Source of the DNA: an uncultured Chloroflexota bacterium
Lineage (GTDB): Bacteria; Chloroflexota; Chloroflexia; Chloroflexales; Chloroflexaceae
Reading direction: 5' to 3'
NCBI GenBank assembly: GCA_937120965.1
Contig: CAKZKA010000027.1
Location: 1-36,625 of the forward strand
Length of the DNA: 36,625 nucleotides
The notes beneath the pieces are model-generated. The model did not search any database. It was not told the origin of the DNA and worked only from the letters and a program-made list of their open reading frames with translations. The translations under genes were made by a program, and so were the position numbers. Shown here in pieces: positions 1-36,625 of this stretch (positions within the stretch are counted from its first letter, which is position 1; the number at the start of each line of letters is the position of its first letter).

Positions 1-254
1 TGCGGTGAGCCTGTCGAACCGCCTGCGGTGAGCCTGTCGAACCGCCTGCGGTGAGCCTGTCGAACCGCACCCCTGCCCGTGGGAGGTGCCAGCCGCTCCC
101 ACCACCGGTTGGGACAGGGGGAAACCGGGTTTCCCCACCTGCGGTGAGCCTGTCGAACCGCCTGCGGTGAGTCTGTCGAACCGCACCCCTGCCCGTGGGA
201 GGCGCCAGCCGCTCCCACCAGCGGTTGGGAAAGGGGGAAACCGGGTTGCCCCAT
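1..254. repeat. Tandem and palindromic repeat block at the window start
   Basis: This non-coding block is built only of repeats. A 23-bp unit with core GGTGAGCCTGTCGAACCG is present three times head to tail at 1-69 and twice more at 140-184. Two near-identical roughly 90-bp cassettes (47-136 and 163-252) each end in the palindrome GGGGAAACCGGGTTTCCCC: perfect at 118-136, one mismatch at 234-252. The same parts recur elsewhere in the window, for example at 9210-9253 and 36466-36533, so this is a dispersed family and not a local array. From 255 to 314 I see nothing further. Confidence 0.85.
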
Positions 255-314
255 ACCTCTTCCCCCTCCGCGGGAGTGCCAGGCGCTTCCCCGGCGCCGG
301 GTCGAGGAATCGTA

Positions 315-1382
315 CTACGCTCCCTGCAAGTGGGCGTGGAAGGCTGCGTTGAACTCCTCCGGCTTCTCCAGGTAGGGCGTGTGGCCACAGTCAGCCAGTT
401 GCAACTCGCGGAAGCGACCCCCGGCAGTCGCGTAGCGCTCCAGAAAGCGACGGATCTGCCCAACCATGGGCTGAGGGGGATAGACCTCTTCGCCGGGCCA
501 GTCCGGCAGCACGCCGAGTTTGCCCAGGGTTCCAACGTCGAACAGGCTCATATCGGAGACGATCTGGTCATCGGCGCCGTGGACCCAGAGGACGGGTGGT
601 TTGGCGGCCGCAGCCAGGATGCGCCCGGGCATCTCGCCGAGGTACTTTGGGGAGAGGGCGTTATTCGGACCCAGCACGCCGGGGGCGACCCCTGGCCAGT
701 TCTCGCTGGGTGTCAGGTCACCCGGATGGTGGTCGGGGCGCACCTTGATACTCAGCAGGCCGGAGAGCAACTCTTCTTCGCGGGTGGGGCGGAAGGGCGG
801 TTTCCAGTAGTAGGTATTCATCACCACGCGGGGCGCCGACTGGGGATTCTCCTCGCTGCGATCCTGAGCCGCCTCACGCTGGGCGAACTCCTGGCTCACC
901 AGGCCCGCGCCCGAACCGGCGAAATCAGGCCAGATTGGCGTGCCGTCCAGATCTCTGGTGCCGCCGAAGCCGTAGGGGGAGCCGGGAGCGGCAAGGGTGA
1001 CGCTGATCAGGCGCTCGGGGGCGGTGGCCATCAGTGCCCACGCCACGACGCCGCCGAGCGAATGGCCGACCACGTGGAAGCGCTCAATGCCCAGGGTATC
1101 GGCAAGGGCCAGCACATCATCGGCAAAATCGCCACAACCACGGGTAGCGTCCACCGGTTTGAACTCCGTATCACCGTAGCCGCGCAGGTCGGGGGCAATG
1201 CCCCGGAACCCTGCGGGCAGGGCCAGCATCGTCTCTTCCCAGAACGTGGCCGAGGAGTTATTGCCGTGGATAAACAGTACGGGAACACCGTCTTCGGGGC
1301 CGCTGAAGCGCACATGCTGGCGCAGGCGCGGCGTATCAACCATTCGCGAGGTGATGCCGGGCAGCAAGGGGATCGTACTCAT
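315..1382 (-). CDS. Alpha/beta-hydrolase fold protein
   Basis: This is a 355-residue soluble alpha/beta hydrolase. Visible signatures are the oxyanion-hole HGNN (about residues 39-42), the nucleophile elbow GHSLGG with Ser108, an acid in HGADDQ in the C-terminal third, and the catalytic His in CGHTPYLEKP near the end. There is no signal peptide. The ATG at 1382 overlaps the stop of the acyl-CoA ligase by four bases (ATGA), so the two are translationally coupled. Family membership is clear but the substrate is not. Given the neighbours it may hydrolyse an acyl thioester, a lactone or an ester made by the ligase and the KAS III-like enzyme; that is an inference. An epoxide-hydrolase or dehalogenase-like activity cannot be excluded. 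Confidence 0.9.
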   Translation of the reverse strand: MSTIPLLPGITSRMVDTPRLRQHVRFSGPEDGVPVLFIHGNNSSATFWEETMLALPAGFRGIAPDLRGYGDTEFKPVDATRGCGDFADDVLALADTLGIERFHVVGHSLGGVVAWALMATAPERLISVTLAAPGSPYGFGGTRDLDGTPIWPDFAGSGAGLVSQEFAQREAAQDRSEENPQSAPRVVMNTYYWKPPFRPTREEELLSGLLSIKVRPDHHPGDLTPSENWPGVAPGVLGPNNALSPKYLGEMPGRILAAAAKPPVLWVHGADDQIVSDMSLFDVGTLGKLGVLPDWPGEEVYPPQPMVGQIRRFLERYATAGGRFRELQLADCGHTPYLEKPEEFNAAFHAHLQGA

Positions 1383-2935
1383 GCGCGTTCCTCCTGTTGT
1401 GAGGTGACGTAGGCGCGAACCAGGCCCTGCTTGTCGATCTTACCCGCAGCGGTCTTGGGCAACGCTTCAACCCAGATGACCCGACGCGGGAGCTTGTAAC
1501 GGGCGAGCCGCTCTCCGGCGAAGGCCAGCAAGCCGTCAGTATCGAGCGCCTGGCCGGGACGCGGCACGACCACGGCCCAGCCCACCTCGCCCCACCGGAG
1601 GTCGGGGGCGGCGATCAGGGCCACCTCGGCCACAGCGGGGTGGGCGGCGAGCACGCTCTCTACTTCGGCAGGGTAGATGTTCTCGCCTCCGGAGATGATC
1701 ACATCTTTCAACCGGCCGACGATCGTGTAGTATCCCTCTTCATCGCACACAGCCAGGTCGCCGGTGCGGAGCCAGCCATCAGGGGTGAACGCCCTGGCCG
1801 TCTCGGCGGGGCGGCCCCAGTAGCCTGCACAGACGTGGGGGCCACGGATGAGCAACTCGCCCACCGTGCCCGGTCCCACGTCACGGCCCTCGGCGTCTAC
1901 CAGTTTGAGGTCAATGAACATCAGCGGATGGCCCACGGCGCCCGGCTTGCGGCGCACGTCGGCGGGCGGTAGCCAGAAGGTGTTGGGGCCGGCCTCGGTC
2001 AGACCATAGCCGGTCTTGAAATCCACGCCCCGACGCCAGAACTCCTCGAAGACCGGCATCGGGCAGGGGGCGCCGCCGCTGATCACCAGCTTGAGCCGGG
2101 AGAAATCGGCTTCAGGCCAGCGTGGGTGCTGCTGCAAGGCGATGAACATTGTCGGCACACCGAAGAAAAGGGTTACCAGCCCTGAGTTGACCAGATCGAA
2201 CACCTGGTCAACCTGAAAGCCCTTACAGACTACCGAGGCGCCGCCCACGAGCACCAGCGGCGCGGTGAAGACGTTGAGGCCGCCGGTGTGAAAGAGGGGG
2301 GCGTTCAGAATGGCGACATCGTGGGCATCAAGGCCCCAACTCGCTACGGTGTTGATGGCGTTCCAGGCGACGTTTCCGTGGGTGAGCACGGCACCCTTGG
2401 GCGTGCCGGTGGTGCCGCCGGTGTAGCAGATCACCCAGGGGTCATCCCAACCCAGGGGCAGCGGGGGCACCGCTTCATCGCAGCCATCGCGTTCGGCGAA
2501 GGCAACATCGCTCGCCGCGGCGCGCGCGGTCGCATCAAAGGCGATCCAGACGCGCACCGAGGGCGCCAGAGGGCGCAGGTCGGCGATCAGCGGGGCAAAT
2601 TCGGGGCCATAGACAAAGACGCTGGGGGTGCCATCGGCGACGAGGGCGGCCAGTTCGCCAGGGGTGAGGCGCCAGTTGAGGGGCTGCATAATCGCGCCGA
2701 TTTTGCCGCAGGCGAACCACAGGTCAAGGAAGGCGACCGAGTTGTAGGCCAGCACGGCCACCCGCTCGCCCCGCGCCACACCGAGGCGCCGGAGGAGCGC
2801 CGCTGCGCGCGTGGCCTGCGCGTTCCACGCGGCGTAGGTGAGCGGTTGCATGCCGCACTCGGCATCGTAGAGTGCGATCCTGTCAGGGGTTAGCCGAGCG
2901 CGCCGGCCAAGCCAGTCACCGAGATACATTTCCAT
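1379..2935 (-). CDS. Acyl-CoA synthetase (class I adenylate-forming ligase)
   Basis: This 518-residue enzyme activates a carboxylic acid as acyl-AMP and transfers it to CoA. The family motifs are all present: the AMP-binding P-loop TGGTTGTPKGA (about 172-182), TGYGLTEAGP, WLRTGDLA, the hinge GRLKDVIISGGENIYPAE, and the C-terminal catalytic lysine in LPKTAAGKIDKQ. I chose ATG 2935 because the family's N-terminus (YLGDWLGRRARLTPDRIAL) follows at once and an AGGAA ribosome site lies seven bases upstream. The open frame continues upstream to 3085, but with atypical, Pro/Arg-rich sequence. The length is normal for medium/long-chain or aryl acyl-CoA ligases. The substrate cannot be read from the sequence. 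It overlaps the hydrolase downstream. Confidence 0.92.
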   Translation of the reverse strand: MEMYLGDWLGRRARLTPDRIALYDAECGMQPLTYAAWNAQATRAAALLRRLGVARGERVAVLAYNSVAFLDLWFACGKIGAIMQPLNWRLTPGELAALVADGTPSVFVYGPEFAPLIADLRPLAPSVRVWIAFDATARAAASDVAFAERDGCDEAVPPLPLGWDDPWVICYTGGTTGTPKGAVLTHGNVAWNAINTVASWGLDAHDVAILNAPLFHTGGLNVFTAPLVLVGGASVVCKGFQVDQVFDLVNSGLVTLFFGVPTMFIALQQHPRWPEADFSRLKLVISGGAPCPMPVFEEFWRRGVDFKTGYGLTEAGPNTFWLPPADVRRKPGAVGHPLMFIDLKLVDAEGRDVGPGTVGELLIRGPHVCAGYWGRPAETARAFTPDGWLRTGDLAVCDEEGYYTIVGRLKDVIISGGENIYPAEVESVLAAHPAVAEVALIAAPDLRWGEVGWAVVVPRPGQALDTDGLLAFAGERLARYKLPRRVIWVEALPKTAAGKIDKQGLVRAYVTSQQEERA

Positions 2936-2980
2936 AGGCAGGTTCCTGTGTCGCCAGCTACGAGGCTGGTGCGATTGCGG

Positions 2981-2989
2981 ATAGTAGCA
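2981..2989 (-). promoter_or_regulatory. Extended -10 promoter for the acyl-CoA ligase/hydrolase pair
   Basis: On the minus strand TGCTACTAT forms a TGn plus -10 hexamer about 45 bases upstream of the ligase ATG. No good -35 is visible, which is usual for extended -10 promoters. The 238-bp gap 2936-3173 otherwise holds no gene or repeat that I recognise. Confidence 0.45.
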
Positions 2990-3173
2990 TCTTGCGTGCG
3001 GCCCGGGCGCGGCGCCTCTGGACGCAGCCGGCGGGCAGGCCGGATCACGAATCGGTCGTCCGGAGCCACACCAGCGGCCCGCCAACCCGGTTGTGATAGA
3101 TCAGGTTGGCGCGGGGCGGGCTTCGACCTCACGCCACGCCTGTCGTCGTGGCGCCTCGCGCGCGCCTGCAAGC

Positions 3174-4193
3174 TCACTGCGGGCCCCAGGCCACACAGGC
3201 CGCGGCCCAGGCATACCCGATGCCGGCAGCAACCATAACCATCAGGTCGCCGTCGCGCAGCCGGCCAAGCTCCAGGCCCCGCCGGATCAGAAACATCTGG
3301 TCCTGCTGGCCAATGTGCCCGAGATCGCTCAAGTAGCAACTCTGGTCCTCGCGCAGCCCCAGGGCTTCCAGGATGGCCCGGTGGGCCGAGCGTTTCATAT
3401 GCAGAAGGTTGAGATAGCCAATGTCGGCGCGGGTCTTGCCGCTGCGGGCCAGGGCATCGTCGATCACGGCAAGGAAGTTGGGCAGCGAGACCGCATCCAG
3501 GCGCCGCTTCATCCCCTCAGGATCGGGCACGTCGATACAATTGCGCCGCGCTTCGAGGGCCTGGGGGGTGAGCGGCTCAACAGTGCCGCCGGCGGGTACG
3601 ATGACATCAAGCGAGAAGGCCCCATCGGTGATGATGCTCGTGCCCAGCAGGTGGTTGCGCGAGTGGCCGCGGCGGAGGATCAGCGCGCCGCCGCCGCAAC
3701 TCAGGCCGATCAAGAAGCGCGATCGGGGATTGGCGTAATCCACCAGATCGCCGTTGCGGTAGCCGCCGGCAATCAACACCGTCTCCACGCCGGGGTCGGC
3801 GGCCATCAACCCGCGGGCGAGCTGTAATGCGGCGATGGTGGTGCCGCAGCGCAGTTGCACGTCGATGGCCCAGGCGCGACGAGCGCCGAGGTCGTAGGCA
3901 AGTTTGATCCCCGCCGTCCAGAGGGGATACTCCTTCCACTCTTCGGTGGTGCAAAGCACAACGTCTATTTCCTCGGGGCGCGTGCCAGAGCGCTCGAGGG
4001 CATCGCGGGCTGCGCGGATGGCCATGGCATTGGTATGGTCGTCAGGGCCGGGCACCGGCTTGCGCTCAATCCCGAATCTGGTGATCAGCACCTCCTCAGG
4101 GATGCCGCTGCGGCGGGCGATCTCAGCCGCGGAGATGAAGGAGGCCGGCACGTAGGTGCCTACCTCGACAATGCCAACGGGAACACCGTTCAT
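3174..4193 (-). CDS. 3-oxoacyl-ACP synthase III-like (thiolase-fold) condensing enzyme
   Basis: This 339-residue protein is related to FabH/KAS III, which condenses an acyl-CoA with malonyl-ACP. The catalytic cysteine is Cys116 in QLRCGTTIAAL and the first histidine is His265 in LLHMKRSAHRAI. The position usually occupied by the catalytic Asn (GN-T) instead reads LGHIGQQDQ, with His293, so the enzyme belongs to a divergent branch. ATG 4193 is chosen because the conserved start VGIVEVGTYVP follows. However, the only good ribosome site (GAGGAG) better serves in-frame TTG codons at 4211 or 4208, which would add five or six residues. It probably works with the ligase and hydrolase downstream in acyl chain building. 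A housekeeping FabH role is less likely because no fab genes are adjacent. Confidence 0.85.
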   Translation of the reverse strand: MNGVPVGIVEVGTYVPASFISAAEIARRSGIPEEVLITRFGIERKPVPGPDDHTNAMAIRAARDALERSGTRPEEIDVVLCTTEEWKEYPLWTAGIKLAYDLGARRAWAIDVQLRCGTTIAALQLARGLMAADPGVETVLIAGGYRNGDLVDYANPRSRFLIGLSCGGGALILRRGHSRNHLLGTSIITDGAFSLDVIVPAGGTVEPLTPQALEARRNCIDVPDPEGMKRRLDAVSLPNFLAVIDDALARSGKTRADIGYLNLLHMKRSAHRAILEALGLREDQSCYLSDLGHIGQQDQMFLIRRGLELGRLRDGDLMVMVAAGIGYAWAAACVAWGPQ

Positions 4194-4212
4194 ACCCCTG
4201 GCGAACAACAAC

Positions 4213-4227
4213 CGCTCCTCAGGAGCG
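4213..4227 (-). promoter_or_regulatory. Hairpin that includes the KAS III ribosome-binding site
   Basis: CGCTCCT-C-AGGAGCG is a perfect 7-bp inverted repeat with a one-base centre. On the minus-strand mRNA it contains the GAGGAG Shine-Dalgarno of the KAS III-like gene, so pairing could hide the ribosome site. It may equally be a dimeric operator, as it lies between the -10 at 4253-4258 and the start codon. Confidence 0.35.
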
Positions 4228-4252
4228 TCTGCGATTGGCGCGTGATGGCGCT

Positions 4253-4258
4253 ATTATA
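4253..4258 (-). promoter_or_regulatory. -10 box (TATAAT) for the KAS III-like gene
   Basis: The minus strand reads TATAAT at 4258-4253, about 45-60 bases before the possible starts at 4211/4193. I see no good -35. The motif is near-palindromic (ATTATAAT), so it could also be read on the plus strand. Confidence 0.4.
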
Positions 4259-4408
4259 ATGGTTCGCGCGGGTCCGCGCGTTGTCGCCTCGATGGGCCGG
4301 GGCGCAGAGCGAGCGGATCGTCCTGCATGTGCTGGAGCAACGCGCCGCGGCGATACTCCGGCGCGCCCTGGCTGCGGCGCGCAGACGGCCCATTCCGTGC
4401 CACTGCTG

Positions 4409-4477
4409 TCACATCTGCTGGCGCAAGTGGTCGAGCCAGCTCCGCTCTTCCGCCGTGAGCGGCGATGGAGAGGGCAT
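4409..4477 (-). other. Possible 22-codon small ORF or remnant of a frameshifted small gene
   Basis: Within the 402-bp gap 4194-4595 the minus strand carries an ATG at 4477 with AAGGA eight bases upstream. It encodes a short protein-like peptide ending [16 protein letters not shown] before a TGA. Beyond the stop, in another frame, the sequence continues to look protein-like ([19 protein letters not shown]). This suggests either a tiny gene ahead of the KAS III-like gene or a decayed roughly 70-80-residue gene with one frameshift. I do not recognise the family. Nothing else in the gap looks coding. Confidence 0.25.
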
Positions 4478-4539
4478 AGCGATGTTCCTTCGCTGGAGAA
4501 GCGCCTCAGATAGGCGTCAGCAAGGGCTGGGGAGGCGTG

Positions 4540-4548
4540 TGGTATACT
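4540..4548 (+). promoter_or_regulatory. Extended -10 promoter for the glycosyltransferase pair
   Basis: TGGTATACT fits TGn plus a -10 hexamer, 48 bases before the ATG at 4596. No convincing -35 lies 16-18 bases upstream. Confidence 0.45.
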
Positions 4549-4595
4549 GCCCCCAGGAATACGGGTACGGCAGAAGTCACACAGGCGCGAAGGCC

Positions 4596-5492
4596 ATGTC
4601 GAGCCTGGCTGTGGTTATTCTAAACTACAATCGCGCCGATCTGCTGGCGGATTGTCTGCGGTCGATCTACGCTGCGCCAACGCGCTGCGCGCTCTCGGTG
4701 TGGGTGGTGGACAATGCCTCAACCGATGGCAGCGCAGCGATGGTGCGGGCGCGCTTTCCGCAGGTCGAACTGATCGTCAGCCCGGTGAACGGCGGCTTTG
4801 CCTACGGGAACAACCTGGCCCTGCGGGCCATTCTTGCCGGCCCGGGGGCAAGCTATGTGCTCTTGCTGAACAACGACACCGTGGTGCCACCCGGGGCGCT
4901 CGATGGGCTGGTGGAGTACCTGGAACGCCACCCGGACGTGGGCGTGGTAGGGCCGAAGCTGCTCCTGCCCGACGGATCGCTCGATCTGGCCTGCCGGCGC
5001 AGCTTCCCAAGCCCTGAAGTTGCGTTCTATCGCATGATCGGGCTGGCGCGGCTCTTTCCGCGCCACCCCCGCTTCGCCCGCTACAACCTGACCTACCTGG
5101 ACCCGGACGTGGAGACCGAGGTGGATGCGGTGGTCGGGGCCTGTATGCTGCTCCGCGAGGCGGTCATCCGCGAAGTGGGCTTGCTTGACGAGCAGTTTTT
5201 TATGTACGGCGAGGATCTGGACTGGGCCTACCGGATCAAGCAGTACGGCTGGCGGATCGTGTACTACCCCCGGGTGGTGGTATACCACTACAAGCGCGCC
5301 GCGAGCAGTCGCCGGCCCATTCCGTCCATCCGCGCCTTTTACGACGCGATGCGCATCTTTCATCGGAAGCATTATCGCGCCATAACGCCGGCCCCGCTCA
5401 ACGCGCTGATCGAGACCGGCATTACTGCGAAGGAGTTGCTGGCACTTGGCCGTAATCTCCTCCTCCCCCCAGCGGCGCGCCAGGTCGGTTAA
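4596..5492 (+). CDS. Family 2 glycosyltransferase (rhamnosyltransferase WbbL type)
   Basis: This 298-residue cytoplasmic GT-A fold enzyme transfers a sugar from a nucleotide donor. The N-terminal Rossmann-like start is [15 protein letters not shown], followed by [19 protein letters not shown] and the metal-binding NNDT motif (about residue 90). The acceptor-side segment is [16 protein letters not shown] with its ED pair, then the typical [11 protein letters not shown] tail. The start at 4596 places this canonical N-terminus directly after the Met; the open frame upstream to 4281 is not protein-like. The gene overlaps the next by 47 bases, so they are probably coupled. With the sugar-phosphate transferase downstream it likely extends a lipid-linked exopolysaccharide or glycan repeat. 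The donor sugar is unknown. Confidence 0.9.
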
Positions 5493-6930
5493 GGCGCGCC
5501 CGGCCTTGCGGCCCCGCACCTGGCGTGCGTTATTGCGCTTCGGACTGATACTCTGCGACCTGCTGGCCCTCAACGGCGCGGTCGTAGGGGTGTTCCTGTA
5601 TTTTCGCCCCACGATCGAGGCCGCAGGCGATCGCCTGCCGTCTGACCCCTTAGAGGTCGTGCGCTTCGGCCTGCTCTTCAATCTGGTCGCGCTGGTCATC
5701 TTCGCCGCCAACGGTCTCTACGAGATGCGCCGCGGCGCCTCGCGGGTTGACGAGGCCTTCAAAGTGGTCACCGCGGTATCGCTCGTCGCCGTGGCGGGGA
5801 TCGTGATCAACACCCTGCTCCCCCAACTGGGCGGCCAGGATATGCCGATCACCCGCGACGTGCTGGTCTGGAGCTGGGCGATCGCGATCGGCGCTGGCGT
5901 GCTGCTGCGCGGCATCCATCGCGGCGTGGTCTACTGGCTACGACGCCACGGCATTGATACTCGCCGCGTGGTCGTGGTCGGCGCCCGCGAGCCCGGGCAG
6001 CTCGTCTGGCGCACCATTCGCCGCCGCCCGTCCCTGGGGTACCACGTGCAGGGCTTTGTGAGCGACACGGCGCCGGTCGGGAGCGAAGTGGAGGGGTTAC
6101 CCGTCCTCGGACGCACCAGCCAGCTTGGCCGGGTGGTGCGGGCCACCCAGGCCGACGAAGTGATCATCGCCCTCTCGGGCCGTTCCACCCAGGACCTGCT
6201 GGAGATTATCAGCCTGGCCGAAGACGAGTCGGTGGAGATCAAGGTCTATCCCGACACCTTCCAACTGATCACCAACAATGATATTTCGATCGGCGATCTG
6301 AGCGACCTGCCGCTGGTCTCGGTCAAGAACGCTGCGCTCGACAACCCCTGGAACCGCGCCCTCAAGCGCGCCCTCGATCTGGTGGTGGCAACAACGGTGC
6401 TGCTGATCGGCGCCCCGGTGCTGCTGCTGATCGCCGTGGCCATTCGCCTGGAGTCACCCGGCCCGGCGTTCTTCCTCCAGGAGCGAGTGGGGATGGACCA
6501 GCAACCCTTCTGGATGATCAAGTTCCGCACCATGCGCGTGGACGCCGAGCAACTCGGCGCATGGACCACCCCCAACGATCCCCGCGTCACACGAGTGGGG
6601 CGCTTCCTGCGCCGCACCAGTCTCGATGAATTGCCGCAGTTGATCAACGTGCTCCTGGGCGAGATGAGCATCGTGGGGCCGCGCCCCGAACAACCGCGCT
6701 GGGTCGAGCAGTTCAGCCAGCAGATCCCCCGCTACATGCGCCGCCACAAAGAGAAAGCCGGGCTCACCGGCTGGGCGCAGGTGAACGGCCTGCGCGGCGA
6801 CACCAGCATCGAAGAACGCACCCGCTACGATCTGTACTACATTGAAAACTGGTCCCTGCTGTTTGACATCAAGATCATTCTCCGCACCGTTGTCAATTTT
6901 CTCACCGGAAAGCAAGAAAACGCATATTGA
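5446..6930 (+). CDS. Polyprenyl-phosphate sugar-1-phosphate transferase (EPS priming enzyme)
   Basis: This 494-residue membrane enzyme starts lipid-linked glycan synthesis by moving a sugar-1-phosphate to undecaprenyl phosphate. The N-terminal part has several hydrophobic helices (first near residue 28, from [20 protein letters not shown]). A CoA-binding-like Rossmann segment ([14 protein letters not shown]) follows. The C-terminal catalytic domain begins [18 protein letters not shown] and contains [14 protein letters not shown], the hallmark MIKFRTM at about 357-363, [23 protein letters not shown] and [12 protein letters not shown]. The start is a TTG at 5446 inside the previous gene, with AAGGAG ten bases upstream; no ATG comes before the conserved domain. 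Its position directly after a GT2 gene supports a role in surface polysaccharide assembly. Confidence 0.93.
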
Positions 6931-6955
6931 CGCTTGAGGACAGGGGGTGTATAAT
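6927..6955 (+). promoter_or_regulatory. Consensus sigma70-type promoter upstream of the candidate RNA
   Basis: TTGACG and TATAAT are separated by exactly 17 bases. The -35 overlaps the stop codon of the sugar-phosphate transferase gene. It is the best TATAAT-type promoter in the window, yet no conventional gene follows for nearly 700 bases. Confidence 0.75.
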
Positions 6956-7150
6956 GCACCTCCGGCTGAGCCAATCAGTCATGGTACTCGCGCCCCCCGT
7001 TACGTTTTGGTGACGGGTTTCGCGTTCCGGGAAGGCACCCGGCACAGCGCAACACGCAACACCGAACACGAAACGGATGTCGTCATCACGGCGGTCAGGG
7101 TTGACCCCTTCTTTCTTTCGATGGCGCCGGGCGGGCTTTTGTGAGGGTAT

Positions 7151-7255
7151 ATGGACGTCTGCCAACAACTGCGCGCACTTGCGCTGCGCATTCCGAACTG
7201 CATCGCCATGCGGCTTGCGGCGGGGCAGGCGTCTGATACGCCTAGCTCCGAGTAG
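7151..7255 (+). CDS. Possible 34-residue small ORF inside the candidate RNA
   Basis: An ATG at 7151 preceded by GAGGG (spacing three to four bases) opens 34 codons ending at TAG 7253-7255. The peptide begins MDVCQQLRALALRIPNC and ends ASDTPSSE. It has two cysteines, no clear membrane segment, and I recognise no family. Its codons 2-5 and 25-28 form the two arms of the 10-bp stem, which argues that RNA structure rather than peptide may be the selected product. Confidence 0.25.
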   Translation: MDVCQQLRALALRIPNCIAMRLAAGQASDTPSSE

Positions 7256-7294
7256 CGACGCTCTGAGCGTCCTTCTCCCCCTATTCACCGCAAC

Positions 7295-7321
7295 GCCCTT
7301 GCCGAGGCAGGGGCATTTTTG
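7295..7321 (+). terminator. Rho-independent terminator
   Basis: GCCCTTGCC and GGCAGGGGC (7295-7303 with 7306-7314) form a 9-bp stem with one G-T pair, followed at once by ATTTTTG. It ends the transcript starting near 6962. It lies about 320 bases before the decarboxylase gene, so it is unlikely to be that gene's attenuator. Confidence 0.75.
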
Positions 7322-7362
7322 ATCCCCCAACGCAGCGCATCACTGCATCGTTCCGTCTGACT

Positions 7363-7531
7363 GTGAGGATGTGCCTCACGGTTTGACTCCGTGCGCGCTT
7401 ACGCATCACGCCTCCCGACAGGGTGCGGGTGGGTGCAGGAGGAGCGTGTCCTCCGCTATCCGCTCGCAGGGGTAACGGGGAAACCCGGTTCCCCGCGCCG
7501 AGGGGAGGGTTTGGGAGGGCTGCGCCCTCCC
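7363..7531. repeat. Hairpin and palindromic repeat cluster before the decarboxylase gene
   Basis: GTGAGG/CCTCAC (7363-7379) and GGAGGA/TCCTCC (about 7439-7455) are simple hairpins. They are followed by the family palindrome GGGGAAACCCGGTTCCCC (7477-7494) and a GGGAGGGCTGCGCCCTCC-type palindrome (about 7514-7531). The remaining bases up to 7638 are A/T-richer. A TATATT at 7609-7614 may serve as a weak -10 for the next gene, without a matching -35. Confidence 0.7.
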
Positions 7532-7638
7532 TGGAGCATCGTTTTCATCTTCGTAGTATGTAGCGCATTCGCATGGGTTCTTAATATCAGATAACGCGCA
7601 ACGAATCGTATATTTTGCCTGGGAGGGATCGATACAAG

Positions 7639-9198
7639 GTGAAGCAACAGACCTACGCCGACTACATTCGGGAGCACTTCGGTTTTACGGGTGAGGGTCG
7701 CCTGACCGACTTTCTGAGCCGCGAGCACGGCGAGCTGATGCTGGGCGGCCGGTTGAACCTGTCCGAGCTGGCGCGGAGCCACGGCGCTCCCCTGGAGGTC
7801 GTGTACACACCGCAGATCAGCGCCCAGATTGCCCGGATGCAGCACTGGGCCGAGCAGGCCCGGCAGCGCGCCGAGTACGCGGGGCGCTTTCTCTACGCCT
7901 ACGCCACCAAGGCCAACTTTGCCGCCGAGGCGGTGCAAACGGCGCTGCAAGCCGGGGCGCACTACGAAACGTCCGCCGCGGCGGATGTGGTGATCGCCCA
8001 CGGTCTGTTTCGCCAGGGGCTGCTTGCCGGCGACCGGCTGATCTGCTGCAATGGTTCGAAGGAAGCGGGTTACCTCGACGCCATCCGTGAGCTGCGCGGC
8101 GATGGCTGTAGCAATGTGATCCCGGTGCTCGACGATCTGGACGAGCTGGAGGCGCTGATCGGCAACCCGGCGCCGCTACAGTTCGGGGTGCGCGAGCGCG
8201 CCGCGGGTAACCGTGACGGTACGCATCCGGGCAACGATCGCTTTGGTCTGACCGCGGAGGAGATCGCCGGGGCTGCGGCGCGCATCGCCGACAGCAACCA
8301 CCAGCTCGTACTCTACCACGCCATGATCGGCAGCCAGGTGGAGGACGAGGGGCACTTTCTGGCAACCCTGCGCGAGTCGGTTGAGAACTACGCCCGTCTG
8401 CGGCGCGCCAACCCCACACTCCGCTACTTCAACTTCGGCGGGGGGATGCCGACGTCGGGCTACTACCTGGGCTTCAGCTTCGATTACGAAGGCTTTCTGA
8501 CGCGGCTTATGGTCACCATCCGCGATACCTGCGCCGCTCATGGCGTACCGGCGCCGGACCTGATCGGCGAGTTCGGGCGGTACACGGTGGCAACGCACAG
8601 TGTCGTGCTGCTCGAAGTCGGCGCGGTGAAGCAGGGCCAGCCAGGCGCGCCAGACTGGTACCTGGTCAACGGCAGCCTGATGGTCACCCTGCCCGACTCG
8701 CTGCTGGTTGAGGGGCAGGAATTCGTGATCCTGCCATTGAGCGACTGGGAGCGCCCGGTGCGCCCGGTACGCCTGGGTGGGCGCCGCACCTGCGACAGCG
8801 ATGACGTCTACCCGCGGCCCCATCGCCCGCCACTGATGTTGCCCGACGTTGGCGCGGGCCTGGTGCTGGCGATCTTCGGCGTGGGCGCCTACCAGCAGAT
8901 GATCTCGGGGCGCGGCGGGGCGCACCATTGCCTGAGCCCCGAACCGGCGCGGGTCATCGTGACCGAGCGCGAGGGCCGGCTCGTCTCGCGCTACGTGCCC
9001 CAGCAGGATCAGGCGACGATTGCGCGGTTGCTGGGCTACCAGCCGCAACTTGCGCCGCTGGCGGAGCCGGCAGCCGCCGCCGTGACCGTCCGCCCGCCAC
9101 GGGTAGCGCCGACTGTGGTGGGCGCGGGGGGCTTCTCGCGGCGGCGGATCCACCAGCGCCTGCCACGGCTGACGCCTGTTGTGGCAACGGGGGACTGA
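7639..9198 (+). CDS. PLP-dependent decarboxylase, arginine/diaminopimelate decarboxylase-like
   Basis: This 519-residue fold-type III PLP enzyme has the cofactor lysine in YAYATKAN (about Lys91). The segments HYETSAAADVVIAHGL, LICCNGSKE and FNFGGGMPTSG, a GEFGRYTVATH block and TCDSDDVYP follow; the last holds the substrate-contacting Cys/Asp motif. The CNG-K and CDSDD motifs resemble biosynthetic arginine decarboxylase more than LysA, so agmatine and polyamine synthesis is the favoured role, with lysine synthesis as the alternative. GTG 7639 is chosen because GGAGGG lies 11 bases upstream; an in-frame TTG at 7615 lacks any ribosome site. The last 40 or so residues are Pro/Arg/Val-rich and poorly conserved-looking. 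The gene stands alone between repeat clusters. Confidence 0.75.
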   Translation: MKQQTYADYIREHFGFTGEGRLTDFLSREHGELMLGGRLNLSELARSHGAPLEVVYTPQISAQIARMQHWAEQARQRAEYAGRFLYAYATKANFAAEAVQTALQAGAHYETSAAADVVIAHGLFRQGLLAGDRLICCNGSKEAGYLDAIRELRGDGCSNVIPVLDDLDELEALIGNPAPLQFGVRERAAGNRDGTHPGNDRFGLTAEEIAGAAARIADSNHQLVLYHAMIGSQVEDEGHFLATLRESVENYARLRRANPTLRYFNFGGGMPTSGYYLGFSFDYEGFLTRLMVTIRDTCAAHGVPAPDLIGEFGRYTVATHSVVLLEVGAVKQGQPGAPDWYLVNGSLMVTLPDSLLVEGQEFVILPLSDWERPVRPVRLGGRRTCDSDDVYPRPHRPPLMLPDVGAGLVLAIFGVGAYQQMISGRGGAHHCLSPEPARVIVTEREGRLVSRYVPQQDQATIARLLGYQPQLAPLAEPAAAAVTVRPPRVAPTVVGAGGFSRRRIHQRLPRLTPVVATGD

Positions 9199-9209
9199 GG
9201 TGAACATAT

Positions 9210-9295
9210 GGGGAAACCGGGTTTCCCCACCTGCGGTGAGCCTGTCGAACCGCACCCCTCCCTGGCGGGAGGGTTTGGGAGGGCTGCGCCCTCCC
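9210..9295. repeat. Composite palindromic repeat
   Basis: A perfect GGGGAAACCGGGTTTCCCC (9210-9228) is followed by the GGTGAGCCTGTCGAACCG unit (about 9232-9253). The GGGAGGGCTGCGCCCTCCC palindrome comes next (about 9277-9295). The order matches other copies in the window. Confidence 0.8.
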
Positions 9296-9366
9296 AACTA
9301 TTTTCATTTGGCGATGCCTGCCCGCCGGGCCGAGGGTCAGGGCTTGCGACCGCGCCGGCGCGAGCG

Positions 9367-9375
9367 TGCTATAAT
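9367..9375 (+). promoter_or_regulatory. Extended -10 promoter giving an almost leaderless mRNA
   Basis: TGCTATAAT is a perfect extended -10. The ATG at 9385 is only nine bases beyond it, so transcription would start within about three bases of the start codon. No Shine-Dalgarno is present. Confidence 0.55.
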
Positions 9376-9384
9376 GCGCCCGCT

Positions 9385-11337
9385 ATGCGCAGAATCGCCG
9401 CCGACCTGAGCGCCCTGCTCTTCGTTCTCACGACCGCCTTCCTCGGCATCGGACTGAGCTACCACGGCCAGCGCAGCGCGGCCTTCGATGTTACGGCCCT
9501 GCCTGCTATGCTGCCCACCAGCGGGTTGCACGGGATCGAAACGCTGGCGGATCGGCCGGGCTTCTTTCGCTGGACCCGGGGTGAGGGGGTGCTGCAACCG
9601 CCTAATCCCGGCGGACGTCTGATTGCGCGCCTGAAACTCTCCAGCGGAACCGACCGTTCAACACACCTCGAGCTTGCCGCCAGCGGCCTGTCGCAGCAGT
9701 TTCTGGTGAACCCAGGTCTCCGCAGTTACTACCTGTTGCTGCCTCCAGACGACGGCGAACGGCTGAGCCTGAGTCTGCGCTCGGCTACGTTTCTCGCTAA
9801 CGGACGCTACCTGGGGGTGGTGATACAGGGCCTGGTGATCAGCGGCAGCGGCCCTGCGCCGGTGTTCCTCCTCGGCGCGCTTCTCTTCGCCACCCTGAGC
9901 TGGTACGCCCTCCTGCGTCGTGCCGGGCTGTCAGCGGCGTGGGCCGCCGCCGGGGTGCTGGGCCTGCAGATCGCCGCCTGCGCCTGGCAGGCCGCCGGGG
10001 CCTGGCGCTACGCCCTCCTTGGCAACCTGCTGCTCCTCGGCGGCGCCGGCGCCAGCGGCGCCCTGCTGATCCAGCGCTTCTGGCCGCCCCGTCCGCCGCC
10101 AGCCTGGCCCGGGTTGGCCTGGACCGGCCGGGATACGCTGGCGCTCGGCGGGTTGCTGGGGCTGGCCCTGGCCTGCTGTCTGCCCTGGCTCGCCGCGCCC
10201 GACCCGGTCGGGGATCTGGAGCTGTCGGCGCGCTGGATGGGCTTTATGATGGAGGGCCGTTTCGCCGATCTCTCCTACTACGGGTGCGACTACCTGCCCC
10301 TCAACCTGGCCACGCTCTGGCTGCTAGGTCCTCTGGTGTCGCTCCTGGGCGGCACGTACTACGATCCGTTGCCGGCGGTGACCCGGGTGATTGTCAAAGT
10401 GCCCAGCCTGGTGGCGTTGCTGGTGAGCGTCGGGTTGATCTACCGCTGGGCGCGCCTGCACGGCGGTGTGGCGCGGGCGGCGCTGCTGAGCGCGCTGTAC
10501 GTGGTAGCGCCGCCAGTCTGGATCAACGTGGCCTGGTGGGGCCAGGTGGATGTGCTGCTAACCCTGCCGATGGCGGCGGCGGTCATCTGGCTCGACCGCT
10601 GGCAGGGGCGCGGGAGCTGGCTGGCCTGGGCCACAGCACTGTTGATCAAAGCCCAGGCGATCGTGCTCGCCCCCCTGATGTACGCGGCCACCTTGCGGCG
10701 CTACGGGTCGCGCGGCCTGGTCGAGGGCATGATGCTGGCCCTTGGCCTGATTGTCGCCCTCAGCACGCCCCTGGTGCTGCTCGGTGAAGGGCCGGGGCTG
10801 TACCAGACCGTTGTGGGATCGGTGGGCCGGTTCCCTCAGGTGACCAACCGGGCCTACAACCTGTGGTGGCTGGTCGTTGGCGATCAGCGCGTCTCTGACC
10901 TGACCGAGTGGGCCGGGGTGACGTATCGCACCCTCGGCTTTCTGCTCGTCGGCAGCGTGGCGCTGCTGGTGGTGCTCGCCGTGCTGCGCCGTCCCGAACC
11001 GCACACCTATCTGGTGGGCGCGGCGACGCTGGGGCTGGCGTTTTTTACCCTGCCGACGCAGATCCACGAACGCTACGCCTTCTTCGCCCTGCCCTTCGTG
11101 CTCCTGGCGGCTGTCGCGGATCTGCGTCTGCTCGTGCCATACGCGGTGCTGGTGATGAACGCAACGATCAACATCCTCGGCACGATGGGCGCCTTTGCTC
11201 CGGAGCTTCTGCCGCTCATCCGCGACAGCGCCCTGCCGGAAGTGGTGGCCTGGGTGAACCTGGCAACCCTGGCGGGCTTGCTGGTCTATCTGTATGTGCT
11301 TCCTCAGGGCAGGAGGCGTTTCGCGGCGATAGGGTAA
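9385..11337 (+). CDS. Multi-pass GT-C type glycosyltransferase
   Basis: This 650-residue membrane protein has an N-terminal helix (SALLFVLTTAFLGIGLSY). A roughly 120-residue extracytoplasmic beta-rich domain follows, then about ten or more hydrophobic helices. The first external loop of the helical part holds the acidic DPVGDLELSARWMGFMM. Further on are YLPLNLATLWLLGPL, WWGQVDVLLTLPMAAAVIWL and LLIKAQAIVLAPLMY, a GQ-D/K-Q pattern seen in polyprenyl-phosphate-sugar-dependent mannosyltransferases (GT87/GT39-like). It would transfer sugar from a lipid donor on the outer face of the membrane. ATG 9385 begins the first hydrophobic helix and follows an extended -10. The open frame upstream runs through repeat DNA. 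The acceptor is unknown. Confidence 0.8.
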   Translation: MRRIAADLSALLFVLTTAFLGIGLSYHGQRSAAFDVTALPAMLPTSGLHGIETLADRPGFFRWTRGEGVLQPPNPGGRLIARLKLSSGTDRSTHLELAASGLSQQFLVNPGLRSYYLLLPPDDGERLSLSLRSATFLANGRYLGVVIQGLVISGSGPAPVFLLGALLFATLSWYALLRRAGLSAAWAAAGVLGLQIAACAWQAAGAWRYALLGNLLLLGGAGASGALLIQRFWPPRPPPAWPGLAWTGRDTLALGGLLGLALACCLPWLAAPDPVGDLELSARWMGFMMEGRFADLSYYGCDYLPLNLATLWLLGPLVSLLGGTYYDPLPAVTRVIVKVPSLVALLVSVGLIYRWARLHGGVARAALLSALYVVAPPVWINVAWWGQVDVLLTLPMAAAVIWLDRWQGRGSWLAWATALLIKAQAIVLAPLMYAATLRRYGSRGLVEGMMLALGLIVALSTPLVLLGEGPGLYQTVVGSVGRFPQVTNRAYNLWWLVVGDQRVSDLTEWAGVTYRTLGFLLVGSVALLVVLAVLRRPEPHTYLVGAATLGLAFFTLPTQIHERYAFFALPFVLLAAVADLRLLVPYAVLVMNATINILGTMGAFAPELLPLIRDSALPEVVAWVNLATLAGLLVYLYVLPQGRRRFAAIG

Positions 11338-11342
11338 TACCA

Positions 11343-11380
11343 TTTTAGATTTTAGATTTTTAGATTTTGGATTTTGGATT
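11343..11380. repeat. AT-rich short tandem repeat
   Basis: Four to five imperfect units of (A)TTTTAGATT / ATTTTGGATT stand right after the stop of the GT-C gene. This 38-bp A/T tract contrasts strongly with the GC-rich surroundings. A family palindrome, GGGGAACCCGGTATTCCCC, follows at 11455-11473. Confidence 0.75.
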
Positions 11381-11507
11381 GCCACGCTGGACAGCACAAC
11401 GCCTGAAACCGCTTCAAGCAATGCGGCATCATCAACGGTAATTGGTGTAACAACGGGGAACCCGGTATTCCCCGCGCCCCGGTGCGTGGAGGGCGCTTGC
11501 CACTCCT

Positions 11508-12518
11508 ATGCCGTCAGAGGAACTACTCAAAGAGGGGATCGCGGCTCTGCGGCGGGGTGAGCGCCAGCGCGCCCGCGCCGTCCTGATCGCTGCGCTGCGC
11601 GCCGATCCCGGTGATGCCAGGGTCTGGCTCTGGCTCTCCGGGGCGCTCGACGATCCAGCGGAGCAGCGTTACTGTCTGGAGCGCGCCCTGGCGCTCGACC
11701 CGGAGTGCGCTCCGGCCCGCCACGGCGTCGCTATGCTGGGCGGGAACGGCGCCGCAGCACCGGCGTTCGTGGCCGATCTGCCCGCTGCGAACACAGAGAA
11801 CCACACGGTCTCCTCTGCCGGTACGGGGAGGCAGGGCCTGCCTGGCGCTGAAGACCCACCCGCGCAGCGGGACGATGGGCGGGCAGTGGCGCGCCCCGGC
11901 GCGCCCATTCACCCGTGGCGCGCCATCTGGCGGCGGCCCCGGGCAGCGCTCCGCGCCGCGGCTATCGCGCACGCCCCCGGACCAACGGGGCTGGAGGCGG
12001 CGCTGGCGGGGGTCAGCGCAGTGCTGGCCTGGGCGGCATGGCACGGCCTGGGAGCGGAGGCGCGCCCGTGGGAAGTGCTTGCCATCGCGCTGCTGGCCGG
12101 GCCGCCCCTGGGGCTGGCCTTCCTGATCTCTTGCGGCGTGCTGCTGCGCACCAGCGGGCGCTGGCTGGGTGGGCGCGCCGAAGCGCGGCAGGTACGGGCC
12201 GTGCTGGCACTGGCAAGCGCTCCGGTCATCGCCGGGCTGGCGCTCTGGCTGGCGCAACTGATCTTCTTTCCAGCGGTCAGTTTTGGCGGGCCGGCGGCCG
12301 CCACGGCGTTGAGCGGCCTCTTCCGGCTCCTCCACGGCCTGCTCTGGCTCTGGGCCGGCGGGCTGAGCGTGGTCGGGCTGGCAGAGGCCCACGGAATTGC
12401 GTTGTGGCGGGCAATCGCCACCTGGGTGCTGGCGGCGCTGCTCGTGGCGGGCAGCGGCTTGCTGGTGCTCTGGGGCGCGGGACTGGCGATCGCCATTATC
12501 AATCTGGTGGGCGGGTAG
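11508..12518 (+). CDS. TPR-like plus Yip1-type membrane protein, function unknown
   Basis: This 336-residue protein has two parts. Residues 1-80 form a tetratricopeptide-like helical hairpin set (ELLKEGIAALRRGERQRARA, then CLERALALDPECAPARHG). After a low-complexity linker, residues from about 140 hold five hydrophobic helices in the arrangement of the Yip1 family. Conserved-looking pieces are IWRRPRAALRA before the first helix and LFRLLHGLLWLWAGGLSVVGL. Yip1-like bacterial proteins have no agreed function. The ATG at 11508 has a weak ribosome site (GGAGGG about 15 bases upstream). It lies alone, about 170 bases after the GT-C gene, so a role in envelope glycan synthesis is only guessed. Confidence 0.75.
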   Translation: MPSEELLKEGIAALRRGERQRARAVLIAALRADPGDARVWLWLSGALDDPAEQRYCLERALALDPECAPARHGVAMLGGNGAAAPAFVADLPAANTENHTVSSAGTGRQGLPGAEDPPAQRDDGRAVARPGAPIHPWRAIWRRPRAALRAAAIAHAPGPTGLEAALAGVSAVLAWAAWHGLGAEARPWEVLAIALLAGPPLGLAFLISCGVLLRTSGRWLGGRAEARQVRAVLALASAPVIAGLALWLAQLIFFPAVSFGGPAAATALSGLFRLLHGLLWLWAGGLSVVGLAEAHGIALWRAIATWVLAALLVAGSGLLVLWGAGLAIAIINLVGG

Positions 12519-12648
12519 GCGCCATGCGCGGGGCGCACAACGCCAGTATGAATGGGAGGCTGCCCACCCCTTTCAGGTGGAGGGTTATTGCGGAGGGCGT
12601 CCTGAGGCGCTGCTGGTCCTCACCGCCCCTGCCCCCCGCCTCTCATAA
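12519..12648. repeat. Diverged copies of dispersed intergenic repeats
   Basis: The stretch holds an inverted copy of the module that elsewhere reads CATTCTGGCGTTGTGCG (here about 12530-12555). It is followed by a diverged piece of the sequence found at 30621-30690 (the CTGCTGGTCCTCACCGCC part at about 12610-12627). No gene is visible. Confidence 0.6.
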
Positions 12649-12853
12649 GGTTTAAGGGCGGACAGAACGTATGGACGCCGACGGGCGTTATGGCGTCGGG
12701 ATGCGCTGGTTGGCTCCCGCCCCCTCCCCCTCTCCAGCTTCGCTGGAGAGCCTGCGCTGAGCCTGTCGAAGCGGGGAGGCCAGAGCCGCGCGCGGGGGCG
12801 TTCCAATACGGTACAAGCCACCCTGGCTCGGATGTTCTGTTCGCCCCTAAACC
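12649..12853. mobile_element. MITE-like element, copy 1 (205 bp)
   Basis: A 205-bp non-coding element is bounded by imperfect terminal inverted repeats. The left end GGTTTAAGGGCGGACAGAAC pairs with GGTTTAGGGGCGAACAGAAC, which is the right end read on the other strand. The interior is shared with 34974-35174 at high identity and includes an inner hairpin CTCTCCAGC/GCTGGAGAG. No transposase and no clear target duplication are seen. Confidence 0.75.
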
Positions 12854-12900
12854 CGCCAGGGGAGTAGAACGCCCCCAACTTTCCCGTCGGGCAGGAGCGC

Positions 12901-12919
12901 GGGGAAACCGGGTTGCGCC
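12901..12919. repeat. Degenerate copy of the 19-bp palindrome
   Basis: GGGGAAACCGGGTTGCGCC matches the family palindrome with two changes in the right arm. It lies between the MITE-like element and the end of the ATP-grasp gene. Confidence 0.6.
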
Positions 12920-12955
12920 GATGTTCACCTCGGGGACGCAGGGCGCCTCACGGCG

Positions 12956-14338
12956 CTAAGCCTGCTCCAGCACAAAGACCGGCGCCGTGGAACCACCGCC
13001 CGCGGTAACATTGAGCAACGTCATCGTGGAGAGGCGACAGAGACAACCCTCAACCCCGGCGCCGAAGAGAAACGGATCACTATCCACCAGCCGCTCGCTC
13101 ACCACCACCTGACCATCCACCAGGGCGGGGTAGGGTTCATAGGCGATAACCACCCGCTCCTGGAGCACAAAGGGTGACTGCAAGGCCGTTTGCAGGGCCG
13201 CTTCCCAGCCAGCGGCGTCGGTCTCCCAACCGATGGTAATCCCCCGTCCGCCGTAATCGTCGTTGGGTTTGAGCACCAGCCGTTCGCGGTTGGCGCGGGC
13301 AAACGCCAGCAGATCCACACGCTCGCCCTGGTAGGTCGTCTCGCCGGGTCGCACCACGCGCGTCCAGGGCACATGGGCAGTCACCGCGGCGCGTTCTCCG
13401 GAGTCAAGGGGGGCGTGGAAGCGTTCGTCGGACAGCAGGGCGAAGAGCGACTTTTTGTGGAGCAACTTGGCGCGGAAGTTGTTGACCAGCACACAGGCGC
13501 CGGCGGTGTAGGCCTGAACCAGGGGGTGATCGAGGGCCGCTGCGCCGTAATGGGTAAGCAGCTCGCTGGTGAGGACGCGCTTGAAGACGATCGTCACAGG
13601 GGTGGCAGCGCCATCGAGTTCGGCGACCAGGCGCCCATCGCGGAAGCGCAGATCATCGGGGGTGCAGATCAGAGCGCGGAGGCCGTGCCCGGCGAAGTAT
13701 GCGGCGAACAACTCGAACTCGGTGGCGGTCGGCAGGCCGCGCCAGTCAACGATCGCCACCACCGGCTCGCCACCAGGCGCACCGGCCTCGCGCCAGGAGG
13801 CGAGCAGGGTCTCGAGCAGCCGCTGGCGGGCAGGCAGGGGGCGCACAGGATAGCGCCGGGCGAACTCCTGCATCACCGGAGTGGCGAGGAACGCCTCGCT
13901 GAGCAGATCCTGGTAGGCAATGGCGGCGGGGCTTTCGGCGTTGTACTCGACAAACTGCAACGAGGCGCCATCGAGGGTCAGGAAGGTGTCCATGCGCGAA
14001 TGGGCGCTCGGCTCGGCATAGCCAGGATGTCGCGCGATCAACTCCTCTTCTTGAGGCGTGAGCAGCAACACCTGGCGCACCGCCTCGCCCTCGGCGCCGG
14101 GGTCGAGCGCGGCGGCGGTTACCTTGCGCGCCGCAGTGGCAACCGCGCCGACGGCGCGCTGGAGGAGGGCGTACTGCGCCCCGGTGATCAAGCGGGGGCG
14201 CAGTACGGTTGCCAGGGGCCGCTCGCCGAAGTAGAGCCGGCGGGCGCGCATCTCTTCGCTGAGACGCGCCCAGGACGCCGTCGCCACCTCCGGGGTGAGC
14301 AGGCTGTGGTAGTATTCGATCGCCGTGAGCAGGCTCAT
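12956..14338 (-). CDS. Circularly permuted ATP-grasp (type 2-like) protein
   Basis: This 460-residue cytoplasmic protein resembles the circularly permuted ATP-grasp ligases, which join a carboxylate to an amine using ATP. The signs are SRMDTFLTLDG (about 114-124), the acidic FVEYNAESPAA (129-139), VDWRGLPTATEFEL (198-210) and NNFRAKLLHKKSLFALLSD. The nucleotide-binding LVLKPNDDYGGRGITIGWE lies at about 354-372, and the C-terminus GVEGCLCRLS...TAGGGSTAPVFVLEQ is typical of the family. ATG 14338 is preferred over TTG 14350; it lies four bases after the stop of the upstream ATP-grasp gene. The substrate is unknown. The pairing with a second ATP-grasp enzyme points to a peptide or amide product, an inference from context. 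Confidence 0.8.
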   Translation of the reverse strand: MSLLTAIEYYHSLLTPEVATASWARLSEEMRARRLYFGERPLATVLRPRLITGAQYALLQRAVGAVATAARKVTAAALDPGAEGEAVRQVLLLTPQEEELIARHPGYAEPSAHSRMDTFLTLDGASLQFVEYNAESPAAIAYQDLLSEAFLATPVMQEFARRYPVRPLPARQRLLETLLASWREAGAPGGEPVVAIVDWRGLPTATEFELFAAYFAGHGLRALICTPDDLRFRDGRLVAELDGAATPVTIVFKRVLTSELLTHYGAAALDHPLVQAYTAGACVLVNNFRAKLLHKKSLFALLSDERFHAPLDSGERAAVTAHVPWTRVVRPGETTYQGERVDLLAFARANRERLVLKPNDDYGGRGITIGWETDAAGWEAALQTALQSPFVLQERVVIAYEPYPALVDGQVVVSERLVDSDPFLFGAGVEGCLCRLSTMTLLNVTAGGGSTAPVFVLEQA

Positions 14339-14342
14339 CTGG

Positions 14343-15278
14343 CTACCCAATCATCTGGCTCCAGGGGTACTCAGCCGGTACCTGGCGGCCCTGCAAGGCC
14401 AGTTCGATGGTAAAATCGGCCATGGTCTTCACCACCCAGTCGAAATAGTAGGGGGTGAGCGAGTTCACGTCAAAGTCGGGAGCCGGATTGGTAAAATCAA
14501 TTGCGTAGGGCACACCACCCTTGAGGGCGAACTCGACCGTATTCATATCATAGCCGAGGGCCTGGTTAATACGCAGCGCATAGTCGGTGACCTGACGCCC
14601 CTCCTCGGGCGTCAAATAGTAGTCATCGCGGAAGTAGCGATGGGGCCAGGGCGCATTGGCATCGAACTTGATGGTCATAATGTGCCGGCGCCCGATCACG
14701 ATACAGCGCACATACTTCTCCCAGGCAATGTACTCCTGGAGCATCATGCACTCGGTGCCGGTTTCATTGTAGGCGCGCCAGAGTTCTTCAAAGCTATGCA
14801 CTTTGTAGACCTGTTTGAAGCCGCCGCCCCAGGCCGGCTTGAGGATGACGGGAAACCCGCCCACATACTCAACATGCTCTTTCCAGGGGAGGGGGTAGCG
14901 CAGGTTACGCAGCGACTCCTCAACCACGCCCTCGATGTAGGAGTGGGAGGGCAGGGCGATGGTCCGCGGATGAGGGATGCCGAGCCGGGCGCAGAGGCTG
15001 GCGCCGAAGAACTTGTCGTCGGCGCTCCACCAGAAGGGGTTGTTCACCACCCGGGTTCCCGAAAGGGCTGCCGTTTTCAGAAAGGTTCGATAGTACGGGA
15101 TCTCATGGCTAATACGATCCACAATCACATCGTATTCGCACGGCTCGGCCATGTGCGTACCACCGAGTTTGACGTATTCTGCCGTAACACCCGCTTTCCG
15201 CCGGTTCACCTCCTCGATGAACGCAGGGGGCCAGGACCACTCGCGACCCACGATAACGCCAATTTTCCTGGTATCCAC
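14343..15278 (-). CDS. ATP-grasp ligase, RimK/Ddl-like
   Basis: This 311-residue protein has the order of an ATP-grasp ligase. The pre-ATP-grasp half ends at about residue 100 (DDKFFGASLCARLGIPHPRT), followed by the ATP-contacting lysine in FPVILKPAWGGGFKQV (142-157) and the lid region MLQEYIAWEKYVRCIVIG. The metal-binding residues sit in NTVEFALKGGVPYAIDFTNP (246-265: Glu249, Asp261, Asn264). The start is GTG 15278 because AGGA lies six bases upstream and the conserved fold begins there (TRKIGVIVGREWSWPP). The open frame continues to 15419 but crosses the divergent promoter region. It is co-transcribed with the permuted ATP-grasp gene. Possible reactions are amino-acid ligation or glutamylation; the substrate cannot be told. 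Confidence 0.8.
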   Translation of the reverse strand: MDTRKIGVIVGREWSWPPAFIEEVNRRKAGVTAEYVKLGGTHMAEPCEYDVIVDRISHEIPYYRTFLKTAALSGTRVVNNPFWWSADDKFFGASLCARLGIPHPRTIALPSHSYIEGVVEESLRNLRYPLPWKEHVEYVGGFPVILKPAWGGGFKQVYKVHSFEELWRAYNETGTECMMLQEYIAWEKYVRCIVIGRRHIMTIKFDANAPWPHRYFRDDYYLTPEEGRQVTDYALRINQALGYDMNTVEFALKGGVPYAIDFTNPAPDFDVNSLTPYYFDWVVKTMADFTIELALQGRQVPAEYPWSQMIG

Positions 15279-15350
15279 AGCAGTTCCTGCCGCGACAACA
15301 ACGGCCGCCCCATCGGCGCGCCAGTTCGAGGTTGCTGATGCACAGTCGGG

Positions 15351-15359
15351 ATTGTACCA
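15351..15359 (-). promoter_or_regulatory. Extended -10 promoter for the ATP-grasp operon
   Basis: The minus strand reads TGGTACAAT, about 73 bases before GTG 15278. It lies in the 133-bp divergent region shared with the YihY-like gene. No good -35 is present. Confidence 0.45.
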
Positions 15360-15411
15360 CAGCTCCAGACGGCGAGGGCGCGCCTGCCGCGGCGGAGCTG
15401 GGAGGAAAGGT

Positions 15412-16296
15412 ATGAACAATCACCCCCTGGTGCGCCTGGTTCGCCTGACCCTCGAGAAGTACCAGAGTGACCGTGTCGGTGATATGGCCGCAGCCCTGGC
15501 ATACTTCGCGATCTTTTCGATCTTCCCGATGCTGCTGGTGGTGATCAGCATTGTCGGCTTCGTGGTTGATCCGCAGCGCCTGAACGTGGAAACGCTCCTC
15601 CAGGATCTGGTTGGCTCGGCTGAGATTGCCGGGTTGATCAGCCAGACCCTGGCCCACTTTTCCGAAACTCGCGTGGGCACGGGGTTGCTGGGCATCGCGA
15701 CACTGCTCTTCGCCGCCACGGGGCTGCTCGGCGCGCTGAGCCGGGCCTTGCAACAGATCTGGAACGTGTCACCAGATGCGAATGCTGCGAAGGGTAGCAT
15801 CAAGACCGCTGTGGTCGCGGTGGTGATGGGGCGGCTGACCTTGTTCGCGCTCTTGCTGGGGGTTGCTGCACTGATTCTTGCAGCTGTGCTGGGCAACCTG
15901 GCTCTCTCGCTGCTGGCAGTCTACACCGACTGGTTACCGCTCAATACCGTGCTGGTACGGGTAGTCCAGACCGCGCTGTTCCTCGCCTTGCTGACCCTCG
16001 GCTTCTCCACGCTCTACAAGGTGCTGGCCAGCCCCCTCCCCCGGTGGGGCGACGTCTGGCCGGCGGCGCTGATAGCGGCAATCGCCTTTACCGTGCTCCA
16101 GAGTCTGGCGGAGTTGATTTTCGCGCGCGTCAACTTCTCGTCGTTCGGGGTGCTGGGAGCCGCGATGACCCTGCTGCTGTGGATCTTCATCTCGTCGCAG
16201 ATCTTGCTGGTCGGCGGCGAACTGTCATACGCCTGGAGCCGCGTGTTTGGCAGCCAGCGCGAGACAGCGCCTGCGTCAGCCGAGGTCCGCGCGTGA
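15412..16296 (+). CDS. YihY/BrkB-family membrane protein
   Basis: This 294-residue inner-membrane protein of the YihY/UPF0761 family (often misnamed ribonuclease BN) has about six transmembrane helices. The signature is GDMAAALAYFAIFSIFPMLLVVISIVGF near residue 23. ATGLLGALSRALQQIWNV and SFGVLGAAMTLLLWIFISSQILLVGGELSYAW follow near the C-terminus; the last is the most conserved part of the family. A very strong ribosome site (GGAGGAAAGG) ends one base before ATG 15412. The biochemical role of the family is unsettled: virulence factor, lipid or osmolyte export have been proposed. It is divergent from the ATP-grasp pair and is followed by two strong hairpins. Confidence 0.92.
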   Translation: MNNHPLVRLVRLTLEKYQSDRVGDMAAALAYFAIFSIFPMLLVVISIVGFVVDPQRLNVETLLQDLVGSAEIAGLISQTLAHFSETRVGTGLLGIATLLFAATGLLGALSRALQQIWNVSPDANAAKGSIKTAVVAVVMGRLTLFALLLGVAALILAAVLGNLALSLLAVYTDWLPLNTVLVRVVQTALFLALLTLGFSTLYKVLASPLPRWGDVWPAALIAAIAFTVLQSLAELIFARVNFSSFGVLGAAMTLLLWIFISSQILLVGGELSYAWSRVFGSQRETAPASAEVRA

Positions 16297-16351
16297 ACCG
16301 GCTGCGGACGTTGCATCATGCTGCTGGCAAACTCTGTTTTGTTCACGCCCT

Positions 16352-16389
16352 GGGCGAGTGTCTCGCCCGCCTGCGGGCCTTCGGCCCGC
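16352..16389 (+). terminator. Two tandem strong hairpins downstream of the YihY-like gene
   Basis: GGGCGAG-TGT-CTCGCCC (16352-16368) and GCGGGCC-TTC-GGCCCGC (16373-16389) are two perfect 7-bp hairpins four bases apart. There is no T-tract, so they may protect the mRNA end or act as a weak terminator. Confidence 0.5.
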
Positions 16390-16421
16390 GTACCCGGGTT
16401 CGCCAGCAGGATCGTTGCGCT

Positions 16422-16450
16422 TTGACGCTCCTGTACCCTGATGCTACAAT
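16422..16450 (+). promoter_or_regulatory. Consensus promoter without an obvious gene
   Basis: TTGACG and TACAAT are 17 bases apart and the -10 also carries the TGC extension. The next gene (coaBC) starts almost 900 bases further on. The intervening DNA is mostly repeat modules. An ATG at 16455 opens only 22 codons. Confidence 0.65.
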
Positions 16451-16493
16451 GCCATAATGGGCACGGCTGGAGGCGCCCTCGCTTACGGCAGAC

Positions 16494-16664
16494 GGTCATG
16501 CGCATGGCGCACAACGCCGCGATGAAAATGGGGTATCTTTGGGAGGGCGCAGCCCTCCCAAACCCTCCCCGCTGGCGGGTTGTTTCCTGGGAGGGGGTAG
16601 GGGCGCGGCGGCGCCGCGCCCCTACGCCCAAACCCTCCCGCGCGCGGGCTATTTTCACATCAGG
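16494..16664. repeat. Repeat block, inverted copy of the block near 22362-22530
   Basis: The block contains the inverted CATTCTGGCGTTGTGCG-type module (about 16500-16535), the palindrome GGGAGGGCGCAGCCCTCCC (about 16541-16559) and a 13-bp hairpin. That hairpin, GTAGGGGCGCGGC/GCCGCGCCCCTAC (16597-16625), is identical at 22396-22424. Order and orientation are the reverse of the 22.4-kb block. Confidence 0.8.
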
Positions 16665-16669
16665 CCCCA

Positions 16670-17048
16670 TGCGCGGAGCGCACAACGCCGCGATGAAACC
16701 TCAGGGAGGGGGATGGGGAAACCCGGTTTTCCCATATCCCAACCGCCGTTGGGGGCGGCTGGCGCTCCTACAGGCAGGGGGATGGGGGAACCTCTCAAGT
16801 GTAGAGTTTTCGGGGGTGCAACCCCCGGGCCCCGCATACCCCACCTCCCTATCTTCTCCCCTGCCAGGGGAGGGGGGCAGAATCTGGCGTTACGGTACGT
16901 CAGCGGAGCCGGCGCATCGTAACGCCGACCACATACCCCCCTCTCCCTGAGCGGGAGAGGGGGGCAGGGGGGTGAGGACCAGCAGCGCATCAGGACGCCA
17001 TCCGCCAGAAACGCTACACCTGAAAGGATGGGGGAACCCGGTTTCCCC
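16670..17048. repeat. Mosaic of dispersed repeats including an inverted copy of 30621-30773
   Basis: This stretch carries a third CGCACAACGCC module (about 16679-16690), palindromes at 16715-16733 and 17031-17048, and an inverted copy of the 90-bp cassette seen at the window start (about 16735-16785). A 129-bp segment (16899-17027) matches 30621-30773 on the opposite strand with few changes. An extra 9-bp inverted repeat, GGCGTTACG/CGTAACGCC, lies at 16886-16926. From 17049 to 17339 I see no repeat, RNA or clear promoter. Confidence 0.75.
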
Positions 17049-17339
17049 GTATTTTCACCTCAGGAGTGTGGAGACACCTGGTTTCGTCGCCCGGTTTCAG
17101 GAGGGCCACCGGGTCGCGCATCCGGTAAGCCGGCTTGCGGGCAGGCAAGGGGAGTCTGGCAGGGCCGGTTTCTCCCGGCCCCTCCCGTATGAATGATACC
17201 GACTTCACGTGAACACTCCACAAGCAGTGGTGCGTCGAAGCGCATCTGGACGCCTTGCACAACAATCTGCAATCGGAAATCTACAGTCTAAAACGGTATG
17301 ACTTGCCGGATGCGCCATGCCGTTGAACCATCAGAACCC

Positions 17340-18560
17340 ATGGATATCCTGAGCGGAAAGAAGTTGCTCCTGGGGGTCTGCGGCAGTATTGCGGCCTACA
17401 AGGTGGCGCAACTGGCCCGTGACCTGACGCTGGCTGGCGCGCGGGTTGACGTGGTGTTGACCGCGGCAGCAGAGCGTTTCGTCGGTGCGGCGACCTTTCA
17501 GGCCCTGACGGGGCGACCGGTGCTCAGGGATATGTGGGAGCTGCCCGAAGATGGCGTGATCGGTCACGTGAGCCTGGGCGCGCAGGCCGACGCGGTGATT
17601 GTCGCTCCGGCTACCGCCAACACCATTGCGCGGATCGCCGTGGGCCTGGCCGATGATCTGCTGACCACGACGATCCTTGCCGCCACTGCGCCGGTACTCA
17701 TCGCTCCGGCGATGAACCCGCTGATGTACGCCAATCCCGCGACCCGGGCCAATATCGCCGCCCTCCGCGCCCGAGGCTACACCGTGCTGGAGCCGGAGGA
17801 GGGTCGCATGGCCGAAGAGGTGTCGGGCAAAGGGCGCCTGCCCGAACCGGCCACCCTCGAAGGCGAGATCCGGGCGCTGCTCGGGCGCCACAGCGGGCCG
17901 CTGCGCGGGCAGCGCGTGGTGGTGACCGCCGGTGGCACCCGTGAGCCAATCGATCCGGTGCGCTTCGTGGGCAACCGCTCCTCGGGGCAGATGGGGTACG
18001 CTCTGGCTGCCCGCGCGCGCGACCTGGGGGCAAGTGTGACGCTGATCAGCGGTCCTACCGCTCTGCCCACCCCGGCAGCGGTCAATGTGGTGCAGGTGGA
18101 GACGGCCCTGCAGATGCGCGACGCGGTGCAGGCCGCCTGTGAGCATGCCGATATGCTGATCATGAACGCTGCCGTGGCCGACTTCCGCCCGGCGGCGGCG
18201 GCAGAGAGCAAGATTAAGAAGCGGGGCGATGGAGAGTTGATCCTCGAACTGCTGCCCAATCCCGACATCGTCGCCGGTTTTGCCCAGCGGCGCGACCTGT
18301 TCAAGGTCGGCTTCGCCGCCGAGACCGATGAGTTGCTGGCACATGCGCGCGACAAACTGGAACGTAAAGGTCTCGATCTGATCGTCGCCAACGACGCGGT
18401 CGCCAGTATCGGTCGCCCGGATATCGCCCTGTACCTGGTTGACGCCGACGGCATTACGCCGCTGCCGCGCCAGCCGAAGGCCGCGGCTGCGGCGGCTCTG
18501 CTCGACGCAATCGTGACCCGCTACACACGCTGGCGGACGAGCCTGCCGGGCGCTAGCTAG
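17340..18560 (+). CDS. coaBC: Bifunctional CoaBC: phosphopantothenoylcysteine decarboxylase / phosphopantothenate-cysteine ligase
   Basis: This 406-residue enzyme covers two steps of coenzyme A synthesis. The flavin-binding CoaC half shows LLGVCGSIAAYKVAQLARDL, the active-site His75 in GVIGHVSLGAQADAVIVAPAT and the PAMN motif (123-126). The CoaB half begins at about 190 with QRVVVTAGGTREPIDPVRFVG and NRSSGQMGYALA, then NAAVADFRPAA, the lysine-rich KIKKRGDG and FKVGFAAETDELL. In the decarboxylase flap the usual L-A-C-G segment reads MAEEVSGKGRLPEP, so the cysteine that acts as acid appears absent. ATG 17340 starts the conserved N-terminus; an upstream in-frame ATG at 17298 would add 14 unlikely residues. 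No strong ribosome site is seen. Confidence 0.93.
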   Translation: MDILSGKKLLLGVCGSIAAYKVAQLARDLTLAGARVDVVLTAAAERFVGAATFQALTGRPVLRDMWELPEDGVIGHVSLGAQADAVIVAPATANTIARIAVGLADDLLTTTILAATAPVLIAPAMNPLMYANPATRANIAALRARGYTVLEPEEGRMAEEVSGKGRLPEPATLEGEIRALLGRHSGPLRGQRVVVTAGGTREPIDPVRFVGNRSSGQMGYALAARARDLGASVTLISGPTALPTPAAVNVVQVETALQMRDAVQAACEHADMLIMNAAVADFRPAAAAESKIKKRGDGELILELLPNPDIVAGFAQRRDLFKVGFAAETDELLAHARDKLERKGLDLIVANDAVASIGRPDIALYLVDADGITPLPRQPKAAAAAALLDAIVTRYTRWRTSLPGAS

Positions 18561-18612
18561 CACGTGCAGCCGGGCCGGCGCGTGTTCCGCGTTGGGGTCA
18601 GAACGCAAGCCC

Positions 18613-18668
18613 GGGAGCGCAGGCGTCCCACCCTGGTCGGCGTTCGAGGGCAGGCTGCCTGCGCTCCC
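18613..18668. repeat. 12-bp perfect inverted repeat downstream of coaBC
   Basis: GGGAGCGCAGGC (18613-18624) and GCCTGCGCTCCC (18657-18668) are perfect complements 32 bases apart in the 158-bp gap after coaBC. There is no T-tract. It could be an mRNA-end stem or a solo repeat of another palindrome family. Confidence 0.6.
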
Positions 18669-18718
18669 ACGAGCATGCTGAACAGCCGCCCACCCCGCAA
18701 CCGCACCGACGGAATACC

Positions 18719-19840
18719 ATGACGACTGAGCGACAGGAACCGCTTGAGACGAACAGCGCCCCGGGCAACACGCCCCCCGGCAAGGCGTATGGCGCGCCAC
18801 CCCAGGCAACCCGGCGCCTGCCCGGCGTCACGGGGCGTCCACGATCGGCACGGGCCGGGCGTGGCGGGCCATCTCGCGAGCATATTGACTCGCTCATCCA
18901 CGCCCTCGGTGATACCGGGCACCCGTTGCACACCGTCGCGGTTGACGAACTGGCCGCCATCGGCGCGCCGGCAGTGCCGGCGCTCTGCGCGGCGATGGCT
19001 CCCCATCAGCCCTGGCTGACGATCTATCGCGCCGCGGAGGCCGCAGGGCGGATTGGCGATGGTCGCGCCGCCGGCGCGCTCATCCAGGCCCTCAACCATC
19101 CCAACAGCAACGTTCGCTGGAGCGCCGTGCGCGCCCTGACCCAGATCGGAGACGTGCGCGCCCTGTTCGAGCTGCGACGGATCGCTCAGACCGACCAGGG
19201 GCGAACGAGTTGGGGCGAGCCAGTGGCCGACACAGCCCGCAGCGCCCTCGATGAGATGCGCCGCCGTAGCGTGTGGGGGCAGGGGCTGGAACTGATCAAG
19301 ACTGCGGTCATCGCCGTGCTGATGATCTTCTCCCTGGCGCTGGGGTTCAGCGTGGTCAGCGCCCTGCGCGAAGAGCTGGCCGGCTTTGGCCGGGTGATAC
19401 CCGGACAAACGCAGATCCCGCAGTTCACTCTGCCCACGGTGCAGGCAACCCTCGCCCCGGCTGCGCCCACTGCGCTGCCAGCGCAAGCGTTTGCCACCGC
19501 CGTACCGACGGTGGAACCGGTGCTCGCGCCGACAACCGCCCCCGTCGCCACCGATGTGCTGACCGGCACGGTGCGCCAGGATGCGAATGTGCGACCCTTC
19601 CCCGGTACCAACAACCAGCCCATCGGGCGGGTCAGCTCTGGTGACGAGATCATTTTCATCGGGCGCAGCCAGAACAGCCAGTGGTACCTGATCCGCCTGG
19701 GCGCCCAACGCAACCCGGCCTCGGTGATCACTAGCCCGGACGGCGCCGGCTGGGTCAACCAGGCGTTGCTCAGCCCGCCGCCGGGCGAGGTGCCCGTGCG
19801 ACAGCCGGAGGCGACGCCCGTTCCTACCGCCAGTCCATGA
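18719..19840 (+). CDS. HEAT-repeat, single-pass membrane protein with SH3-like domain
   Basis: This 373-residue protein has a disordered Pro/Arg-rich N-terminus (1-52) and then HEAT-type helical repeats (about 55-185: VPALCAAMAPHQPW, IYRAAEAAGRIGDGRAAGALIQAL, VRWSAVRALTQIGDVRALFELRRIA). One transmembrane helix follows (about 192-215, LIKTAVIAVLMIFSLALGFS), then a long Thr/Pro/Ala linker. A C-terminal bacterial SH3-like domain lies at about 278-350 (GTVRQDANVRPFPGTNNQPIG, then GWVNQALL). The topology suggests a cytoplasmic protein-binding scaffold tethered to an external wall- or glycan-binding domain. Enzymatic function is not apparent. ATG 18719 has no strong ribosome site. It sits between coaBC and a GT-C gene on the same strand. 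Confidence 0.8.
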   Translation: MTTERQEPLETNSAPGNTPPGKAYGAPPQATRRLPGVTGRPRSARAGRGGPSREHIDSLIHALGDTGHPLHTVAVDELAAIGAPAVPALCAAMAPHQPWLTIYRAAEAAGRIGDGRAAGALIQALNHPNSNVRWSAVRALTQIGDVRALFELRRIAQTDQGRTSWGEPVADTARSALDEMRRRSVWGQGLELIKTAVIAVLMIFSLALGFSVVSALREELAGFGRVIPGQTQIPQFTLPTVQATLAPAAPTALPAQAFATAVPTVEPVLAPTTAPVATDVLTGTVRQDANVRPFPGTNNQPIGRVSSGDEIIFIGRSQNSQWYLIRLGAQRNPASVITSPDGAGWVNQALLSPPPGEVPVRQPEATPVPTASP

Positions 19841-19904
19841 CCGCCAGCCGGGCAACCGCGAACAGCGCCGCGTCGCGGGTTCGGCAGGGCCGCACCGGTG
19901 TCCC

Positions 19905-22361
19905 TTGAAACACGCTCTTCAGACCAGGCGCTCGTTGGCCGGGGCGCCGGCGCGCTTCGTCCCGGCTCTGGGCTGGGCGGCGCTCGGCGTGCTGTTGATC
20001 GTCCTGCTCTCGCAGATCCCGGCAACCCACGTGGTTAATATCGGCGGCTTCGATGCCGCCTACATGCAGGGCTTTTTCGACGCCGAACGGCCCGGCGATC
20101 CTGGCGGGCCACGCCCCTACCTGGAGGGCGCTGCGGACGGAGCCCGCTGGAGTGGCGCCTCGGCGGCGCTGCTCTTCCCCCAGGCTGGACTGCCCGGCGA
20201 GGTTAGCCTGCGTCTGCGCGGCTGGCGCGAGGGCGGCCCGCCTCCACAGGTGACGCTGCTGCTCAATGGGGTGCAGGAACTGGACCGCTTTGTAGCCACT
20301 GGTGCGTGGGAAGAGCGGCGGGTGCCCATCCGTGGCGGCTGGCTCAAGGCTACCGACTTTTTCATCGAGATCCGCGCCGAAACGGCCCAACTCGCCGATG
20401 GGCGCGCGGTGGGCGTACTGGTTGATCGGGCGGTCTACCGGGTCGGGCCGGGGTTGATCGCCCCCTACCCCGCCCAGGCTGGCTACGCTGCCGCGGTGGG
20501 CGCGCTGCTGTGGGCGCTGTTTCGAGGGCGCGGCAACACGCCGCGCGAGCCGGTGGGTCTCGCCCCCGCTGTCGCGCTGCTGGTCTACGGCCTGGCCTGG
20601 CTGCTGCTCTACCGGCTCCAGCCGCCGCTCTATCCCTATCCGTTACGGGCGCTGCCGCCGCTCAGCGCTCTCGCGCTGGGCGGGGTGCTCACGCTGCGCG
20701 AAGGGCCAGCCCTGGCGGAGCGCTGGCCGCGCCTCGTCAGCGGTATCGCCCCTGTTGCCGTGATCGGCGTGTGGACCGCGGCCACCCTGGTCCTCGCGCA
20801 GCAGCACGTGACCCTCTCCCGACCGGGGGTGGAGAACGATTTTCGCGTCTTCGCCACACGCGACACGCTGGCAGGCATCTTCAGCGCCGACGGGTTCTAC
20901 AACCTGGGGTATCCCTTGTTGCTCTGGCTGGCGCGGCCGTTCTTCGAGGGCAACGCCTTTCTGGCAGGCCGCTTCCTGGCGGCGCTGAGTGGAGCGGCGC
21001 TGCTCGGCGCGGGATACTGGCTCGCTCGTGTCATCTTACCCCCCGGACCGGCCCTGCTGGCCCTTCTGGTCCTGGCCCTGAGCGGCCTGGTGGCGCAGTA
21101 CGGCCTGTATGTGGGCAGCGACATGCCCTTTGCCGCCTGCACGACCTTGAGCGTGGCCGCGCTGGCAGCCGCGCTCGGCGGGCGCCACGCCGACGGGCGG
21201 GGGGCCTTGTGGCTGGCTGCTCTTGCCGGCCTCGGCGGCGGACTGGCCTTTCTGATGCGCCACCCCGGTCTGATCCTGCTGCCCTGGGGCAGCGTCGCGC
21301 TCCTGCTGGCGGCCCGCGCGCGACGCCGCGCGCTGGTGGCGGTCTTCGCCAGCGCGATGCTCGGCGCCATGCTCCCACAGCTCATCGCCAATACCATCGG
21401 CACAGGGAACCCGCTCTACAACCAGCAGGCCAAGAACATCTGGCTGGCGGTGTACGGCAACACCGACTGGGGACGCTGGGAAGAAGCGCCTAACGACATC
21501 GGGCTGATCGAGGTGGTGCTGCGCGACCCGGCGCGCTTTCTGGAAAACTGGCGGCGTAACGTGATCGGCTATACCGGCAGCGGCGCCGAAGACACCAGCG
21601 AGTTCGGGCGCGCCTGGCAACTCCGCCTGCTTGGCTGGCCGGCCAACTGGCTCGCCGCGGCGGGACTCCTGGGCTGGCTGCTGCTGCTGGTCCGACGGAC
21701 CGGTGAGGATATGAGGGTACCCGCGGCGCTCCTGGTCCTCGTGGCCACTTACGTCGCGCTGGTCAGCACCGCCTTCAGCCTGCAACGCTTTTTTCTGCCA
21801 CTGGCCCCGATCTATGCTGTTGCGGCCGGCTGGTGCCTCTGGCGCCTGACACGCGGCGGGCGGTTGCTGCTCGGCACGAGCCTGGCGCTGATTGTGGTAC
21901 TATGGGGCGGTTATGGAACGGGGGCGCGCTATGTGCTGGCGCAGCAACCCGCAGAGGAGGTCGCAGCGATCCGCATGGTCGAGGCCGCAACCGACCCTGG
22001 AGACCTGATCGCGGCGCGGGTATCGGGCCGCCTGCCTCTGGCCAAATACTCCGCGCTTGCCCATCGCGTGGTTGACTGGCCGCCACAGGTCACTGCCGAC
22101 GCAGCGATAAGCGCCGAGGAGGTCGCCGCGGTGCGCGCCGCGGGGGCGCGCTACCTGCTGTGGGACGAAACGGCGGGGCCGCCGCCGCTCCCCGATCCGG
22201 CAGCGGCGCTGGTCGGCGCGAGCGGGCGCTACGGGTTGTACCGTCTGGATGACGCGCCCCTGCCCACGGGGGGCAAGCCCCCAGGGTGTGGAGGTGCGGC
22301 AGCGTCGCGTCTCGACGAGGTCCATCCCGACAGGGTGCGACACAGCCGCGTGGGCATCTGA
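19905..22361 (+). CDS. Large GT-C glycosyltransferase (PMT/ArnT-like) with N-terminal beta domain
   Basis: This 818-residue membrane protein has a first helix (about 19-40) and a roughly 140-residue extracytoplasmic beta-sandwich-like domain with a carbohydrate-binding look (VSLRLRGWREGGPPPQVTLLLNG). A dozen or so transmembrane helices follow. The external loop after the next helices holds RDTLAGIFSADGFYNLGYPLLLWLARPFF, the place where PMT/ArnT enzymes keep their catalytic acidic residue and Y-P motif. It likely transfers a sugar from a polyprenyl-phosphate donor to a lipid, glycan or protein. The start is a TTG at 19905; no ATG precedes the first helix. The C-terminus is a soluble alpha/beta-like segment ending in an atypical Arg-rich tail. 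Exact donor and acceptor are unknown. Confidence 0.75.
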   Translation: MKHALQTRRSLAGAPARFVPALGWAALGVLLIVLLSQIPATHVVNIGGFDAAYMQGFFDAERPGDPGGPRPYLEGAADGARWSGASAALLFPQAGLPGEVSLRLRGWREGGPPPQVTLLLNGVQELDRFVATGAWEERRVPIRGGWLKATDFFIEIRAETAQLADGRAVGVLVDRAVYRVGPGLIAPYPAQAGYAAAVGALLWALFRGRGNTPREPVGLAPAVALLVYGLAWLLLYRLQPPLYPYPLRALPPLSALALGGVLTLREGPALAERWPRLVSGIAPVAVIGVWTAATLVLAQQHVTLSRPGVENDFRVFATRDTLAGIFSADGFYNLGYPLLLWLARPFFEGNAFLAGRFLAALSGAALLGAGYWLARVILPPGPALLALLVLALSGLVAQYGLYVGSDMPFAACTTLSVAALAAALGGRHADGRGALWLAALAGLGGGLAFLMRHPGLILLPWGSVALLLAARARRRALVAVFASAMLGAMLPQLIANTIGTGNPLYNQQAKNIWLAVYGNTDWGRWEEAPNDIGLIEVVLRDPARFLENWRRNVIGYTGSGAEDTSEFGRAWQLRLLGWPANWLAAAGLLGWLLLLVRRTGEDMRVPAALLVLVATYVALVSTAFSLQRFFLPLAPIYAVAAGWCLWRLTRGGRLLLGTSLALIVVLWGGYGTGARYVLAQQPAEEVAAIRMVEAATDPGDLIAARVSGRLPLAKYSALAHRVVDWPPQVTADAAISAEEVAAVRAAGARYLLWDETAGPPPLPDPAAALVGASGRYGLYRLDDAPLPTGGKPPGCGGAAASRLDEVHPDRVRHSRVGI

Positions 22362-22712
22362 GGTGAAAATAGCCCGCCCGCGGGAGGGTTTGGGCGTAGG
22401 GGCGCGGCGGCGCCGCGCCCCTACCCCCTCCCAGGAAACAACCCACCAGCGGGGAGGGTTTGGGAGGGCTGCGCCCTCCCAGGAAATAACCCGCCAGCGG
22501 GGAGGGTTTGGGAGGGCTTCGCCCTCCCAAGAACAATAATATTTTCATTCTGGCGTTGTGCGGCGCAGCCGCATGGATGACTATACGAACATTGGGGAAA
22601 CCGGGTTTCCCCACCTGTGGTGAGCTTGTCGAACCGCGCCCCTGCCTGCCAGGGTGGCAAGCTCCGAGCACCGGCAGGGTTCGGGAGCGAGGCGGGGAAA
22701 CCCGGTTTCCCC
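22362..22712. repeat. Dense composite repeat block
   Basis: This block fills most of the 416-bp gap. It contains the 13-bp hairpin GTAGGGGCGCGGC/GCCGCGCCCCTAC (22396-22424). Two tandem units of a 58-bp module follow, each with GGGAGGGCTGCGCCCTCCC or its TTC variant (about 22463-22481 and 22512-22530). Then come the CATTCTGGCGTTGTGCGG module (about 22546-22575), a perfect GGGGAAACCGGGTTTCCCC (22594-22612), a diverged GGTGAGCTTGTCGAACCG unit, and the opposite-strand palindrome at 22694-22712. The rest up to 22777 shows nothing I recognise. Confidence 0.85.
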
Positions 22713-22777
22713 ACCCCGGGCAACCGACCCGCTCCACGGCCCGACGGATAACGGTTCAGAAGCGTCGAAGCGAACAC

Positions 22778-25060
22778 ATGCACACAGCATCCGCAACAAC
22801 CTCCGACGGGAAGGCAGCCGGGGCCGCTCGTCGAACGGCGCTGGCGCTACCGCGCCTGTCGGCCACCGCCACGTACCTGGCGGCGCTGGTGCTGCTGGGG
22901 CTGGGCTTGCGGCTGTGGTTCCTCGCCGTCAACGACATCGATCCGCGCTTCTCGGCGGCTGATGATGGCGACTACTATCAGCGAGCCTTACGCCTGGCCG
23001 CCACCGGCGAATACCTGGACAACTCCTGGCTGATCCGGCCGCCCGGCCACGTCTTTTTCTTCGCCGCGATGCTGAAAACGGCGATACTCCTCGGCGATCC
23101 GACCCTGGGCATCGCCATGATCCGCGGCGTGCAGGTGGCCCTCTCGCTGGCGCTCATTCCCGTGGGCTACGACATGGCCCGGCGCCTGTTCAGCCAGCAG
23201 GCAGGCTTGATCTTCGCAACAGTGCTGGCGGTCTGGTTTCCGCTGGTGGAACTGCCGGCGCTGATCCTGAGTGAGCCGCTCTTCTTCTTCGGATTGGTGC
23301 TGAGTTGCTGGGCGCTGGTCCGCTGGCGCGACAGCCGACGCTGGCCCTGGCTGAGCGGCGCGGGCGCGGCGCTGGCCGTGGCTGCCCTGGCACGCTCACC
23401 GGCGCTCTACGCCGCGGTGTTTGTGCTGGGGTTCCTGTGGTGGGAAACGGCGAGCGGCGAGCAGCGCCGGACCGGCCTGCGGATGGCGCGGCTGCGGTCC
23501 TGGATGCAGCGATTCGGTATCGCCGCAGCAATCTTCCTGATCCCCTTTGTGGGCATCATCGCCCCCTGGACGGCGCGGAACTATGTCACCTACAACCGGT
23601 TAATTATCATCGACACGCTGGGGCCGGTGAACCTGTGGATGGCGATGAGCGACGCGGTCAACGCGGGGCGCGGTGAAGGCGAGGCCAAGGCTATTCTGGC
23701 GGCCATTCCGCAGGAGGAACGCCAGGCCTTCGTCAGCGCCGATATTCGGCGCATCGTGCGCGAAGAGCCGTGGCGACTGACGCGCAATTTCTGGCCCCAT
23801 TTTCAGCACATCTGGAAGGCGCAGTTCATTGAGGATTACTTCGTTAAGGTCAGTTTTTTCACCCGGCCGCTGCGCGAGGTGTGGATCATTGGCGCCCTGG
23901 GTGATCTGCTCTGGCTGATCTTCAGCGTGGCAAGCGTGTTTGCCCTGGCGGCGCGCCCGCGCGAGGGCGGCTTCCGGCTGCTGGCCCTGGGCTGGATCGC
24001 CTACTCCTGTCTCACGGTGATGCTCATCCACGTCGAGCCGCGCTACCTGTTGCCGATCTGGCTGTTTATGGCCCTCTACGGCGCGGCAACGCTGGGGGTG
24101 TTGTGGAAGTGGCTGGCCCTTCGGCGACACGACAGGGCGGCAGCGCGCGTTGAGGCCCGCGCCTACCTGCGCTCGCCGTGGGGCCTGGCGGGCATGCTCC
24201 TGTGCGCGACCTTGCTGTTCCTGGTCTTCAGCTACCGCGACTACCCACGGATCATCGCCGCCGGGGTGCAGCGCGAGTGGCACCGCGCCGAGGCCCTGGC
24301 CGCTTATCGCCGGGGCGACTACAGCGGAGCGATTGCGGCCTACGAGCGCATGCTCGTCGCCGACCCTGACTTCGTCGATGGGCGCGCCGAGCTGGCGCTG
24401 CTCTACCTGGAACTGGGCGACTATGATCGGGGCTGGGAAGCCCTCGGCACGCGCCACACCCACCGCGGCGACGTGGTGCGCGGGGCGCTCGCGCGGGCCC
24501 AGGGCAACCAGGAACTGGCCCGTATCTACTTTGAAGACGCCGAGGTGCGCGCCGGCGAAGACGTGCAGAAGCTGGCCATGGAGTGGTTGCGCCCCACGCC
24601 GCTCACAGCACTGCGCCTGGGGAACGGGCTTGACTTCGGCTACCTCGACGGTTTCTCCTTTGGCGAGACAATGGCCGCCGGCGACGGCGCGCCCCGCACC
24701 TATCGCTGGCTGCAAAGTTGGGGCATTATCCGGCTGCCCTTGCCCGAACCGCTGCAAGAGGGAGCGGTGCTCCGGCTGCGCCTGGCCGGCGGCCGACCCG
24801 GCGCTACGCCGTTGAGCCTGACCCTCGGCAACGAGCGCATGACCCTGCCGGTGCGCGGCGGCGAGTGGCGCATCTACCGCCTGGCCGTGCCCGCCAGCCT
24901 GAGCGGAGCCAGTCAGATCGAGATCCGGCTGGCAGCGCCGACGTTCATTCCGGTGCAGGTCAACCGCGCCAGTGGCGACGCGCGCCTGCTGAGTGTGATG
25001 ATCAGTGACGTGGCCGTGGAGCAGCCAGCGCTCACGGCCCCCACGCAGGAACAACCATGA
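22778..25060 (+). CDS. Large GT-C glycosyltransferase (GT39-like) with TPR and C-terminal beta domain
   Basis: This 760-residue protein starts with a hydrophobic helix (LAALVLLGLGLRLWFLAV). An external loop with the acidic DDGDYYQRALRLAATGEYLD follows, then RPPGHVFFFAAML, the loop-one arrangement of GT39/ArnT-like enzymes. About ten further helices run to residue 495. Residues about 505-600 are TPR-like (RGDYSGAIAAYERMLVADPDF, GRAELALLYLELGDYDRGWEAL). The last 150 residues are a beta-rich domain (VLRLRLAGGRPGATPLSLTLGN). The sugar donor is presumably the polyprenyl-phosphate sugar made by the next gene, whose ATG overlaps this stop by four bases. ATG 22778 is chosen; upstream sequence is repeat DNA. 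The acceptor is unknown. Confidence 0.8.
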   Translation: MHTASATTSDGKAAGAARRTALALPRLSATATYLAALVLLGLGLRLWFLAVNDIDPRFSAADDGDYYQRALRLAATGEYLDNSWLIRPPGHVFFFAAMLKTAILLGDPTLGIAMIRGVQVALSLALIPVGYDMARRLFSQQAGLIFATVLAVWFPLVELPALILSEPLFFFGLVLSCWALVRWRDSRRWPWLSGAGAALAVAALARSPALYAAVFVLGFLWWETASGEQRRTGLRMARLRSWMQRFGIAAAIFLIPFVGIIAPWTARNYVTYNRLIIIDTLGPVNLWMAMSDAVNAGRGEGEAKAILAAIPQEERQAFVSADIRRIVREEPWRLTRNFWPHFQHIWKAQFIEDYFVKVSFFTRPLREVWIIGALGDLLWLIFSVASVFALAARPREGGFRLLALGWIAYSCLTVMLIHVEPRYLLPIWLFMALYGAATLGVLWKWLALRRHDRAAARVEARAYLRSPWGLAGMLLCATLLFLVFSYRDYPRIIAAGVQREWHRAEALAAYRRGDYSGAIAAYERMLVADPDFVDGRAELALLYLELGDYDRGWEALGTRHTHRGDVVRGALARAQGNQELARIYFEDAEVRAGEDVQKLAMEWLRPTPLTALRLGNGLDFGYLDGFSFGETMAAGDGAPRTYRWLQSWGIIRLPLPEPLQEGAVLRLRLAGGRPGATPLSLTLGNERMTLPVRGGEWRIYRLAVPASLSGASQIEIRLAAPTFIPVQVNRASGDARLLSVMISDVAVEQPALTAPTQEQP

Positions 25061-25980
25061 GCCTGGCCATTCCCGATGCCACCACCCGACCCGAGGCGCC
25101 CCGCACCTACCCGTTCAGCGTCAGCGTCGTGATCCCCGCCTTCAACGAGGCGCACAACATCGGCGCCGTGGTGCAGCGTGTGCGCGCCGCTCTGCCCGAC
25201 GCCGAGATCCTTGTGGTGGACGACGCATCGCACGACGGGACTGCCGCCGCGGCGCTGGCCGCCGGGGCCCGCGTCGAGCGCCACCCCACCAACCGCGGCA
25301 ACGGCGCGGCGGTCAAGACTGGCATTCGACGCGCCAGCGGCGACGTGATCCTGCTGATGGACGCCGATGGTCAGATGGACCCGCGCTACATCCCTGACTT
25401 GCTTGGCGGCATCGCCGCCGGCTACGACATGGTCGTCGGCGCGCGTACCCGCGCGACCCAGGGCGATACCCTGGCGCGTCGGCTCGGCAACCGCGCGCTC
25501 GACGCCCTCGGCGGCTACCTGGTAGAAGCCGACGTGCGCGACCTCACCAGCGGCTACCGGGCCATGCGCCGCGACGTGATTATGGAGTTCCTGCATCTGC
25601 TCCCCAATCGCTACTCCTACCCAACCACCAGCACCCTGAGCCTGCTCAAGGCCGGCTACTGCGTAGGCTTTGTGAACATCGAGGGTCAGCGACGCCAGGG
25701 TGGGCGAAGCGGCCAGAAGCTCTTCAAGAACGGGGTCAGGTTCGGACTGATCATGCTGCGGATCATCTCTCTGTTTGCGCCCCTGCGGGTCTACTTTCCG
25801 ATCGCGCTGGGCATGTTCGCGTTGAGCTTGCTGGCCTACATCGCCAGCGTGGCGGTCAACGGCGTCTGGCTCAAGATCCCCAACGCTACCGCCGCCCTGT
25901 TCGTTGGCGGCATCATTGTTTTTATGTTCGGCCTGCTGGCTGAACAGATCGCCGCGCTCCGGTTCCAGCGGCGCGAGTGA
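25057..25980 (+). CDS. Polyprenyl-phosphate sugar synthase-like glycosyltransferase (GT2, DPM1/GtrB type)
   Basis: This 307-residue protein has a GT-A catalytic domain (SVVIPAFNEAHNIG at about 24-37, ILVVDDASHDGT, NRGNGAAVKTGI, and the metal-binding MDADGQMDP at about 106-114). LTSGYRAMRRDV follows. Two C-terminal transmembrane helices come last (FPIALGMFALSLLAYIASVAV; ATAALFVGGIIVFMFGLLAEQIA). This matches enzymes that move a hexose or mannose from a nucleotide sugar to polyprenyl phosphate on the cytoplasmic face. The ATGA overlap with the GT-C gene and the four-base gap to the next gene mark one operon: donor synthesis, transfer and a possible lipid translocase. The sugar is unknown. Confidence 0.88.
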   Translation: MSLAIPDATTRPEAPRTYPFSVSVVIPAFNEAHNIGAVVQRVRAALPDAEILVVDDASHDGTAAAALAAGARVERHPTNRGNGAAVKTGIRRASGDVILLMDADGQMDPRYIPDLLGGIAAGYDMVVGARTRATQGDTLARRLGNRALDALGGYLVEADVRDLTSGYRAMRRDVIMEFLHLLPNRYSYPTTSTLSLLKAGYCVGFVNIEGQRRQGGRSGQKLFKNGVRFGLIMLRIISLFAPLRVYFPIALGMFALSLLAYIASVAVNGVWLKIPNATAALFVGGIIVFMFGLLAEQIAALRFQRRE

Positions 25981-25984
25981 GCGC

Positions 25985-26989
25985 ATGAAAAAGTACTTAC
26001 CTCTCCTGCTGCGTCTACTCGGCCCTGCGCTGCTCATCCTCTTTCTCGCCAACGCGAACCTTGAGCAACTCTGGGAGAGCCTGCGTACCGCTCAAGCCTG
26101 GCCGATCGCACTCTCGTTGCTGCTGATGCCGCCCTTCGTCATGATCAAGTCCTGGCGCTGGCTGCGGATCATGCGCGAAGCAGGGCTGCAACTCGACTTT
26201 CGTACCGCCTGCGGCCTGTACACGGTCGGGTTGTTTTATGGCGCCACGACGCCCGGACAGGCCGGCGATCTGCTCAAGGCGGTGTACTTGCGGGAGCGCG
26301 ATCAGCCGCTGGCGCCAGCGATGCTGAGCGTGGTGCTCGATCGGCTTTTCGATCTGCTGGTGATGGCCGCCTTCGGCACCCTGGGCATCTTCGCGCTGGG
26401 CCGGTTGCTTCCCAGCCGGGAACTGCAAACCGCGCTGGTGCTTGCCATGGCCCTGGGCCTGGCGGCGCTGACCGTTGTTCTGGTTGCCCGGAGACCGCGA
26501 GCATGGATGCTGACCGTCGTGCTGCCACGCTTTGCGCCGGGTTTCACCGCCACGCTGAACCGCTGGAACAGCCAGCTCCACGGCCTGAGCCTGCGCCCGG
26601 CGCTGGTGGTTGAACTGACCCTGCTCTCCCTGGGCTCGGCTGCCTTCACCTTCCTACGGCTCTGGCTGCTCTTCCTGGCCTTGAGTCTCGATCGCGTGCC
26701 CCTGCCTGTGGTCGTGGGGGTTTCGGCGCTGACCGCCGTGCTTCAGGTGCTGCCGATCTCGATTGCGGGGGTGGGCGTGCGCGATGCAGCGCTGATTGCG
26801 GTGTTGCTACCCTATGGTTATACAACCGAACAGGCGCTGGCGTTGTCGGCGCTCTTTTTACTGATCAATGTGCAGCATATTCTCGTGGGCTTTATTGTCT
26901 CGTTCTGGTACCCTCTGACCCGCCGCCCCGCGCGAGAAATCGATGTATCGCGCGATGGCAACACTGCTGCGGGGTCGAGTGATATGTAA
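25985..26989 (+). CDS. LPG-synthase-like transmembrane protein (UPF0104/AglD-like)
   Basis: This 334-residue protein has about eight hydrophobic helices and the marks of the lysylphosphatidylglycerol synthase transmembrane family: TTPGQAGDLLKAVYLRER (about 90-107), LSVVLDRLFDLLVMAAFG (about 117-134) and the C-terminal PISIAGVGVRDAALIAVLLPYG. It lacks the catalytic acyl-tRNA domain of MprF, so it is the flippase-like half only. Members often sit beside polyprenyl-phosphate sugar synthases, as here (four-base gap). They are thought to help move or position the lipid-linked sugar; that is the suggested role. ATG 25985 begins the first helix. Confidence 0.88.
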   Translation: MKKYLPLLLRLLGPALLILFLANANLEQLWESLRTAQAWPIALSLLLMPPFVMIKSWRWLRIMREAGLQLDFRTACGLYTVGLFYGATTPGQAGDLLKAVYLRERDQPLAPAMLSVVLDRLFDLLVMAAFGTLGIFALGRLLPSRELQTALVLAMALGLAALTVVLVARRPRAWMLTVVLPRFAPGFTATLNRWNSQLHGLSLRPALVVELTLLSLGSAAFTFLRLWLLFLALSLDRVPLPVVVGVSALTAVLQVLPISIAGVGVRDAALIAVLLPYGYTTEQALALSALFLLINVQHILVGFIVSFWYPLTRRPAREIDVSRDGNTAAGSSDM

Positions 26990-27008
26990 CGGTTGAGTAC
27001 ATGAGCCG

Positions 27009-27017
27009 TGCTACAAT
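27009..27017 (+). promoter_or_regulatory. Extended -10 promoter for the methyltransferase operon
   Basis: TGCTACAAT, the same nine bases as the -10 part of the promoter at 16442-16450, lies 254 bases upstream of the first methyltransferase. A TTGAGT only 13 bases upstream of the hexamer is too close to act as a -35. Confidence 0.45.
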
Positions 27018-27059
27018 ACATTTCAGGAAAGAAAGCAGGCGAAGCCCGCTGCCCCCGCA

Positions 27060-27200
27060 ATCCCCGCTAGACGTTTATGCGGCTGCGCCGCGCAGATGAA
27101 CATTAACTTACTTCTGGGAGGGTTGCGCCGTCCAAAACCCAAAGGGAGGGAGATGAAGAAACCTGGTTTTCCCACGCCTCCTGCGTGGGAGGGCTGCCCC
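27060..27200. repeat. Diverged composite repeat
   Basis: In reversed order it holds the GCGGCTGCGCCGCGCAGATGAA module (about 27078-27099), a damaged GGGAGGGTTGCGCCGTCC palindrome (about 27117-27134), and a worn palindrome around 27154-27172 (AAGAAACCTGGTTTTCCC). The palindrome copies here are more decayed than elsewhere. Confidence 0.55.
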
Positions 27201-27271
27201 CTCCTGGACCCTCCCGGCGCGGAGGGCTGGCCAGCCCTGGCAAGCAGGGGCAGTGAGCCGGAGCTGGCGCC

Positions 27272-28039
27272 ATGACGTTCGACCCACCCTACGAGCGCTA
27301 CGCGCCTCTGTACGACCGAAGCGGCCAGATGCGCTTTGCTGTGCTGGTGCATCTCTACCTGCGCGACCTGCTGCGTCAGCACCCGGTTGGTGGCCGGCGC
27401 GCCCTGGATCTCGCCTGTGGCACCGGCACGCTGGCGTTGCTGCTTGCCGCTGATGGATGGGAAGTTATCGGCCTGGACCGGTCGGCGGCGATGCTGGCCG
27501 AAGCCGCCGCCAGGGCCGCCAGCGCAGACGAACCCGTGCGCTTCATTCACGGCGACATGCGCGACCTGGAGGGCCTGGTCCCGGCGGCGATGTTCGATCT
27601 GGTGACGTGTAGCTACGACAGTTTGAACTACATGCCCACTGAGGCCGACCTGGCAGCCTGCTTCCGCGCCGTCGCCAGCGCGCTGGCGCCCGGAGGGCTG
27701 TACGTGGCCGACCTGAATACGCGCCACTTCCTGGAGCACGACTGGGGAGCGTGCATGATCCAGGAGTACGATGGCTATGTGCAGATCGAACGGAGCCACT
27801 TCGACCCCGCATCGGCGCGGAACCGCATGGTGCTGACCGGCTTTGTGGGTGACGACGACACGGGCTACGAGCGTTTCGACGAACTGCACGTCGAGTACGC
27901 CTACCCCCCCGAAACGGTTACGGCGCTGATGGAACGGGCCGGGCTGCGCGTTGAAGCTCTGTACGACAGTTTTACCCTCCAGCCGCCCGGCCCGCGCACC
28001 CAGCGCATCTTCTGGGTCGCACGCAAACCCTGTGAGTGA
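27272..28039 (+). CDS. Class I SAM-dependent methyltransferase
   Basis: This 255-residue soluble protein has the Rossmann methyltransferase order. Motif I is ALDLACGTGT (44-53), the acidic end of beta-2 is WEVIGLDRS (63-71), and DMRDL follows. Motif IV is FDLVTCSYDSLNYM and post-motif LAPGGLYVADLNTRHFL completes the pattern. The N-terminus (PPYERYAPLYDRSGQMRF) is the common form of methyltransferase-11/25-like enzymes. The substrate is unknown. The stop overlaps the possible upstream GTG start of the menG gene, so both are likely translated from one mRNA. A quinone or small-molecule substrate is plausible from context only. ATG 27272 lacks a strong ribosome site. Confidence 0.87.
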   Translation: MTFDPPYERYAPLYDRSGQMRFAVLVHLYLRDLLRQHPVGGRRALDLACGTGTLALLLAADGWEVIGLDRSAAMLAEAAARAASADEPVRFIHGDMRDLEGLVPAAMFDLVTCSYDSLNYMPTEADLAACFRAVASALAPGGLYVADLNTRHFLEHDWGACMIQEYDGYVQIERSHFDPASARNRMVLTGFVGDDDTGYERFDELHVEYAYPPETVTALMERAGLRVEALYDSFTLQPPGPRTQRIFWVARKPCE

Positions 28040-28047
28040 GGAGTGCC

Positions 28048-28764
28048 GTGAGCGTACTGCCAGCTCTCGATGAGAAGGCCGAATACGTTGAGCGCATGTT
28101 CAGCCGGATCGCCCCGGGCTACGATCGGATGAACCGGGTGATGACCTTTGGGCTCGACCAGCGCTGGCGCCGGCGGGTCGTCGAGCAGGTTGCCCCTCCG
28201 GTTGGCGGTCGGGCCCTCGACGTGGGTACGGGTACGGGAGACTTTTTGCTCGAACTGGCGGCCTGGACCCGCGAGGGTCTTGTGGTCGGCGTGGACTTTA
28301 CCGTGCCGATGATGGCCGCCGGTCGAGGGAAACTGGCGCACCTGGAGGGCAGACGGGCCGCCTTTGTTGGCGGCGACGCCCTGCGACTGCCCTTTCCCGA
28401 CAACACCTTTGATGCCATCACTACTGGCTTCGTGCTGCGGAATGTGACCGACATCCCACAGGCCCTGCGCGAAATGTACCGCGTGGCACGTCCCGGCGGC
28501 GTTATGGCCTGCCTGGAAGTCGCCCGCCCGAAACACGCGCTGGTACGGCTGGGCCATCGGCTGTACTTCGAGGGCGTGGTGCCCTGGATCGGACAGATCA
28601 TCGGCGGCGATCGGCGAGCCTACACCTACCTGCCGCAATCGGCGCGGGCCTTTCCGTCGCCGGAGCGTCTGGCAACAATGATGGGCGAGGCCGGGTGGCG
28701 ACACGTGACGTACCGGCTCTTGAGCCTGGGAGCAGTGGCGATCCACGTGGGCGCAAAAATCTGA
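28048..28764 (+). CDS. menG: Demethylmenaquinone methyltransferase MenG/UbiE
   Basis: This 238-residue enzyme adds the C-methyl group in the last step of menaquinone synthesis. Family marks are VERMFSRIAPGYDRMNRVMTFG at the N-terminus, RALDVGTGTGDFLLELA (about 54-70), VVGVDFTVPMM and the diagnostic TTGFVLRNVTDIPQALREMYRVARPGG. QIIGGDRRAYTYLPQSARAFPSPE lies near the end. GTG 28048 is preferred because GAGGAG precedes it by four bases; GTG 28036 would overlap the previous stop. Without ubiquinone genes nearby, a menaquinone role is favoured. Confidence 0.93.
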   Translation: MSVLPALDEKAEYVERMFSRIAPGYDRMNRVMTFGLDQRWRRRVVEQVAPPVGGRALDVGTGTGDFLLELAAWTREGLVVGVDFTVPMMAAGRGKLAHLEGRRAAFVGGDALRLPFPDNTFDAITTGFVLRNVTDIPQALREMYRVARPGGVMACLEVARPKHALVRLGHRLYFEGVVPWIGQIIGGDRRAYTYLPQSARAFPSPERLATMMGEAGWRHVTYRLLSLGAVAIHVGAKI

Positions 28765-28803
28765 GCGCGGCGCTGAAAGAATTGCATTGAAGAAAGGCAA
28801 CCC

Positions 28804-29649
28804 ATGTCGAACCAGCATCACGAACTTCCGCCTCGACATGAGAACCTGATGCAGCAGCGACTACGCAGATCGCGAAGGGAGGTGATTGATGGTGAGTTTG
28901 ATGATCCGTTCTACGATCAGCCGCTGCCGCGTCAGCGTAGATTCAAGAGCTATGGGCCGCGCATCGGCCCTGGTTACCCCGGCTGGTTTGCCCGGATCAG
29001 GCTGTACCGCCTACTCGGCGGCCTGGCGACTCTGCTGATCGGCATCTTTGCCCTCAATTACTTCCTGACAGGGATGGGATTATTCTTGCGGCTTCCCAAC
29101 CTTGGACAGGTGGTGGCCACCCCGACCCCTACCGTACTCTCAGGCGCGGCAGTGGTGCAGCGCATTCAGGCCCTCAGCCGGCTGGAAACTGCGTCGTACA
29201 CTGTGCAGACGGTGATCGAAGTGCAGCAGAAGCAGGGTAACCCGCTGTTTGATTTTTTTGCCGGTGACGCCTTGCTGCTCATCGCTCATGGCTCGGTAGT
29301 GGCAGGTATCGATCTGAGCGCGATGAAAGACAGTGATGTTACCACCTCCCCCGACGGACGCACCATTACCGTGCGGTTGCCGCCTGCGCGGATCCTCAGC
29401 ACCAGCCTGAATAACGCCAGGACACGGGTCTACAGCCGCGATCGGGGCTGGTTCGCGCCGGAGAACAAGGATTTGGAAACCCGGGCACGACAGGAGGCGG
29501 AAGCGCAGATCCTGCACGCTGCCTGCGAAGATGGGGTGCTGAGCAAAGCTACGGAGCAGGCTGGAGCAACGCTAGAGCAATTTCTGAGCCTGATCGATGG
29601 CGTGACGATTATCGTCCAGACTGCGCCGCCCGGACCGTGTATCGAATAG
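28804..29649 (+). CDS. DUF4230-family membrane-anchored protein
   Basis: This 281-residue protein has a charged cytoplasmic N-terminus (1-62) and one transmembrane helix (about 69-90, LGGLATLLIGIFALNYFLTG). The extracytoplasmic domain of the DUF4230 type follows: VVQRIQALSRLETASYTVQTVIEV, GDALLLIAHGSVVAGIDLSAMKDSDV, ITVRLPPARILSTSLNN and TRARQEAEAQILHAACEDG. The function of the family is unknown; its fold is thought to be membrane-associated and beta-rich. A ribosome site AAAGG lies six bases before ATG 28804. It follows menG by 39 bases on the same strand and so may share its mRNA. Confidence 0.85.
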   Translation: MSNQHHELPPRHENLMQQRLRRSRREVIDGEFDDPFYDQPLPRQRRFKSYGPRIGPGYPGWFARIRLYRLLGGLATLLIGIFALNYFLTGMGLFLRLPNLGQVVATPTPTVLSGAAVVQRIQALSRLETASYTVQTVIEVQQKQGNPLFDFFAGDALLLIAHGSVVAGIDLSAMKDSDVTTSPDGRTITVRLPPARILSTSLNNARTRVYSRDRGWFAPENKDLETRARQEAEAQILHAACEDGVLSKATEQAGATLEQFLSLIDGVTIIVQTAPPGPCIE

Positions 29650-29826
29650 AGCGCTCTACAGCCTGCAAGCTGCAACCGGGACATCGCTCCAGCGAGTGCA
29701 GAGCGGGTCGGGAAACTTTGCCGGCTACCCTTCCTGCCCTGGCTTCTCTTCGGAACATATAGCCAGTATCCCGTGCCGTCCGGATCTCGGGTATCATGGG
29801 ATGCGTAACAACTAGAGACGTAACGT
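29650..29826. promoter_or_regulatory. Upstream region of the OmpR-like regulator with possible -10 and direct repeat
   Basis: TATCAT at 29792-29797 may be a -10 box. CGTAAC occurs twice, at 29804-29809 and 29819-29824, 15 bases apart between that box and the ATG. This is the kind of direct repeat an OmpR-type dimer could bind, so autoregulation is possible. No other element is evident. Confidence 0.25.
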
Positions 29827-30561
29827 ATGCACCGAGGCCAGCATGGCTCGGCGCTAAAGATCGCGCATATGGTTCCTCCTGCCAGCATTCTCGTCTCCGG
29901 TCTGGGCGAGAGTACCCATGACTATCTCGTGCCGCGCCTGGTGCAAGAGGGCTACCAGGCAAGGCTGGCAGTTGGCCTGAAACACACACTGGAACTCCTG
30001 CGTAGCCGGGTCAATCTCCTCCTGCTTGACCTGCCCTCGGCGGACGAGGTGATTCACGTTCCTACCATCCGCGCAGCCTGTTCGGCGACGATGATCATCA
30101 TTGGCCCGGCGCGCAACGACCGGCTGGTGGTCAGCGCGCTGGACCTGGGCGCCGACGATTATGTGCAGCGCCCCTTTCGCACCGATGAACTGCTGGCGCG
30201 CATCCGGGCCCAACTCCGGCGCCGTAACGGCCAATCAGGTGCGCTGGTATTTGGCCTGCTGAGCCTCGACCTGCAAGGGCGCCGGGCCATGCACGCCGGG
30301 CAGCCGGTTGAGCTAGAGCCTCATGCCTTGACCCTGCTGACTCTGCTGGCGAGCCGTCCAGGTTATCCGTATCCTGGTGATGTGCTGGCCGAGCGTCTGT
30401 GGGGATCGTGCGACCAGGGCAGCCTGGCGCGCCTTGCGGCCACGGTGGAGTATTTGCGCGCCCTGATCGAGCCCGATCCCCGGTCGCCAGTGATCCTTGG
30501 CGGCGACATCGGGCAGGGGTACTGGCTGAGTCATATGACGCAGGCGCGCAACGCCGATTAA
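29827..30561 (+). CDS. OmpR-like winged-helix regulator with degenerate receiver domain
   Basis: This 244-residue protein has a receiver-like domain (about 19-132) and a C-terminal winged-helix DNA-binding domain (about 140-236: LVFGLLSLDLQGRR, ELEPHALTLLTLLASRPGYPYPGDVLAERLWG). The presumed phospho-acceptor Asp68 is present in LLLLDLPSAD. However, the usual acidic pair after the first strand is replaced (ILVSGLGES), the Thr/Ser position reads GPARND, and the switch lysine is an arginine (DDYVQRPF, Arg115). Phosphorylation by a kinase is therefore doubtful and none is encoded nearby. A start at Met15 (29869) is also possible. Targets are unknown; self-regulation or the neighbouring genes are guesses. 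Confidence 0.85.
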   Translation: MHRGQHGSALKIAHMVPPASILVSGLGESTHDYLVPRLVQEGYQARLAVGLKHTLELLRSRVNLLLLDLPSADEVIHVPTIRAACSATMIIIGPARNDRLVVSALDLGADDYVQRPFRTDELLARIRAQLRRRNGQSGALVFGLLSLDLQGRRAMHAGQPVELEPHALTLLTLLASRPGYPYPGDVLAERLWGSCDQGSLARLAATVEYLRALIEPDPRSPVILGGDIGQGYWLSHMTQARNAD

Positions 30562-30620
30562 GGTATCGTCCAAACCCAATCCGGCGTTCAGCTCCACCAC
30601 CGGTTGGGGGAGGGGGGAAA

Positions 30621-30773
30621 CCTTTCAGGTGTAGCGTTTCTGGCGGATGGCCTCCTGATGGGCTGCTGGTCCTCACCCCCCTGCCCCCCCTTCGGCTCCG
30701 CTCAGGGCAGGCCTCTCCCTGAGCGGGAGAGGGGGGTATGTGGTTGGCGTTACGATGCGCCGGCTCCGCTGAC
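30621..30773. repeat. Dispersed repeat, inverted copy of 16899-17027
   Basis: This segment matches the 16.9-kb copy on the opposite strand. It begins CCTTTCAGGTGTAGCGTTTC and ends with GCGCCGGCTCCGCTGAC. It carries an extra stretch of about 23 bp, including TTCGGCTCCGCTCAGGGC, absent from the other copy. Immediately upstream is half of a family palindrome (GGGGGAAACC). The repeats fill the gap 30562-30788. Confidence 0.75.
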
Positions 30774-30788
30774 CTGCCGCGTGGGGGT

Positions 30789-31010
30789 TTAGCGCCGCTC
30801 CACGGTGGTTGCCATATTCATCAGGTACGTCACACGCACGGCATCGCCAGGACGTGGTTCGGCATAGATGCTTTCGGCGCCGATCCGCGCCTGGCGTGGT
30901 TGCGACTCGCCCACGTGGGTGTAGACCAGATCGTACAGAATCGTACCGTGAATGCTGATGGGCTGAACGGCGTTCAGGATGGCGTCTGCTGTACCGCTAA
31001 CAATCATCAT
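30789..31010 (-). CDS. Small protein of unknown function at the end of the M16 operon
   Basis: This 73-residue, mostly beta-looking soluble protein has a balanced composition (ISIHGTILYDLVYTHVGES, ESIYAEPRPGDAVRVTYLMN). It has no membrane segment or cysteine. GGAAG lies a few bases before two consecutive ATG codons (31010 and 31007), a good ribosome site. It starts 23 bases after the stop of the non-catalytic M16 gene on the same strand and so likely belongs to that operon. I do not recognise the family. A partner or inhibitor of the peptidase is possible but not shown by the sequence. Confidence 0.6.
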   Translation of the reverse strand: MMIVSGTADAILNAVQPISIHGTILYDLVYTHVGESQPRQARIGAESIYAEPRPGDAVRVTYLMNMATTVERR

Positions 31011-31033
31011 CGCTTCCGGTGTAGATAATCAGG

Positions 31034-32311
31034 TCACGAGTTCTCAGCCGGGGGACCGGCTACTGCCAGCACGTACCGCTCGGTAGACAGGTAGCGACGG
31101 GCGGCGTTGGCGATCTGATCGCCACTGACGGCGCCGATGATCGCCGGATAGCGCTCGATAAAATCGAGGCCCAGCCCGAAGCGCTCAATTGCCAGCAGCG
31201 CCGCAGCGATGCCGTCGTTCGTTTCCAGGCTCAACACCAGGCTGCCGGTGAGATAGTCCCGAGCGTCGGAGACCTCCTGTTCTGTGGGGCCTTCCGCCAC
31301 GAAGCGCGCCACTTCGTGCAACAGGGCCTCGATCGCCCGTTCCACATTGGCCGGGTTGACGCCCGCCACCGCCGACCAGGGGCCGGCGCCCACATCGGCG
31401 TCGAGGTTGCTGTAGCAGTAGTAGGCCATCCCCTGCTCCTCGCGCACGTTCTCGCCGAGGCGGCCCCCGATCCCCAGGCGCCCGAGGATCATGTTTGCCA
31501 TCATGGCCGGGTAGTAGTCCGGATCGGTACGGCGCAGGCCATGCACGGCCCAGACGACATCGGATTGGATCTTGCCGCTCATGGGCACATCGCGGCGCAG
31601 CGCGGCGTTCAACGGGGGAACCGGCGGCAGATCCAGGCCAGGCGGTGGACCCACCGGTGGCCAGGCGCCCAGGGAGGACTCCAGGGTAGCGATGACCGCC
31701 TCCGGCTCAACATCGCCTACGATCGCCACGGTCGTGGCGGCGGGATGGTAAAGCTGATGGAAACGCAGCAGATCCTCGCGCATCAGGGCCTGCACGGTCT
31801 CAATGGTACCGCTGGTGAGGCGACTGTAGGGATGCTCAGAGGGATAGAGCAAAGCGCGGGCGGCGCGCCAGGCCTGTGTACTGGTCTCCTGTTCGCTCTC
31901 GCGCAGGGCGGTGAGAAACTGGCCGCGCAACTTCTCAACCTCGTGGGGTGGAAAGGTTGGCCGGGCCAGCATATCGGCCAGAATGGCGAGGATCAGCGGC
32001 AGATCTTCCACCAGGGCCTTGCCGGCAAAGCCGGTGGTGTGCAGCCCGCCGCCAGCGTTCACGCTACAGCCGCGCTCCTCGGTCTCGGCAACGATCTGCT
32101 GAAAGGTACGCTCCCCGGCCCCGCGGATCAGGGCCGCGCCGGTAAAGGCAGCCAGGCCATTCTGAGAGGCCGTCTCGTGGACCGCGCCCACCTGCACCTC
32201 CCCGCGCACGCTCACCGTCGGCGCGCTCGGATTGCGCTGGATCAACGCCACCAGGCCGTTTGCGGCAACATAGCGTGTCGCCCCGGCGATGCCACGCGAC
32301 TCAGGCGCCAT
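31034..32311 (-). CDS. M16-family peptidase homologue, non-catalytic subunit
   Basis: This 425-residue protein has the two-domain M16 (insulinase/processing-protease) fold: TRYVAANGLVALIQRN at the start, a long helical middle, and in the C-terminal half LGRLGIGGRLGENVREEQGMAYYCYSNLD, the Arg/Tyr substrate-grip motif. At the place of the zinc-binding HxxEH it reads GLAAFTGAALIRGAGE, so it cannot bind zinc. Such proteins pair with a catalytic partner, encoded directly upstream. ATG 32311 overlaps the partner's stop by 11 bases and has GGAG eight bases upstream. Open frame beyond (to 32392) lies inside the partner gene. Confidence 0.9.
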   Translation of the reverse strand: MAPESRGIAGATRYVAANGLVALIQRNPSAPTVSVRGEVQVGAVHETASQNGLAAFTGAALIRGAGERTFQQIVAETEERGCSVNAGGGLHTTGFAGKALVEDLPLILAILADMLARPTFPPHEVEKLRGQFLTALRESEQETSTQAWRAARALLYPSEHPYSRLTSGTIETVQALMREDLLRFHQLYHPAATTVAIVGDVEPEAVIATLESSLGAWPPVGPPPGLDLPPVPPLNAALRRDVPMSGKIQSDVVWAVHGLRRTDPDYYPAMMANMILGRLGIGGRLGENVREEQGMAYYCYSNLDADVGAGPWSAVAGVNPANVERAIEALLHEVARFVAEGPTEQEVSDARDYLTGSLVLSLETNDGIAAALLAIERFGLGLDFIERYPAIIGAVSGDQIANAARRYLSTERYVLAVAGPPAENS

Positions 32312-33596
32312 CGTCCTGCTCCTCGGTTGGAATAAAATGGCCCACCACCCGGCGCCGTTCGGTGAGATAGGTCTGCGCCACCCGTCGGACATCCTCAGCA
32401 GTAACCGCGGCCAGTTCCTGCGGCAGCGTCTCGACCCGCCGGTAGCTATCGAGCATTTCCCACATCCCGATCTGCAGGGCCTGATCGGTCACGCTCTCGT
32501 TGTTGTAGGCGATCTGCGCGCGCACCTGTTTGAGCACCCTGGCCAGTTCCTCGGGGCTGACACCGTCCTGCTGGATTTTTTCGATTTCGGTGAGCAGGGC
32601 CGCCTCGACGGTGGCCGCATCGCGTCCTTCGCGCACGGTAGCGCTCAGTTCAAAGAGAAAGGGGTCACGGGTGGGCGCGTAGGTACTCCAGGCGGCTGCG
32701 GCCAGTTCCGTTTCCACCAGAGCCTTGTAGATCCGCGCGCTCCGGTTGGTCTGCGCGCCGCCACCCATAAAACTGAGCGACCTGGCGCCGCTCAGCACGG
32801 CGTCGAGCACCGCCAGCGGCGCGAAGTCCGGGCTGCGGCAATCAGGCGCCAGGTAGGCGATCTGCACATACTGGGCCGGCCCGGGCCTGCGGATGGTCAC
32901 CCGGCGCTCGCCCTGGGGTTCCGGCTCCACGGCGCGCACGGCGGGCAAGGCCGGGCCGCGCGGCAAGGGGCCGAAGTACTGCTCCACCTGTTGCAGCAAC
33001 GTGTCGGTAGCGAAGTCGCCCACCAGCACCAGCACAGCGTTGTTCGGGGTGTAGAAGGTGTGGTAGTAGGCGTACAACTCATCGCGCGTGATTGCCAGCA
33101 GATCGCTCTTGTAGCCAATGACCGGGTGGTGGTAGGGATGCACAGTAAAGGCCATAGCCTTGACCGCCTCATCGAGCCAGGTCTCAGGGTAATTGGCGTA
33201 GCCCTCAAGCTCAGAAATAATCACCGTCCGCTCACTCTCCACCTCGGCCGGGTCGAACAGCGAGTTGACCATGCGGTCGGATTCGATCCGCAGGCCCAGT
33301 TCGATGCGATCGGCGGGCAACGTCTCATAGTACGCAGTATAGTCAATCCAGGTAAAGCCATTGAAGACCCCGCCATTGCGCGCGATCAGCCGGTCCAGCT
33401 CGCCGCGGGGCATACTCGGAGTGCCTTTGAAGAGCATGTGCTCGACCCAGTGGCTGATACCGGTCTCGCCACTCGGTTCATTGCGGCTCCCCACGCGATA
33501 CCAGATCCAGCTCGTGGTCACCGGGGCGCTGTGGACCTCCCTGGTGAGCACCAGCAAGCCGTTGGAGAGGGTATGGGCCTGGACAGGTGTTGACAT
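32301..33596 (-). CDS. M16-family zinc metallopeptidase, catalytic subunit
   Basis: This 431-residue protease has the inverted zinc motif HWVEH (His49, Glu52, His53) with the third ligand Glu129 in VIISE, exactly 76 residues later as in the family. RNGGVFNGFTWIDYTAYYETLP and a C-terminal M16C domain follow. It has no signal peptide, so it is cytoplasmic, perhaps degrading peptides or processing a small substrate. GGGAGA lies just upstream of ATG 33596. It forms a heterodimer-type pair with the next gene, whose start overlaps its stop. Confidence 0.93.
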   Translation of the reverse strand: MSTPVQAHTLSNGLLVLTREVHSAPVTTSWIWYRVGSRNEPSGETGISHWVEHMLFKGTPSMPRGELDRLIARNGGVFNGFTWIDYTAYYETLPADRIELGLRIESDRMVNSLFDPAEVESERTVIISELEGYANYPETWLDEAVKAMAFTVHPYHHPVIGYKSDLLAITRDELYAYYHTFYTPNNAVLVLVGDFATDTLLQQVEQYFGPLPRGPALPAVRAVEPEPQGERRVTIRRPGPAQYVQIAYLAPDCRSPDFAPLAVLDAVLSGARSLSFMGGGAQTNRSARIYKALVETELAAAAWSTYAPTRDPFLFELSATVREGRDAATVEAALLTEIEKIQQDGVSPEELARVLKQVRAQIAYNNESVTDQALQIGMWEMLDSYRRVETLPQELAAVTAEDVRRVAQTYLTERRRVVGHFIPTEEQDDGA

Positions 33597-33619
33597 AGGT
33601 CTCCCTGATGTGAAAATAC

Positions 33620-33766
33620 GGGGAAACCGGGTTTCCCCAACCCCCTCCCCTCAGGGAGGGGGTTGGGAGGGCTACGCCCTCCCAAGAACAAATATTTTCA
33701 TTCTGGCGTTGTGCGGCGCAGCCGCATGGAAGGCTGATATGAAAACAGGGAAAACCTGGTTGCCCC
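33620..33766. repeat. Full composite repeat overlapping the end of the hydrolase gene
   Basis: The most complete composite element reads: perfect GGGGAAACCGGGTTTCCCC (33620-33638), a GGGAGGGCTACGCCCTCCC palindrome (about 33665-33683), and CATTCTGGCGTTGTGCGG (about 33699-33716). A diverged palindrome follows (GGGAAAACCTGGTTGCCCC, about 33748-33766). The right two thirds lie inside the 3' end of the hydrolase ORF. Confidence 0.85.
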
Positions 33767-34708
33767 ACGTCCTGCCGGCGGGGCCTGCGCCGGAGCACGC
33801 AGGCGCCGCGCGAAGCGTCGCACGAAGCGCACAACGGCGCGGGGGCGCTCGTACTGCGGCAGGTGACCGCAGCGCCTGAGCACCAGCACGTCGGCCCCTG
33901 GCAGATTATCGCGGAAGAACTCGAACGAGCCATCGGGCAAAAAGCGATCGCGGTCACCCCAGACGAGGCCTACCGGCACGCTGATCTGGCGCAACTCCTC
34001 GGCGGTAAAGAAGTCGTCCTCGCTGGCCATCGCCACGAACTGCTGCACTGGATCGCGCAAGAAGAGCGACTGGAAGGCGCGCTGGCTGAAGTACAACGGC
34101 AGAGGCACACGTCCGTACATCTGGCGATAGATGCGCCGCACGGCGCCCAGATCGGGCGCAGTGACGACTTCGACGAACGGTTGCCAGGAGTCGCGCCCGT
34201 TCAGGAGCGCGCCGCCAGGATCGAGCAGCACCAGGCCCCGCATCAGGGCGGGCTGCGTTTGCGCGAGACGGAGGGAGATCCATCCGCCCATCGAGTTGCC
34301 CACGAGCAAGGCGGGATGCCCGATCTCCTGGCGCAGCAGCGCAGCGATCACCTGCGTGTGCTCGGCAATGGTGGTATAGCGCCGGCCAGGCGGGAAGCCG
34401 CTCAGCCCGAAGCCCGGCAGGTCAAGCGCATAGACTGGACCGATGCGGGCCAGACCGCGCATCGTGAAGGCCCAGGTCAGGGCGCTGTCGGCGATGCCGT
34501 GGATGAGCACCAGCGGCAACTCCGGGTCGCTACCTGGACGCCCGGGAACATAGTACCAGTGGGTGCGGATGCCGGCCAGGCGGCGCTCTACGCTCACGGC
34601 GCCGGCGCGCAACAACATCTTTCGCCGCAGACCCAGGACCAGGGGGATCAGCACCGGTGACAGCGGGCCCCCCAGATCGAGTTGCCGTCGAAGCGCTTCT
34701 TCGCTCAT
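33698..34708 (-). CDS. Alpha/beta-hydrolase fold protein with repeat-encoded tail
   Basis: This 336-residue hydrolase shows PLVLIHGIADSALTW (oxyanion region), the nucleophile elbow GNSMGGW and an Asp in WGDRDRFLPDGS. The catalytic His lies in RRCGHLPQYERP. It resembles the meta-cleavage hydrolase / lipase-like branch. ATG 34708 starts the conserved part; the frame upstream to 34786 is repeat DNA. The final 30 or so residues after RRFARRLRAP (ending MRLRRTTPE) are encoded by the dispersed repeat at 33698-33766, so the original stop may have been lost. Substrate unknown. It lies between the M16 operon and galK, separated from both by repeats. Confidence 0.88.
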   Translation of the reverse strand: MSEEALRRQLDLGGPLSPVLIPLVLGLRRKMLLRAGAVSVERRLAGIRTHWYYVPGRPGSDPELPLVLIHGIADSALTWAFTMRGLARIGPVYALDLPGFGLSGFPPGRRYTTIAEHTQVIAALLRQEIGHPALLVGNSMGGWISLRLAQTQPALMRGLVLLDPGGALLNGRDSWQPFVEVVTAPDLGAVRRIYRQMYGRVPLPLYFSQRAFQSLFLRDPVQQFVAMASEDDFFTAEELRQISVPVGLVWGDRDRFLPDGSFEFFRDNLPGADVLVLRRCGHLPQYERPRAVVRFVRRFARRLRAPAQAPPAGRGATRFSLFSYQPSMRLRRTTPE

Positions 34709-34765
34709 GGATCGCTCGTTTCCAATCGTCTGTGCGGTTTCGCCACGCTCCCCGGGGATGAAATC

Positions 34766-34895
34766 GGGGAAACCGGGTTTCCCCAACCCGCTGCCCGCCG
34801 GGGTGGCACGCCCCCCGCACCCGAAGGATCTGGAAGGGCTGCGCCCTCCCAGGAACCACTGTGTTTCATTCTGGCGTTGTGCGCCCCACGCATTG
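34766..34895. repeat. Composite repeat upstream of the hydrolase gene
   Basis: A perfect GGGGAAACCGGGTTTCCCC (34766-34784) is followed by a diverged GGAAGGGCTGCGCCCTCCC (about 34832-34850) and the CATTCTGGCGTTGTGCG module (about 34868-34884). The order matches 33620-33730. Between 34896 and 34973 a further GGAGGGCTGCGCCCGCC-type hairpin occurs. Confidence 0.8.
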
Positions 34896-34973
34896 TACCC
34901 GGGGGGACTACGCCCGCCCCGCCACTCCCGCGGAGCGGAGGCAGGAGGGCTGCGCCCGCCCGGACCCTTCCGC

Positions 34974-35174
34974 GGTTTAAGGGCGGACAGAACGTATGGG
35001 CCGACGGGCGGTATGGCGTTGGGATGCGCTGGTTGGTCCTCACCCCCGGCCTCTCCAGCTTCGCTGGAGAGCCTGCACTGAGCCTGTCGAAGCGGGGAGA
35101 CCAGAGCCGTGCGCGGGGGCGTTCCAATGCGGTATAAGCCATGTCAGCTCGGATGTTCTCTCCGCCCTTAAACC
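34974..35174. mobile_element. MITE-like element, copy 2 (201 bp)
   Basis: This non-coding element of 201 bp matches 12649-12853. Its termini are GGTTTAAGGGCGGACAGAAC and, on the other strand, GGTTTAAGGGCGGAGAGAAC. It includes the internal hairpin CTCTCCAGC/GCTGGAGAG and a CTGAGCCTGTCGAAGCG piece related to the 23-bp tandem unit. No ORF is present. Confidence 0.8.
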
Positions 35175-35221
35175 CTTCCACGGGCGGGGCGCCTGGCTGC
35201 TCCCGACGGCCCGCATCTCGC

Positions 35222-36385
35222 TCAGAACGTCGCCACCAGGCGCGCGCCCTCCGAAGGAGTACAGATCAACACGTGGGCCTCGCGCCCCAGACGCTTGTGG
35301 TAGCCGGCAACCAGATCGGCGGCAAAGCGCTCGACGGACCCTTCGGCCACCAGGCTCACCGTACTGCCGCCAAAGCCGCCACCGGTGAGGCGCGAGCCAT
35401 AGCAGCCAGGCAAACTTCGGGCGATCTCCACCAGCGTGTCAAGCTCCGGGGTGCTCACCTGATAGTCATCGCGGAGACTGGCATGCGAGGCATCCATCAG
35501 CGCCCCGAAGCGGGGCAGATCGCCGTGCTCCAGGGCCGCGGCAGCCGCCAGGGTACGCTCGATTTCGGTTACCACGTGGCGCGCGCGCCGAAGGATCACC
35601 GGCGGCAGAAGATCAGCATTGGCTTCGAGCTGCGCGGGCGCAACATCGCGCAGGGCCGCAATGCGCGGCAGACGCGCGCGGAGCAAGCGAACCGCCTCCT
35701 CGCAGGCGGCGCGGCGCTCATTATACTCCGAACCCACCAGGCTGTGACGCACGCCGCTGTCGCACACCACCACCCGCGCCTGCGGTGAAACGGGGATGGG
35801 TCGGTAACTCAGGTCGCGGCAATCGAGGAGCAGGGCATGCCCGGCGCGGCCCAGCGCGGCCATAAACTGGTCCATAATCCCGCACTGCATGCCGACAAAG
35901 CTCTGCTCGGCGCCCTGGGCCAGCAAGGCGAGTTCCTCACCCAGCAGATCAAGACGATTGAGCAACTGCAGCGCATAGGCCACCGCCACCTCCAGCGCGG
36001 CCGACGAGGAGAGACCGGCGCCGGGAGGCACCTCGCTATCGATCAGCAGATCTGCGCCGGCAAGGGGCAAATCGCGCGCCAGGATACCCTTTGCCACCCC
36101 ACGCACATAGTTGCTCCAGGGTTGATGAGGGTTACGCTCGATCTGATCGAGCGAGAACGCATCGTCGGCACTGAACTGAACGCTGTAGACGCGGACGGTG
36201 CGGTCCAGACGCGCCCGCGCCGCGATGAAGGTAGCGCGATCGATAGCGATGGGCAGCACGAAGCCCTCGTTATAGTCGGTGTGCTCACCGATCAGGTTAA
36301 CGCGCCCGGGCGCGCGCACAACCAACTGCGGAGGCGCGCCGAAACGGGCTGCGAAAGCATCGTGCAACTGGTGAACATCGAGCAT
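35222..36385 (-). CDS. galK: Galactokinase
   Basis: This 387-residue GHMP kinase phosphorylates galactose at C1, the first step of the Leloir pathway. It shows the galactokinase signature [19 protein letters not shown] (27-45), the ATP loop [15 protein letters not shown], the catalytic Asp in [13 protein letters not shown] and the C-terminal GHMP motif [20 protein letters not shown] 36385 has GGTGGAG seven bases upstream; a GTG at 36397 would add four residues. No other gal genes are in the window. Its product can feed nucleotide-sugar pools used by the glycosyltransferases here. Confidence 0.96.
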
Positions 36386-36433
36386 AGCCGGCTCCACCGG
36401 GGCAGCAAGTCAGATACTGGCGAAAACGGTTGC

Positions 36434-36442
36434 AGTGTACCA
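36434..36442 (-). promoter_or_regulatory. Extended -10 promoter for galK
   Basis: The minus strand reads TGGTACACT, about 50 bases before the galK ATG. No good -35 can be seen. Confidence 0.4.
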
Positions 36443-36465
36443 CATCTCCATGGCTCTGCACCTCA

Positions 36466-36533
36466 GGCCCCTGCCTGTAGGGGCGCCAGCCGCTCCCAAC
36501 CGCGGTTGGGGAATGGGGAAACCGGGTTTCCCC
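36466..36533. repeat. Repeat cassette with perfect palindrome
   Basis: This is a copy of the cassette at 70-136: CCCCTGCCTGTAGGGGCG, CCAGCCGCTCCCAACCGCGG, then a perfect GGGGAAACCGGGTTTCCCC at 36515-36533. Confidence 0.8.
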
Positions 36534-36549
36534 ATTCCCCTCCCTGCGG

Positions 36550-36625
36550 GGTTCAGGGGCGGACAGAACGTATGAGCGCCGACGGGCGGTATGGCGTTGG
36601 GATGCGCTGCTTGGTCCTCACCCCC
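36550..36625. mobile_element. MITE-like element, copy 3 (cut by the window end)
   Basis: The left terminus GGTTCAGGGGCGGACAGAAC and the following bases match copies 1 and 2 closely. The right half lies beyond the window. Confidence 0.75.

Follow-up and report, generated by a model that had tools for sequence, protein, structure and literature searches.

The sequence analysed here (the window) is a stretch of 36,625 nucleotides that constitutes contig 27 of a 5.18-Mb Chloroflexaceae genome, with Chloroflexus, Oscillochloris, Chloroploca and Viridilinea among its relatives. The element lies on the forward strand between a sugar transferase gene and a gene for a SpeA-like fold-III PLP decarboxylase (7639–9198; GTG start, Shine–Dalgarno (SD) box GGGAGG at 7621–7626). 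Its promoter (6927–6955) comprises a −35 box TTGACG (6927–6932), which overlaps the stop codon of the sugar transferase gene, a 17-nt spacer and a −10 box TATAAT (6950–6955), and is conserved in the aligned leaders. Scoring 11/12, it is close to the consensus that an earlier note on this DNA had seen in it. It is also the sole promoter-like site on either strand between 6500 and 8000 (0.3 expected in shuffled sequence), and none lies in the gap from the terminator to the decarboxylase gene. The intrinsic terminator on the same strand, GCCCUUGCCGAGGCAGGGGC-AUUUUU (7295–7320), consists of a stem (7295–7314) followed by a T tract; a terminator scan by itself expects 1.3 terminator-like sites by chance, and this one is aligned in the leaders. 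Promoter, terminator and homologues together predict a leader RNA from about 6962 to 7320, roughly 360 nt long if terminated. Within it, an SD box GAGG (7143–7146) precedes an ORF of 34 codons, MDVCQQLRALALRIPNCIAMRLAAGQASDTPSSE (7151–7255). The earlier note had placed the limits of the unit correctly by promoter and terminator, but had overlooked the SD box, the start codon ATG (7151) and the gene that follows.

In this genome a repeat copy lengthens the gap that separates the decarboxylase gene from the leader terminator. Interspersed palindromic repeats of the GGGAAACCCGGTTTCCCC and GGTTTGGGAGGGCTGCGCCCTCCC types lie at 7477–7495 and 7508–7531, and copies are also found at 118, 234, 9210, 9272, 16541, 22457, 22505, 22594, 33620, 33660, 34766 and 36515. 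The two types have 30 and 7 matches, far more than the 0.04 and 0 expected by chance.

The decarboxylase carries the Orn/DAP/Arg decarboxylase N domain (Pfam PF02784), and its SD box and start are conserved among homologues. In NCBIfam, speA models matched best but below their cut-off (124.8 bits versus 369), and lysA reached 83.7 bits. Among PDB structures, arginine decarboxylases are nearest in sequence, and the region of the CDSD motif aligns with them. The only other member of this decarboxylase family in the genome is LysA-like, and there is one protein of the agmatinase/arginase family. By sequence likeness, arginine decarboxylation is the likeliest activity. Two genomes contain second copies of the gene (G006:C732:669-2045, locus L140, and G067:C415), which are 50–52% identical, have an in-frame TGA and are apparently decaying paralogues.

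The leader folds better than shuffled sequences, though modestly (z −2.5; 1 of 100 shuffles as good). This score is weak on its own; it is conservation in relatives that makes a structured RNA practically certain here, as the earlier note had proposed for a unit of this length. Leader DNA was found in 15 of 41 relatives. Fourteen cores were aligned, RNAalifold on these gave a three-way junction, and a covariance model (R1) was built. The covariance search, a check that the earlier note had suggested, matched 28 of the 41 family genomes, with best E-values of 2.6e-56 to 1.2e-36. At default filters R1 had no match elsewhere in the class outside the family; with filters off, many loci of the other families of the order were found, weakly. 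The Rfam scan, likewise suggested, gave no match at the gathering threshold and none credible up to E=10, and no Rfam family matches the leader versions found across the order either. The earlier view that the unit bears no hallmark of 6S RNA or of common riboswitches thus stands, and known Rfam classes were rejected. 6S RNA was rejected as an identity: RF00013 is not matched by the leader, and the 6S RNA of this genome lies elsewhere (G000:C142:26253-26422).

All helices are on the forward strand. P0 is a 5′ hairpin, GGYUGA-GCCAA-UCRRYC (6964–6980), in which 98.8% of cells are paired and 3 of 6 pairs show compensatory change. P1 (6987–7145) is the long-range stem that closes the three-way junction; its 5′ strand (6987–6999, CUCGCGCCCCCCG) pairs with 7128–7145 (CGGGCGGGC....GUGAG), and its outer part overlaps the SD box of the leader ORF. 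P2 (7003–7075) is a long imperfect hairpin with an invariant AAGGCA loop, and P3, the third arm, has a variable loop and pairs 7081–7087 with 7120–7126 (100% paired; compensatory change in 6 of 7 pairs). P1 and P2 were both derived from the alignment or its covariation. The earlier note had drawn the P2 hairpin and the terminator stem, both of which hold, but had missed P1. On 27 full leaders, 98.5% of P0–P3 cells are paired and compensatory change affects 13 pairs and 67 cells; shuffles gave 7.5 and 19.2, and slid controls no more than 6 pairs and 18 cells. The three-way junction is also predicted de novo, with each sequence folded without the alignment, in most representatives.

P1 and P2 are mostly invariant within Chloroflexaceae, so most of their pairs are uninformative there. 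In the other families the sequence of P1 is replaced and its pairing kept: 7.85 of 8 pairs form between a leader's own strands versus 6.40 when strands are swapped, and none of 10,000 permutations scored as high, with strands that were picked by eye, which favours pairing. This direct pair count replaced an energy-based test that was uninformative because its segments included P2 and P3. Across the order, the constants are P0, P1 and the SD-ATG block, and the inner arms vary; in nine Chloroflexaceae and in the other families the P2/P3 domain is an entirely different sequence, with the same gene downstream.

In one clade P2 is much more strongly conserved than what surrounds it, yet relatives that carry the same decarboxylase gene lack it. 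Among eight divergent Chloroflexaceae its mean identity is 88.5%, compared with about 50% for the flanking P3 and ORF. In one leader of the Chloroflexus clade (L091 in G046, within 5028–5355), 7 nt are missing from the apical stem of P2, which is otherwise invariant. A phage origin was considered and rejected: a P2-core pattern of 21 specified bases is absent from 2.9 million viral contigs.

The leader is tied to a single gene. It lies upstream of, and on the same strand as, the SpeA-like gene in each of the 37 Chloroflexaceae genomes with this gene, 28 of them identified by R1 and nine with diverged leaders. The latter occupy the same place and have a promoter, P0, P1 (as GCUCAUCUGG/CCAGAUGAGC), an SD box and an AUG-initiated ORF, and nearly all of them a recognisable terminator. 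The four family genomes without a match to the gene (G013, G018, G042 and G051) gave no R1 match. Homologues of the decarboxylase gene occur across the order at 53–60% identity, and in three other families of the Chloroflexales a promoter, 5′ hairpin, P1, SD-ATG ORF and terminator are present at 34 of 36 examined loci; the remaining two are cut by contig ends, which leave under 370 nt ahead of the gene. Wherever the flank is long enough, the next gene on the same strand is this one PLP decarboxylase (starts in Chloroflexus were placed by protein match). The upstream neighbour varies, being mostly a sugar transferase and, in Chloroflexus and Viridilinea, unrelated genes. Because the gene order is constant, we rejected as the best reading an orphan or stand-alone RNA, which the earlier note had preferred; the unit forms the 5′ leader of the gene that follows, in every genome examined in the order, and very probably acts in cis on it.

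After P1, the layout is GAGG-N4-AUG followed by an open frame. R1-type leaders and the majority of the diverged ones have GAGG; in some, another AGG box takes its place. The ATG with its SD box and the open frame are conserved in position in all leaders; in those other than the window's the ORF has 22–42 codons and always ends before the terminator. Across genera, coding constraint is evident on the N-terminus, MDGxxNL (17 diverged leaders, P=0.002): differing codons have a mean BLOSUM score of 1.37 versus −0.45 ± 0.56, and many differences are synonymous. Other sets gave weaker values, with P=0.19 for column permutation of the Chloroflexaceae set alone, P=0.084 in a further test, and P=0.076 in a Roseiflexus-type set, in which every tested ORF is open and a stop appears in 99.4% of the column-permuted alignments. 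Indels in the Chloroflexaceae ORFs are mostly multiples of three (the exception is a 4-nt indel in G009), and past its first residues the peptide is poorly conserved. Because of this coding constraint and because the ORFs are kept open, the leader ORF is probably translated, and the earlier statement that the unit holds no convincing gene is doubtful. Arginine codons are not enriched (143 versus 144.5 expected), and we therefore rejected sensing through arginine codons; cysteine codons are (80 versus 44.6). The predicted accessibility of the SD box ranges from 0.15 to 0.72 among representatives; sequestration by P1 is weak in some and cannot be taken as general.

The decarboxylase homologue of another family in the class is directly preceded by a leader ORF of a different kind, 24–31 codons long (L161, L162, L167, L168 and L169). 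Its end is nearly invariant, (I/V)VRHPS(T/A)TAG-stop, and it could be an arrest peptide, to judge by its sequence. When 400 genomes of the phylum were scanned with a strict pattern, only one copy turned up, and the peptide has no match in NCBIfam models or the searched literature.

The terminator ends 131–190 nt (median 153) past the leader ATG in 42 representatives; in the window it follows the leader ORF by about 40–65 nt. A candidate antiterminator strand, CUGCAUCGC (7198–7206, forward strand), is partly complementary to the 3′ arm of the terminator (7302–7310), and CUGCAUCG (7198–7205) can pair with CGAGGCAG in the terminator. In the alignment 76.5% of these pairs are kept and there are some compensatory changes, five of them C-G to U-A (in Chloroflexaceae). 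Duplex energies between the ORF region and the terminator are no better than those of dinucleotide shuffles or swaps (42 representatives, median p 0.50). The pairing of CUGCACCGA with the terminator 3′ arm looks convincing by eye, but because its energies are no better than those of the controls we do not claim an antiterminator.

Leaders of related design precede polyamine-synthesis genes elsewhere. In the enterobacterial speF leader, a 34-codon ORF (orf34/speFL) that starts 32 nt from the 5′ end precedes an amino-acid decarboxylase gene of polyamine synthesis, that for ornithine decarboxylase; translation of the ORF, in which two consecutive arginine codons (positions 12–13) matter, governs read-through past Rho-dependent premature termination (PMC6386406). 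The Chloroflexales leader, also long, shares with it an ORF of about 34 codons, the decarboxylase downstream and a termination point, here predicted, before the gene. It differs in that the ORF follows a structured domain of 110–210 nt, in its intrinsic terminator, and in its gene, which encodes a SpeA-like fold-III enzyme. Consecutive arginine codons at 12–13 are absent from the window ORF, and arginine shows no enrichment overall. The alphaproteobacterial speF element (RF00518) is a structured RNA of several hundred nucleotides upstream of a fold-III (COG0019) decarboxylase gene. It has a stem that carries a variable insertion at its top, together with a long stem-loop with bulges, and a published test detected no polyamine binding (PMC1273637). 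Our leader resembles it in size and in these structural features and likewise precedes a COG0019-type polyamine decarboxylase gene, here SpeA-like rather than one for ODC; unlike RF00518, it scores below the gathering threshold of that family, belongs to a different phylum and has a conserved ORF and an intrinsic terminator. It thus resembles both speF leaders in logic and is a member of neither. With the trp, his and ilv attenuators it shares the succession of leader ORF, intrinsic terminator and gene, but it has no run of regulatory codons and no demonstrable antiterminator, and a large structured domain precedes its ORF. The general features of an attenuator are present, namely a promoter, a leader and an intrinsic terminator before the gene, with no promoter-like site between. 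The element is not described in Rfam or in the searched literature (open-licence papers only, in which absence is not proof), and appears to be undescribed.

Since a promoter, a leader ORF and a strong terminator precede the gene and a second promoter-like site is absent, the simplest reading is that the leader is a cis-acting transcription attenuator with a leader peptide, ahead of the decarboxylase mRNA. The anatomy, the covariation, the constant gene order, the co-occurrence with the gene and the coding constraint on the ORF N-terminus argue for this reading, which we favour with reasonable, not high, confidence. Weighing against it are the ORF–terminator pairing, no stronger than in shuffles, the poor conservation of the peptide past its start, the unenriched arginine codons, the varying SD accessibility and the replacement of the P2/P3 domain between clades. 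That attenuation involves the terminator is likely; dependence on the leader peptide we suppose with moderate confidence. From these observations we infer transcription, default termination, read-through and roles for translation and the peptide as follows. Transcription would start near 6962, and the RNA would fold into the 5′ hairpin and the three-way junction, whose closing stem, P1, would end at the ribosome-binding site of the ORF of about 34 codons. By default, transcription would stop at the intrinsic terminator, yielding an RNA of about 360 nt. Some condition would be sensed by the ribosome on the ORF, through nascent-peptide pausing or through altered initiation at the P1-flanked SD box; termination would then be relieved and the polymerase would continue into the decarboxylase gene. 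Our preferred guess, by analogy with speF (PMC6386406), is that a ribosome pausing at the ORF end, or close to it, would drive read-through. As for the signal, arginine or a polyamine is a tentative guess, made because the gene resembles that of arginine decarboxylase.

The covarying junction, the near-invariance of P2 beside far more variable P3 and ORF sequences, and the position of P1 next to the SD box would also suit a riboswitch, in which the junction is an aptamer for arginine, agmatine or a polyamine that controls P1 and thereby the SD box or the terminator, with the ORF secondary. Aptamer cores keep their binding residues, but here P2 and P3 are replaced in nine Chloroflexaceae and in the other families, which is evidence against one universal aptamer; no Rfam riboswitch matches, and we regard this explanation as unlikely. 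Alternatively, an RNA-binding protein, possibly in autoregulation, may recognise P0 or P1 and control termination or initiation at the ORF; the order-wide retention of P0, P1 and the SD-ATG block around varying inner arms is scaffold-like, but the sequences of P0 and P1 themselves vary, and this is distinctly improbable. A trans-acting sRNA or dual-function RNA (small protein and sRNA) that is merely a neighbour of the decarboxylase gene would account for the separate promoter and strong terminator, the near-invariant P2 hairpin and the conserved small ORF, but is very improbable given one constant downstream gene across four families behind a varying upstream gene, the lack of R1 matches in family genomes without that gene, and an inner domain that is not conserved order-wide.

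Within the attenuator reading, a bolder version is doubtful: that the leader represents a new, order-wide class of leader-peptide attenuator. Here the ribosome-binding site of a sensor ORF would be flanked by a three-way-junction module that can be exchanged, initiation and nascent-peptide sensing would jointly set intrinsic termination before an arginine decarboxylase gene, and the inner module would have been swapped from one lineage to another with the target unchanged.

The leader probably decides whether the decarboxylase gene is read. The element spans four families of the Chloroflexales and, as Chloroflexus genomes are included, is testable in cultured strains. Because P0, P1, the start site and the terminator persist while the sensory-looking domain is exchanged, the order amounts to a natural experiment that can show which attenuator parts matter. 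The element would, moreover, be a distant counterpart of the speF leaders, where an upstream small ORF controls polyamine synthesis.

Follow-up and report, generated by a model that had tools for sequence, protein, structure and literature searches.

A high-copy MITE in a member of the Chloroflexus family, its probable IS4-like parent and its preference for palindrome loops

The 36,625 nt of DNA analysed here (the window) make up the whole of contig C27 in the 5.18-Mb genome of a member of the family that includes Chloroflexus, and contain three copies of a short element that is a MITE. We put the probability at about 0.9 that it is a non-autonomous derivative of an IS4-like element, mobilised by the transposase of that element into the loops of palindromes. 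The insertion sequence would circulate in the order of Chloroflexus and Roseiflexus, and its DDE transposase would recognise the common ends (GTTYARGGGCGGACAG), cut out or copy the MITE in trans, and join it preferentially into the loop of GC-rich intergenic palindromes, where a staggered cut would give rise to an 8-bp duplication. At the level of sequence, this reading is favoured by the common ends, the 8-bp duplication, the preference for palindromes, the empty orthologous sites and the full elements found in relatives, and a host function is unnecessary to explain the element. An earlier note on this DNA had already proposed a MITE; what is added here is its copy number, its palindromic target, the copy of that target in the centre of the element, and nesting.

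Anatomy of the element

The three copies had been placed at 12649–12853, 34974–35174 and 36550–36625, and these coordinates are borne out, as are the distances given for galK (Table 1). The last copy was described as incomplete at the window edge, and contig C27 itself indeed stops inside it. The copies were also said to share their ends, which holds for all three except that copy 3 starts with GGTTCAGGGGCGGACAGAAC, two bases unlike copies 1 and 2, and the ends were said to be inverted repeats of each other, which they are, if imperfect ones: the right end agrees with the inverted left end at 18 of 20 bases in copy 1 and at 19 of 20 in copy 2. Identity between copies 1 and 2 is 88%. The bases at the very ends, G and C, probably belong to the target, so that the element proper has the limits given in Table 1. 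A 6-bp duplication, in which these two bases are counted as part of the element, was rejected, as a boundary shifted by one base gives 8 bp and also explains why the outermost base varies.

Table 1. Coordinates of the MITE copies, their parts and galK in the window.
Feature	Position	Strand	Remarks
MITE copy 1	12650..12852	+	205 bp including outermost bases 12649 and 12853, probably target-derived
Left terminal inverted repeat, copy 1	12650..12668	+	nearly identical end on IS4-like parent elements
Right terminal inverted repeat, copy 1	12834..12852	-	sequence of copy 1
Central palindrome CTCTCC-AGCTTCGCT-GGAGAG, copy 1	12730..12750	+	
23-bp module CCTGCGCTGAGCCTGTCGAAGCG, which we take to be REP-like, copy 1	12751..12773	+	missing from the 182-bp class (class consensuses 182/205/255 bp)
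MITE copy 2	34975..35173	+	47 bp past the galK stop
Central palindrome, copy 2	35051..35071	+	sequence of copy 2
MITE copy 3, left part	36551..36625	+	interrupted by the contig end; left-end pattern at 36557-36585, 0 mismatches
galK	35222-36397	-	galactokinase Pfam domains

Seventy-nine complete copies from the host genome were oriented and compared. They are not a random sample, being made up of the sequences that match copy 1 best, the places at the head of the pattern listings and their neighbours, and incomplete copies are under-represented among them. All lie between 129 and 344 bp, which is too short for a transposase gene (the 205-bp element has room for at most 68 codons), and terminal inverted repeats are present. 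The commonest lengths are 205 bp (36 copies), 182 bp (9) and 255 bp (7), the size classes differing by modules in the middle. A central CTCTCC-N3..14-GGAGAG is found in 37 of the 79. Copies of 201–206 bp (n = 46) have a mean identity of 93% to their own consensus (range 88–97%), and the bloom in the host is therefore not very recent.

Several other features of the copies and of the window were recorded. When L060 and L049 are set against the 205-bp consensus, the central hairpin is seen with its loop in either orientation (AGCTTCGCT or AGCGAAGCT), as though the loop had flipped. At 12585–12637, 16959–17010 and 30638–30690 lie degenerate sequences related to the left-inner half of the element (GGCGTCCTGATGCGCTGCTGGTCCTCACCCCC), and a sister subfamily with the same end is found at L025; copy 1 may be nested in the piece of this type at 12585, directly before it. 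Other abundant intergenic palindromes in the window, GGGGAAACCGGGTTTCCCCA and TTTGGGAGGGCTGCGCCCTCCCA (for example at 9209–9229, 16704–16734, 36514–36534; 22451–22543), belong to families of 7 to 8 listed copies. A 116-bp tandem repeat occupies window positions 19–250, its two copies being 95% alike and carrying the motif TGAGCCTGTCGAAC.

Copy number and mobility

The left-end pattern (29 bases, at most 3 mismatches) occurs at 226 places in the host genome and the right-end pattern (21 bases, at most 1 mismatch) at 167, with none for the reversed left-end control and none for the right-end control. In several cases a contig of the host assembly starts or ends inside a copy, and such copies account for many of the contig breaks in assemblies of these genomes.

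Target-site duplications, which the earlier note had suggested looking for, were found at a length of 8 bp. With the element ends set at GTT...AAC, an exact 8-bp duplication flanks 22 of the 79 copies (0.06 expected, 500 shuffles), and 33 have one matching at 7 or more of the 8 bases. With 1 bp of slack these numbers become 36 (mean 0.33, maximum 3 in 100 shuffles) and 49 (2.83 in shuffles); in the other 30 copies fewer than 7 of the 8 flanking bases match even so. Copy 1 of the window has no target duplication (3/8 bases). At copy 2 the flanks CTTCCGCG/CTTCCACG agree at 7/8 bases with one base of slack and at 3/8 with fixed ends, and are probably its target duplication.

The orthologous intergenic regions of same-genus genomes were compared wherever both neighbouring genes co-occur, the intergenes being too diverged for an exact empty site to be defined. 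The site of copy 1 lacks the element in all three informative genomes, where the flanks are 245 (G003), 256 (G002) and 95 bp (G001) apart, as against 455 to 507 here; G004 has only one of the two flanks. At the site of copy 2 the element is absent from all four genomes, with spacings of 123 (G004), 222 (G003), 97 (G002) and 56 bp (G001) against 471 to 544 here. No such end was found in the seven intergenes of these relatives when up to 4 mismatches were allowed, and the best match to the element within them is 16 bp long (E = 0.016). Rather than being fixed at orthologous sites, as would have told against a MITE, the insertions are not common to the relatives checked. Together, the target duplications and the sites without the element show mobility, and with the transposase-bearing kin that have the same ends (see below) they uphold the identification as a MITE.

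Target sites in the host

All but one of the 45 testable insertion sites fall outside long open frames, whereas of 70 control points taken at a distance of 700 bp, 28 do so; a long frame was defined as stop-free for at least 110 codons on both sides and joined across the element, so that 1/45 sites and 42/70 controls lie inside one. Palindromy at the duplication was assessed at the 33 sites having a duplication of at least 7/8, with the stem centre required to lie within 3 bp of the duplication centre. A perfect stem of at least 6 bp is present at 12 of these sites (36%) and one of at least 7 bp at 10 of them; among 1716 control centres taken from the same flanks, 193 (11%) and 119, respectively, have such stems. 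Insertions in the host thus show a tendency towards GC-rich palindromes, the duplication falling at the loop, with much latitude allowed.

A probable IS4-like parent

The same termini around a transposase gene, another thing that the earlier note had proposed to search for, were found in other genomes. In a genome that we take to be Roseiflexus sp. RS-1, MITE ends 3.0 kb apart (L214) enclose a broken transposase that is interrupted by an IS110-type gene. The first piece of this transposase matches the IS4-family model NCBIfam NF033591 at 2.4e-5 and has matches (E at most 1e-5) in 21 of the 82 genomes of the order, its own included. Eight full elements with both ends, 1311 to 1382 bp long (L268, L270, L271, L286, L287, L291, L293 and L294), come from other genomes of the order, and at a further locus (L267) the left end is followed by a transposase of 405 aa, the other end lying off the contig.

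Four further transposases were aligned to that of L267 and are 42–52% identical to it. All five proteins pass PF01609, and they match NF033591 with E-values of 4e-36 to 7e-28 (97.8–124.8 bits), none of them reaching the 152-bit cut-off of this equivalog model (transpos_IS4_2). In L267 the residues D120, D185 and E287 are separated by 64 and 101 residues, within the IS4 pattern D(60–110)D(100–150)E, and Y280-(2)-R283-(3)-E287-(6)-K294 gives the Y(2)R(3)E(6)K signature, which is likewise found in L268, L271 and L293. The glutamate common to the DDE and YREK motifs is kept in four of the five aligned proteins, and is replaced by A in L286. Direct repeats of at least 8 bp, within the 7–13 bp range of IS4 duplications, flank six of the eight full elements, L286 and L287 being the two without an 8-bp duplication; these repeats compute as 9 bp, one base in common with the element end being included. 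The ends (5'-GTTYARGGGCGGACAG) match no end signature of the seven IS4 subgroups as listed in Table 1 of PMC2266710. With a score below the NF033591 cut-off and no subgroup with 5'-GTT ends, the parent is called IS4-like and is assigned to no subgroup: its DDE and YREK hallmarks would place it there, and its ends appear to lie outside the signatures of the seven known subgroups.

The insertion sequence itself was also found in palindromes. In a genome that is presumably that of a Herpetosiphon, the duplicated 8 bp of three copies (L271, L293 and L294) are exactly the loop of CCCCTCTCCC-N8-GGGAGAGGGG, and a fourth copy (L291) has the duplication with a poor perfect stem. Two other full elements, L268 and L270, also lie in palindromes, with stems of 10 and 6. 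The MITE and the IS4-like element both prefer the loop of GC-rich palindromes, CCCCTCTCCC-N8-GGGAGAGGGG being the clearest case.

Within the genus of the host, a contig of G001 breaks off after a matching end and 58 initial codons of a transposase (L277); this start, 90% identical to L267 over 61 residues, sits in the middle of a MITE copy. In the host genome there is a decayed transposase start (L276; 49% identity over 71 residues) with an end at 3 mismatches. This remnant is the one host match, at E of at most 1e-5, for the first piece of the Roseiflexus transposase; an intact transposase was not found, and the three PF01609 genes of the host are without these ends. The host may have lost an active transposase, or the gene may be missing from the assembly, which is broken at these repeats. 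As no intact host transposase was found, it is the ends, the duplication and the target that point to mobilisation in trans.

The failure of the host search (by PF01609 and by the IS4-like transposase) could also mean that the MITE is moved by a different, unseen transposase, the ends of the IS4-like element being alike by chance or through parallel descent. Beyond about 20–25 bp the host MITE is indeed only weakly like the known parent ends (best z 3.3 in 192 comparisons), as against z-scores of 6.2 and 6.0 for the MITE ends of Roseiflexus and G016. However, the insertion sequence and the MITE agree in their first 15–19 bases, in the length of the duplication and in the palindromic target, and the start of the insertion sequence, together with a matching end, occurs in a species of the same genus, which makes a different transposase improbable. 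The IS4-like insertion sequence of 1.3–1.4 kb is the probable source of the MITE.

Other candidates for a parent were set aside. An end without the left MITE interior occurs at 116 places in the host, and among the matches listed nearly all are right ends, the five others being MITE variants. None of 30 PF01609 loci from five other genomes has an end pair that could be taken for that of a parent. At L239, weak ends flank a 115-aa PF01609 frame, but they are of MITE type and the locus does not match the IS4-like transposase; in 20 stretches of G042 the ends belong to MITEs or are cut by contig ends. Searches of plasmids, viral contigs (by protein) and the PDB returned nothing relevant; a DNA match in a viral contig (L234) resembled phage tail sequence by eye and was discarded, and single 18-mer matches in Streptomyces and Rhizobium are at the estimated chance level. 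An origin of the MITE as an inverted duplication of one end of the insertion sequence is unsupported, left and right sequences beyond the ends comparing at z 2.0 in the host and at z -0.7 to 3.0 in seven other lineages. A different element, with ends ACCATTTCAGATTGTAGATTTT around a 418-aa ORF matching PF01609, is present at L167 (1188–2833), and ends similar to ACCATTTCAGATTGTAGATTTT also occur inside MITE copies (L065, L118 and L132).

Folding and covariation

The copies fold back on themselves into a single hairpin, long and imperfect, with a z of -4.0 for copy 1 (as RNA) and of -3.6 for copy 2 (as DNA), and in 70 of 73 host copies folding is better for the given strand than for its complement, features that might be expected of a structured RNA, such as a riboregulator or a transcript 3' end, repeated by chance and kept for its fold. 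The strand bias is, however, one inherited feature of the copies of one founder and not 70 independent observations, and no part of the window matches Rfam at the gathering threshold. Covariation, which the earlier note had named as evidence that would speak against a MITE, is no greater in host copies than in shuffles: among 61 of them, 6 pairs were changed on both sides (6.5 in shuffles), as were 17 cells (17.2). In 12 elements of other species the corresponding values are 9 pairs (7.7) and 12 cells (8.7, maximum 15). When all 73 elements are pooled there are 14 pairs (11.1 in shuffles), and the 39 cells exceed the mean of 23 and maximum of 35 seen in 200 shuffles, but this excess follows lineage, which the shuffles ignore. 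The target duplications and the sites without the element likewise argue for mobility, and an RNA element is very improbable, mainly because covariation is lacking among the host copies.

The REP-like modules of some size classes, and the many other palindromic repeats of the window, would fit a REP- or BIME-type palindrome spread by a TnpA-REP (Y1) transposase and not by a DDE enzyme. This reading is hardly credible, since Y1 enzymes are not known to leave a target duplication while a clear 8-bp duplication is present here, and since a DDE element with the same ends exists.

Related MITEs, the central motif and nesting

Same-ended MITEs are present in G001, G002 and G004, with interiors related to that of the host element, and in G042, C. 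islandicus, Roseiflexus and others, with different interiors. In many, the centre contains the composite motif CCTCACCCC..CCCCTCTCC..GGAGAGG: it was found in 15/15 elements of G042, 5/8 of G002, 2/3 of G001 and 8/10 of C. islandicus, and in smaller samples in 1/2 of Roseiflexus, 1/2 of G011, 1/1 of G046, 0/1 of G016 and 0/2 of G019, compared with 0 of 2200 shuffled interiors of the non-host elements. In the host it is present in 27 of the 79 copies (0/1580 when shuffled). The same motif occurs at all five of the Herpetosiphon insertion-sequence sites examined, of 16 matches there. By its sequence, the MITE centre in several lineages is a copy of the target repeat, so that copies could receive further insertions.

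Some copies are nested. Both flanks of host copy L030 match the middle of another copy, and one flank does so at L028 and at L096. In C. islandicus, two left and two right ends are nested at L087 (2366, 2463, 2665 and 2758), and two left ends precede one right end at L083. These few nested copies suggest that the MITE core may work as a target.

The same genomes hold further arrangements of these ends. Tandem arrays of units with such ends are present in C. islandicus at spacings of about 117 bp (L074) and 368 bp (L069). In G042 (L194–L213) the 13-base end core occurs without mismatch at 131 places, and the elements retrieved are mostly 181 bp; some of them are young, being near-identical. Among the matches listed, some two dozen of its contigs start within 50 bp of such an end.

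It is possible, though we would lean somewhat against it, that the target of the transposase is a REP-like repeat, CCCTCACCCC..CCCCTCTCCC-N8-GGGAGAGGGG, and that the MITE has captured this repeat as its core. If so, each insertion would spend one target and supply a new one, allowing copies to grow in number without loss of targets and favouring nesting over damage to genes, and the repeated blooms of MITEs across the order, with common ends and different interiors, would be explained. If the core truly worked as a target, the MITE would be a simple natural case of selfish DNA that replenishes the sites into which it inserts.

Comparison with known systems

MITEs with an intergenic bias are well known, and so is a case of an IS4-family element that inserts into REP palindromes at their axis. 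ISRm22 of Sinorhizobium meliloti, an IS4-family element, has copies in REP palindromes at the axis of palindromy (PMC1525189), and has been placed in subgroup IS4Sa (PMC2266710). The probable parent described here resembles it in being of IS4 type and inserting in palindromes, and differs in its 8-bp duplication, the direct repeats of ISRm22 being 6 bp (PMC1525189), and in the phylum of its host. The ISRm22 paper nowhere uses the word MITE (PMC1525189).

The hallmarks given for the IS4 family are the spacings D(60–110)D(100–150)E and Y(2)R(3)E(6)K, together with a duplication whose length is close to one turn of the helix, 7–13 bp in the table (PMC2266710). The parent shares the DDE spacing, the Y(2)R(3)E(6)K signature and the duplication length with the IS231, ISH8, IS4Sa, IS4, IS10, IS50 and ISPepr1 subgroups, and departs from the end signatures of their Table 1 in its 5'-GTT ends (PMC2266710). 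It also differs from members of NF033591, its proteins scoring 98–125 bits, under the cut-off of 152.

Bacterial MITEs such as MITEAba12, Chunjie and QMITE are described as small, with inverted ends and target duplications, and as normally intergenic (PMC10969869). The present element is like them in all of these respects and unlike bacterial MITEs generally in its palindromic target, the copy of the target repeat in its own centre and its nesting in its own kind. It also differs from the case of QMITE2 and IS1111: IS1111 is not known to be the parent of QMITE2, whereas the present MITE probably descends from the IS4-like insertion sequence. In that case, from Coxiella, an internal palindrome of QMITE2 is the target of IS1111 (PMC10969869). 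A limited search of the open-access literature yielded no recognisable description of the present element, nor of any MITE containing the repeat that its probable parent targets. The case matters in that a high-copy orphan MITE is tied to a probable parent and to a target rule that is readable from sequence, the palindrome loop; were its core a working target, the system would also supply an IS4-type transposase whose preference spares genes.
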